Origin: a bacterium
Lineage (GTDB): Bacteria; Auribacterota; Tritonobacteria; UBA1439
Assembly: GCA_028716845.1 (NCBI GenBank)
Contig: JAQUPF010000018.1
Location: 1-43,096, forward strand
Length of the DNA stretch: 43,096 bases
Direction: 5' to 3'
Of the stretch, positions 1 to 43,096 are shown in pieces. Positions within the stretch are counted from its first letter, which is position 1. Each line of letters begins with the position of its first letter. The notes under the pieces are model-generated. The model had not been told where the DNA came from and did not search any database. It worked only from the letters and a program-made list of their open reading frames with translations. A program made the position numbers and the translations under genes.

Positions 1-2
1 CC

Positions 3-920
3 ATCCGCGCCTTCGCCGACCCGCGGTCCGCGCCGGATGATTTCGCCCGGCCGGGGCACGTCTTCCCGCTCCGGGCCCGCGACGGGGGGGTCCTCCGGCG
101 CGCGGGCCACACCGAGGCGAGCGTCGACCTGGCCCGCCTCGCCGGCCTCCGGCCCGCCGGGGTCCTCTGCGAGATCATGGACGACGACGGCACGATGGCG
201 AAGATGCCGGCGCTCCGTCGCCTCGCCGGGCGCTTCGGCCTCCGCATGGTGACCATCAACGACCTCATCCGGTACCGGATGGTCACCGAGAAGCAGGTGC
301 GCTGCACGGCGAGGACGACGATCCCGACGCCGTACGGGCAGTTCGACCTCCGCCTCTACGAGTGCACGCTCGACAACTTCCACCACATCGCCCTCGTCCG
401 CGGCCCGGTCGCCGGGAGGGACGACGTCCTCGTGCGCGTCCACTCGGAATGCCTGACGGGGGACGTGCTGGGGTCGATGCGGTGCGACTGCGGCGCCCAG
501 CTGCGCTTCGCCCTGCGGCGGATCGCCGAGGAGGGGTGCGGCGTCCTCCTCTACATGCGCCAGGAGGGGAGGGGGATCGGCCTCGTCAACAAGCTCAAGG
601 CGTACGCCCTCCAGGACGCCGGCCTCGACACGGTCCAGGCGAACGAACACCTCGGTTTCCCCCCCGATCCGCGGGACTACGGCATCGGCGCCCAGATTCT
701 CGCGGACCTGGGGCTCCACCGGATCCGGCTCCTCACGAACAACCCCCGGAAGATCGTCGGCCTCGAGGGGTACGGCCTGGAGGTCGCCGCGAGGGTGCCG
801 ATCACGGTGGGCGCGACGGACCACAATATCGCCTACCTCGAGACGAAGCGGCGCAAGATGGGGCACCTGCTCGAGGTCCCGGATCCCGCCGCGGGCGGGC
901 CGGAGAAACCGCCGGCGTGA
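3..920 (+). CDS. ribBA: RibBA: DHBP synthase / GTP cyclohydrolase II (5' partial)
   Basis: This bifunctional enzyme supplies both entry reactions of riboflavin synthesis. The RibB part makes 3,4-dihydroxy-2-butanone 4-phosphate from ribulose 5-phosphate, and the RibA part opens GTP. The window starts inside the RibB domain, so the N-terminus and start codon are missing and 305 codons remain. Residues reading PGHVFPL, then [14 protein letters not shown], then [11 protein letters not shown] are the end of the DHBP synthase domain. The GTP cyclohydrolase II domain follows, with the zinc-binding cysteines in ECLTGD and RCDCG, the [10 protein letters not shown] loop and the LLTNNPRK motif. It is the first visible gene of a rib operon with ribH, ribD and ribE downstream. 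Any FMN riboswitch would lie upstream, outside the window. Assignment is secure. Confidence 0.97.
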
Positions 921-995
921 GGGCGTTGTGCCGCGGAGGGAGGATGACCCGGTCGGCCTGAAGGCGATCGGCAACGGACGCGAAAGGAGGGGAAG

Positions 996-1466
996 ATGGC
1001 GGCGACATTCCAGGGCGGCATGGTGAGCAGCGGGAAGCGCTACGCGATCGTCGTGAGCCGCTTCAACGAGTTCATCACCTCGAAGCTCCTCGACGGGGCG
1101 GTTGACACGCTCCGGCGGCACGGGGTGGAGGAGGACGAAATCAGCGTGGTCTGGGTGCCCGGCTCCTTCGAGATCCCGTACGCCGCGCACCGGATCGCGC
1201 GGAAGGGCGCCCACCAGGCGGTGATATGCCTGGGGGCGGTCATCAGGGGGGCGACCCCCCATTTCGAGCTCATCGGGAGCGAGGTCGCCAAGGGGGTCGC
1301 GCAGGCGGCCCTCGCCACGGGCGTCCCCGTGATCTACGGCGTCATCACGCCGGACACGATCGAGCAGGCGATCGAGCGGGCCGGCACGAAGGCCGGCAAC
1401 AAGGGCAAGGAGGCGGCCGAGGCGGCCATCGAGATGGCGAATCTGTACGAGGCGATGGACCGCTAG
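996..1466 (+). CDS. ribH: 6,7-dimethyl-8-ribityllumazine synthase
   Basis: Lumazine synthase condenses the RibB product with 5-amino-6-ribitylamino-uracil, the penultimate step of riboflavin synthesis. At 156 aa it has the usual family length. It shows the N-terminal [10 protein letters not shown], the [11 protein letters not shown] segment, and [14 protein letters not shown] carrying the catalytic histidine region, followed by GVITPDT and the C-terminal [15 protein letters not shown] strong Shine-Dalgarno sequence (AAAGGAGGGG) sits just upstream of the ATG. It lies 75 nt after ribBA and 22 nt before nusB, so it is very likely co-transcribed with both. Confidence 0.97.
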
Positions 1467-1488
1467 CCGCATCCGGGATCCGGGAAAG

Positions 1489-1935
1489 ATGGGGATTCGT
1501 CGGAAGGCACGGGAATTCGCGCTCCAGTTCATGTTCCAGATCGACGTCGCGGGGGGGAGCCCCGAGGCGGATCTCGAGGCGTTCTGGACGGTGCGCGCGG
1601 CGCCGGTCGAGGCGCGGGAGTTCGCCCGCGACCTGGTCGCGGGGGCGTGGGGGCGCCTCGCGGAGATCGACGCGCTCATCGCCGCGTGCGCGGAGAACTG
1701 GGCGCTCGACCGGATGGCCGTCGTCGACCGGAACCTCCTGCGCCTGGCCGTCTACGAGATGCTCTTCATGGGGCGCACCCCGCCGATCGTCGTCATCGAC
1801 GAGGCGGTGGACATCGCGAAGAAATACTCGACGCCGGATTCGGGCGCCTTCGTGAACGGGATCCTGGACCGCATCCGCAGGGAGAGGCTCGGGGATGACA
1901 GCGGAGGGGAACGGCCGCTGGACCGCGCGGGATGA
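1489..1935 (+). CDS. nusB: transcription antitermination protein NusB
   Basis: NusB, with NusE (S10), binds boxA RNA and promotes antitermination, chiefly of rRNA operons. This 148-aa all-helical protein begins with the typical RRKAREFALQFMFQ segment. It carries the conserved core WALDRMAVVDRNLLRLAVYEM and the DEAVDIAKKYSTPDSGAFVNGILD signature near the C-terminus. nusB next to ribH is a widespread bacterial arrangement. Its last 41 nt overlap the start of ribD in another frame, which suggests translational coupling. The final ten or so residues, within that overlap, look unconserved. Confidence 0.95.
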   Translation: MGIRRKAREFALQFMFQIDVAGGSPEADLEAFWTVRAAPVEAREFARDLVAGAWGRLAEIDALIAACAENWALDRMAVVDRNLLRLAVYEMLFMGRTPPIVVIDEAVDIAKKYSTPDSGAFVNGILDRIRRERLGDDSGGERPLDRAG

Positions 1936-3043
1936 GCGCTGCATGCGCGCCGCCCTGCGCCTCGCGCGCAGGGGGCTGGGCCGCACGAGCCCGAACCCCG
2001 CGGTGGGCGCGCTCGTCGTCCGGGGGGGCGCGGTCGTCGGCAGGGGCTGGCACGAGCGGGCGGGCGGGCCGCACGCCGAGATCATCGCGCTGCGCGGGGC
2101 GGGAGACCGGGCCCGGGGGGCGACGATGTACGTCACCCTCGAGCCGTGCTGCACCTGGGGGAAGACGCCTCCCTGCACGGCGGCGATCATCCGGGCGGGT
2201 GTCCGGCGCGTCGTCGCGGCCGCCATCGACCCCAACCCCCGGCACCGGGGCAGGGGAATCGCCGCCCTCAGGCGCGGGGGCGTCAGGGTGGATGTCGGGT
2301 TGATGGGGGGCGAGGCGACCGTCCTGAACGGCGCGTTTCGGAAGTTCATCACGACGGGATTCCCCTTCACCACGGTCAAGGTCGCCATGAGCCTCGACGG
2401 CAAGATCGCCGCCCCGGGCGGCGACTCCCGCTGGATCACCGGCCCCGCGGCCAGGCGGATCGCGCACCTCCTCCGGCTGCGGCACGACGCCGTCCTCGTC
2501 GGCCGGGGCACGGCCGAGCGGGACGATCCGCTCCTCACCGCCCGCCCTCCGGGGAGGGCGGCGCGGGAGCCGTGGAGAATCATCCTGGATTCCGGGGCGA
2601 GGATCCCGCTCCGGCTCCGCGTCCTGTCCCCCCCGCTGGCGGGACGGACGCTCGTCGCGGTGGCGGACCGCGCCCCCCGCGCCCGCGTGGCCCGGCTGGA
2701 GGCGGTCGGCGCGCGGGTCATCCGCTGCCCGTCGCGCGGCGGGAAGGTGTCGCTCCGCGCGCTCTGGCGGCGGCTCGGGCGGATGGGGATCGTGTCGCTG
2801 CTCGTCGAGGGCGGGGGGGAGGCGATCGCCTCGGTGCTCGAGCGCGGCCTCGCGGACAGGATGGTCGTGTTCGTCGCGCCGCTCGTCATCGGCGGCCGGT
2901 CGGCGCCGACGCCGGTGGGCGGGCGCGGCGCCCCGCTGATCGCCCGCGCCCTCCGGCTCGCGCCGCTCGACGCCCGGCGGGTCGGAGGAGACCTGATGAT
3001 CGAGACGGGGGTGACGGGCCGACTCCGCGCGCGGCGGGAGTGA
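1895..3043 (+). CDS. ribD: RibD: bifunctional pyrimidine deaminase / reductase
   Basis: RibD deaminates and then reduces the pyrimidine produced by GTP cyclohydrolase II. The N-terminal deaminase (about residues 15-145) shows the zinc-site HAE (His60) and the PCC...TPPC motif (Cys85/86, Cys94). In that motif the usual histidine after PCC is replaced by Thr. The C-terminal reductase (about 150-375) has SLDGKIA, DSRWITG and LLVEGGGEAIASVL. Length is 382 aa, normal for the fused enzyme. The ATG at 1895 has a GAGG box about 6 nt upstream and lies inside nusB. An internal ATG at 1943 is a possible alternative but would trim the deaminase N-terminus. ribE follows after 6 nt. Confidence 0.96.
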   Translation: MTAEGNGRWTARDERCMRAALRLARRGLGRTSPNPAVGALVVRGGAVVGRGWHERAGGPHAEIIALRGAGDRARGATMYVTLEPCCTWGKTPPCTAAIIRAGVRRVVAAAIDPNPRHRGRGIAALRRGGVRVDVGLMGGEATVLNGAFRKFITTGFPFTTVKVAMSLDGKIAAPGGDSRWITGPAARRIAHLLRLRHDAVLVGRGTAERDDPLLTARPPGRAAREPWRIILDSGARIPLRLRVLSPPLAGRTLVAVADRAPRARVARLEAVGARVIRCPSRGGKVSLRALWRRLGRMGIVSLLVEGGGEAIASVLERGLADRMVVFVAPLVIGGRSAPTPVGGRGAPLIARALRLAPLDARRVGGDLMIETGVTGRLRARRE

Positions 3044-3049
3044 GGGGCG

Positions 3050-3697
3050 ATGTTCGCGGGAATCATCGAGGAGATCGGCATCGTCGAGGCGGTGCGGGCG
3101 ACGGCGGCGGGGCGGGCGGTCGTGATCCGGTCGGGGGCCGTCGCCGCGGACGCCGCCCCCGGCTCGAGTGTCGCCGTGAACGGCGCCTGCCTGACCGTCA
3201 CGGCGTGCGTGCGGCCGGAGGGGCGGCGGCAGGGGAGATTCACGGCCGATCTCCTCGACCGGACCCGGTCCCTCACCAACCTGGGGGCGCTCCGGCCGGG
3301 CGACGCGGTCAACCTGGAGCGCGCCCTCCGGGCGGGAGACAGGATCGGCGGCCATTTCGTGCTCGGGCACGTGGACGGGCAGGGGGTCGTCGTCTCCCGG
3401 CGGAGGGAGGGGGGCGACCTCGTGCTCGTCATCCGGGCGGGCGCCGGGATTGCGGAGGGGCTCGTCCCCCGGGGATCGGTCGCCGTCGACGGCGTGAGCC
3501 TGACGGTGGCGCGCGTCGATGCGGACTCGTTCCATGTGCACTGCATCCCGCTCACGCTGCGGACGACGACGCTCGGCCGGCGGGAGGTCGGCAGCCGGGT
3601 CAACCTGGAGACCGACGTGATCGGCAGGCACGCGGCCCGGCATCTCCCCGGCGGGCGGATCACCGAGGCGTTCCTCCGGGAACACGGCTTCCTCTGA
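3050..3697 (+). CDS. ribE: riboflavin synthase, alpha subunit
   Basis: Riboflavin synthase dismutates two lumazine molecules to riboflavin plus the pyrimidine precursor. The 215-aa protein consists of two tandem lumazine-binding barrels. The first starts MFAGIIEEIG with VNGACLTV, and the second holds GHFVLGHVDG and VAVDGVSLTV. The short C-terminal helix for trimerisation follows. It ends the riboflavin operon: a new promoter begins 27 nt after its stop codon. I see no clear hairpin-plus-T-run terminator here. The symbol may be ribC or ribE depending on convention. Confidence 0.96.
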   Translation: MFAGIIEEIGIVEAVRATAAGRAVVIRSGAVAADAAPGSSVAVNGACLTVTACVRPEGRRQGRFTADLLDRTRSLTNLGALRPGDAVNLERALRAGDRIGGHFVLGHVDGQGVVVSRRREGGDLVLVIRAGAGIAEGLVPRGSVAVDGVSLTVARVDADSFHVHCIPLTLRTTTLGRREVGSRVNLETDVIGRHAARHLPGGRITEAFLREHGFL

Positions 3698-3724
3698 CAT
3701 TTCGGTCACTCCGACACTTCGCTG

Positions 3725-3754
3725 TTGCGTCCGTTTCCCCCCCTCGTGTAGAAT
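3725..3754 (+). promoter_or_regulatory. predicted sigma70-type promoter for the TonB-like gene
   Basis: TTGCGT (3725-3730), an 18-nt spacer and TAGAAT (3749-3754). Transcription should start near 3761. This rules out the in-frame ATG at 3753, which overlaps the -10 box, and favours the ATG at 3828. Prediction from sequence only. Confidence 0.55.
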
Positions 3755-3827
3755 GCACCATCGCGGAGCGCCGCGGGCGCGCCCGTGGTTTCGGGAAAGG
3801 GGCCCGCGGCGGATCGGACGGGAGGGG

Positions 3828-4469
3828 ATGGACAGGTTCCTCGCGGCGGGGCTGGCGTTTTCCGCATCCGCCCATGCCCTCTTCATCATGCATCTCCCGG
3901 CGCCGGGCGCCGGGAGGCCCGCCGGCGACCCGATCCCCTTCAGCGTGGAGTTCAACCTGGTGGGGGTCGGCGCGGGCGGGGCGGCCGGGGAGGCGGCGTC
4001 GTTCACCGCGCTCCCGGCCGGCGCCGGGGAGGCGGCGGACCCGAACGGGCGCGGGGAGCCCGAACCGTACGGCGAGGGGATCCTCCAGGGAACGGGGGAG
4101 ATCCTCCGGGAGATCGTCCGGGAGACGCTCACGCCGCTCCTCGCGCAGGAGGGGAGGCCGAGCGAGGAGTTCGTTCGCGCGGTGAACCGCTACAAGCGGC
4201 TGCTCGAGGAGATCCTCGACCGCGAGAGCACGCTCTCCTACCCGGACGCCGCCCGTTCGAGCGGTCGCGAGGCGAGGTTCCACATCCGCTTCTCGCTCCG
4301 GTCGGACGGCTCGATCGAGTCGGTCGAGATCCCGCAGGGGTCGGGCGGGTTCGAGCGCGCGCTCGCCTCGGGGCTCCGGAAGGCCGCGGCGCATTTCCCG
4401 CCGTTCCCGGACGACATCGGGTGCGAGCGGCTGACGTTTTCCTGGCCGGTCCGGTTCAGTCTGCAATGA
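3828..4469 (+). CDS. TonB-like periplasmic energy-transducer protein
   Basis: This 213-aa protein has the layout of TonB. A single N-terminal hydrophobic segment (roughly residues 3-22) is followed by a Gly/Ala/Pro-rich linker, a short charged helical stretch and a C-terminal domain of about 85 residues. That domain reads YPDAARSSGREARFHIRF, SDGSIESVEI, then PPFPDDIG and a terminal beta strand, matching the TonB C-terminal fold pattern. In the known family this domain touches TonB-dependent outer-membrane receptors and passes on energy from ExbB/ExbD. Neither ExbB/ExbD nor a receptor gene is in the window. The start at 3828 is preferred because a longer frame would begin inside the promoter. 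rpsU follows after 18 nt. Confidence 0.75.
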   Translation: MDRFLAAGLAFSASAHALFIMHLPAPGAGRPAGDPIPFSVEFNLVGVGAGGAAGEAASFTALPAGAGEAADPNGRGEPEPYGEGILQGTGEILREIVRETLTPLLAQEGRPSEEFVRAVNRYKRLLEEILDRESTLSYPDAARSSGREARFHIRFSLRSDGSIESVEIPQGSGGFERALASGLRKAAAHFPPFPDDIGCERLTFSWPVRFSLQ

Positions 4470-4487
4470 GAGAAGGGGGGAATCCCG

Positions 4488-4655
4488 TTGCCAAAGGTCA
4501 CGCTGCGGCCGAACGAGTCGGTTGAGAAGGCCCTCAAGCGGTTGAAAAAGAAGATCGACAAGGAGGGCATTCTCAAACAGGTGAAGCGGCACCGGCATTA
4601 CGAGAAGCCGAGCCAGAAGCGCCGCCGGAAATCCCAGGAGGCCCACAGGAGGTAG
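4488..4655 (+). CDS. rpsU: 30S ribosomal protein S21
   Basis: S21 is a small basic protein of the 30S subunit platform, involved in recruiting mRNA through the anti-Shine-Dalgarno region. The gene starts with TTG (4488-4490), preceded by the purine-rich GAGAGAAGGGGGGAA. The 55-aa product reads MPKVTLRPNESVEKALKRLK, continues with a lysine-rich helix and the KRHRHYEKPSQKRRRK segment, and ends AHRR. This is a full-length S21 pattern. The TTG start makes it easy to miss with ATG/GTG-only gene calling. It probably shares the transcript that begins at the promoter near 3725. Confidence 0.92.
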   Translation: MPKVTLRPNESVEKALKRLKKKIDKEGILKQVKRHRHYEKPSQKRRRKSQEAHRR

Positions 4656-4674
4656 GCGCGGGGCGTGCCGGGGG

Positions 4675-5628
4675 ATGATGCTCGCATTTTCCACGTCCTG
4701 GAACGCCGACGGGCGGTTCACCCCCCGGGGCCTCCTGACGACCGTGCGCGGCTTCGGCTTCGGCGCGATCGAGCTGAGCTACTTCCACCGCGAGGACGAG
4801 GTCCGGGCGCTCCTGTCGGGGGCGCGGGAGACGGGTCTCCGGATCGCGAGCGTCCATAACTTCTGCCCGCTGCCGCCCGGGCCGGAGGCGCGCCGGGCCC
4901 GGTCGGAGGTGCTCCTGCTGTCTTCGCTCGATGATCGGGAGCGGCGGGAAGCCGTCGAGCGGACGAGGCGCTCGATCGACACGGCGGCCGCCGCGGGCGC
5001 CGCGGTGCTGGTCATGCATCTCGGGCGCGTGGAGGTCGCGCCCGGCACGAGGACGCTCATCGGGCTCTACCGCGCCGGGCGGAAGGGGTCGAGGGAGTAC
5101 GGCGCCGTGCGCGGTCGGCTCGAGCGCCGGCGGGCGGGGCGCGCGCGGCGGCACCTCGATCAGGTGTTCAGGAGCCTCGACGCGCTGTGTCCCGCGGCGG
5201 CCGGCGCCGGCGTGACGCTCGCCGTCGAAAACAGGTTCCACTACAGGGAGATACCCTCGTACGACGAGTGCCGTGAAATACTCGATCGTTTCAGCGGCGC
5301 GGCCGTCGGCTATTGGCACGACGTCGGGCACGCCCAGGTCATGGAGAATCTGGGCTTCCCGGCACACGAGGAATGGCTCGGCGCGGCCGGCGGCAGGCTG
5401 CGGGGGTTCCACATCCACGACGCGCTCCTGTGCGAGGATCACATGCCGCCCGGGGACGGCATGGTTGATTTCGCCCGCCTCGGCCCGTACGCGCGGCCGG
5501 ACGTCGAGTGGGTGCTCGAGTTGTCGCCCGCGCATCCCCCGCAGGCGGTCGCGCGAGGCCTCGACGGGCTCCGCTCCGCGACGGGCAGGGGGACGGGGAT
5601 TGGCGGGAACCGGCGCCCGGAGAGGTGA
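4675..5628 (+). CDS. sugar phosphate isomerase/epimerase-like TIM-barrel protein
   Basis: This 317-aa protein belongs to the xylose isomerase-like / AP endonuclease 2 TIM-barrel superfamily. The visible metal-site strands are LVMHLGR in the middle, AVENRFHYREIP (conserved Glu), YWHDVGHAQV (Asp-His pair) and GFHIHDALLCEDHMPPGDG near the C-terminus (His plus Asp-His). Such enzymes isomerise or epimerise sugars and related polyols using a divalent metal, but the substrate here cannot be told. Two adjacent ATGs (4675 and 4678) are possible starts. The next gene begins 2 nt after the stop codon, so it may be co-transcribed with the polysaccharide genes. Confidence 0.8.
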   Translation: MMLAFSTSWNADGRFTPRGLLTTVRGFGFGAIELSYFHREDEVRALLSGARETGLRIASVHNFCPLPPGPEARRARSEVLLLSSLDDRERREAVERTRRSIDTAAAAGAAVLVMHLGRVEVAPGTRTLIGLYRAGRKGSREYGAVRGRLERRRAGRARRHLDQVFRSLDALCPAAAGAGVTLAVENRFHYREIPSYDECREILDRFSGAAVGYWHDVGHAQVMENLGFPAHEEWLGAAGGRLRGFHIHDALLCEDHMPPGDGMVDFARLGPYARPDVEWVLELSPAHPPQAVARGLDGLRSATGRGTGIGGNRRPER

Positions 5629-5630
5629 CG

Positions 5631-7220
5631 ATGGCACGGCGACATCGCATTCATCGCACCATTGAGGGGAAGCGGCGGTACGAGAACCGCGCCCGGCTGA
5701 TCGTCAGCCTCAGCCTCCTCGTCATCTTCCTCCTCCTGCCGATCTCACTCTACAACGCCCGCTTCGGCGGCATCCTGGAGTCCGGCGAGGCGATGGACGC
5801 GGCCCAGGTCGCCCGCAACCTCGCCCGGGGAGGGGGGATGGTCACGAATGTGATCCGTCCCCATTTGCACGGTCGCCTCCCGTCGTTCGTCACGCCGCCC
5901 GACCTCCTCCATGCCCCCCTCCACATCTGGCTGCTCTCGAGGATGCCCGGCATCACGAGGGGGAGCCTGTTCGATCCGCCGGACGGTTCCGTCATCCATC
6001 TCTCGGTGTTCTTCTTCGTCGCCACGGCGTTGATCCTCTTCTTCATGGCGAGGGCCGTATTCGACGTCCAGACGGCGCTCGTCGCCGCCGCGGCCTACCT
6101 CTTCTGCGTGCCGCTGCTCGACGCCGCCGTGTCGGGGACGCGGGACACGCTCCTGGGGGCGGTGCTCACGATCTTCTTCGCGCTCGCGTACATGGACAGG
6201 AACGAGTCGTTCTCCTTCTCGTTTCTGTTCGGCGTGGTCCTCGGGGCGTGCTACCTGGCGTCGTATGAATGCCTCATCCTCCTGCTGCCGTTCGTGGCGT
6301 TCAAGATCGCGCGCGGGGGCGAGCTGGCGGGCCGGCATCTCGCGGCGGGCCTCGTGGGCTTCGCGGTGACGGCGGCGCCCTGGGTGCTCAGGACGATCAT
6401 GAAGGGCGGGAACCCGCTCTTCGGGGTGCCGTATGCCGCCGCCATGCGCGGTCCGCCGTTCGGCACCCCCCCCCTCGAGGGAGGATTCTGGAGATGTCTC
6501 TGGTTGAAAATGCTCTCATTGTATGATAATCTTATACACAATATGGGAGTCGTGCCGGCGATCGGCTTCTTTCTCCTGGTGCCGGTGGTCTGGTTTGAGA
6601 ACAGTCACATGCGGTACCTGTCGAGGTTCTTCATCACATGCGGCCTTCTGTTGGTCGTTGTCAGTCTGGCGGGGCAGGGATCCGTCGGCGTGGTCTACGG
6701 GTGTCTCCCCGTGGCCATCTTCATGGGGACGGTCGTGTTCATGGGCATCCTGCCCTCCCGGAGCGCCGGCGCGGAACAGGCGAGGGTGAGGATGATCACG
6801 GCGTATGTCCTGATCAGCATCCTGCCGTTCATCATCACCATGGTGGGGCGCCCGCCCGCCGTCTGGCTGCAGCCACGACGCGCGCTCCGTCTCAGGACCC
6901 TGTCGGATGTGCGGGGCATGATGCATGCGGGGGACATCGTCATGACCAATGTCCCCGAGATGCTCGCCTACTACGGGGAGTTCAGCACGCTGCCGCTGCC
7001 GGCGGACAGCGCGGAGTTCAGGCGCTGGCAGCGCGGCATGGGCATGCTCAGGCACGCGTTCATCGCCCCGGGGGGAGGGCAGGCGAAATGGGAGAGGATG
7101 GTCCTGCGGCAGAAGATGATTCCGACATGGTTCCTCTCCGAGCGGGCGTATGTCTATCCGAGGGGGGAGCATTTCATCACGGCCGACGGGGGGCACGTCA
7201 CCGCCCCCCCGTCGCCGTAG
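5631..7220 (+). CDS. GT-C membrane glycosyltransferase-like protein (GT39/ArnT type)
   Basis: This 529-aa polytopic membrane protein has a short basic cytoplasmic N-terminus (MARRHRIHRTIEGKRRYENR), a first membrane span at about residues 25-43, and then a periplasmic loop with GEAMDAAQVARNLARGGG. That loop is the place where the acidic catalytic motif of dolichyl-phosphate-mannose or ArnT-type enzymes lies. Eight or more further hydrophobic spans follow, then a soluble C-terminal domain of about 130 residues. Enzymes of this type use polyprenyl-phosphate sugars as donors. The acceptor is unknown. A position just upstream of wza/wzz-like genes suggests a role in surface glycan assembly. Bases about 6500-6545 are much more AT-rich than the rest of the gene. 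Confidence 0.7.
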   Translation: MARRHRIHRTIEGKRRYENRARLIVSLSLLVIFLLLPISLYNARFGGILESGEAMDAAQVARNLARGGGMVTNVIRPHLHGRLPSFVTPPDLLHAPLHIWLLSRMPGITRGSLFDPPDGSVIHLSVFFFVATALILFFMARAVFDVQTALVAAAAYLFCVPLLDAAVSGTRDTLLGAVLTIFFALAYMDRNESFSFSFLFGVVLGACYLASYECLILLLPFVAFKIARGGELAGRHLAAGLVGFAVTAAPWVLRTIMKGGNPLFGVPYAAAMRGPPFGTPPLEGGFWRCLWLKMLSLYDNLIHNMGVVPAIGFFLLVPVVWFENSHMRYLSRFFITCGLLLVVVSLAGQGSVGVVYGCLPVAIFMGTVVFMGILPSRSAGAEQARVRMITAYVLISILPFIITMVGRPPAVWLQPRRALRLRTLSDVRGMMHAGDIVMTNVPEMLAYYGEFSTLPLPADSAEFRRWQRGMGMLRHAFIAPGGGQAKWERMVLRQKMIPTWFLSERAYVYPRGEHFITADGGHVTAPPSP

Positions 7221-7239
7221 CGGTTGCGCGAGGGGGGGC

Positions 7240-8193
7240 ATGGACATGATCCGGAAACAGTGCATCATCATGGCGCTTGCGGCGGCGCTCGTTCCGGTGT
7301 CGGCCTCGGGAGACGCCGAGGCGGGCCGGCGGCTCGATCTGGAGCGGAAATACCCCGACATCCAGTTCAGTTGGCCGAGGACGCCCGCCGAACAGCCCGC
7401 GGCGGCGGGCATCGGCCGGGAGCTCGAGTTCGGCGAGACGGTGATGCCCCCCGCCCCGGGGGTCTCGATCGCGCCGGCGGACGCCGCCCTCATCGCGGAG
7501 GAGGAGGTGCTCCTCCGGCAGAAGCAGCGTCGCGGCTACACGCTCGGCCCGGGTGACGTCATCAGCATCAACGTGCGGGATCACCCGGAGTTCAGCACCC
7601 CGGCGGTGCGGGTCGGCTACGCCGGCGAGGTCATCCTGCCGCTCACGAACGAGGTGGTGTACGCGGACGGCCTCACCGTCGAGGAGGTGCGCCTCCAGAT
7701 CGAGGATCTCCTGAAGGCGTACATCGAGCAACCGTTCGTCAGCGTTTTCATCACCGAGTTCAACAGCAAGAAGTTCTACATGCTCGGGGAGATCGGCGCC
7801 GGCATCTATCCGATCGGCGATGCGAGCATCCAGCTCATGGACGCCCTCTACGCGGCGGGCCTCCCCTCGGAGGGGATCGCCGCGATGCGCCGGGTGCAGA
7901 TCATCACGCCGCACGAGACGCGCCCGATCAACCGGTGGGTAAACGTCTACGCGATCCTCTACAAGGGGCGGATGGAGCACAACATCACGATCGAGCCGGG
8001 GACGATCATCTATGTCCCGACGACCATCTTTACGAAGATGTCGAGGCTCATCCGCCAGATCTCGGTGACGATCGAGGACCTCTCGAAGATCCCGAACGAC
8101 CTCGCCTCGTTCGATGCGGGGCTCATCGCGTGGGACCAGTCGTGGAACATGAACATCTTCCCGAAGGGCATCGATCTGCACGGTCGCAAGTAG
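7240..8193 (+). CDS. polysaccharide export protein (Wza-like, SLBB domain)
   Basis: This 317-aa secreted protein has a Sec-type signal peptide (about residues 1-23, ending SASGDA) without a lipobox cysteine. The Poly_export domain begins YTLGPGDVISINVRDHPEFS, and the beta-grasp SLBB region follows (KFYMLGEIGAGIYPIGDAS). The protein ends after an IEPGTIIYVPTT segment. Family members form the outer-membrane or periplasmic channel for capsule or exopolysaccharide export. The wzz-like and tyrosine-kinase genes follow directly, the usual Wzx/Wzy-type order. The ATG at 7240 is preferred over upstream in-frame starts because it follows GAGGGGGGGC and opens the signal peptide. Confidence 0.88.
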   Translation: MDMIRKQCIIMALAAALVPVSASGDAEAGRRLDLERKYPDIQFSWPRTPAEQPAAAGIGRELEFGETVMPPAPGVSIAPADAALIAEEEVLLRQKQRRGYTLGPGDVISINVRDHPEFSTPAVRVGYAGEVILPLTNEVVYADGLTVEEVRLQIEDLLKAYIEQPFVSVFITEFNSKKFYMLGEIGAGIYPIGDASIQLMDALYAAGLPSEGIAAMRRVQIITPHETRPINRWVNVYAILYKGRMEHNITIEPGTIIYVPTTIFTKMSRLIRQISVTIEDLSKIPNDLASFDAGLIAWDQSWNMNIFPKGIDLHGRK

Positions 8194-8227
8194 GGTCGTC
8201 GGGAGGGGAGAAGGGGGATTCCGGATC

Positions 8228-9814
8228 ATGGTCGTGAACGCAGCGGCGATCACGGGCGCCGCGAGGAGCTACATCGAGGTCATCTTCCGACGGAAGTGGA
8301 TCTTCCTCGTCCCGCTCATCGTCTTCACCGCCGGCGCCGTCGGGCTCGGATTCGTCCTCCCGCCGAAGTACCGCTCCGAGGCGATCCTCGGCATCAAGGA
8401 GGAGCAGCTCGAGAACCCGCACCTCAGGGGGGTGACCGCGGCCACGCCGATCAAGGACCGGCTGCCGATGATCCGCGAGAAGATCCAGAGCAGGTCGCGC
8501 CTCATTTCGGTCATCAGGACGCTCAAGCTCGACGCCCAGCTCAAGTCGGAGCTCGGCCTCGAGTCGCTCATCGCGTCGCTCAGGAGCGCCATACGGGTCG
8601 ACATGCGGCAGGCCGGCACCCTCTTCAGCATCTCCTGCGAGCACTACGATCCGGTCACCTGCCAGAAGGTCGCCGAGCTCCTCACCGACCTGTTCATCAA
8701 GGAGAACCTGGACCTGGAGAAGAAGGAGACGAGCATCGGCATCGACTTCCTCGAGAGCCAGCGTTCCATCTACCGCCAGAAGCTCGAGGAGGCCGAGCGG
8801 AACCTCACCTCGTTCAAGCGGGAGCACCAGACGATCCTCTCGGTCGCCGCCGCGCGGGAGCTGGGGGAGAAGCTCGGCGTCAGCGACGTCACGAACGTCA
8901 ACGTGCTCCGCTTCACGCAGTACCAGGGCAACCTGATCGAGATGCGGCTCAAGCTCCAGGAGCTCGCCTCCCGGCAGCAGCACCTCCGGGATGAGCTCAA
9001 AAAAACCGAGCAGTACATCGTCTCGTCGAGGGTCCAGGAGATCAACCCGGTGGTGCGGGAGCTCAAGAAGACGCTCGTCGAGAAGCGGATCGAGCTCCAC
9101 CGCCTCAAGCTCGACGCCACGGAGAACCACCCGCTCGTCCAGCAGCTCCAGCGGCAGATCGAGAAGACCCAGGAGGAGCTGGAGAAGACCACCGAGGAGA
9201 CGGTGAAGCAGGAGACCCGTTCGATCAACCCGAACTACCAGGAGATCGAGCGGGAGCTCGGGAAGACCGATTCCGAGCTCGCCTCCCTCAAGAAGCGGAT
9301 CGAGATCACCGAGCTCTTCATCAGGGACTTCCACAAGGAGATCCAGCAGATACCGGAGACCGAGCGCAAGCTCACCGATCTCCAGCGGAGCTACGGCATT
9401 TACAACAAGCGGTTCATCGATCTCACCGAGCGGCTCGAGACGGCGAGGATCACCGAGCGGCTCGACACCATCGAGCGCGGGGCGCGGTTCGAGCTCATCG
9501 AGCGGCCGCGCGTCCCGCTCGTCCCGTTCAAGCCGAACCGCCGGGCGATCACGCTCATCGGCCTGGTGACCGGCGCCTTCGTCGGCGGCGGCCTCGTCTT
9601 CATCGCCGAGGCGACCGACCACTCCTTCAGCGACATCGCCCACCTCCGGCAGGTCATCGACATCCCCGTGCTCGGATCGGTGAGCCGGATCCTCACCGTG
9701 GAGGAGGACGAGTTCAACCGGTCCAAGAAGCGGCTCGGCCTCGTGAGCCTGCTCGTCTTCGTCATCTTCGTCTTCCTCGGCGTCGTGGCGAAGTACATCC
9801 TGACGACGAGGTAG
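8228..9814 (+). CDS. Wzz/GumC-like polysaccharide chain-length determinant
   Basis: This 528-aa protein has an N-terminal membrane span (about residues 20-40, after YIEVIFRRKW) and a Wzz domain. A long charged coiled-coil region follows (about 170-410, rich in Glu/Lys/Leu). A second span lies after PFKPNRRAI (about 435-460) and a third at the C-terminus (about 505-525). The region before the second span resembles the GNVR segment of large GumC-type proteins. These proteins set the length of polymers made by Wzy-type polymerases and contact the cognate tyrosine kinase. No kinase domain is fused here; the kinase is the separate next gene, 10 nt downstream. Confidence 0.88.
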   Translation: MVVNAAAITGAARSYIEVIFRRKWIFLVPLIVFTAGAVGLGFVLPPKYRSEAILGIKEEQLENPHLRGVTAATPIKDRLPMIREKIQSRSRLISVIRTLKLDAQLKSELGLESLIASLRSAIRVDMRQAGTLFSISCEHYDPVTCQKVAELLTDLFIKENLDLEKKETSIGIDFLESQRSIYRQKLEEAERNLTSFKREHQTILSVAAARELGEKLGVSDVTNVNVLRFTQYQGNLIEMRLKLQELASRQQHLRDELKKTEQYIVSSRVQEINPVVRELKKTLVEKRIELHRLKLDATENHPLVQQLQRQIEKTQEELEKTTEETVKQETRSINPNYQEIERELGKTDSELASLKKRIEITELFIRDFHKEIQQIPETERKLTDLQRSYGIYNKRFIDLTERLETARITERLDTIERGARFELIERPRVPLVPFKPNRRAITLIGLVTGAFVGGGLVFIAEATDHSFSDIAHLRQVIDIPVLGSVSRILTVEEDEFNRSKKRLGLVSLLVFVIFVFLGVVAKYILTTR

Positions 9815-9824
9815 GAGGGCGGCC

Positions 9825-10652
9825 GTGCCGGAGACATTCGACCTCGGGAAGGTCAAGGCGTTCTTCCTCGAGAAGAAGAAGAGCCTCCAGGAGGAGATCA
9901 CGACCCGCTCGTACGTGGCGGATCCTGATCCCACCGATGAGGGCGTCGATTCCCGCGTCGTCGTGTTCGCCGACCCCTCCTGCCACGTCGCGGAGCAGTA
10001 CCGCACCATCCGCACGAACCTGCTGTCGCTGAGCCCTGACAACCCGCTCCAGGCGATCCAGATCACGAGCGCCCTCCACTCCGAGGGGAAGACGATCACG
10101 AGCTGCAACCTCGCCTTCGCCCTCGCCCAGGACGCCGAGAAGAAGACGGTCCTCGTGGACGCGGACATGCGGAAGCCGGCCATCCACAAGCTCCTCGGCA
10201 TCCCGAAGGAGCCGGGGCTCTCCGAGATCCTCACCAAGGATTTCGACCTCGACCATTTCATCCAGCGCCCGGTGGCGGGCGGCCTCTATGCCATCCCGGC
10301 CGGGAAGGGGCCGGCCAATCCCTCGGAGCTCCTCTCCTCCTCGCGGCTCCGCCGGATGGTGGCGCGCCTCCGCTCCGACTTCGACTATGTCCTGTTCGAC
10401 GTCTCGCCCGTCATCCCGGTCACGGACGCGTGCGTCCTCGGCAAGCAGCTCGACGGCAGCATCCTCATCATCCGCGCGGGCTGGACGCAGGCGATCGACA
10501 TCGAGCGGGCGCATTCCCTCCTCAGGGAGGCGCAGGCCAAGCCGATCGGCTCGGTCCTCACCTGCGTCGTGAGCTACATCCCGTACTACCTGTACCGGTA
10601 CCGCTACATCTACTCCCACTACGCCCGTCCCTACGTCTACTACGGCCCCTGA
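9825..10652 (+). CDS. CpsD/CapB-type tyrosine kinase (BY-kinase)
   Basis: This 275-aa cytoplasmic P-loop ATPase has the BY-kinase pattern. Walker A is SALHSEGKTITS (about 82-93), Walker A' is VLVDADMRKP (109-118) and Walker B is YVLFDVSPV (188-196), where DTPP is more usual. The activating EQYRTIRTNL helix is at about 57-66. The C-terminal tail is exceptionally tyrosine-rich, with 11 Tyr in the last 25 residues (251-273). This is the expected autophosphorylation cluster. In known systems, cycling of such a cluster controls assembly of the Wzz-kinase complex and polymer export. It starts with GTG, preceded by AGGAGGGCGG. The free-standing form, as in CapA/CapB systems, goes with the separate Wzz-like gene upstream. 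Confidence 0.88.
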   Translation: MPETFDLGKVKAFFLEKKKSLQEEITTRSYVADPDPTDEGVDSRVVVFADPSCHVAEQYRTIRTNLLSLSPDNPLQAIQITSALHSEGKTITSCNLAFALAQDAEKKTVLVDADMRKPAIHKLLGIPKEPGLSEILTKDFDLDHFIQRPVAGGLYAIPAGKGPANPSELLSSSRLRRMVARLRSDFDYVLFDVSPVIPVTDACVLGKQLDGSILIIRAGWTQAIDIERAHSLLREAQAKPIGSVLTCVVSYIPYYLYRYRYIYSHYARPYVYYGP

Positions 10653-10685
10653 GGGCCGGTGACGGGGAATCCTCGAGGCCCGGGA

Positions 10686-11069
10686 ATGCGGAAGGTGATC
10701 GTGGAGAGCGGGAAGGCCCCCGCCGCCATCGGCCCCTACTCGCACGCCGTCCGGGCGGGCGGTCTCCTCTTCATATCCGGGCAGATTCCGGTCGACCCAT
10801 CGAGCGGCGCGGTCGTGAATGGCGGCATCGAGCGCCAGGCGCGACGGGCGCTCGAGAACCTGGGGGCGGTCCTCCATTCGCAGGGGCTTTCCTTTCCCGA
10901 CGTCGTCAAGACCACCGTCTTCCTGCAGTCGATGGAGGATTTCGACGCCGTCAACAGGGTGTACGGCGAGTATTTCCAGTCCGGCCCGCCCGCGCGGTCC
11001 TGCGTCCAGGTCGCGCGGCTCCCGAAGGACGCGCGCCTGGAGATCGAGGCGATCGCCCTGTGCGGCTGA
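10686..11069 (+). CDS. RidA family reactive-intermediate deaminase
   Basis: RidA proteins hydrolyse reactive enamine/imine intermediates such as 2-aminoacrylate, formed by PLP enzymes. The 127-aa product shows the family pattern: APAAIGPYSHAV near the start, LLFISGQIPVDP, the VVKTTVFL strand, and RSCVQVARLPKDARLEIEAI at the end, containing the substrate-binding Arg and a conserved Glu. The ATG at 10686 gives the standard length. An in-frame GTG at 10659 would add nine residues that do not resemble the family. It lies 33 nt after the kinase gene and probably has a metabolic rather than polysaccharide role. Confidence 0.9.
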   Translation: MRKVIVESGKAPAAIGPYSHAVRAGGLLFISGQIPVDPSSGAVVNGGIERQARRALENLGAVLHSQGLSFPDVVKTTVFLQSMEDFDAVNRVYGEYFQSGPPARSCVQVARLPKDARLEIEAIALCG

Positions 11070-11100
11070 GGGCGATCGCGGAGAGAACCCCCGGCGAGGC

Positions 11101-11898
11101 ATGAATCCGAGCGGCATCGTCACGCTCACGACCGATTTCGGGCTGGACGACTGGTACGTCGGCGCGATGAAGGGGGTCGTCCTCTCCATCCATCCCCGCG
11201 CCGTCATCATCGATCTGAGCCACGGCGTCCCGCCGGGCGACGCCTTCGCCGCGGCCCTCGCCCTGCGCTGCAGTTACCGCTTCTTTCCGCGGGGCACCGT
11301 CCACGTCGTCGTGGTCGACCCCGGCGTGGGAGGGGAGAGGGAGATCCTCTGCGCCGAATCGGCCGGGCACCTCTTCATCGCCCCGGACAACGGCATCCTC
11401 CCCCTCGCTCTCGGGGAGGCGGTCCTGGCGGGGATGCGGGCGGTAAGGAACCGCGCCTTCCGGCTTCCCGAGGTGAGCCGCACCTTCCACGGCAGGGACA
11501 TCCTCGCCCCGGCGGCCGCCCACGTCGCGAGGGGGGTCCCCTGGCGGCGGCTCGGGCCTCCGTTCAGGGGCGCGGTTCTGCCCGCCGAGCCGTCGCCCCG
11601 ACGGACCGCCCGCGGGACGGTGCGGGCCAGGGTCATTCATGTGGACCGTTTCGGCAATCTCATCACCGATATCCCCGACGGGTCGCCCCTCCTCCCCCCG
11701 CCGGGGGATGCCGTCTTCGCCGTCGGGGGAAGGAGGATACGGGGGATCAGCGGCTGCTACAGCGACGCGGCGCCGGGAGCGCTCATCGCCCTCCGCGGGA
11801 GCAGCGGGTACATCGAGATCGCGGTGCGCGGCGGGGATGCCGCACGGGAGCTCCGCGCGGCGCGCGGGACGCCGGTCATTCTGAAAAAGGCGCTTTGA
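11101..11898 (+). CDS. SAM hydroxide adenosyltransferase (DUF62 family)
   Basis: This family hydrolyses S-adenosyl-L-methionine to adenosine and methionine, using water activated as hydroxide. It is the parent of the fluorinase and chlorinase enzymes. The 265-aa protein has the N-terminal LTTDFGLDDWYVGAMKG, then DLSHGVPPGD, VVVDPGVGG, FIAPDNG, FHGRDILAPAAAHVARG, and the C-terminal-domain strand VIHVDRFGNLITDIP. The ATG at 11101 gives the typical N-terminus. The gene lies 31 nt after ridA. Its physiological role is not settled even in well-studied relatives. A promoter for the next gene overlaps its last codons. Confidence 0.9.
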   Translation: MNPSGIVTLTTDFGLDDWYVGAMKGVVLSIHPRAVIIDLSHGVPPGDAFAAALALRCSYRFFPRGTVHVVVVDPGVGGEREILCAESAGHLFIAPDNGILPLALGEAVLAGMRAVRNRAFRLPEVSRTFHGRDILAPAAAHVARGVPWRRLGPPFRGAVLPAEPSPRRTARGTVRARVIHVDRFGNLITDIPDGSPLLPPPGDAVFAVGGRRIRGISGCYSDAAPGALIALRGSSGYIEIAVRGGDAARELRAARGTPVILKKAL

Positions 11899-11924
11899 CT
11901 TCCCCGGCCTTCGTGGTGTAAAAT
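11895..11924 (+). promoter_or_regulatory. predicted sigma70-type promoter for the 635-aa exported protein
   Basis: TTGACT (11895-11900), an 18-nt spacer and TAAAAT (11919-11924). The predicted start near 11931 leaves a leader of about 18 nt before the ATG at 11949. The -35 box overlaps the stop codon of the preceding gene, so the downstream genes can be transcribed independently. Confidence 0.65.
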
Positions 11925-11948
11925 AACAGTTGGAATGGTGTAATCTCC

Positions 11949-13856
11949 ATGACCGTGCGGAAAGTGCCGTTTGCCGTCGTCTGCGCCGCCCTCCTCCTCC
12001 GGGGGGGGCCGCTCCTCGCCCTCAGCATGGTCCGCCCCGGCGAGCCCCGAATAAAATTCAACCGGTTCGTCGGGCCGGAGCGCGTCGAGCACGGTGAGGA
12101 GTTCAGGATCTCCGCCTTCGTGACGCCGCTCCGGAACATCTGGGAGCCCGAGCACATCTTCCTCCACATCATCAGGCCCGACGCGGTCATGAGCGAGTAT
12201 CCCGCGCAGGGCTGGGAACAGCAGGGGATCGTCATCAACGCGAATGCGTCCACCGCCATCCCCTCCCAGCGCTGGATCGTCGGGGAGGACGTCCAGCTCG
12301 GCCCGATCTCCATGACCGTGCCGCACGATATCCCGCCGGGGAACTACCTCTACCAGATGGGCCTGTTCTACGTCGTCGATCCGGTCAACAACGTCTACAT
12401 GCGCGAGCCGTATGCGAACAGGGAGATCCGGGACTGGATCGTGGGCACCCTCGAGGTGACCGCGCGGCGGGGGGTGGACAACGACAGCGACATCGAGGTG
12501 GTGCTGAGCGATTTCGAGAGCTACGGCGACCTGAAGAAGTGGGAATCGATGCGGGACGGGCAGATCGGCGTCGTCTCGGGGGGGCAGGCGCTGAGCGGCA
12601 CGTACTCCGGCATCCTCGCCTACCCGACGCAGGCGTACCTGCCGATCGTGATGCTCGAGAGCTTCTTCTCCAGCGCCCCGCCGGAGTACACCGACTGGGA
12701 GCGGTACGATCATCTCGAGTTCCTCTTCCAGGGCGAGTTCGCGCCGCGAGCCGCCTTCGACGCGGGCAGGATCAGCATCCAGGTGAAGGACATCGGCGGG
12801 AGCCGGTTCCAGCGGCGGCTGGTCGACATCGAGCGGACCGAGTACAGGCGGCCGGGGGTGGAGTATCCCGTCGAGGCTGATGCGGCGCGCCCGGACAACG
12901 CGCGGCTCGCGAAGGCCCGCCTGAACAGCGCGCGGGGGCGCAATCATCGAGCCGATGCCGTGCGACGGGATCGGAACACCGTCGTGAACCGCAACAACGA
13001 CGAGGAGGGGGAGGGCGCCTTCCGGCCGGCGGAAACGGTCTACCGGATGGTCCTGCCCGTCGCCGACATCGCCGGCAGGGTCGACATCGGCAACATCCGT
13101 CACCTCGGCTTCTGGGCGTGGGGGCTCCCCGAGGACCAGGACTGGTACCTCACCGCGCTCATCGACGACGTGAAGCTCGTCTCCCGGAAGGGGCGCAAGC
13201 CGGAGTGGACCGAGCCGTTCGTGATATTCGAGGGGATCGAGGCCCCCGAGGCGGTCTCCCCCGGAGGGGTCATGGAGGTGGCCGCGAGCTTCAGCATCGC
13301 CCGGAAGTTCCGGCAGAACTTCGGCATCTTCGTCCACCTCATCCAGGAGAAGGAACCCCACTACGCCATCCACCTCGAGCGGAATCCGTTCCGGTCCACG
13401 AGCACGTGGGAGGTCGGCCGGATCCACCGCGAGGGGCCGATGTACATCCCCATCCCGCACGACGCGCCGCTCGGGCGCTATTTCATCAACACGGGGCTCT
13501 ACCGGACGCGCGAGGGGATGGGGGGCCCGACGCGCTACGTGAACGCCTACAAGTGGGCGGACGGCATCTTCACGCAGGATGAGCCGTCCACGCCGGTCGA
13601 CTTCATCAAGGAGGCGTACCTCAACAGGACCTCGAAGGAGCAGTGGACGGTGGGGCATGTGACCCTCGTCCGGCGGGCGGCGGTCGGCGTCCCCGAGCAG
13701 TCGGTGGAGGCGGAGCGGATGCAGGAGGCCGTCACCGCGACGGAGAGGGAGATTCTGAGCAGGCCGGCCCCGAGCGAACTCCAGCAGCGGACGGCGCCCG
13801 CCGTCAGGCGGCTCCGCCGGCCGGAGGCCGGCGGGGAAGGGGCGGCAGGTGAATAG
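11949..13856 (+). CDS. exported protein of unknown family with a duplicated beta domain
   Basis: I cannot name a family for this 635-aa protein. It has a signal peptide (about residues 1-25, ending PLLALS). Domain A (about 34-174) and domain A' (about 425-575) are related. Each has a hydrophobic strand pair (IFLHIIRPDAV versus IFVHLIQEKEP) and a shared turn (MTVPHDIPPGNYLYQMGLF versus IPIPHDAPLGRYFINTGLY), and each ends with a WIVGTLEV/WTVGHVTLV strand. Between them, about 185-412, is a sandwich-like module starting VLSDFESYGDLKKWE, similar in feel to carbohydrate-binding modules. It is interrupted by a polar Asn/Arg/Asp/Glu-rich insert (about 310-356). It has its own promoter and overlaps the next gene by 8 nt. 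Placement among glycan genes suggests a periplasmic or surface glycan-associated role; this is inference. Confidence 0.7.
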   Translation: MTVRKVPFAVVCAALLLRGGPLLALSMVRPGEPRIKFNRFVGPERVEHGEEFRISAFVTPLRNIWEPEHIFLHIIRPDAVMSEYPAQGWEQQGIVINANASTAIPSQRWIVGEDVQLGPISMTVPHDIPPGNYLYQMGLFYVVDPVNNVYMREPYANREIRDWIVGTLEVTARRGVDNDSDIEVVLSDFESYGDLKKWESMRDGQIGVVSGGQALSGTYSGILAYPTQAYLPIVMLESFFSSAPPEYTDWERYDHLEFLFQGEFAPRAAFDAGRISIQVKDIGGSRFQRRLVDIERTEYRRPGVEYPVEADAARPDNARLAKARLNSARGRNHRADAVRRDRNTVVNRNNDEEGEGAFRPAETVYRMVLPVADIAGRVDIGNIRHLGFWAWGLPEDQDWYLTALIDDVKLVSRKGRKPEWTEPFVIFEGIEAPEAVSPGGVMEVAASFSIARKFRQNFGIFVHLIQEKEPHYAIHLERNPFRSTSTWEVGRIHREGPMYIPIPHDAPLGRYFINTGLYRTREGMGGPTRYVNAYKWADGIFTQDEPSTPVDFIKEAYLNRTSKEQWTVGHVTLVRRAAVGVPEQSVEAERMQEAVTATEREILSRPAPSELQQRTAPAVRRLRRPEAGGEGAAGE

Positions 13857-14148
13857 CGGGGGCACCGATCCCGTCCTGGTGAAGATACGGGTCAAGGAGC
13901 GGGTCGCCGACCGACGCTCGCCCCGTCGGCTCAGGTCCCCCGAGAAGATGCTCCTCCTCGTCCTCGGGGCGTGCGTGGGCTTGGGCCTCGGGTACCTCGC
14001 GGCGGGCCTCCTCGCCGGCTTCATGCGGCCCGCGCTCCATTCCGTCAGGGTGCGGGACCGCGCCCCGGATCCGGCGCCCGCCGGCGAGGCGGTCGCCCCG
14101 GCGGCGACGCCTGATATCGATTTCGATCTCCCGGCGCCGCGGGACTGA
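13849..14148 (+). CDS. small single-span membrane protein of unknown function
   Basis: This 99-aa product starts with GTG inside the end of the preceding gene (8-nt overlap), with a purine-rich GGGGAAGGGG box upstream. A basic cytoplasmic N-terminus (KIRVKERVADRRSPRRLR) is followed by one strong membrane span (about residues 34-57, rich in Leu/Gly/Ala) and a short Pro/Ala-rich tail. Its stop codon shares one base with the ATG of the metallophosphoesterase gene. The tight overlaps on both sides support it as a real gene translated in series with its neighbours. No family recognised. Confidence 0.6.
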   Translation: MNSGGTDPVLVKIRVKERVADRRSPRRLRSPEKMLLLVLGACVGLGLGYLAAGLLAGFMRPALHSVRVRDRAPDPAPAGEAVAPAATPDIDFDLPAPRD

Positions 14149-15011
14149 TGCGCAAGGTCCTCCTTGTCGCCGCATGCCTCATCGCCTTCGCCCTCGCCGC
14201 GGCGGGTTCCGCCTACATCGACGCCTTCGTCCTCGAGCCGAACTGGCTCAAGATCGAACGGGTGACGGTGGTCGTTCCGCGCCTGGCCCCCCTCCTCGGC
14301 GATCTCACGATCGTCCACCTGTCGGACATCCATTTCCGGAAAGAGGCGGGGTTCCTCGAGGAGTCGATCGCCCGGGCGATCAGGCGCATCGGGCCGGATA
14401 TCATTTTCATGAGCGGCGATCTCGTGTCGCGGCGATCGGCCCTGCGCGCCTTCTGGGCGTGGGCGGGGGGCCTCGAGCCGCGGATCTGGACGTACGCGAT
14501 CCCCGGCGACACCGACGACGCCCTCATCAACGACACCTGGGAGGACGACGGATGGCGGCGGGCGGGGATCGCCCTCCTCGTCGACGAGGTGCTGCCGGTC
14601 GTCTGGCCGGGGACCGGGGAGCGCAGGATCTGGCTGGTGGCGGCGAGCCACGCCTTCGACTGGAAGGCGATCGGGGAGCGGGTCCCGGAGGACGAGCCGG
14701 TCATCGTGCTGGCCGAGAAGCCGCTCATGGCCAAGGAGGCGGCGCTCGCCCGCTTCGATCTCGTGCTGGCGGGGGACACCCACGGCCACCAGATGGGCAT
14801 CCCCGCGCTCGCGCGCTTCTCCGCCTACACGCAGCGGGGGCCGTACGTCGCGGGGCTCTACGGCGTGCGGGGCACCCTGCTCTACGTCAACAGGGGAACG
14901 GGATGGACCGCCAGGCCGATGCGCTTCTTCTGCCGCCCCGAGCTCACGGTGTTCCGATTCGAGGCCGAGGGGGAGATGGGGCGGCGCCGGGTCCTTCCGG
15001 GGGATGAGTGA
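14148..15011 (+). CDS. metallophosphoesterase-fold membrane-anchored protein, degenerate active site
   Basis: This 287-aa protein has an N-terminal signal anchor (about residues 4-24) and a calcineurin-like phosphoesterase fold related to YkuE. The first two metal motifs are intact: SDIH (Asp60, His62) and MSGDL (Asp91). The other motifs are altered. The GNHD motif reads GDTD (120-123), losing the metal-bridging Asn and catalytic His. The segment usually LAHxPD reads LAEKPL (188-193), and the final GHTHGGQ reads GDTHGHQ (209-215), keeping one His. It may therefore have altered metal binding or be a non-catalytic relative. It sits in the surface-polysaccharide region, 45 nt before the deacetylase gene. 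Confidence 0.78.
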   Translation: MRKVLLVAACLIAFALAAAGSAYIDAFVLEPNWLKIERVTVVVPRLAPLLGDLTIVHLSDIHFRKEAGFLEESIARAIRRIGPDIIFMSGDLVSRRSALRAFWAWAGGLEPRIWTYAIPGDTDDALINDTWEDDGWRRAGIALLVDEVLPVVWPGTGERRIWLVAASHAFDWKAIGERVPEDEPVIVLAEKPLMAKEAALARFDLVLAGDTHGHQMGIPALARFSAYTQRGPYVAGLYGVRGTLLYVNRGTGWTARPMRFFCRPELTVFRFEAEGEMGRRRVLPGDE

Positions 15012-15056
15012 CGGGGGGGGGCGACGCCCCGGGGCTCTCCCCCCCACGCCCGCGCC

Positions 15057-15917
15057 ATGAAGATCCCGATACTCCTCTACCACGGCGTCAGCGAGAACCG
15101 CGGCGACGCCATCGCGGACCCGCTCTACGCGTTGCCCCTCGAATCGATCCGGCGGCACTTCTCGTCGCTCCGTGAGAGCGGCGCGCCCTCGCTGGCGCTC
15201 GCCGATCTCCTCCTCGCGGCGCCCCCTCCCGGCGGGGCGTTCGTCATCACCGTCGACGACTGCCTGGAGAGCGCCTTCACCCGCCTCTTCCCGCTCCTCC
15301 TGGACGCCGGCCTGCGCGCCGCCTTCTTCGCGGTCGCGGGGGCGGTCGGGCGGCCCGGGTGGGTGACGTGGGGCCAGCTCGACGAGATGCGGCGGGCGGG
15401 GATGGAGATCGGCTCCCATACGATGTCGCACGCCGATCTCTCCCGGACGCCCGAGCCGGAGGCGGTCGAGGAGCTCGCCGGCTCCCGGCGGCGGATCGAG
15501 GACCGCCTGGGGGCGTCGGTCCGATTCCTCTCACTTCCCGGGGGATACCGCCCGGCGGGGATCGCGCGGCTCGCGGCGGCCGCGGGCTACGAGGCGGTCT
15601 GCACGTCGGCGATCGGCTACAATCCCGTTCCCGTCGAGCGGTACGCCCTCAGGCGGTTCTGTCTCAAGGCGGGGGACGGCCCGGCGGCGGTCGCGCGGAT
15701 CGTCGGCCGCCGCACGGCGGCGCTCGCGCCGCGCTACCTCGAGGAGCGGGGACGGGATGCCTTCAGGCGCCTCTTCGGCGAGCGGATCTACGCCGCCCTG
15801 CGCGGGAGGATCGTGCCCGCCGGCGCCCACCGGACGCTCCCGCGGTTCCCGGCCGAAACGCCGCCGGACCGGCGCGAGGGGCCGCCGCCGATCAGACCCC
15901 CTTCCCGCTCAGCATGA
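15057..15917 (+). CDS. polysaccharide deacetylase (NodB/CE4 family)
   Basis: CE4 enzymes remove N- or O-acetyl groups from glycans using a divalent metal. The 286-aa product has the NodB pattern. Motif 1 reads TVDDC (TFDDG in most members), keeping the catalytic-base and metal aspartates. Motif 2 is SHTMSHADL with the His-x3-His metal ligands. A later LPGGYRP segment matches the substrate-groove motif. There is no clear signal peptide: the N-terminus (MKIPILLYHGVSE) is the usual first strand. The gene converges on the sugar-transferase gene, and the two coding ends overlap by 26 bp. It probably modifies the glycan made by this locus. Confidence 0.85.
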   Translation: MKIPILLYHGVSENRGDAIADPLYALPLESIRRHFSSLRESGAPSLALADLLLAAPPPGGAFVITVDDCLESAFTRLFPLLLDAGLRAAFFAVAGAVGRPGWVTWGQLDEMRRAGMEIGSHTMSHADLSRTPEPEAVEELAGSRRRIEDRLGASVRFLSLPGGYRPAGIARLAAAAGYEAVCTSAIGYNPVPVERYALRRFCLKAGDGPAAVARIVGRRTAALAPRYLEERGRDAFRRLFGERIYAALRGRIVPAGAHRTLPRFPAETPPDRREGPPPIRPPSRSA

Positions 15918-17295
15918 CGCCGACGGTCTTCGCCATGATCCAGATGTCGAGCAGGAGCGACATGTTCTCGATGTAGTAGAGATCGCTGATCAGCTTCTGG
16001 GCGTTCGAATCGAGCGATCCCGCGTAGTTCAGGTTCACCTGCGACCAGCCGGTGATCCCCGGCTTGACCTCGAGCCGCTCCGTGTAGAACGGGATGCTGC
16101 GGATGAGCGACTGCACGAAGTGCGGGCGCTCCGGCCGCGGCCCGACGATGCTCATCTCCCCCCGCAGCACGTTGAAGAACTGCGGCAGCTCGTCGAGGTG
16201 CGTCTTCCTGAGGAAGCCGCCGCACCGGATCAGGCGGGAGTCGTTCGGCCTCGCCCAGACCGGCCCCGTCTCCTTCTCCGAGTCGAGCCGCATCGTCCTG
16301 AACTTGAGCATCGTGAACGGCCGGCCGTGGAGCCCCGCGCGTTCCTGCCGGTGGAGCACCGACCCGTGCGAGGTCATCCTGATGAGGAGGGCGATGGGGG
16401 CCATGAGGAGCGGGCCGGTGACCGCGATCGCGACCGCGGACAGGGCGATGTCGATCACCCGCTTCACGCCGGCGTACCACCCCTGCCCGTAGCGCGCCGT
16501 GGTGAGCTCGATGAGCGGCATGTTCATCTCCGCCGCCCCGGCGGCGATCTTGCCAACGACCGCCTCGTACAGGTCGGGAACCGTCTTGAAGATGATGTCC
16601 GTCCCGATGAAGGCGGAGAAGATCTGCGCGACCTTGTCGCGGGGGAGATCCGGCGACGAGATCACCGCCTCGTCGATCCGGTGCCGCCGGATGATGGAGG
16701 GGATGTCGTCGATCGTGCCGAGGATGCGGTTCCGGTCCACGAACGGCGCCTCGTCCCCCGTGGAGACGTAGCCGACGAGCTCGCACTTGACGGAGGCGCG
16801 CCGCGTGAGCTGGAGCATGATGCGGAGGGCGTTCCGGTCGTCCCCGATGATGAGGAGGCGGGAGACGAAGTAGTCGTGGCCGAGGAGGGCGTTGATCAGG
16901 TGCCGCTTCAGGATCCGCCAGGCCATGATGAGGGCGGCGGTGATCCCCCAGGAGAGCACGATGACCGACCGCGGGTAGGCGAGCGCCCGCGTGAAGAAGG
17001 CGACGACGATGATGACGACCGTGCTCATCGTCACCGCCTTCACGATGCTCGCGAAGTTGTCGAGGTTGGTCTTGTATTTCGGCCGCTGGTAGAGGCCGAA
17101 GATGTAGAGGCAGACGAGCCTGAGGAGGATGATGAGCGGGGCGATTCGCTGGTACGCCTCGAAGTTCTCCCGGCGGACGTCGATGCCGTAGCGGAGCCAG
17201 AACGAGATGAGGTCGGCGAGGAGGATGAGGACGACGTCGATGACGACGCCGGCCGCGACGAGGATCCGCGTGGACGGCTGCGATCTGGAGATCAT
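15892..17295 (-). CDS. polyprenyl-phosphate sugar-phosphotransferase (WbaP/WcaJ type priming enzyme)
   Basis: This enzyme starts surface-polysaccharide repeat units by moving a sugar-1-phosphate from a UDP-sugar onto undecaprenyl phosphate. The 467-aa protein has four or five N-terminal membrane spans, a Rossmann-like central domain (about 140-260, LLIIGDDRNALRI) and a C-terminal bacterial sugar-transferase domain (about 270-467). That domain shows YAGVKRVIDIALS, MLKFRTM, HLDELPQFFNVLRGEMS, IVGPRPERP and KPGITGWSQVN, all hallmarks of the family. The donor sugar cannot be told. It lies 42 nt downstream of the coiled-coil gene on the minus strand, so the two likely share a transcript. Confidence 0.92.
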   Translation of the reverse strand: MISRSQPSTRILVAAGVVIDVVLILLADLISFWLRYGIDVRRENFEAYQRIAPLIILLRLVCLYIFGLYQRPKYKTNLDNFASIVKAVTMSTVVIIVVAFFTRALAYPRSVIVLSWGITAALIMAWRILKRHLINALLGHDYFVSRLLIIGDDRNALRIMLQLTRRASVKCELVGYVSTGDEAPFVDRNRILGTIDDIPSIIRRHRIDEAVISSPDLPRDKVAQIFSAFIGTDIIFKTVPDLYEAVVGKIAAGAAEMNMPLIELTTARYGQGWYAGVKRVIDIALSAVAIAVTGPLLMAPIALLIRMTSHGSVLHRQERAGLHGRPFTMLKFRTMRLDSEKETGPVWARPNDSRLIRCGGFLRKTHLDELPQFFNVLRGEMSIVGPRPERPHFVQSLIRSIPFYTERLEVKPGITGWSQVNLNYAGSLDSNAQKLISDLYYIENMSLLLDIWIMAKTVGVMLSGKGV

Positions 17296-17337
17296 GTCCC
17301 TGGGGTGCTCGGGCGCCCGCCCGATCGGGGAGGAGAC

Positions 17338-18399
17338 CTAGGAGGCCTCCCGGGGCGCCGGCCGGGTGAACCGAACGGTCGATTTCTTGTCCACCTGCTG
17401 ACCGGCCGCCGCCTGGACGACGTCGGCAAGGCACATCTTGTTGTAGATCTTCTTCACCCGGGCCCTCCCGACCTGCACGCCGTCGTTCTCGATGACCCCC
17501 TCGTCGCCGATGCCGACGCCGTCATCGCTGCCGAGGTTGACGATGATGAAGCGGTACCGCTCGTTGGCGATGAGCACCTGCCCGGCGATGTCCCTCGGCG
17601 CGGCGGATGCGTCGGCCACGACGGTTTCCCTCAGCTCGATCTCGGCCCCCTCGACGGGCGCGCCCGGCCCCCGCATGCGGGCGATCCGGCCCTCCATCTC
17701 GCGCTGCCGCGCCGTGAGCTCCTCGAGCCGGGTGTGGAGCTCCATCTCGGTCTCCTTGCTCTCCTTCAGGCGCCTGCGCAGGTAGGCGGCGATCTGCTCC
17801 TGGCGGCCGAGGGAGAGCCGCGCCACCCGCTCGCTCTCGCTGGTTTCCCGGAGGCGCGCATCGAGATCGGCGGCGAGGCGCTCCTTCTCGGCGATGCCGC
17901 GCTCGAGGGCCTTCCGCTCGTTGTCCACCCTGACGAACTCCTGCTTGATGCGGTTCAAGGTATCGATCTGCCGCGCGAGCTCGGCGCTGCGCTCGTTCGC
18001 CACGGCGGCGGTCTGGTCGAGCTTCCCCTGGAGCGAGATGCTCATGAGGTTCTGGGAGTAGTACTGGGCGTAGAAATAGGCGATCGCGGCGGCCTCGGCG
18101 ACGGCGAGGAAGACGAGGATCGCGACGAGCTGACCCCCGGCGCGCGGCGGGGGGGCGCCCTCCGCTTCCTCTCCGCCCGTCTCCCGCGGGGGAGGCGGGG
18201 CGGGCCCGGGGGGGGGCGCCGCCCCTCCGTCCGGCTTCCGATCCGGTTCGCCCGCCGGCGCGGCGGCACGCCGCCGCCGGCGAGCGCCCTTCGCCGGCGC
18301 GGCGTCCGGCCGCGGGGGGCCGGGCTGGAGGGGCTCCCCCGGCCCACGCTCGCGCGGACGTTCGTCCATCGGCTCCCGCTCTCCACCGGGCATAGGCAT
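17338..18399 (-). CDS. membrane coiled-coil protein with Pro-rich N-terminus
   Basis: This 353-aa protein is of unknown function. The N-terminal 87 residues are Pro/Arg/Ala-rich and probably cytoplasmic and disordered. One membrane span follows (about 90-108, LVAILVFLAVAEAAAIAYF), then a long coiled coil (about 120-245). The C-terminal beta-rich domain (about 265-345) contains FIIVNLGSDDGVGIGDEG and ARVKKIYNKMCLADV. This C-terminal pattern resembles the barrel-like domains found in FlgT and MreC-type proteins; I do not claim homology. The first ATG (18399) has GGAG four bases upstream and fits the consensus promoter ending at 18423. A later ATG at 18369 is possible. Confidence 0.65.
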   Translation of the reverse strand: MPMPGGEREPMDERPRERGPGEPLQPGPPRPDAAPAKGARRRRRAAAPAGEPDRKPDGGAAPPPGPAPPPPRETGGEEAEGAPPPRAGGQLVAILVFLAVAEAAAIAYFYAQYYSQNLMSISLQGKLDQTAAVANERSAELARQIDTLNRIKQEFVRVDNERKALERGIAEKERLAADLDARLRETSESERVARLSLGRQEQIAAYLRRRLKESKETEMELHTRLEELTARQREMEGRIARMRGPGAPVEGAEIELRETVVADASAAPRDIAGQVLIANERYRFIIVNLGSDDGVGIGDEGVIENDGVQVGRARVKKIYNKMCLADVVQAAAGQQVDKKSTVRFTRPAPREAS

Positions 18400-18427
18400 T
18401 GAACTCCGATACGGTTGCCGGTATTAT
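18399..18427 (+). promoter_or_regulatory. predicted promoter for the DHH phosphoesterase gene
   Basis: TTGAAC (18399-18404), a 17-nt spacer and TATTAT (18422-18427), reading rightward. The predicted start at about 18434 is only a few bases before the ATG at 18437, so the mRNA would be nearly leaderless. The -10 box overlaps the -10 box of the opposing promoter. Confidence 0.6.
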
Positions 18428-18451
18428 ATGGCCGCCATGGTCCCATGTCAA
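18423..18451 (-). promoter_or_regulatory. perfect-consensus sigma70 promoter, leftward
   Basis: On the minus strand: TTGACA (18451-18446), a 17-nt spacer and TATAAT (18428-18423). This matches the consensus in both hexamers and spacing. Predicted start about 18416, driving the coiled-coil membrane protein and the sugar-transferase gene. It is the best promoter sequence in the window. Confidence 0.8.
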
Positions 18452-19471
18452 CGGCGGGAACGCCGCCGCTCGCGGCGCGAGCCCCTGTGGAAGGGGGTCA
18501 CGGACGTCATCCGGGCGGGGCGGTCGTTCGCCGTGACGAGCCACACCTACCCGGACGGCGATTCCGTCGGCTCCATGGTCGCCCTCCTCCGGCTGCTCCG
18601 CGGCATGGGGAAGTCGGCCGTCGGGGTCAACCCGGCGCCCGTCCCCCCCGCGTACCGCTTCATGGTCCGGCGGGGGGACGTCATCACGTGCGGGGGCGGC
18701 GCCGCGGCGCGGGCGCTCGCCGGGGCGGATGCCCTGTTCATCCTCGACGCGAGCACGGACGACCGTCTCGGGGCCGTCCACGGCCTCTCGATGCGCGCGG
18801 GCCTCACGCGCGTCTGCATCGATCACCACCCGGGCAACGTCGTCGGGGCGGACGTGAAGGTCGTCCGGACGGAGGCCTCTTCCACTGCCGAGCTCATCTA
18901 CGACCTCCACGGCGCGTGCGGCCGCGCGATCGACCGGGAGACGGCCCTCGCGCTCTACACGGGGATCCACACCGACACCGTCTCGTTCAACTTCCTCGGC
19001 GCGAACGCCCGGACGCACGAGCTCGCCGCCGCGCTCATCCGGGCGGGCGTGGATCCGGCCGGGGCCTGGATCCGGATCTACGGGAACGACTCGCCGCGCC
19101 TGCTGCGGCTCGCCGGCGACACGCTGGCGGGGATCCGCACCGCCGACGGCGGCCGCATCGTCTGGCTCGAGGTGCGCGCGCGCGACTGGCACCGGCGCGG
19201 CGTGGATCCGGCGGCGACGGAGTCGTTCACGCGATTCCCGCTCACGGTGCGGGGCGCGGGGGCGATCGCCGTCTTCTGCGAGGAGCGGCGGGGACGGGTG
19301 CGGGTGAGCATGCGCGCCCTGGACGCAACCGACGTCGGCCGGATCGCGCGGGGGTTCGGCGGCGGCGGCCACCGGACGAGCGCGGGCGCCGTCATCGGCG
19401 GCCCGTTCGAACGGGTGGTGCGGGACGTCATCCGCGCGCTGCGGGCGCGCCGCGCGGGGCGGAGGGGGTGA
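18437..19471 (+). CDS. DHH-family phosphoesterase (NrnA-like oligoribonuclease / pAp phosphatase)
   Basis: NrnA-type enzymes degrade nanoRNA and 3'-phosphoadenosine 5'-phosphate in the cytoplasm using Mn2+. The 344-aa product has the DHH-domain motifs SHTYPDGDSVGS (motif I, usually HxNPDGD), FILDAS, CIDHHPGN (DHH motif III) and GIHTDT. It also has the C-terminal DHHA1 glycine-rich signature FGGGGHRTSAGAVI. I chose the ATG at 18437. A frame-compatible ATG at 18428 overlaps the -10 box and would lie upstream of the predicted transcript start. The first 20 or so residues are very Arg-rich and precede the conserved fold. The next gene follows after 7 nt. Confidence 0.88.
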   Translation: MVPCQRRERRRSRREPLWKGVTDVIRAGRSFAVTSHTYPDGDSVGSMVALLRLLRGMGKSAVGVNPAPVPPAYRFMVRRGDVITCGGGAAARALAGADALFILDASTDDRLGAVHGLSMRAGLTRVCIDHHPGNVVGADVKVVRTEASSTAELIYDLHGACGRAIDRETALALYTGIHTDTVSFNFLGANARTHELAAALIRAGVDPAGAWIRIYGNDSPRLLRLAGDTLAGIRTADGGRIVWLEVRARDWHRRGVDPAATESFTRFPLTVRGAGAIAVFCEERRGRVRVSMRALDATDVGRIARGFGGGGHRTSAGAVIGGPFERVVRDVIRALRARRAGRRG

Positions 19472-19478
19472 CGCCGCG

Positions 19479-21263
19479 ATGAACGGGGGTGATCGCCGCA
19501 TGCGCGCCTGGATATGGGCGCTGATCGCGCTCGCCTTCGCGGTGCGGGTCTGGGGGCTCGCGCACAACCTTCCGTACCGCACCTACATCGAGGAGGACGA
19601 GTTCGTCTACACGGCGCTCAAGTACGGCACCGGCGACCTGAACCCGCACTGGTTCTTCCACCCCCCGCTCTACACCTACGCGCTCTTCTCGCTCTACGGC
19701 CTCTACTACCTGGCGGGCACGGCCGCCGGGTGGTTCGCCGGCCCCCGCGACCTCGTCCTCCAGTACATCGTCGATCCGAGCGCCTTCTACGTCATCGCCC
19801 GAGGCCTGAGCGCCCTCCTCGTCGTTCCGACGCTCCTGGCCCTCGCCGCCCTCGTGAGGAGACTCTACGCCGCGCGGGTCGGCCTCATGGCGTGCGCCTT
19901 CCTCGCGGTCATGCCGCTCGGCGTCTGGTACGCGCACTTCGGCTGCACCGAGCCGCTCGTCATGCTCTTCGCCGTCCTCGCGGCCCTCTGCTCGGCACGG
20001 GTCATGGAGGGGGGCGGCCTCCGCTGGTCCCTCCTTGCGGGGGCGGCGGCCGGCCTCACCGCGGGCAGCAAGTACATCGGCGCGGTCGCCATCGCCCTGC
20101 CCGTCGTCGCCCACCTCGCGGCGCCCGGGGGCCGGCGGCCGCGGCGGATGGCGGCGAGCCTCGCGGCGGCGGCCGCCGCGTTCCTCGCGGCCTGTCCGCA
20201 GATCGTCCTCTCCCCCCGGGAGTTCCTCGACAACATCATGCTCCTCGCGAGCCAGCCGATCAGCGTCGGCGAGTACGGCTGGGTCGAGCCGACCAACCTC
20301 CACGTCGAGTTCGCCCGCTATTACATGCCGCGGGGAATGGGAACGGCGCTCACATGGCTGTCGATCGCGGGCGTCCTCCTCCTCTGGCTCCGGCGGCGCC
20401 GCGGCGACATCCTCATCGCCGTCGTCCCGACCCTCTTCTACGCGGTCATCGGCTTCTCGCGCCTCTACTACGACCGCTACATGATCGTCTGCTACCCGTT
20501 CTTCGCGATCGCGGCCGCCGCGCTCGTCGACGCCGTCGCCTCCCGCTGCCGCCGCCGGGCCGCCGCCGCCGCGATCATCTGCGGGGCGGTCGCCGCGCAG
20601 TCGCTCGTCGAGAGCGTCCGCCGGGTGGCGGTCCTCGTCCTGCCGGACACCTCCTTCATCGCGGCGGAATGGATCCGCGAGCGGCTCCCCGCGGACGCCC
20701 GCCTGCTCGTCGACGTCGTGCCGGTGCCGATGAACGAGGAGAGCATCGCCCGCGAGCAGGCGCTCAAGATCGGGTCCCCCCGGAGCCCCTACGGCTACAG
20801 GGAGCTGTCCGGCTTCTTCTTCGACCTGCAGCGTGAGGCCGCCCGCGGCAGGAAGGCGTTCGACGTCAGCCGCATCCTCCACCCGCGCGGCTTCCACATG
20901 GTCGACGACGGCAAGGGGTACGAGGAGGAATGGATGACGCCGGAGCTGATGCGGGAGATGCTCGACGACCTCGCGCGCTACGACTACGCGGTCGTCTCCG
21001 ACCACAAGGCCTGGCGCTACGGCAGGCGGGAGGAACTCCCGGAGCGGTTCAGGTTCATGAACGACTTCTACCGCACGATCGGCTCCCGGGGGACGCTCGT
21101 CGCGACCTTCGCCCCGGTCGAGGGGGAGAGCCAGGGGACGGTCTACTTCGTCTACCGGCTCGACGCGGCCCCGGAGAAGAATCAGCGGGCGAGGGATCGG
21201 GCGGCGGCCGCCTCCGACGGCGGGCTCCGGAGGCCGTCGGCGTCCACGGCGCGGACGCGGTAG
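19479..21263 (+). CDS. GT-C membrane glycosyltransferase-like protein (GT39/PMT type)
   Basis: This 594-aa polytopic membrane protein begins with a signal-anchor span (about 9-25). The first loop reads YIEEDEFVYTALKYGTGDL, the site of the acidic catalytic motif in dolichyl-phosphate-mannose-type enzymes, and FHPPLYTYALF follows. About ten hydrophobic spans extend to residue 385, then a soluble periplasmic C-terminal domain. It probably transfers sugar from a polyprenyl phosphate donor; the acceptor is unknown. An in-frame ATG at 19500 with GGGGGTGAT upstream is an alternative start. The last 27 or so codons, rich in Arg/Ala, are antisense to the end of the facing lipoprotein gene and look like a read-through extension. 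Confidence 0.72.
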   Translation: MNGGDRRMRAWIWALIALAFAVRVWGLAHNLPYRTYIEEDEFVYTALKYGTGDLNPHWFFHPPLYTYALFSLYGLYYLAGTAAGWFAGPRDLVLQYIVDPSAFYVIARGLSALLVVPTLLALAALVRRLYAARVGLMACAFLAVMPLGVWYAHFGCTEPLVMLFAVLAALCSARVMEGGGLRWSLLAGAAAGLTAGSKYIGAVAIALPVVAHLAAPGGRRPRRMAASLAAAAAAFLAACPQIVLSPREFLDNIMLLASQPISVGEYGWVEPTNLHVEFARYYMPRGMGTALTWLSIAGVLLLWLRRRRGDILIAVVPTLFYAVIGFSRLYYDRYMIVCYPFFAIAAAALVDAVASRCRRRAAAAAIICGAVAAQSLVESVRRVAVLVLPDTSFIAAEWIRERLPADARLLVDVVPVPMNEESIAREQALKIGSPRSPYGYRELSGFFFDLQREAARGRKAFDVSRILHPRGFHMVDDGKGYEEEWMTPELMREMLDDLARYDYAVVSDHKAWRYGRREELPERFRFMNDFYRTIGSRGTLVATFAPVEGESQGTVYFVYRLDAAPEKNQRARDRAAAASDGGLRRPSASTARTR

Positions 21264-24200
21264 GCGTATCCCCTCCCCGGCGCCGCCGTCCGGTCCTCGA
21301 AGCGGGACTCGGCCGACCGCCCCACCTTCGTCTCGCCCCCGGGCAGGAGCCCCGACGACCGCCTGAACACCTCGTAGTGCGCGACCGTCTCCCCGCCGGG
21401 CTCCCACGTCAGCAGGACGCCGGAAGCGCCCGCCTCGGCGCGGAGACCGACGGGCCGGGGGGGGGCCTCCCTCGTGACCGCCGCGGCCGGCTCGGACGGA
21501 TCGCTCACGAGCCCCTCCGCGTCGACGGCCCGGACGACGTACTCATAGGCGACGCCGTCCTCGAGCCCCCCGTCCATGTGGGCCGCGGAGGAGGCGGTCC
21601 CGACCTCGCGGAATGCGCCCCTGCGCCCCCGCCGGCGGGAGACGATGTAGCGGGAGATGTCGCGCTCCGGCCCCGGCGACCAGGAGAGGCGGACGCTCCT
21701 CGGGAGGCCCGAGACCGCCTCGAGGCCGGAGGGTCGGGCGGGGCGGGGCCGCGTGGCGGCGGAGACGGTCTCCGAGAAGTCGCTCACGAGGCCGTCCCTG
21801 TCCACGGCGCGGATCTTATAGCATGCGCCGGTCGCGTCCGCGATGCCGGTGTGCGTGAACGTGGTCGAGGCGGTCTCTCCCACGGGACGGAACGTCCCCC
21901 CCGGCTCCCGGGCGGCGAAGACCCGGTAGGAGGCGATGTCGCCCTCCTCGTTCGGCCGCCACGAGAGGGGGACGCGCCTCGCCCTCCCCCCCTCCGCGGT
22001 GACGTCCCGCGGCGCGGCGGGGCGCGGCTTCGTCCTCGCCCTGACCGGGGCGCTCCGGGGGCTCGCGAGGTTGTCCCTGTCGACGGACTGGACGCTGTAG
22101 AAATATTCGGCGTCGTCCTCGAGGCCCCGGTCGGTGAAGGAGGGGCCCGAGAACCAGCCGGGCTTCACGGCGGCGATCCGCCGCCAGTCGCCGTCCTCCG
22201 CGCGGCTCCGGTAGACCCGGTATTCCCTGATGTCCCTCTCCGGGGCGGCGGCCCACTCGAGCTCCACCCGGCGGGCGAGCCCGCTCCGGGCGGCGACGGC
22301 GGCAGGCGTCGCCGGCACCGGCTTGGTGGCGACCCTGATCGGATCGGAGGGCTCGCTCTCGAGGCCGCTCCGGTACCGCTTGACCACCCTGTACCAGGAC
22401 GTCTCCCCGTCGCCGAACCCCCGCTCCGAGAAGCGCGGCGCGCGGGTCTCGCCGACCTTCTCGAACGGGCCGCCGGGGGAGGCGGCGCGGTAGACGGCGT
22501 ACCCGGCGACATCCTTCTCGTCCTCCGTCCACGAGAAGGCGTTCCTCCGCACCTCGACGCCGGTCCGGGCGGCGATCGCGCCGATGGCGGGCCTCGCCGC
22601 GGCGGATCCGGCGGTGCCCGGGAGCGGCGCGGACTCCATGCCGTCGGCGTCCACCGCCGTGACACGGTAGACGAAGGCCTCGCCGTCGCCGAGCCCCTCG
22701 TCCGTCCACACCGTCTTCGTCGTCCTTCCGATGAGCGCGAAGGGGCCGTCGGGGGAGGGGGCGCGCCAGACGCGGTACTCCCGGAGATCCGGCTCGTCGT
22801 TCGGCCGCCACGAGAGGAGGCATTTCCGCACGTCGCCCGTCACGACCAGGCCCGCGGGCGGGGCGGGGGGGAGGGCCCGGATGATGTAGCCCTGCTCGAG
22901 CCGGCCGACCTCCCGGTTGACGAGGTCGCGGAGCTGCCCCTCGTAATCGGCGCGGAACGACTCGGCGATGATGACCTTCCCGGTCTCGACGTCGAGGAGG
23001 CGGAGGTCGATCTCGATCCGGTTGCCGACGAGCGAGACGCCGCCGGCGAGGGCCACGTCGACGCCGAGCACCCTCCCGATCCGCTTCGTCGTCTCGGCAT
23101 CCACCACGCCCGACTGGTCGAAGAATATCTCATCGACGACCTCCCGGATCTGCTTCCGCTCGATGACCTCGAAGTTCTGGCGGCCGGCGAAGGCGGTGAC
23201 GAACATCTCGGAGATGGATTCGCCGTAGCCGCGCGCCTGGGCGGCCGGGTTGTTGTTCCGGAAGTCGAAGACGGCGATCCGCACGGGCTTCTCCAGGCGG
23301 ACGGCGACCGGGCGGGGGACCGCGTAGGAGAAGACCTGGACGCGCCTGTTCCCCCTGTCGGCGACGAAGACGAGACCGTCCGGGCCCGCGCCGACCCCCT
23401 GGGGCTGGAGGAACTCGCCGCGCCCGCGCCCCCGCCTGCCGACCGAGAGGAGGTAGCGCCCGTCCGGCGAGAAGAACTGCACGCCGTGACGGCGCTCGTC
23501 GCTCACGCAGACGACCCCCATCGCCCCGGCGGCGATGCCGGCCGGCCGCTCGAACGACCCGGCCCGCCGGCCCCGCCCGCCGAAGCTGAAAAGGTAGCCG
23601 CCCTCGGGGGTGTAGGCGTGCACGAGGCAGGTCCCCGCGTCGAGGAGGTAGACCGTCCCGCCGGGGCCGACGGCGACGTCGCGCGGCGCCTTGAACGCCG
23701 GCCACGAATCGAAGACGACCGGCCCCTGGGCGCGGGAGATGTTGATCTTCTCCACGTTCCTGGGCCCGGACACGATCTGCGTCATGAGCGCGCCGCGGGG
23801 ATCGAACCGCTGGACCCTGGCGTTCCCCCGGTCGACCACGTAGAGATTGCCCTCCCCGTCCACGTCGATGCCGCCCGGCCTCCTGAACCGGCCCGGCCCG
23901 GCGCCCCGCCCGCCGATCCGCGCGAGGAAGGCGCCGCGCGGGTCGTACACCTGCACGCAGTCCTCCTTCGCGTCGGCCACGAAGATGCGGCCGTCGGGGC
24001 CGGCGGCGACGCCGGTCGGGTGGGGGAAGGTCTTCGAGAAGAAGCCGGTCTCGCCGATGGCGAGCGTGCGCGCCCCGCGCGGGTCGCAGACGAAGACGCG
24101 ATGGGTCGAGGCGTCGAGGACGGCGGCGTTGCCGGCGGCGTCGGCGGCGACGTCCACGAGGGATTTCCAGGCCTCGTCGGCGATCTCGCCCCGGACGGCG

Positions 24201-24319
24201 ACGTCCGTGAGGACGACCCGCGGGCCGGCGGCGGGCGGCGCCGGGCGGAACGGGGGGGCGGCGCAGCCGGCGACGAGCATCGCCGAGAGGAGCGCAGGAT
24301 ACCGGCGGTTCATCGGCAC
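21182..24319 (-). CDS. large lipoprotein with NHL propeller, CsgG-like domain and six FN3 repeats
   Basis: This 1045-aa predicted lipoprotein has a signal peptide ending in a lipobox (LVAGC, lipidated Cys19). Residues about 50-335 hold five or six NHL-type repeats (HPTGVAAGPDGRIFVAD, RPGGIDVDGEGNLYVVD, QPQGVGAGPDGLVFVAD), forming a propeller. A CsgG-like domain follows at about 345-480 (RIAVFDFRNNNP, FEVIERKQIREVV, GVDVALAGGVSL, IDLRLLDVETGKVI). Six fibronectin type III-like units of about 95 residues occupy 486-1042, each with SWxPxxExDIxxYRV and YRVRAVDxDGLxSxPSE signatures. CsgG-type domains are known in outer-membrane secretion pores and in lipoproteins that sense or bind; the combination with a propeller and FN3 chain suggests a large envelope scaffold. 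That function is inferred. Confidence 0.85.
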   Translation of the reverse strand: MPMNRRYPALLSAMLVAGCAAPPFRPAPPAAGPRVVLTDVAVRGEIADEAWKSLVDVAADAAGNAAVLDASTHRVFVCDPRGARTLAIGETGFFSKTFPHPTGVAAGPDGRIFVADAKEDCVQVYDPRGAFLARIGGRGAGPGRFRRPGGIDVDGEGNLYVVDRGNARVQRFDPRGALMTQIVSGPRNVEKINISRAQGPVVFDSWPAFKAPRDVAVGPGGTVYLLDAGTCLVHAYTPEGGYLFSFGGRGRRAGSFERPAGIAAGAMGVVCVSDERRHGVQFFSPDGRYLLSVGRRGRGRGEFLQPQGVGAGPDGLVFVADRGNRRVQVFSYAVPRPVAVRLEKPVRIAVFDFRNNNPAAQARGYGESISEMFVTAFAGRQNFEVIERKQIREVVDEIFFDQSGVVDAETTKRIGRVLGVDVALAGGVSLVGNRIEIDLRLLDVETGKVIIAESFRADYEGQLRDLVNREVGRLEQGYIIRALPPAPPAGLVVTGDVRKCLLSWRPNDEPDLREYRVWRAPSPDGPFALIGRTTKTVWTDEGLGDGEAFVYRVTAVDADGMESAPLPGTAGSAAARPAIGAIAARTGVEVRRNAFSWTEDEKDVAGYAVYRAASPGGPFEKVGETRAPRFSERGFGDGETSWYRVVKRYRSGLESEPSDPIRVATKPVPATPAAVAARSGLARRVELEWAAAPERDIREYRVYRSRAEDGDWRRIAAVKPGWFSGPSFTDRGLEDDAEYFYSVQSVDRDNLASPRSAPVRARTKPRPAAPRDVTAEGGRARRVPLSWRPNEEGDIASYRVFAAREPGGTFRPVGETASTTFTHTGIADATGACYKIRAVDRDGLVSDFSETVSAATRPRPARPSGLEAVSGLPRSVRLSWSPGPERDISRYIVSRRRGRRGAFREVGTASSAAHMDGGLEDGVAYEYVVRAVDAEGLVSDPSEPAAAVTREAPPRPVGLRAEAGASGVLLTWEPGGETVAHYEVFRRSSGLLPGGETKVGRSAESRFEDRTAAPGRGYAYRVRAVDADGLRSPPSEAAAARSLAR

Positions 24320-24386
24320 AGAGGATACACCGTCCCGGCCCGCGCGGTCAAGCCGCAGCGCGCCACGGAGGCATCATGCACTCCCG

Positions 24387-24522
24387 GCCGCGGATCTCCA
24401 CGGATGACGGACGGATATCCACGGATTGCGTGTTCACCTTTCCACCTTCAGCCTTGAACTTTCTGCTGTAGTCGGGATCCGTGTGAATCCGTAGTGATCC
24501 GTGCGAATCAGTGGTCGATTGG
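24387..24522 (+). repeat. dispersed palindromic repeat, CGGAT family, copy 1
   Basis: Left arm: CGGAT at 24391, 24401, 24412 and 24422. Right arm: ATCCG at 24477, 24487 and 24497, with a degenerate ATCAG at 24507. The spacing is 10 bp, once 11. A roughly 50-bp core (about 24427-24476) lies between the arms and contains TTCAGCCTTGAACTTTCTGC. The core and right arm match the copy at 30358-30459 in inverted orientation. This fills most of the gap between the lipoprotein gene and thrS. Confidence 0.85.
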
Positions 24523-24558
24523 TGCTTCTGGATCGCGCGCATCCGGCGCCGAATCGGC

Positions 24559-24587
24559 TTGAAGGGGCCGCGCGGGTGTGCTACATT
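24559..24587 (+). promoter_or_regulatory. predicted promoter for thrS
   Basis: TTGAAG (24559-24564), a 17-nt spacer and TACATT (24582-24587). The ATG of thrS at 24598 is only 10 nt after the -10 box, so the transcript would have a leader of about 3-5 nt and no Shine-Dalgarno. No T-box-like leader can fit in between. Confidence 0.55.
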
Positions 24588-24597
24588 TCAGCACCGC

Positions 24598-26355
24598 ATG
24601 GAACGCACACTCGATCTCTCCACCGAGGCGGGCCTCGAGACCTACCGCCACTCCGCCTCGCACGTGATGGCGCAGGCGGTCAAGCGCCTCTTCCCGGCCG
24701 CCCGCCTCGCCATCGGCCCGGCGATCCATGACGGCTTCTACTACGATTTCGACCTGGAGGAGCGCCTCGCGCCGGAGCACCTCGATCGGATCGAGGAGGA
24801 GATGCGGCGGATCGTCGGCGAGGACCTCGCGTTCGAGCGGGAGGAGATGCCGCGCCGCCGCGCCCTGGATCTGTTCCGCTCGATGGGGGAGCGGTACAAG
24901 GTCGAGCTCCTCGAGGGGATCGCCGACGACACGGTGAGCGTCTACCGGGACGGGGAGTTCGTCGACCTCTGCCGCGGCCCGCACGTCGGCCGCACCGGCG
25001 AGATCCGCGCGTTCAAGCTCCTCCACGTCGCGGGCGCCTACTGGCGCGGCGACGAGAACAACCCGATGCTCCAGCGGATCTACGGAACCGCCTGGGGGAC
25101 GGAGGCCGAGCTCGCCGCCCATCTCGCCCGGCTCGACGAGGCGAGGCAGCGCGACCACCGCCGGCTCGGGAGGGAGCTCGGCATCTTCGACGTCTACGAG
25201 GAAGCCGGGGCGGGCCTCGTCTACTGGCATCCGAAGGGGGCGATCCTCCGGCGGACCATCCGGACGTACTGGGAGGAGATGCACCTCGCCCGCGGCTACG
25301 ATCTCATCGCCATCCCCCACATCGCCCGGGCCGGCCTCTGGCACAAGTCCGGCCACTTCGAGTTCTACCGCGAGCACATGTACACGCTGCGGGCGGAGGA
25401 CGAGGAGTACGTGCTCAAGCCGATGAACTGCCCCGGCCACATCCTCATCTACAAGTCGGCCGTGCGCAGCTGGCGAGACCTCCCCATCCGCTACGCCGAG
25501 ATGGGCACCGTCTACCGGTTCGAGCGCTCGGGCGTCCTCCACGGCATGCTCCGGGTGCGGGGGTTCACGCAGGACGACGCCCACATTTTCTGCACCCCCG
25601 AGCAGCTGCCCGGGGAGATCGCGGGCGTTCTCGACCTCGTCCTCGAGGTGCTCGGCACGTTCGGCTTCCGGGAGTACGAGGTGGACCTGAGCGTCCGCGA
25701 CCCGGCGCGCCCCGCCGATTACGCCGGCTCGCCGGCGGCGTGGGAGACGGCCGAGCGGGCGCTCCTCGAGGCGCTCGAGGCGAAGGGCCTTCCGTTCAGG
25801 CGGATCGAGGGGGAGGCGGTGTTCTACGGCCCGAAGATCGACATCAAGCTCCTCGACGCCCTCGGCAGGAAATGGCAGTGCTCGACCATCCAGTTCGACT
25901 TCAACCTGCCCGGCCGGTTCGGCGCCTCCTACGTGGGGAGCGACAACCGGCGGCACGAGGTCGTCATGGTGCACCGGGCCCTCTTCGGCTCGCTCGAGCG
26001 GTTCGTCGGCGCCCTCATCGAGCACTACAAGGGGGCGTTCCCGGCATGGCTCGCCCCGGTCCAGGCGGTCGTCATCCCGGTCTCCGAGAAGCACCTGTCG
26101 TACGCGGAGGGGGTGCACGCGGCGCTGCGGGAGCACGGGATCCGGGCGGAGTGCGACCGGCGGAACGAGAAGATGGGGCTGAAGATACGCGAGGCGCAGG
26201 TCCGGAAGGTCCCCTACATGCTCGTCGTCGGCGGGCGGGAGGAGGAGGCCGGGACCGTCGCCGTCCGTTCGCGCGCGCGGGGGGACCTCGGGGCGAGGTC
26301 GCTGGCGGAGTTCATCGAGGCGCTCGGCGCCGAGATCGCCTCCAAGGCGCTGTAG
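24598..26355 (+). CDS. thrS: threonyl-tRNA synthetase lacking the TGS domain
   Basis: This class II synthetase charges tRNA-Thr. The 585-aa product starts directly in the editing-domain region: YRHSASHVMAQAVKRLFP with the HxxxH-type site, then LCRGPHV. The usual 60-residue N-terminal TGS domain is absent. The catalytic core has the zinc cysteine in MNCPGH, YRFERSGVLHGMLRVRGFTQDDAH (motif 2), YGPKIDIKL, and motif 3 at MVHRALFGSLERF. The anticodon-binding domain (about 480-580) follows, with APVQAVVIPVSEKH and AECDRRNEKMGLKIREAQ. The start is supported by the alignment-like N-terminus and the promoter just upstream. TGS-less ThrRS is known in several lineages. No infC or ribosomal genes follow, unlike the common order. 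Confidence 0.95.
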   Translation: MERTLDLSTEAGLETYRHSASHVMAQAVKRLFPAARLAIGPAIHDGFYYDFDLEERLAPEHLDRIEEEMRRIVGEDLAFEREEMPRRRALDLFRSMGERYKVELLEGIADDTVSVYRDGEFVDLCRGPHVGRTGEIRAFKLLHVAGAYWRGDENNPMLQRIYGTAWGTEAELAAHLARLDEARQRDHRRLGRELGIFDVYEEAGAGLVYWHPKGAILRRTIRTYWEEMHLARGYDLIAIPHIARAGLWHKSGHFEFYREHMYTLRAEDEEYVLKPMNCPGHILIYKSAVRSWRDLPIRYAEMGTVYRFERSGVLHGMLRVRGFTQDDAHIFCTPEQLPGEIAGVLDLVLEVLGTFGFREYEVDLSVRDPARPADYAGSPAAWETAERALLEALEAKGLPFRRIEGEAVFYGPKIDIKLLDALGRKWQCSTIQFDFNLPGRFGASYVGSDNRRHEVVMVHRALFGSLERFVGALIEHYKGAFPAWLAPVQAVVIPVSEKHLSYAEGVHAALREHGIRAECDRRNEKMGLKIREAQVRKVPYMLVVGGREEEAGTVAVRSRARGDLGARSLAEFIEALGAEIASKAL

Positions 26356-26387
26356 GCTGTTTCCTCTCCCCGCCGCTTCCCCTTCTG

Positions 26388-26430
26388 ATACCACATACCA
26401 CATACCACATACTGCATACTACATACTATC
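26388..26430 (+). repeat. 7-bp tandem repeat (ATACCAC)
   Basis: Six head-to-tail heptamers: three ATACCAC, then ATACTGC, ATACTAC and ATACTAT. They lie between the convergent ends of thrS and nikR. The stretch is AT-rich compared with its surroundings and ends two bases before the nikR stop codon. Confidence 0.85.
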
Positions 26431-26432
26431 CA

Positions 26433-26846
26433 CTATAGCTTCTTCCCCGTCGAGCTCATCGAGAGCCGGACGTGCTTGACGCCGCGGCTCGCCCTGATCA
26501 GATCCGCGATCCGCCGGATCTCCCCCGGCCTCCCCCGCGCGACGACGACCTCCAGGCACATGTCCCGGTCGAGGTGTATGTGCTGGGATGAGAGGATGCT
26601 CGTGTAGTGGTCGTGCTGGACATGCGTGAGCCTGTTCGACAGTTCGCGCTGGTGGTGGTCGTAGAGCATGCTGATGATCCCGACCACCTCCCCCTCCGCC
26701 CGCCACTCCTCCTCGACGAGCCGCTCGCGGACGAGATCGGCGATCGCCTTCGACCTGTTCCCGTAGCCGCAGCGGCGGAGGAGGCCGTCGAAGCGTCTGA
26801 GCAGCCCCTCCTCGAGCGAGACCCCGAACCGCACCAGCCGTTCCAT
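26433..26846 (-). CDS. nikR: nickel-responsive transcriptional regulator NikR
   Basis: This 137-aa ribbon-helix-helix regulator has the NikR layout. The N-terminal DNA-binding strand and helices are RLVRFGVSLEEGLLRRFD and GYGNRSKAIADLVRERL. The C-terminal ACT-like metal domain follows (VVGIISMLYDHHQRELSNRL). The four nickel ligands are in place with the exact spacing of characterised NikR: His78, His89, His91 and Cys97 (in QHDH, HIHLDRDMC). The start at 26846 has GGAGGAGG upstream; the longer in-frame start at 26903 would fall at the -10 box. It is divergent from the exported Fe-SOD gene and shares a promoter region with it. No nickel transporter or nickel enzyme gene is in the window. Confidence 0.92.
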   Translation of the reverse strand: MERLVRFGVSLEEGLLRRFDGLLRRCGYGNRSKAIADLVRERLVEEEWRAEGEVVGIISMLYDHHQRELSNRLTHVQHDHYTSILSSQHIHLDRDMCLEVVVARGRPGEIRRIADLIRASRGVKHVRLSMSSTGKKL

Positions 26847-26886
26847 GACCCGCCTCCTCCGTGGCAGCGAGGAATCTTGTGTGTTC

Positions 26887-26929
26887 GACTCGCCGCGGGT
26901 CAATTATAATTTCTCCGTCGCGGCGCGTC
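26887..26929. promoter_or_regulatory. divergent nikR/sod promoter region with candidate operator
   Basis: The 10-bp perfect palindrome AATTATAATT (26902-26911) contains a TATAAT on each strand: 26905-26910 rightward, 26908-26903 leftward. The leftward -35 is TGGACG (26931-26926, 17-nt spacer); the rightward -35 is poor. Flanking this is an inverted repeat, GACTCGCCGCG (26887-26897) and CGCGGCGCGTC (26919-26929), with 10 of 11 positions paired and 21 nt between. It is nearly centred on the palindrome. A bound regulator would cover both promoters. The sequence is not the classical NikR operator. Confidence 0.5.
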
Positions 26930-26970
26930 CAGCCGCGCGGGGGGAGCACATCCGAGCGAAGGGAGGGCAT

Positions 26971-27693
26971 ATGAACAAGAATCGCCATCCGACGGGGCCC
27001 GCCGGCATGACCCGCCGGCGCTTTCTCGCCACCGCCGCCGGATCCGCGCTCGCCGCCGCCTTCGGCGGCCTGCCCCGCTTCGCCGGGGCGGCGGAACCGC
27101 TCATCCTCCCGCCGCTCCCGTTCGGCGAGGGGGCGCTCGAGCCGGTCATCTCCGCGCGGACGATCTCCTTCCACTACGGGAAGCACCACCGGGGCTACTT
27201 CGACAACCTCCTGCGGCTCATCGCGGGAACCGAGTACGCCGGCATGCCGCTCGACCGCATCGTCGCCGCCACCGCCGGCAGGCCGGACCGGGCCGCGATC
27301 TTCAACAACGCCGCCCAGACCTGGAACCACACCTTCTACTGGCGGAGCCTGAAGCCGAAGGGGGGAGGGGAGCCGCCGGCGGGGCTGAAGCGCCGGATCG
27401 AATCGTCGTTCGGGAGCGTGGGGGCGTGCAGGAAGGCCCTCGCCGAGGCGGCGGCGGCGCAGTTCGGCAGCGGCTGGGCGTGGCTGATCCGGGACGGCGG
27501 GACGCTGAAGGCCGCCAGGACGCCGAACGCCGAGATCCCCGCCGGGAAGGAGGTCGTCCCCCTCCTCGTCATCGACGTCTGGGAGCACGCCTACTATCTC
27601 GACTACCAGAACAGGCGCGCGGCGTACGTGGAGGCGCTCATCGAGAAACTGCTCAACTGGGAATTCGCCGCCGGGAACCTCGGCGCGGCGTGA
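26971..27693 (+). CDS. Tat-exported superoxide dismutase, Fe type
   Basis: This enzyme dismutates superoxide, here outside the cytoplasm. The 240-aa protein begins with a twin-arginine signal (MTRRRFLATAAGSALAAAF, residues 13-31) and a likely cleavage after FAGA (about residue 40). The mature part is a full Fe/Mn-SOD. Metal ligands are His68 (SFHYGKHH), His120 (TWNHTFYW), and Asp202 and His206 (DVWEHAYY). Gln116 in NNAAQTWNH is the Fe-type active-site glutamine; Mn enzymes usually have Gly there. The ATG at 26971 follows GGGAGGGC and opens the Tat signal. It is divergent from nikR and 48 nt upstream of the thiol peroxidase fusion. Confidence 0.92.
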   Translation: MNKNRHPTGPAGMTRRRFLATAAGSALAAAFGGLPRFAGAAEPLILPPLPFGEGALEPVISARTISFHYGKHHRGYFDNLLRLIAGTEYAGMPLDRIVAATAGRPDRAAIFNNAAQTWNHTFYWRSLKPKGGGEPPAGLKRRIESSFGSVGACRKALAEAAAAQFGSGWAWLIRDGGTLKAARTPNAEIPAGKEVVPLLVIDVWEHAYYLDYQNRRAAYVEALIEKLLNWEFAAGNLGAA

Positions 27694-27741
27694 CGCCGGC
27701 GCCGGCCGCGCACGGCTCGAACGACAGGGAGGTGCCTGACC

Positions 27742-28586
<845 letters not shown>

Positions 28587-28590
<4 letters not shown>

Positions 28591-29312
28591 GACGCGACGT
28601 CTGCGTGGTCTGCCCCGTCCATGACGAGCGGCCCTTCCTCGAGGGGTTCTCGCGGAAGCTGCGGGGCTGCTTCTCCGGCCAGGTCATCTTCATCGACGAC
28701 GGCTCCGGCGACGGCTCCGGCGATCTCCTCCGCGCGATGGGCGACTGGCGGACCGCCGTCATCGGCCATCCGCGCCGCCTCGGCTACGGGGCGGCGCTGC
28801 TGACCGGCTTCCGGGAGGCGCTCGGGAGGGGGTTCCGGAGGATCGTCACCATCGACGCCGATCTCCAGCACAACCCCGCCCGCATCGGCCGGTTCGCGCG
28901 GGCGCTCGACGGCCGGGACGCCGCGCTCGGCACGCGCTACCCGAAGGGGACGGCGTACGCGAAGGCGCCGGGGGAGCGGCTGGCCGTCAACCGCTACGCG
29001 GCGGGGCTGCTGCGCGTCCTGTTCGGCGTCCGGTTCACGGACCCGTTCTGCGGTTTCAGGGCGTACCGGGACACCTTCCTGCGGGAGGCCCGCCTCACCG
29101 AGGAGGGGTACGGACTGGGGCTGGAGATCCTCCTCGAGATCGTGCGGCTGGGCGCCCGGTTCCGGGAGGTGCCGGTCGAGGCGGTGTACCCGCATCCCGG
29201 CCGGCGGTTCCTCGACGGCCTCGACGATCCGCGCCGCCGGCTCCTCCACTACCTCGGCGTCATCGCCCGGAAGAGGAATGAGATCGAACGTGAACACGCG
29301 CCCCCCGGTTAG
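28587..29312 (+). CDS. family 2 glycosyltransferase (dolichol-phosphate-mannose synthase-like)
   Basis: This GT-A fold enzyme probably transfers a sugar from a nucleotide donor onto polyprenyl phosphate. The 241-aa product has VVCPVHDERPFLEGF, FIDDGSGDGSGDLL, the DXD-type TIDADLQHNP, and FTDPFCGFRAYR, all typical of Dpm1/DPG-synthase-like GT2 proteins. It has no membrane spans. The ATG overlaps the previous stop codon (ATGA). Its product could feed the two GT-C enzymes elsewhere in this window, which would need polyprenyl-phosphate sugars; that link is inferred. The C-terminus ends in a basic stretch. Confidence 0.88.
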
Positions 29313-29345
29313 GGCGCCCGGCTCCGCCGTTCCGCCCCGGCTCCC

Positions 29346-30356
29346 GTGAAGAAACGGCTCCTCATGCCGCCGCCGGAGGACGGCGGGATGCTCCTCGTCC
29401 CGCCGTTCGACGAGTGGGTTTCCCGGATCGGGGACGACGATCGCGTCGGGACCGCGCACCAGCCGGGCTTCTTCAACGCCGGCGTCGCCCTGAAGTTCCA
29501 GCTGCTCGACGCGCTCCCGCGCGGCGCAAAGACGCGCATCTTCATCGATACGGACCGGGCGGTCGTCGCCCTGAAGGTGCCCCGCGGCGGGGGCCCCCCC
29601 GAGCGGATGGCGCTCCTCGAGTCGGACGCGATCCTGCGCGACCTCCTTGCCCCTCCCGACGCCGCCGTTCGTGATTTCTTCGATCGCCTCGAGGGGGCGC
29701 TCGCGCGCTCCGGGATACCCGGCGCCGCGGGGTGCATCCCGCGCGTGCGGGAGTTCGGGGCGATCCTGCGCCGCCGCGGCGGCGGCCTCCTCAAGGACGC
29801 CCTCGCGGGCGCCTTCCTCGAGTACGCGGGGCTCCCCGGCGATTACGTCCACCTCTCGAACCTCCTCCGGGGGGAGCCGTACCGCGCGTTCGTCCTGCGG
29901 ATCTTCGACGACGACGCCCGATTCCGCGACATTTTCAACACGGCGCTCGGCGAATTCAGGGAGGAGTTCCGCTTCCGCTGGCGGCGCTACCCGTTCCCGC
30001 CGCTCGGGGAGGGGGAGCTCCCGTTCTGGGTCGTGCGGGGAGGCCGGCGGGAGCGGTGCTTCAAGGGTGCCGCGGACCCCTCCTCGGACGACATCATCCC
30101 CCGCGCGGTCACCCTCACCCTCTTCCTCCGGCTCCACCTGCTCGATTTCTTCATCCACGGCGTCGGCGGCGCGAACTACGAGTGGATCGGCGACCGCCTC
30201 ATCGAGCGCTTCTTCCTCGAGCGGCCGCCCCCGTACGCGGCGGCGAGCCGCACGCGCCTCCTCGACGGCTCCCCCGAGCGCGACCTCCCCTTCTTCTACT
30301 TCGACCGGGGGAGCCTGCGTCCCGAGGTTGAACGCCCCGGCCCGGAAGAGAGATGA
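29346..30356 (+). CDS. conserved-looking protein of unknown function
   Basis: I do not recognise a named family for this 336-aa soluble protein. Landmarks are AHQPGFFNAGVALKFQLLD (about 37-55), FIDTDRAVV (66-74) and a mid-region helix bundle. A C-terminal motif, FFIHGVGGANYEWIGDRLIERFF, lies at about 271-293. The AHQPGFF segment and the HGVGGANY loop look like nucleotide- or substrate-binding loops, and the protein has many aromatic/Arg-rich strands. There is no signal peptide or membrane span. It follows the GT2 gene by 33 nt, with the same strand and composition, so is probably in the same transcript. A role in sugar or nucleotide metabolism is possible but unsupported. Confidence 0.6.
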   Translation: MKKRLLMPPPEDGGMLLVPPFDEWVSRIGDDDRVGTAHQPGFFNAGVALKFQLLDALPRGAKTRIFIDTDRAVVALKVPRGGGPPERMALLESDAILRDLLAPPDAAVRDFFDRLEGALARSGIPGAAGCIPRVREFGAILRRRGGGLLKDALAGAFLEYAGLPGDYVHLSNLLRGEPYRAFVLRIFDDDARFRDIFNTALGEFREEFRFRWRRYPFPPLGEGELPFWVVRGGRRERCFKGAADPSSDDIIPRAVTLTLFLRLHLLDFFIHGVGGANYEWIGDRLIERFFLERPPPYAAASRTRLLDGSPERDLPFFYFDRGSLRPEVERPGPEER

Positions 30357-30357
30357 A

Positions 30358-30459
30358 ACAATCGACCACGGATCTTCACGGATTCACACGGATCCCAACT
30401 ACAGCAGAAAGTTCAAGGTTGAAAAGGGAAAGGTGAAAACACAATCCGTGGTCAGTTGG
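30358..30459 (-). repeat. dispersed palindromic repeat, CGGAT family, copy 2 (inverted)
   Basis: CGGAT at 30369, 30379 and 30389 (exact 10-bp phase), a core with ACTACAGCAGAAAGTTCAAG, and a short far arm with one ATCCG (30444). It aligns with the reverse complement of 24440-24522 at high identity, except that it lacks one 10-bp unit there. It begins directly after the stop codon of the unknown gene. Confidence 0.85.
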
Positions 30460-30542
30460 TTCGTTGCGTCCGCGGCGGTCCCCCGCTCCGCGATCCCCCC
30501 CGGCGGATTGCGGCGGATGGCGTGCCCGGCGGGCGGAATATG

Positions 30543-30551
30543 TGCTATATT
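30543..30551 (+). promoter_or_regulatory. predicted extended -10 promoter for murJ
   Basis: TGC followed by TATATT (30546-30551) is an extended -10 element. No good -35 box is seen at 17-18 nt. The predicted start is near 30558, upstream of both candidate murJ start codons. Confidence 0.45.
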
Positions 30552-30623
30552 ATCGGCTGACCGTCAATCCATCCCGGGGATATGCGTGTGCGGCGGGCGG
30601 AGAAGGGGCCTGCCCTTTCCATA

Positions 30624-32216
30624 ATGAGCACCGACAGGAAGATCGCGAGGGCCTCGGCGACGCTCATGGCGGCGAGCGCGATCGGCCACGTCCTCTCCCT
30701 CGCCAAGGAGATCCTCGTCGCCGCCACCTTCGGCATCACCCGCGCGATGGACGCGTACTTCGCCGCCCTCACCATCCCCACGCTGCTGAACAACGTCCTC
30801 ATCTCCACCTTCGGCGCCGTCTTCATCCCGATCTTCGTGAAGTACCGGCTCAGGAACAGGGACGAGGCGAACCACATCGCCTCCGTCGTCATCAACTGCA
30901 TCTCGCTCCTCCTCCTCGCCCTCGCCGCGCTGCTCGCCCTCCTCGCCCCCGCCGTCGTCGGGATCGTCTTCCGCGGCCTCCCCCCGGAGACCGCCCTGAT
31001 CGCCGTCAAGGTCCTGAGGGTCCTGTCCGTGACGGTGGTCCTGAGCGGGCTCATCGGCATGATCTCGGGCGTCCTCAACGCGCAGGAGCATTTCGCCGCC
31101 CCCGCCTTCTCGCAGATGTGCATCACGGTCAGCACGATCGTCTTCATCCTCGCGCTCGCGAGCCGGTCCGGCATCTTCGTCCTCCCGTACGGGATGATCG
31201 TCGGCCTCGCCGTCCAGCTCGTCATCCTGATCCCCGTCGTCGCCCGGAAGGGATACCAGCATTTCCTCTCGATGCGGTCCGACCACCCCGCCGTGCGGGG
31301 GATGGTCACCCTCTCCCTCCTCTTCTTCGCGACCATCGTCGCCTCCCACATGAACGTGGTCGTGGACCGGATCATGGCCTCCTTCCTCGCCGCCGGCAGC
31401 ATCGCGGCCCTCGGCTACGCCGACAAGCTCGTCCAGGCGCCGATCATGATCTTCTCCATGCCGATCGTGACCGCCGCCTTCCCGTTCTTCTCGGCCCAGG
31501 CGGCGGGCGACCGGATCGACGAGCTGCGCGACTCGATCGCGAAGGCCGTCCGGATGACGGCGTTCATCTTCCTGCCGCTCACCCTCGTCCTCGCCGTCCT
31601 CGCGCACCCGTTCGTCACCCTCCTCTACCAGCGGGGCTCCTTCGTGCCGAAGGCCGCCGCCCTCACCTCCTCCGTCTTCACCTTCTATGTCCTCCAGCTG
31701 TTCTTCTTCACCGTCACCCTCCTCCTCGTCAGGGTCTTCCTCGCCTTCCAGCGGATGTCGGCGCTCATTCGTCTGACGGTCCTCGGCGTGGCGCTCAACG
31801 CGGGGCTCAACCTCCTCCTCATGCGGCTGACCGATCCGCCCGTGGCGGGGATCGCCCTCGCGACCTCGGTGGTGTACGCCGTGCTCATGTCCCTCATGCT
31901 CCTCTCGGTCCGGAGGATGATCGGGGGCCTCCGCGGCGGCTACGTCATGGACGGCGTCGCGCGGATGGGGATCGGCGCGGCGGGCGCGGCCGCCGCGGCG
32001 GCGGTCGTTCTCCGCGCGGTGCGCGCCGTCGATTTCGCCTCGCCGCTCGGGGGGGCGTTCGTGCGCTTCGCCGTCCCGGCGGCGGTCGCGGCGGCGGTCT
32101 TCGCGCTCGCCGCCCGCCTCCTCCGGCTCGAGGAGCCGGGAAAGATCGCCGCCCTCCTCCGCGCCGGACCAGCGGCCGCCGGCCGCACGCCCGGCATCCC
32201 GTCCCTTCCGCGCTGA
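30624..32216 (+). CDS. murJ: MurJ (MviN) lipid II flippase
   Basis: MurJ flips lipid-linked peptidoglycan precursors across the inner membrane. The 530-aa protein has about 14 hydrophobic segments and the family's N-terminal pattern (KIARASATLMAASAIGHVLSLAKEILVAATFG, then AMDAYFAAL and IPTLLNNV). Further signatures are HMNVVVDRIMASFLAAGSIAALGYADKL, and LLYQRGSF in the second half. The start at ATG 30624 gives the standard N-terminus but lacks a clear Shine-Dalgarno sequence. An in-frame ATG at 30582 would add 14 basic residues. It could also serve as an oligosaccharide-lipid flippase, given the nearby glycan genes, but the MurJ pattern is clearer than the Wzx one. Confidence 0.88.
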   Translation: MSTDRKIARASATLMAASAIGHVLSLAKEILVAATFGITRAMDAYFAALTIPTLLNNVLISTFGAVFIPIFVKYRLRNRDEANHIASVVINCISLLLLALAALLALLAPAVVGIVFRGLPPETALIAVKVLRVLSVTVVLSGLIGMISGVLNAQEHFAAPAFSQMCITVSTIVFILALASRSGIFVLPYGMIVGLAVQLVILIPVVARKGYQHFLSMRSDHPAVRGMVTLSLLFFATIVASHMNVVVDRIMASFLAAGSIAALGYADKLVQAPIMIFSMPIVTAAFPFFSAQAAGDRIDELRDSIAKAVRMTAFIFLPLTLVLAVLAHPFVTLLYQRGSFVPKAAALTSSVFTFYVLQLFFFTVTLLLVRVFLAFQRMSALIRLTVLGVALNAGLNLLLMRLTDPPVAGIALATSVVYAVLMSLMLLSVRRMIGGLRGGYVMDGVARMGIGAAGAAAAAAVVLRAVRAVDFASPLGGAFVRFAVPAAVAAAVFALAARLLRLEEPGKIAALLRAGPAAAGRTPGIPSLPR

Positions 32217-32250
32217 CGCATCAGGGTGGCGGCCACGAGGTGCTTCCCTG

Positions 32251-32424
32251 CCGCGGATTGGCGCGGATGACGGATACTTCCTCCCGCCACAGAGATCACG
32301 GAGACCACAGAGCATCCGGAGGAGGCATCCCGTCCAATCTGCATTCACCAGTATGAATCAGCGGCAGAACCACTATCCTCCGTGTTCTCTGTGTCCTCTG
32401 TGTCCGCTCTGTGATCTCTGTGGC
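32251..32424 (+). repeat. composite palindromic repeat, CGGAT remnant plus CACAGAG arms
   Basis: Starts with CGGAT at 32254, 32264 and 32271. An 18-bp inverted repeat follows with one mismatch: 32286-32303 against 32407-32424, built from CACAGAG-like words. The far arm holds CTCCGTG/CTCTGTG words at about 9-11 bp spacing between 32378 and 32422. It occupies most of the 308-nt gap between murJ and the metallophosphoesterase gene. Confidence 0.8.
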
Positions 32425-32499
32425 ATGCGTTGAGGTTGCTATTCCAAGAACGGGGGAAAGTCCGGGCGGTATTCTGTGGAGGGCCGCGGGCGAGGCGTG

Positions 32500-32505
32500 T
32501 ATAAT
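32500..32505 (+). promoter_or_regulatory. predicted -10 element for the metallophosphoesterase-vanZ-ligA operon
   Basis: A consensus TATAAT at 32500-32505. No clear -35 box at the right distance. The predicted start near 32512 coincides with a GGAGG ribosome-binding site (32513-32517) placed 7 nt before the GTG at 32525, which decides that start codon. Confidence 0.5.
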
Positions 32506-32524
32506 GCGGGACGGAGGCTCGGCG

Positions 32525-33247
32525 GTGCGGTACGCGATCTTCGGCGACATCCACGGGAACAGCGAGGCCCTCGGCGCGGTCCTGGGCGACGTCGAGCGGA
32601 TGCGCGTCGACCGCCTCCTCTGCCTCGGCGACATCGTCGGCTACGGGGCGGAGCCGGAGGCCTGCATCCGGCGGATCCGCTCCCTGGGGATCGGGTGCAT
32701 CCTCGGCAACCACGACTCCGCCGCGACGGGGGGCACGCCGCTCGACTATTTCAACCCCTACGCCCGCGCGGCGGTCGAATGGACGGCCGACCGGCTCGGC
32801 GGGGACGAGAAGGCATGGCTCGCCTCGCTCCCCCTGACGATGCCGCTCGGGGGCTTCATCCTCGTCCACGCCACGCTCGACCGGCCGGCGGAATGGGGCT
32901 ACATCATGGACCGCGAGGCGGCGGCGCGCTGCTTCGACCTCCTCGGGGAGCGGGCCTGCTTCATCGGGCATTCGCACGTCCCCGTCACCTTCAGGCGCGA
33001 CGGCGGCATCTCCACAATTTGCGACGTGGCGACGGTCCTCGACGAGGGCGCCCGCTACATCATCAACGTGGGGAGCGTCGGGCAGCCGCGCGACGGGGAC
33101 CCGCGCGCCTCCTACGGCATCCTCGACGAGGGGGCGGGGCGCGTCGAGATCCGGCGGGTCGCGTACGACGTCGGGCGCGCCGGGCGGAAGATTCTGGACG
33201 CCGGGCTCCCGCCGTTCCTCGCCCTCCGGCTGGAGGCCGGGCGCTGA
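32525..33247 (+). CDS. metallophosphoesterase (YfcE / diadenosine-tetraphosphatase-like)
   Basis: This 240-aa cytoplasmic phosphoesterase has an intact active site: FGDIHGN, CLGDIVGYG, LGNHD, LVHATL and IGHSHVP. All metal ligands lost in the relative at 14148-15011 are present here. Family members hydrolyse phosphomonoesters, phosphodiesters or dinucleoside polyphosphates; the substrate is not evident. The GTG start at 32525 is favoured by its GGAGG site. An in-frame ATG at 32504 lies inside the -10 box. The vanZ-like gene starts one base after its stop codon, so the two are co-transcribed. Confidence 0.88.
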   Translation: MRYAIFGDIHGNSEALGAVLGDVERMRVDRLLCLGDIVGYGAEPEACIRRIRSLGIGCILGNHDSAATGGTPLDYFNPYARAAVEWTADRLGGDEKAWLASLPLTMPLGGFILVHATLDRPAEWGYIMDREAAARCFDLLGERACFIGHSHVPVTFRRDGGISTICDVATVLDEGARYIINVGSVGQPRDGDPRASYGILDEGAGRVEIRRVAYDVGRAGRKILDAGLPPFLALRLEAGR

Positions 33248-35662
<2,415 letters not shown>

Positions 35663-35671
35663 CGGCCGGCC

Positions 35672-38056
35672 TCACCCCGACTTCCCGCGTCTTCCTGCCG
35701 CGCAGGCGATCGCGAGGGCGGCCGCGGTGAGGCAGGAGACGAGCAGCCCGGCCCGCAGCCCCGGCGGCCGGTAGCGCATCCGGACGGCGTGCCTGCCGGA
35801 CTCCAGGCGAATCCCCCTGAATATGCCGTTGACCCGCACGAGGGGGGCGGGCCCGCCGCCGGCCGTCGCCGTCCAGCCCGGCGCCCACACCTCGCCCGTG
35901 CACAGGTAGGCCGGCAGGCCGGTCTCCACCTCCATTGTGATCCGGTTCGGGCCGTGCCGCGCCATTCCCACCGGCCGGTACGGCTCGCCCCCCGCGAGCG
36001 GCGGCGCGTCCCGGGGGACGATCGCCTCCCGTCTCGGATCGAGCATCCCGAGCGCCGCCCGCTCCCCGCCGGGGGGAGGGCGGACGGCCGAGGGGACGAG
36101 CCACGCCGCGGGGAGCATCCCGGGATCGCGGTGGAGATAGAGGCGCGGAATCACGCCCCGTCCGATGAACTGCCGGAAGACGGGCACGTCGTCGAACACG
36201 GCCGCGGGGGCATACGGCGGCGGAAGGCGCGGCGACTCCGAGATGATCCATTCGGTCCCGAGGAGGGAGAGCATCGCCGGCCGCGCCACCCGGGGAACGG
36301 TGAGCGACCAGCGGGGGAGGGGGGACGTCCTGATACCCGCCGCGGCGTCGAGGAAGCGGGCGTACCACTCGAAATTGACCGGCGTGTAGCCGTCCGCGCG
36401 GGAGACACGCGCGGCGACGCTGTCGTAATAGGGAAGCGCCGTGAGGAAGGCCGCGCCGGGCGGCGGCGTCATGTCGAGGAGCCGACCACCCCCGCGCGCC
36501 GCCGCCTCCGTGAGCCTCGACCGCGGGTAGAGCTCGGCGAGCGGACGGACCTCCGCGACGGCCCCTCCGAAGAGGCGGAGGTCGGCGAGGGAGAGGGCGA
36601 CGAGGGCGGCGGGCCCGAGCCGCCCGATGCGCCGGCCGCCGCAGAGGGCGCAGACGGCGGCGGCGGCGAGGATCGCGAGCTGGGCGGCGGCGGAACGGGC
36701 GACCGCCGTCCGATGCGCGGCGCACCCGGCGCTCGCCGCATCCATGGACGGCGCGATGCCGGCGCCGAAAAAGGCCCGCGCGCGGTCGCGGGAGCGGCGC
36801 ATGAGCTCGTCCTCCCCCCGCCGCAGGTGGCCGCCGCACGAGACGGCGAGGGCGATCCCGATCGCGGCGAGCGCGACCGCCGTGCGCGGACAGCGCGCCC
36901 CCCGCTCCCGCGTCCGCCGGAACCCGTCGAGTCCCCTCGCCGAGAGCATCGCGAGGAAGAGCGGCGTGAAGGCGAGCATACGGCCGGGATTCCTGAAGGC
37001 GCCGAGAGGGGGGAACGCGCGGAGGAGGATCCGGTGGAGGGGGGCGAGCTCCCGGAGGGAGAGGAACACCGCGATCGCGGCCGGAATCCCCCAGAGGGCG
37101 AGGTCGCGCCTCCCGTCACGCGTCCCGCACAGGGCCGCCGCCAGGGCGAGCGGGACGAGGCCGACGTAGACCGCCGATTCCCACGGGAGCGCGCCGCCCG
37201 CGCCGAATTCGCCCGCGAAGAGCGGATTCAGCAGGAGGCGGGCGTCGCCCCACCCCGGCATGAGCGAGAACAGCTCGCCGCCGAGCGGCCGGGCGCGCGT
37301 GAGGAGCGGGAAGAGGCGCAGGCCGGGCAGGAGGCAGAACGCCCCGAGGGCCGGCGCGACGAGGATCCCGAGCGCGACGCAGGCGAGGGGACGGAACGGC
37401 GATATCGGGCGCGAGAGCCGGAGCCGCAGGAGGGCGTGCGCGATGATGAAGAAGACGAGGTAGGCGAGGAACTGGAACTCGAGCGGGAGCATGGCGAGAA
37501 GGAGCGCGAGGGCGAGGAGCGACGCCGACCGGGCCGACGGCCGCGCGAGGCACCGCTCGGCGGCGAGGAAGGGGAGCGGGACGAGCGCGTAGATGATCAT
37601 GCGGGAGTAGAGCCCCGCCTGGACGTGCGACAGGCCCCTCGATCCGATCGAGAAGACGAGCGCGGCGAGGAGCGAAGCGGGACGCGAGCAGCCCGCGCGC
37701 CGAGCGAGGGCGTGCATCAGGAGGCCGGCGAGGAACAGGTGCAGGAGGAAGCCGGCGTTGAGCGCGAGCGCCGGCGGGAGCGGGTGGAGGAGGAGGTGCG
37801 GGAAGGCGAAGAGCGGGTAGAGCGGGTTGGGGAACGCCGGCGTCCCGGCGCACTCGTACGGGTTCCAGAACGGCAGGCACCGGTCCTCGAGGAGGGACCT
37901 CCTGATGAACAGCTGGTGCGGCAGGAACTGCGTGATGGCGTCGCTGGAGGCGGAGGCGAGGAGGCGCGACGGCAGGAAGACCGACGGCGGAAAGAGGGAG
38001 AGGATGACGGCGAGGAGGACGAGGATGACCGCGAGGTCGGAGCGCGCGATCTTCAT
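35672..38056 (-). CDS. YfhO-like large membrane protein (probable GT-C fold)
   Basis: This 794-aa protein has a signal-anchor span at residues 7-25, a first loop reading SSDAITQFLPHQLFIRRSLLEDRCLPFWNPYECAGTPAF, and about a dozen hydrophobic segments up to residue 550. A periplasmic beta-rich region and a last span near the C-terminus follow. The loop with its acidic residue and FWNPY, and the late AYLCTGEVWAPGWTA segment, match the YfhO pattern. YfhO proteins are implicated in glycosylating teichoic acids in Firmicutes; in Gram-negatives the role is open. The start at 38056 gives the membrane anchor. Longer in-frame starts lie at or upstream of the predicted transcript start. Confidence 0.75.
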   Translation of the reverse strand: MKIARSDLAVILVLLAVILSLFPPSVFLPSRLLASASSDAITQFLPHQLFIRRSLLEDRCLPFWNPYECAGTPAFPNPLYPLFAFPHLLLHPLPPALALNAGFLLHLFLAGLLMHALARRAGCSRPASLLAALVFSIGSRGLSHVQAGLYSRMIIYALVPLPFLAAERCLARPSARSASLLALALLLAMLPLEFQFLAYLVFFIIAHALLRLRLSRPISPFRPLACVALGILVAPALGAFCLLPGLRLFPLLTRARPLGGELFSLMPGWGDARLLLNPLFAGEFGAGGALPWESAVYVGLVPLALAAALCGTRDGRRDLALWGIPAAIAVFLSLRELAPLHRILLRAFPPLGAFRNPGRMLAFTPLFLAMLSARGLDGFRRTRERGARCPRTAVALAAIGIALAVSCGGHLRRGEDELMRRSRDRARAFFGAGIAPSMDAASAGCAAHRTAVARSAAAQLAILAAAAVCALCGGRRIGRLGPAALVALSLADLRLFGGAVAEVRPLAELYPRSRLTEAAARGGGRLLDMTPPPGAAFLTALPYYDSVAARVSRADGYTPVNFEWYARFLDAAAGIRTSPLPRWSLTVPRVARPAMLSLLGTEWIISESPRLPPPYAPAAVFDDVPVFRQFIGRGVIPRLYLHRDPGMLPAAWLVPSAVRPPPGGERAALGMLDPRREAIVPRDAPPLAGGEPYRPVGMARHGPNRITMEVETGLPAYLCTGEVWAPGWTATAGGGPAPLVRVNGIFRGIRLESGRHAVRMRYRPPGLRAGLLVSCLTAAALAIACAAGRRGKSG

Positions 38057-38170
38057 CTCATGCCGCGGGGCCGTCGGTCGACCGCCGGTGCACCGGGCCG
38101 CGATCGGGGATGGCTCATTCCGGAGCAGGGGCGCGAGCGCGCCGCGGGGGACAGCCGTCCTTTCCCCCGT

Positions 38171-38200
38171 ACTATAGCCCATGGGAGACGGTCGCGACAA
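38171..38200 (-). promoter_or_regulatory. predicted promoter for the YfhO-like gene
   Basis: On the minus strand: TTGTCG (38200-38195), an 18-nt spacer and TATAGT (38176-38171). Predicted start about 38164, giving a GC-rich leader of roughly 108 nt. The -35 box is five bases from the repeat array. Confidence 0.5.
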
Positions 38201-38204
38201 CCGT

Positions 38205-38565
38205 CATGAATCCGCGGTGGATTGGTTCCTTATGAACCACGAGCCGCGGATCTACACGGATACTTACGGATATGCACGGATTCCTTGAAGTATCCGCGAT
38301 GATCCGTAAGAATCCGCGGTAATCCGCGGTGGATTGGTTCCTTATGAACCACGAGCCGCGGATCTACACGGATACTTACGGATATGCACGGATTCCACTT
38401 CATCAGTGGATATCCGTGATGATCAGTTTGAATCCGCGGTGAATTGGTGCCTTATGAACCACGAGCCGCGGATCTTCACGGATACTTACGGATATGCACG
38501 GATTCCTTGAAGTATCCGCGATGATCCGTAAGAATCCGCGGTAATCCGCGGTGGATTGGTTCCTT
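38205..38565 (+). repeat. three-unit tandem array of helically phased palindromes
   Basis: Three units of 110-112 bp start at about 38229, 38341 and 38451, preceded by a partial unit from 38205. In unit 1 CGGAT lies at 38247, 38257, 38267 and 38277, and ATCCG at 38292, 38302, 38312 and 38322; each series has an exact 10-bp period. Unit 3 repeats this at 38469-38499 and 38514-38544 and differs from unit 1 by about one base. Unit 2 has a diverged right arm. Each unit could form a long imperfect hairpin. It lies between the divergent YfhO-like and EF-G-like genes. Confidence 0.92.
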
Positions 38566-38594
38566 GTCCCTTCGACTTTGGGCGGCGTTGGCCC

Positions 38595-38624
38595 TTGCCT
38601 CCGCGCCCCCCGCCCTGCTATAGT
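38595..38624 (+). promoter_or_regulatory. predicted promoter for the EF-G-like gene
   Basis: TTGCCT (38595-38600), an 18-nt spacer and TATAGT (38619-38624) with an upstream TGC making an extended -10. The predicted start near 38631 leaves about 54 nt to the ATG at 38685. The array ends 30 nt upstream of the -35 box. Confidence 0.6.
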
Positions 38625-38684
38625 ACGGCATTCCTCCGCCGATACCGGCGATCGGATCGCACCCGCGTCGAAAGGACACCGCAG

Positions 38685-40706
38685 ATGAAGGGGATGCCCG
38701 TAGAGAAGGTGAGGAACCTCGCGCTCATCGGCCACGGCGGCGCCGGCAAGACGAGCCTCCTCGACGCGATGCTGTTCCTCGCCGGCGCCAGCGACCGGCA
38801 CGGGAGGGTGGACGCCGGCTCGTCGATCGGGGACTCGAGCGACGAGGAGCGGGAGCGCCGGATCAGCATCCAGTCCCACCCGCTCCACTGCGCCTGGAAG
38901 GGGCACGGCATCTTCGTCACGGACACCCCCGGCTACGCGGATTTCATCGGCGACGTCGCGTGCGCCCTGCGGGTCGCCGACGCGGCGATCGTGGTGGTGG
39001 ACGCCCTCGCGGGGGTGGATGTGGGGACGATCCGCGGGTGGCGGTTCGCCGACCAGCACGGCCTCCCGCGGGCAATCTTCATCAACAAACTCGACAAGGA
39101 GAACACGGATTTCGCGAAGTGCCTCGAGTCCGTGCGGGCGAGCTTCGGCGACCGGTGCATCCCGGTCGTCCTCCCCGTCGGCGCCCGGAGCGGCCTCGCC
39201 GGCGCCGCGGCCGTGCTCGGGGAGGGCGGCGATATCCCGGCCGATCTGCAGGCGGCGGCGGCGAAGGCGGGGGAGCGGCTCGCCGAGGCGGCCGCGGAGA
39301 CCGATGACACGCTCCTGGAGAAGTATCTCGAGGCGGGAGGGCTCTCCGCCCGGGAGCTGCACCCCGCCCTCCGAGCGGCGGTCCGGGGGGGCTCCCTCGT
39401 GCCGGTCTTCTGCGGCTCCGCGGAGACCGAGGCGGGTGTGAAGGAGCTCCTCGACGGCATCTGCGACCTCTTCCCGTCGCCCGAGGACCGGGGCGAGGTG
39501 AAGGCGAAGGAGGGCGCCGTCAGGCCCCGGCGGGAGGAGCCGTTCAGCGCCCTCGTCTTCAAGAGCGTGACGGATCCGTTCGTCGGTCAGCTCACGTACT
39601 TCCGCGTCTGTTCCGGCACGGTCGAGCCGAACGGCTCCTTCTCCAACGCGAGCAAGGGGGAATCGGAGCGGTTCGGCCATCTCTACCTCATCAGGGGGAA
39701 GGAGCAGATCGCCGTCGACGAGGCCGGCCCCGGCGACATCGTCGCCGTCGCCAAGCTGAAGCACACCGGCGTCGGCGACAGCCTCTGCGCCGAGGGGAGG
39801 ACGGTCGTCTTCGAGGACCTCTGGCTGCCGAGGCCGGTCATCTCGTTCGCCGTCTACGCGAAGAAGCGCGGCGACGAGGAGAAGATCGCCGCGGGCCTCC
39901 AGCGGATCACCCAGGACGACCCCACCCTCCGGATCACGCGGGACGCGGAGACGAAGGAGTTCATCCTCTCGGGGATGGGCGACCTCCACATCGAGACCGT
40001 GGTCCAGCGGCTCAGGAACAAGTTCGGCGTCGAGGTGGACCTCCGCCTCCCGACCGTCCCCTACAAGGAGACGATCACGGTCCGGGCCGAGGGGCACGAG
40101 CGGCACAAGAAGCAGACGGGCGGGCGGGGGCAGTTCGCCGAGGTCTACATCCGGGTCGAGCCGATGGAGCGGGGGGCGGGGTTCGAGTTCGTGGACGATA
40201 TCGTCGGCGGCGTCATCCCGAGGGGGTATCTGCCGGCGGTCGAGAAGGGGGTGCGGGGGGCGATGCGCACCGGCGTGGTGGCGGGCTTCCCCGTCGTGGA
40301 CGTCCGCGTGAGCTGCTACGACGGCTCCTACCACGACGTGGACTCCTCGAACCTCTCGTTCGAGCTCGCCGGTTCGAAGGCGTTCAAGGACGCGATGGGG
40401 AAGGCGAGGCCCGTCCTGCTGGAGCCGATCTGCACCCTCGAGGTCACCGTGCCGGCGGAGTACATGGGCGCGATCACGGGCGACCTGAACAGCAAGCGGG
40501 GCCGCATCATGGGGATGGAGAGCATGGGCGATCTCCAGAAGATCAAGGCCCAGATCCCGCTGGCGGAGGTGCTCCGCTACTGCACCGAGCTCCGCTCGCT
40601 CACCGGCGGCAGGGGGACGTTCGAGCTGGACGTCGCCTTCTACGAGGAGGTGCCCGCCGGCCTCCTCCCGAGGATCGTCGCCGCGACGAAGAAGGCGGAG
40701 GAGTGA
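38685..40706 (+). CDS. elongation factor G-like translational GTPase (EF-G2 type)
   Basis: This 673-aa GTPase has the EF-G domain order. The G domain shows GHGGAGKTS (16-24), DTPGYADF (80-87) and NKLDKE. Domain II and domain III follow (SGMGDLHIETVVQRLRNKFGVEV), then domain IV (HKKQTGGRGQFAEVYIRVEP) and domain V (PICTLEVTVPAEYMGAITGDLNSKRGRIMGME). Tyr replaces the catalytic His of DTPGH, as is usual in the EF-G-like/EF-G2 paralogue group, so it is probably not the main elongation factor. Some paralogues act in ribosome recycling or have weak GTPase activity; the exact role here is unknown. AAAGGA precedes the ATG at 38685. Confidence 0.88.
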   Translation: MKGMPVEKVRNLALIGHGGAGKTSLLDAMLFLAGASDRHGRVDAGSSIGDSSDEERERRISIQSHPLHCAWKGHGIFVTDTPGYADFIGDVACALRVADAAIVVVDALAGVDVGTIRGWRFADQHGLPRAIFINKLDKENTDFAKCLESVRASFGDRCIPVVLPVGARSGLAGAAAVLGEGGDIPADLQAAAAKAGERLAEAAAETDDTLLEKYLEAGGLSARELHPALRAAVRGGSLVPVFCGSAETEAGVKELLDGICDLFPSPEDRGEVKAKEGAVRPRREEPFSALVFKSVTDPFVGQLTYFRVCSGTVEPNGSFSNASKGESERFGHLYLIRGKEQIAVDEAGPGDIVAVAKLKHTGVGDSLCAEGRTVVFEDLWLPRPVISFAVYAKKRGDEEKIAAGLQRITQDDPTLRITRDAETKEFILSGMGDLHIETVVQRLRNKFGVEVDLRLPTVPYKETITVRAEGHERHKKQTGGRGQFAEVYIRVEPMERGAGFEFVDDIVGGVIPRGYLPAVEKGVRGAMRTGVVAGFPVVDVRVSCYDGSYHDVDSSNLSFELAGSKAFKDAMGKARPVLLEPICTLEVTVPAEYMGAITGDLNSKRGRIMGMESMGDLQKIKAQIPLAEVLRYCTELRSLTGGRGTFELDVAFYEEVPAGLLPRIVAATKKAEE

Positions 40707-40738
40707 GGCGGGATGCCCCGCGCGCTCCCCGTCCGCCG

Positions 40739-41815
40739 ATGACGCCCTCGTACGCGCGCCTCCACCGCGACGGCGGGCTCCGCCGCCGCGCCGCCGCGGC
40801 GCTCGCACTCCAGTCGCCGTGCCGCCTCTGCCCCCGCGCCTGCGCTGCCGACCGGGCGGGGGGGGCGCGCGGGCGCTGCGGGACGGGGACGGCGCCGAAG
40901 GTGTTCCGCGCCGCGCCGCATCCCGGCGAGGAACCGCCCCTCTCCGGCACCGCCGGATCGGGGACGGTCTTCTTCAGCGGCTGCGGCCTCCGCTGCTCCT
41001 ACTGCCAGAACCACCCGTTCAGCCAGGGGGGGGCGGGGGTCGAGATCGGGTGCGGGGACCTCGCCGCCGTCTTCCTCGGCCTCCAGGCGCGCGGCTGCCA
41101 CAACATCAACCTCGTCACCCCCTCCCACTTCCTCCCCCAGGTCCTCGCCGCGCTCGACGAGGCCGCGGGCGCGGGGCTCGACCTGCCGCTCGTCTGGAAC
41201 ACGAGCGGCTACGAGTCCCCCGCGGCGCTCGCCCTGCTCGATGGCTGCGTGGACGTGTACCTCGCGGACATGCGGTACGATTCGCCGGCGGCCGCCGCGG
41301 CGTACTCGGACGCGGCGGACTACCCCGCGGTCAACAGGGAGGCGATCGCGGAGATGTGGCGGCAGGCGGGCCCGCTCGCCGTCGACGCGCGCGGCATCGC
41401 CGCCCGCGGCCTCATCGTCCGGCACCTGGTCCTCCCGGGCGGCGCCGCCGGGACGGCGGGGGTCTGCCGCTTCCTCGCCCGGCGCGTCTCGCGGGAGGTC
41501 ACGGTGAGCCTCATGGCCCAGTACGTCCCGTGCGGCCGGGCGCGGGACGACCCTGTCATCGGACGGCCGGTCACGCCGGCGGAATACCGGGAGGCGGCAG
41601 GCCGTCTCGCGGAGAACGGCCTCCGGAACGGGTGGGTCCAGGATCTCCCCGCGCCGGGCGGCGCGGCGGCCGGCCGCGCCGCGCCGCTCCTCGGCGAGCG
41701 GTTCGAGTGCAACCTGCCGGCGGTCGGGCTTTCCCCGGCGGGGCGCATCGGGTACAATCATGCCGTGACGGTTGACCGCCGCGTTCCGGCCGGCGGGGGA
41801 GAGGAAGCCAGATGA
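40739..41815 (+). CDS. radical SAM protein, PflX / AmmeMemoRadiSam-like
   Basis: This 358-aa radical SAM protein has the 4Fe-4S motif CGLRCSYC (Cys82, Cys86, Cys89) after SGTVFFSG. An N-terminal cysteine cluster (CRLCPRACAADRAGG, then GRCG) and HPGEEPPLSG match PflX, the so-called pyruvate formate-lyase-activating-enzyme homologue. Further matches are NINLVTPSHFLPQV, LVWNTSGYES, DVYLADMRY and MAQYVPCGRA. The true substrate of this group is unsettled and no glycyl-radical enzyme is nearby. The ATG at 40739 gives the typical MxPSYxxLxxxGxL start. A GTG at 40703 overlapping the previous stop is the alternative. A TACAAT at 41753 inside the gene may be a promoter for yebC. Confidence 0.85.
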   Translation: MTPSYARLHRDGGLRRRAAAALALQSPCRLCPRACAADRAGGARGRCGTGTAPKVFRAAPHPGEEPPLSGTAGSGTVFFSGCGLRCSYCQNHPFSQGGAGVEIGCGDLAAVFLGLQARGCHNINLVTPSHFLPQVLAALDEAAGAGLDLPLVWNTSGYESPAALALLDGCVDVYLADMRYDSPAAAAAYSDAADYPAVNREAIAEMWRQAGPLAVDARGIAARGLIVRHLVLPGGAAGTAGVCRFLARRVSREVTVSLMAQYVPCGRARDDPVIGRPVTPAEYREAAGRLAENGLRNGWVQDLPAPGGAAAGRAAPLLGERFECNLPAVGLSPAGRIGYNHAVTVDRRVPAGGGEEAR

Positions 41816-42567
41816 GCGGACATTCCAAGTGGCACAGCATCAAGCACAAGAAGGCCGCGGCCGACGCGAAGCGGGGGAAGGTGTTCAGCAAGATCGTCCG
41901 CGAGCTTTCCGTGGCGGCGCGCGCCGGCGGCGGCGACGCGGACGCGAACCCCCGTCTCAGGGCCGTCATCCTGAAGGCGAAGGCGGTCAACATGCCCGCC
42001 GACAACATCGACAAGGCCGTCAAAAAGGGGACGGGGGAGCTGCCGGGCGTTTCGTACGAGGAGGTCAATTACGAGGGGTACGGCCCCGGCGGGGCGGCGA
42101 TCCTCGTGAGCTGCCTGACGGACAACAGGAACCGGACGGCGTCCGAGATCCGCAACATCTTCGACAAGAAGAACGGGCGGCTGGCGGGGGCCGGATCGGT
42201 GGCGTGGAACTTCGTGAAGAAGGGGATCATCACGGTCGGCCGCGGGGCGGCGGAGGAGGACGATCTCCTCGCCCTCGTGCTCGACGCCGGGGCGGAGGAT
42301 TTCAGGGCGGAGGGGCCGGAGACGTACGAAATCCAGACCGAGCCGGAATCCCTCGAGGCGGTGAAGAAGGCGCTCGAGCGGAAGGGGGTCGCCCACACGG
42401 CGGCCGAGGTCACCCTCGTCCCGAAGAGCACGGTGAAGGTCGCCGGGCGGGACGCCGAGCACCTCCTCGAACTGGTGGAGGCGCTCGAGGACCACGACGA
42501 CGTCCAGAACGTCTCCTCCAACTTCGACATCCCCGACGACGTCCTCGAGGCGGCGGGGAGGCGGTAG
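41812..42567 (+). CDS. yebC: YebC/PmpR family protein
   Basis: This 251-aa protein starts MSGHSKWHSIKHKKAAADAK, the invariant signature of the family, and continues with NPRLRAVILKAKAVNMPADNIDKAVKKGTGE, YEGYGPGGAAILV and LTDNRNRTASEIR. It ends in the usual NVSSNFDIPDD. Members were described as transcriptional regulators (PmpR), and more recently as translation factors that help ribosomes pass proline stretches (TACO1/YebC). The ATG overlaps the preceding stop (ATGA) and ruvC follows after 11 nt, a very common order. Confidence 0.96.
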   Translation: MSGHSKWHSIKHKKAAADAKRGKVFSKIVRELSVAARAGGGDADANPRLRAVILKAKAVNMPADNIDKAVKKGTGELPGVSYEEVNYEGYGPGGAAILVSCLTDNRNRTASEIRNIFDKKNGRLAGAGSVAWNFVKKGIITVGRGAAEEDDLLALVLDAGAEDFRAEGPETYEIQTEPESLEAVKKALERKGVAHTAAEVTLVPKSTVKVAGRDAEHLLELVEALEDHDDVQNVSSNFDIPDDVLEAAGRR

Positions 42568-42578
42568 GGGCGGCGCCA

Positions 42579-43076
42579 GTGCGGATCATCGGCATCGACC
42601 CGGGAACGCTCGCGACCGGCTACGGGATCGTGGAGGCGGCGGGTCAGCGGCTCCTTTTCGTGGCCGCCGGCTGCGTTCGGAACAGGGGCGGGGTGTCGAT
42701 CCCGGCGCGCCTCCTCGCGATCCACCGCGGGCTGGGCGAGGTGTTCGCCGAGTACCGCCCCGACGAGGCGGCGGTCGAGGACCTCTTCTTCTGCCGGAAC
42801 GCCGCCTCCGCCTTCCGCCTCGGCGAGGCGCGCGGCGTCGCGCTCCTCGCCGCGGCGGAGCACGGCGTGCCGGTCGCCGGCTACGCCCCGAGCCGCGTGA
42901 AGCAGGCGGTGCTCGGGCGGGGCGGCGCGCGGAAGGAGCAGGTGCGGTACATGGTGCAGTCGATCCTCGGCATGGCGGAGGGGCCGGAGCCGTCCGACGC
43001 CGCCGACGCGCTCGCCGTCGCCATCTGCCATGCCCTCGCGCGGCGGCGGCCGACGATCGGCGCGGAGGGGCGATGA
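42579..43076 (+). CDS. ruvC: Holliday junction resolvase RuvC
   Basis: RuvC cuts Holliday junctions during recombination, guided by RuvAB. The 165-aa RNase H-fold protein has all four catalytic carboxylates: Asp7 in GIDPGT, Glu67 in VEDLFF, and Asp140 and Asp143 in DAADALAVAICHA. PSRVKQAVLGRGGARKEQV is the conserved mid-segment. It begins with GTG at 42579. The length is normal. The stop overlaps the ruvA ATG, so ruvC and ruvA are translationally coupled. Confidence 0.96.
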   Translation: MRIIGIDPGTLATGYGIVEAAGQRLLFVAAGCVRNRGGVSIPARLLAIHRGLGEVFAEYRPDEAAVEDLFFCRNAASAFRLGEARGVALLAAAEHGVPVAGYAPSRVKQAVLGRGGARKEQVRYMVQSILGMAEGPEPSDAADALAVAICHALARRRPTIGAEGR

Positions 43077-43096
43077 TCACCTTCCTGAAGGGCGTC
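43073..43096 (+). CDS. ruvA: start of RuvA, Holliday junction DNA helicase subunit (3' partial)
   Basis: Only eight codons are in the window: MITFLKGV, the typical first strand of RuvA (MI-x-F-L/I-x-G-V). The ATG overlaps the ruvC stop (ATGA). The identification rests on this short match plus the standard yebC-ruvC-ruvA order. Confidence 0.75.

Follow-up and report, generated by a model that had tools for sequence, protein, structure and literature searches.

Among the closest described counterparts of the repeat analysed here are REP elements and BIMEs with their RAYT transposases (GTAG and CGTC families, PMC3733652), intergenic palindromes of 20–40 bp that reach high copy number, lie near stop codons, occur in tandem or in clusters and lack target-site duplications (TSDs). 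The TIR-type families of TIRYT transposases (PMC3733652) consist of repeated long inverted repeats, some of them self-complementary, at moderate copy number. Non-coding palindromes of 100–170 bp, each dispersed within one lineage and with no known transposase, are represented by YAPL/RU-2 (about 168 bp), RU-3 and the Rickettsia RPEs (review PMC2229807). IS66 elements make 8-bp direct repeats (table in PMC3281130), a signature that becomes relevant below. The family described here is likewise high-copy, intergenic, clustered, found near stop codons and free of detectable TSDs as REPs are, but its copies are about 125 bp long, carry neither a GTAG nor a CGTC tag, show no RAYT association, have a 10-bp internal period and are strongly depleted between convergent genes. 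Its length range, its non-coding character, its dispersal within a lineage and its want of a known transposase recall YAPL/RU-2, RU-3 and RPEs; a term search of that review's text revealed no phased words, and RPEs enter genes, which this family does not. It resembles the TIRYT families in its repeated long inverted repeats, but no Y1 transposase gene of the genome is flanked by its words. A search of the open-access literature yielded no description of the word strings or of phased palindromes, and phage and plasmid records contained no match to the repeat.

The window is the whole 43,096-nt stretch of DNA analysed, part of a 2.68 Mb draft genome in 36 contigs. It contains a tandem array built from CGGAT and its complement ATCCG (Tandem Repeats Finder: 38207-38565, period 112, 3.2 copies). 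CGGAT starts at 38247/57/67/77, 38359/69/79/89 and 38469/79/89/99 and ATCCG at 38292/302/312/322 and 38514/24/34/44, in each case at the exact 10-bp steps reported in an earlier note on this DNA, and no other 5-mer recurs at least four times at a constant step of 8–13 bp anywhere in the window. The three tandem palindromic units of that note were recovered (112, 110 and about 112 bp); it had missed the truncated end of a further unit at about 38206–38233 (plus strand), marked by the right-arm tail ATCCGCGGTGGATTGGTTCCTTAT and the junction GGATTGGTTCCTTATGAACCACGAGCC at 38219. This unit number is that of the draft assembly. All three full units lie on the plus strand and were matched by covariance model R1: unit 1 (38234..38345; match 38226-38346, 126 bits) has four CGGAT from 38247 and four ATCCG from 38292, unit 2 (38346..38455; match 38338-38456, 121 bits) has four CGGAT from 38359 and a right arm of mixed ATCCG and ATCAG, and unit 3 (38456..38565; match 38448-38568, 125 bits) has four CGGAT from 38469 and four ATCCG from 38514. 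Units 1 and 3 are nearly identical, as had been claimed (98%, 110/112), with unit 2 at 78–79%. The right arm of unit 2 had been taken to be simply worn; instead, unit 2 has a loop and right arm of the genome's common form (TCCACTTC..ATCAGTGGATATCCGTGATGATCAG), and units 1 and 3 have a rarer loop and right-arm form that is present too at C29. The array is therefore a mosaic of two subfamilies, and the recent duplication proposed in the note is supported in part, by the identity of units 1 and 3. The head-to-tail junction GGTTC-CTTAT-GAACC is common to three loci (C18, C11 and C29).

The placement of the array between divergent promoters was also borne out. A promoter scan found TTGTCG-18-TATAGT on the minus strand (38171..38200), just outside the array, and TTGCCT-18-TATAGT on the plus strand (38595..38624), 30 bp outside it, two flanking promoter-like sites against 0.4 expected. 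They belong to a divergent YfhO-type membrane protein gene on the left (35672..38056, minus strand; Pfam PF09586, E 6.5e-12) and an EF-G-type translational GTPase gene on the right (38685..40706, plus strand; Pfam EF-G domains, E to 5e-43). In the relative G023, which also contains CGGAT palindromes, the YfhO and EF-G genes face each other across a short gap (locus L320) with no palindrome array, so the array was either gained in the window lineage or lost in that of G023.

The array is one member of a large family. An unbiased scan of all 5-mers found that the strongest phased signal in the genome was CGGAT at a step of 10, with weaker signals for CAGAG at 9 and AAAGT at 7, and in 360 kb of the largest contig there were 38 phased arrays of CGGAT/ATCCG and none of four control words. 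BLASTN with the array matched 56 places, a pattern of three phased words matched 646 times against once for the reversed control, and a covariance model based on 15 of the copies identified 78 distinct palindromic copies. The genome scan that the earlier note had set as its refuting test thus supported the note, turning up hundreds of phased words and 78 full palindromes. One more full copy lies in the window itself (24370..24531, plus strand; R1 match, 78.6 bits), its loop holding a TTCAA-type palindrome. A copy is about 125 bp long, runs from CAATGAACC to GGTTCTTTG and has four words per arm; the consensus read from the copies is CAATGAACCacnnGCCR-CGGAT-cttCA-CGGAT-cattgA-CGGAT-attCA-CGGAT-loop-ATCCG-TGgnn-ATCCG-TAATG-ATCCG-TGnga-ATCCG-YGGTGGATTGGTTCTTTG, and the conserved unit is a 7-nt core, CRCGGAT, plus 3 variable nucleotides. 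Word number varies between copies and many are eroded. Successive exact words were separated by 10 bp in 132 cases and 11 bp in 20 on the left arm, and by 10 bp in 123 cases and 11 bp in 2 on the right. With mismatches allowed, 41 of 73 copies had an 11-bp middle step in the left arm; the exact 10-bp phase is therefore a property of the array and not of the family. Separately, two tandem pairs at C11:4495-4663 and 10248-10416, each of 83-bp weak model matches 86 bp apart, may be an unrelated tandem repeat.

With genes called by a model trained on the known genes of the window, all 78 copies were intergenic, 56 in tandem, 20 in divergent and 2 in convergent gaps, compared with 82, 34 and 17 for control gaps without a copy. 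The shortfall in convergent gaps was significant (Fisher p = 0.012; 1.8e-4 against gap length). In tandem gaps the copy began a median of 21.5 bp past the upstream stop and ended a median of 99.5 bp before the next start, and it was closer to the stop in 46 of 56. Orientation showed no bias relative to GC skew (36/75 copies). Single units fold into strong predicted hairpins (unit 1, z = -6.7 and -8.5). No double changes between arms occurred in 15 sequences, and no position had strong excess pairing among 72 copies (lowest p 0.02 among 35 positions). Since conservation is much higher in the words than in the 3 variable nucleotides and convincing covariation between arms is missing, it is the sequence rather than the pairing that is conserved. 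Between the arms, 83 of 438 variable spacers pair, against 120.5 expected from shuffling, an effect that diminishes among distant copies and is therefore not claimed as selection.

To see how such a palindrome can spread, the sister genus is the most informative. In G022, which belongs to another genus within the same bacterial family, a CGGAT palindrome forms the core of a recently amplified non-coding element of 160–168 bp with about 30 near-identical copies (91–100% identity). This element ends in GTAAGGGGTCA and TGACCCATTAC, which agree with the terminal inverted repeats (TIRs) GTAATGGGTCAGTTTCGG...CCAAAACTGACCCATTAC of the single resident IS66 transposase gene at 17/18 positions for the right end and 14/18 for the left. 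Perfect 8-bp TSDs flank four copies (CTGTGATT, GAATTTCC, CCGGAAGG, GGGCATAT); two others, L266 and L270, have both ends and no TSDs. The GTAA...TTAC ends and the 8-bp duplication identify the G022 element as an IS66-dependent MITE, though one with an interior that is a phased-word palindrome and not the relic of a transposase gene. Upstream of the IS66 transposase gene, a small gene (L296 710-1057) encodes a DUF6788 protein and no obvious TnpA/TnpB accessory. At contig ends (L274, L284, L285, L272), the element adjoins another repeat, GATTGTACACTTGTTCTTTTCGCCTTTG.ATGATTATCA, which may represent one end of an additional insertion sequence.

The window genome differs in each of these respects: its copies lack GTAA...TTAC ends, no IS66 gene is present, and 1350 offset tests detected no target duplications around the copies (best z 2.75). 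The CAATGAACC and GGTTCTTTG ends had no identified partner in the genome. Sequence conservation ends sharply at the copy boundaries, with random flanks beyond, and the copies are short, non-coding, dispersed (78 copies) and alike at their ends, as MITEs are; we do not class them as demonstrated MITEs here because no target-site duplications were detected around them. A 1-kb pair of opposite arms that resembled a transposon (C1:16059/17092) was rejected, its arms belonging to separate small palindromes.

Taken together, the array is best read as a dispersed mobile repeat, one of the possibilities named in the earlier note, rather than a one-off regulatory site: it is probably a small tandem cluster of a non-autonomous, non-coding, REP/MITE-like palindrome that has colonised intergenic DNA. 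In favour are the shared ends and wholly intergenic placement of the 78 copies, the G023 gene pair lacking the array, the head-to-tail junction common to three loci, the nesting of palindromes in loops and the IS66-type element of G022. For want of IS66, TSDs and GTAA...TTAC ends, the mobility of the window family is inferred from its dispersal and from the relative, and since the genome has no IS66, its copies would have been moved by another agent or by an enzyme since lost. The phased core may be an old palindrome family that spreads once its ends are, or become, substrates of a resident transposase; IS66 would spread it in G022, and a lost or unrecognised enzyme would have done so in the window genome. 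Copies would persist at harmless sites, either between two promoters or directly downstream of a stop codon, and the array itself would have arisen when a copy inserted between two promoters and was then duplicated in tandem. On this reading, what looked like a curiosity belongs to a large family of mobile repeats, for which one relative provides a definite vehicle, marked by IS66 ends and 8-bp duplications.

The strongest competitor is a multi-copy binding site, in which an architectural or regulatory host protein would read the words on one helical face and the copies would be kept as a genome-wide set. The CRCGGAT words outlasting their 3 variable nucleotides without convincing covariation, steps of 10 or 11 bp in almost every case, avoidance of convergent gaps so that copies lie upstream of at least one gene, and the same word and step in several phyla are all what such a site would predict. 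However, a spacing of 10-10-10 holds for some copies while others have an 11-bp step, and related families of this genome are spaced at 9 and 7 bp, so the multimeric protein on one helical face proposed in the earlier note is not established; word number is variable, many copies are eroded, no protein candidate was found and in G022 the core travels within a transposable element. We regard this explanation as improbable. Mobilisation of the copies as REP elements by a RAYT (Y1/HUH) transposase, a link that the note had suggested checking, would fit palindromic, intergenic repeats in tandem clusters near stop codons and without TSDs (PMC3733652), yet it is very unlikely given that the three Y1_Tnp genes of the window genome have no phased words within 1.5 kb on either side, and that Y1 count and repeat abundance are uncorrelated across 44 genomes of the phylum (G006 has 18 Y1 genes and no repeats, G000 has 3 and 146). 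The ends, in the consensus and in the copies, are neither GTAG nor CGTC, and REPs prefer unidirectional and convergent gaps (PMC3733652), which is at odds with 2 of 78 copies in the latter.

An RNA element acting in transcripts as a terminator, attenuator or processing hairpin would explain the strong predicted fold and the position near upstream stop codons in tandem pairs. It is, if anything, slightly less probable still: the array has no U-tract terminator, the GC-rich hairpin followed by a T-run being absent, an Rfam search matched no family, there were no compensatory base changes of the kind expected of a structured RNA, and the copies are almost missing between convergent genes, which bears out the earlier judgement that a simple terminator fits poorly. 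The array also lies upstream of both promoters and hence outside the expected transcripts. An assembly artefact or a simple tandem repeat made by slippage comes to mind with 36 contigs and an array that is hard to assemble, and is the least likely explanation of the array in view of 78 dispersed copies with unique flanks, a diverged internal unit 2 and relatives with the same design. For the family as a whole, the dispersed copies with unique flanks and the relatives refute it.

The design is not confined to this lineage. When about 85,000 genomes were scanned for four phased words, at least 110 stretches from many phyla matched, where chance would give well under one (an estimate from 23 fixed bases and about 5e11 positions). 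Among the 110 matches listed, 36 were partnered by an inverted arm no more than 260 bp away, compared with no partners for a control word; 24 were simple tandems lacking a partner, and for the other 50, which had varied spacers, no partner was found. Palindromes of CGGAT design among the matches listed came from Azospirillum, Kiloniellales, Chloroflexota, Phycisphaeraceae, Bryobacterales, Opitutaceae, Gallionella and others, and those with the CRCGGAT word occur in at least the Alphaproteobacteria, Chloroflexota, Planctomycetota, Verrucomicrobiota, Acidobacteriota and Bacteroidota. The scan covered the CGGAT word alone and is therefore no proof that CGGAT is special. Recurrence across phyla may stem from common descent, from transposons that captured the design repeatedly or from a recogniser that the lineages share. 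Because CGGAT palindromes occur in many phyla without evident IS66 ends, IS66 is not a general explanation. We consider it a doubtful, speculative idea that the CRCGGAT palindromes with a 10-nt period form one widespread class, which an undescribed, conserved DNA-handling machine would maintain or propagate by reading the phased words and which transposons such as IS66 would merely have captured. The distribution raises a testable question, namely why the same word and 10-nt rhythm, with non-pairing spacers, recur across many phyla.

Several further findings concern palindromes in the window genome and elsewhere. The CAGAG pattern has 132 genome matches against 31 in a control, and CAGAG/CTCTG is therefore a second phased palindrome family; the sister families use 9-bp (CAGAG) and 7-bp (AAAGT) steps. 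The loops of some CGGAT copies contain palindromes of other families (TTCAA-type and CTCTG-type), and at 32246..32420 (no strand assigned) degenerate CGGAT words surround 9-bp-phased CAGAG/CTCTG arms (CAGAG matches at C18:32290, 32378 and 32398). The nesting is reversed in G023, where a CGGAT palindrome lies within a CAGAG palindrome. Such nested, mutually inserted palindromes offer a tractable record of insertion of one repeat into another. At C3:13982, C3:40763, C3:61374 and C14:1541, an outer GTTGAAAG/CTTTCAAC palindrome encloses the CGGAT palindrome, as if the composite had spread as one unit. Lastly, in arms that are otherwise normal, within G022 MITE copies and Azospirillum loci (L079, L085, L118 and L132), small perfect hairpins (CCCGCTAAGCGGG; GCCGACGCAGTCGGC) take the place of one inter-word spacer.
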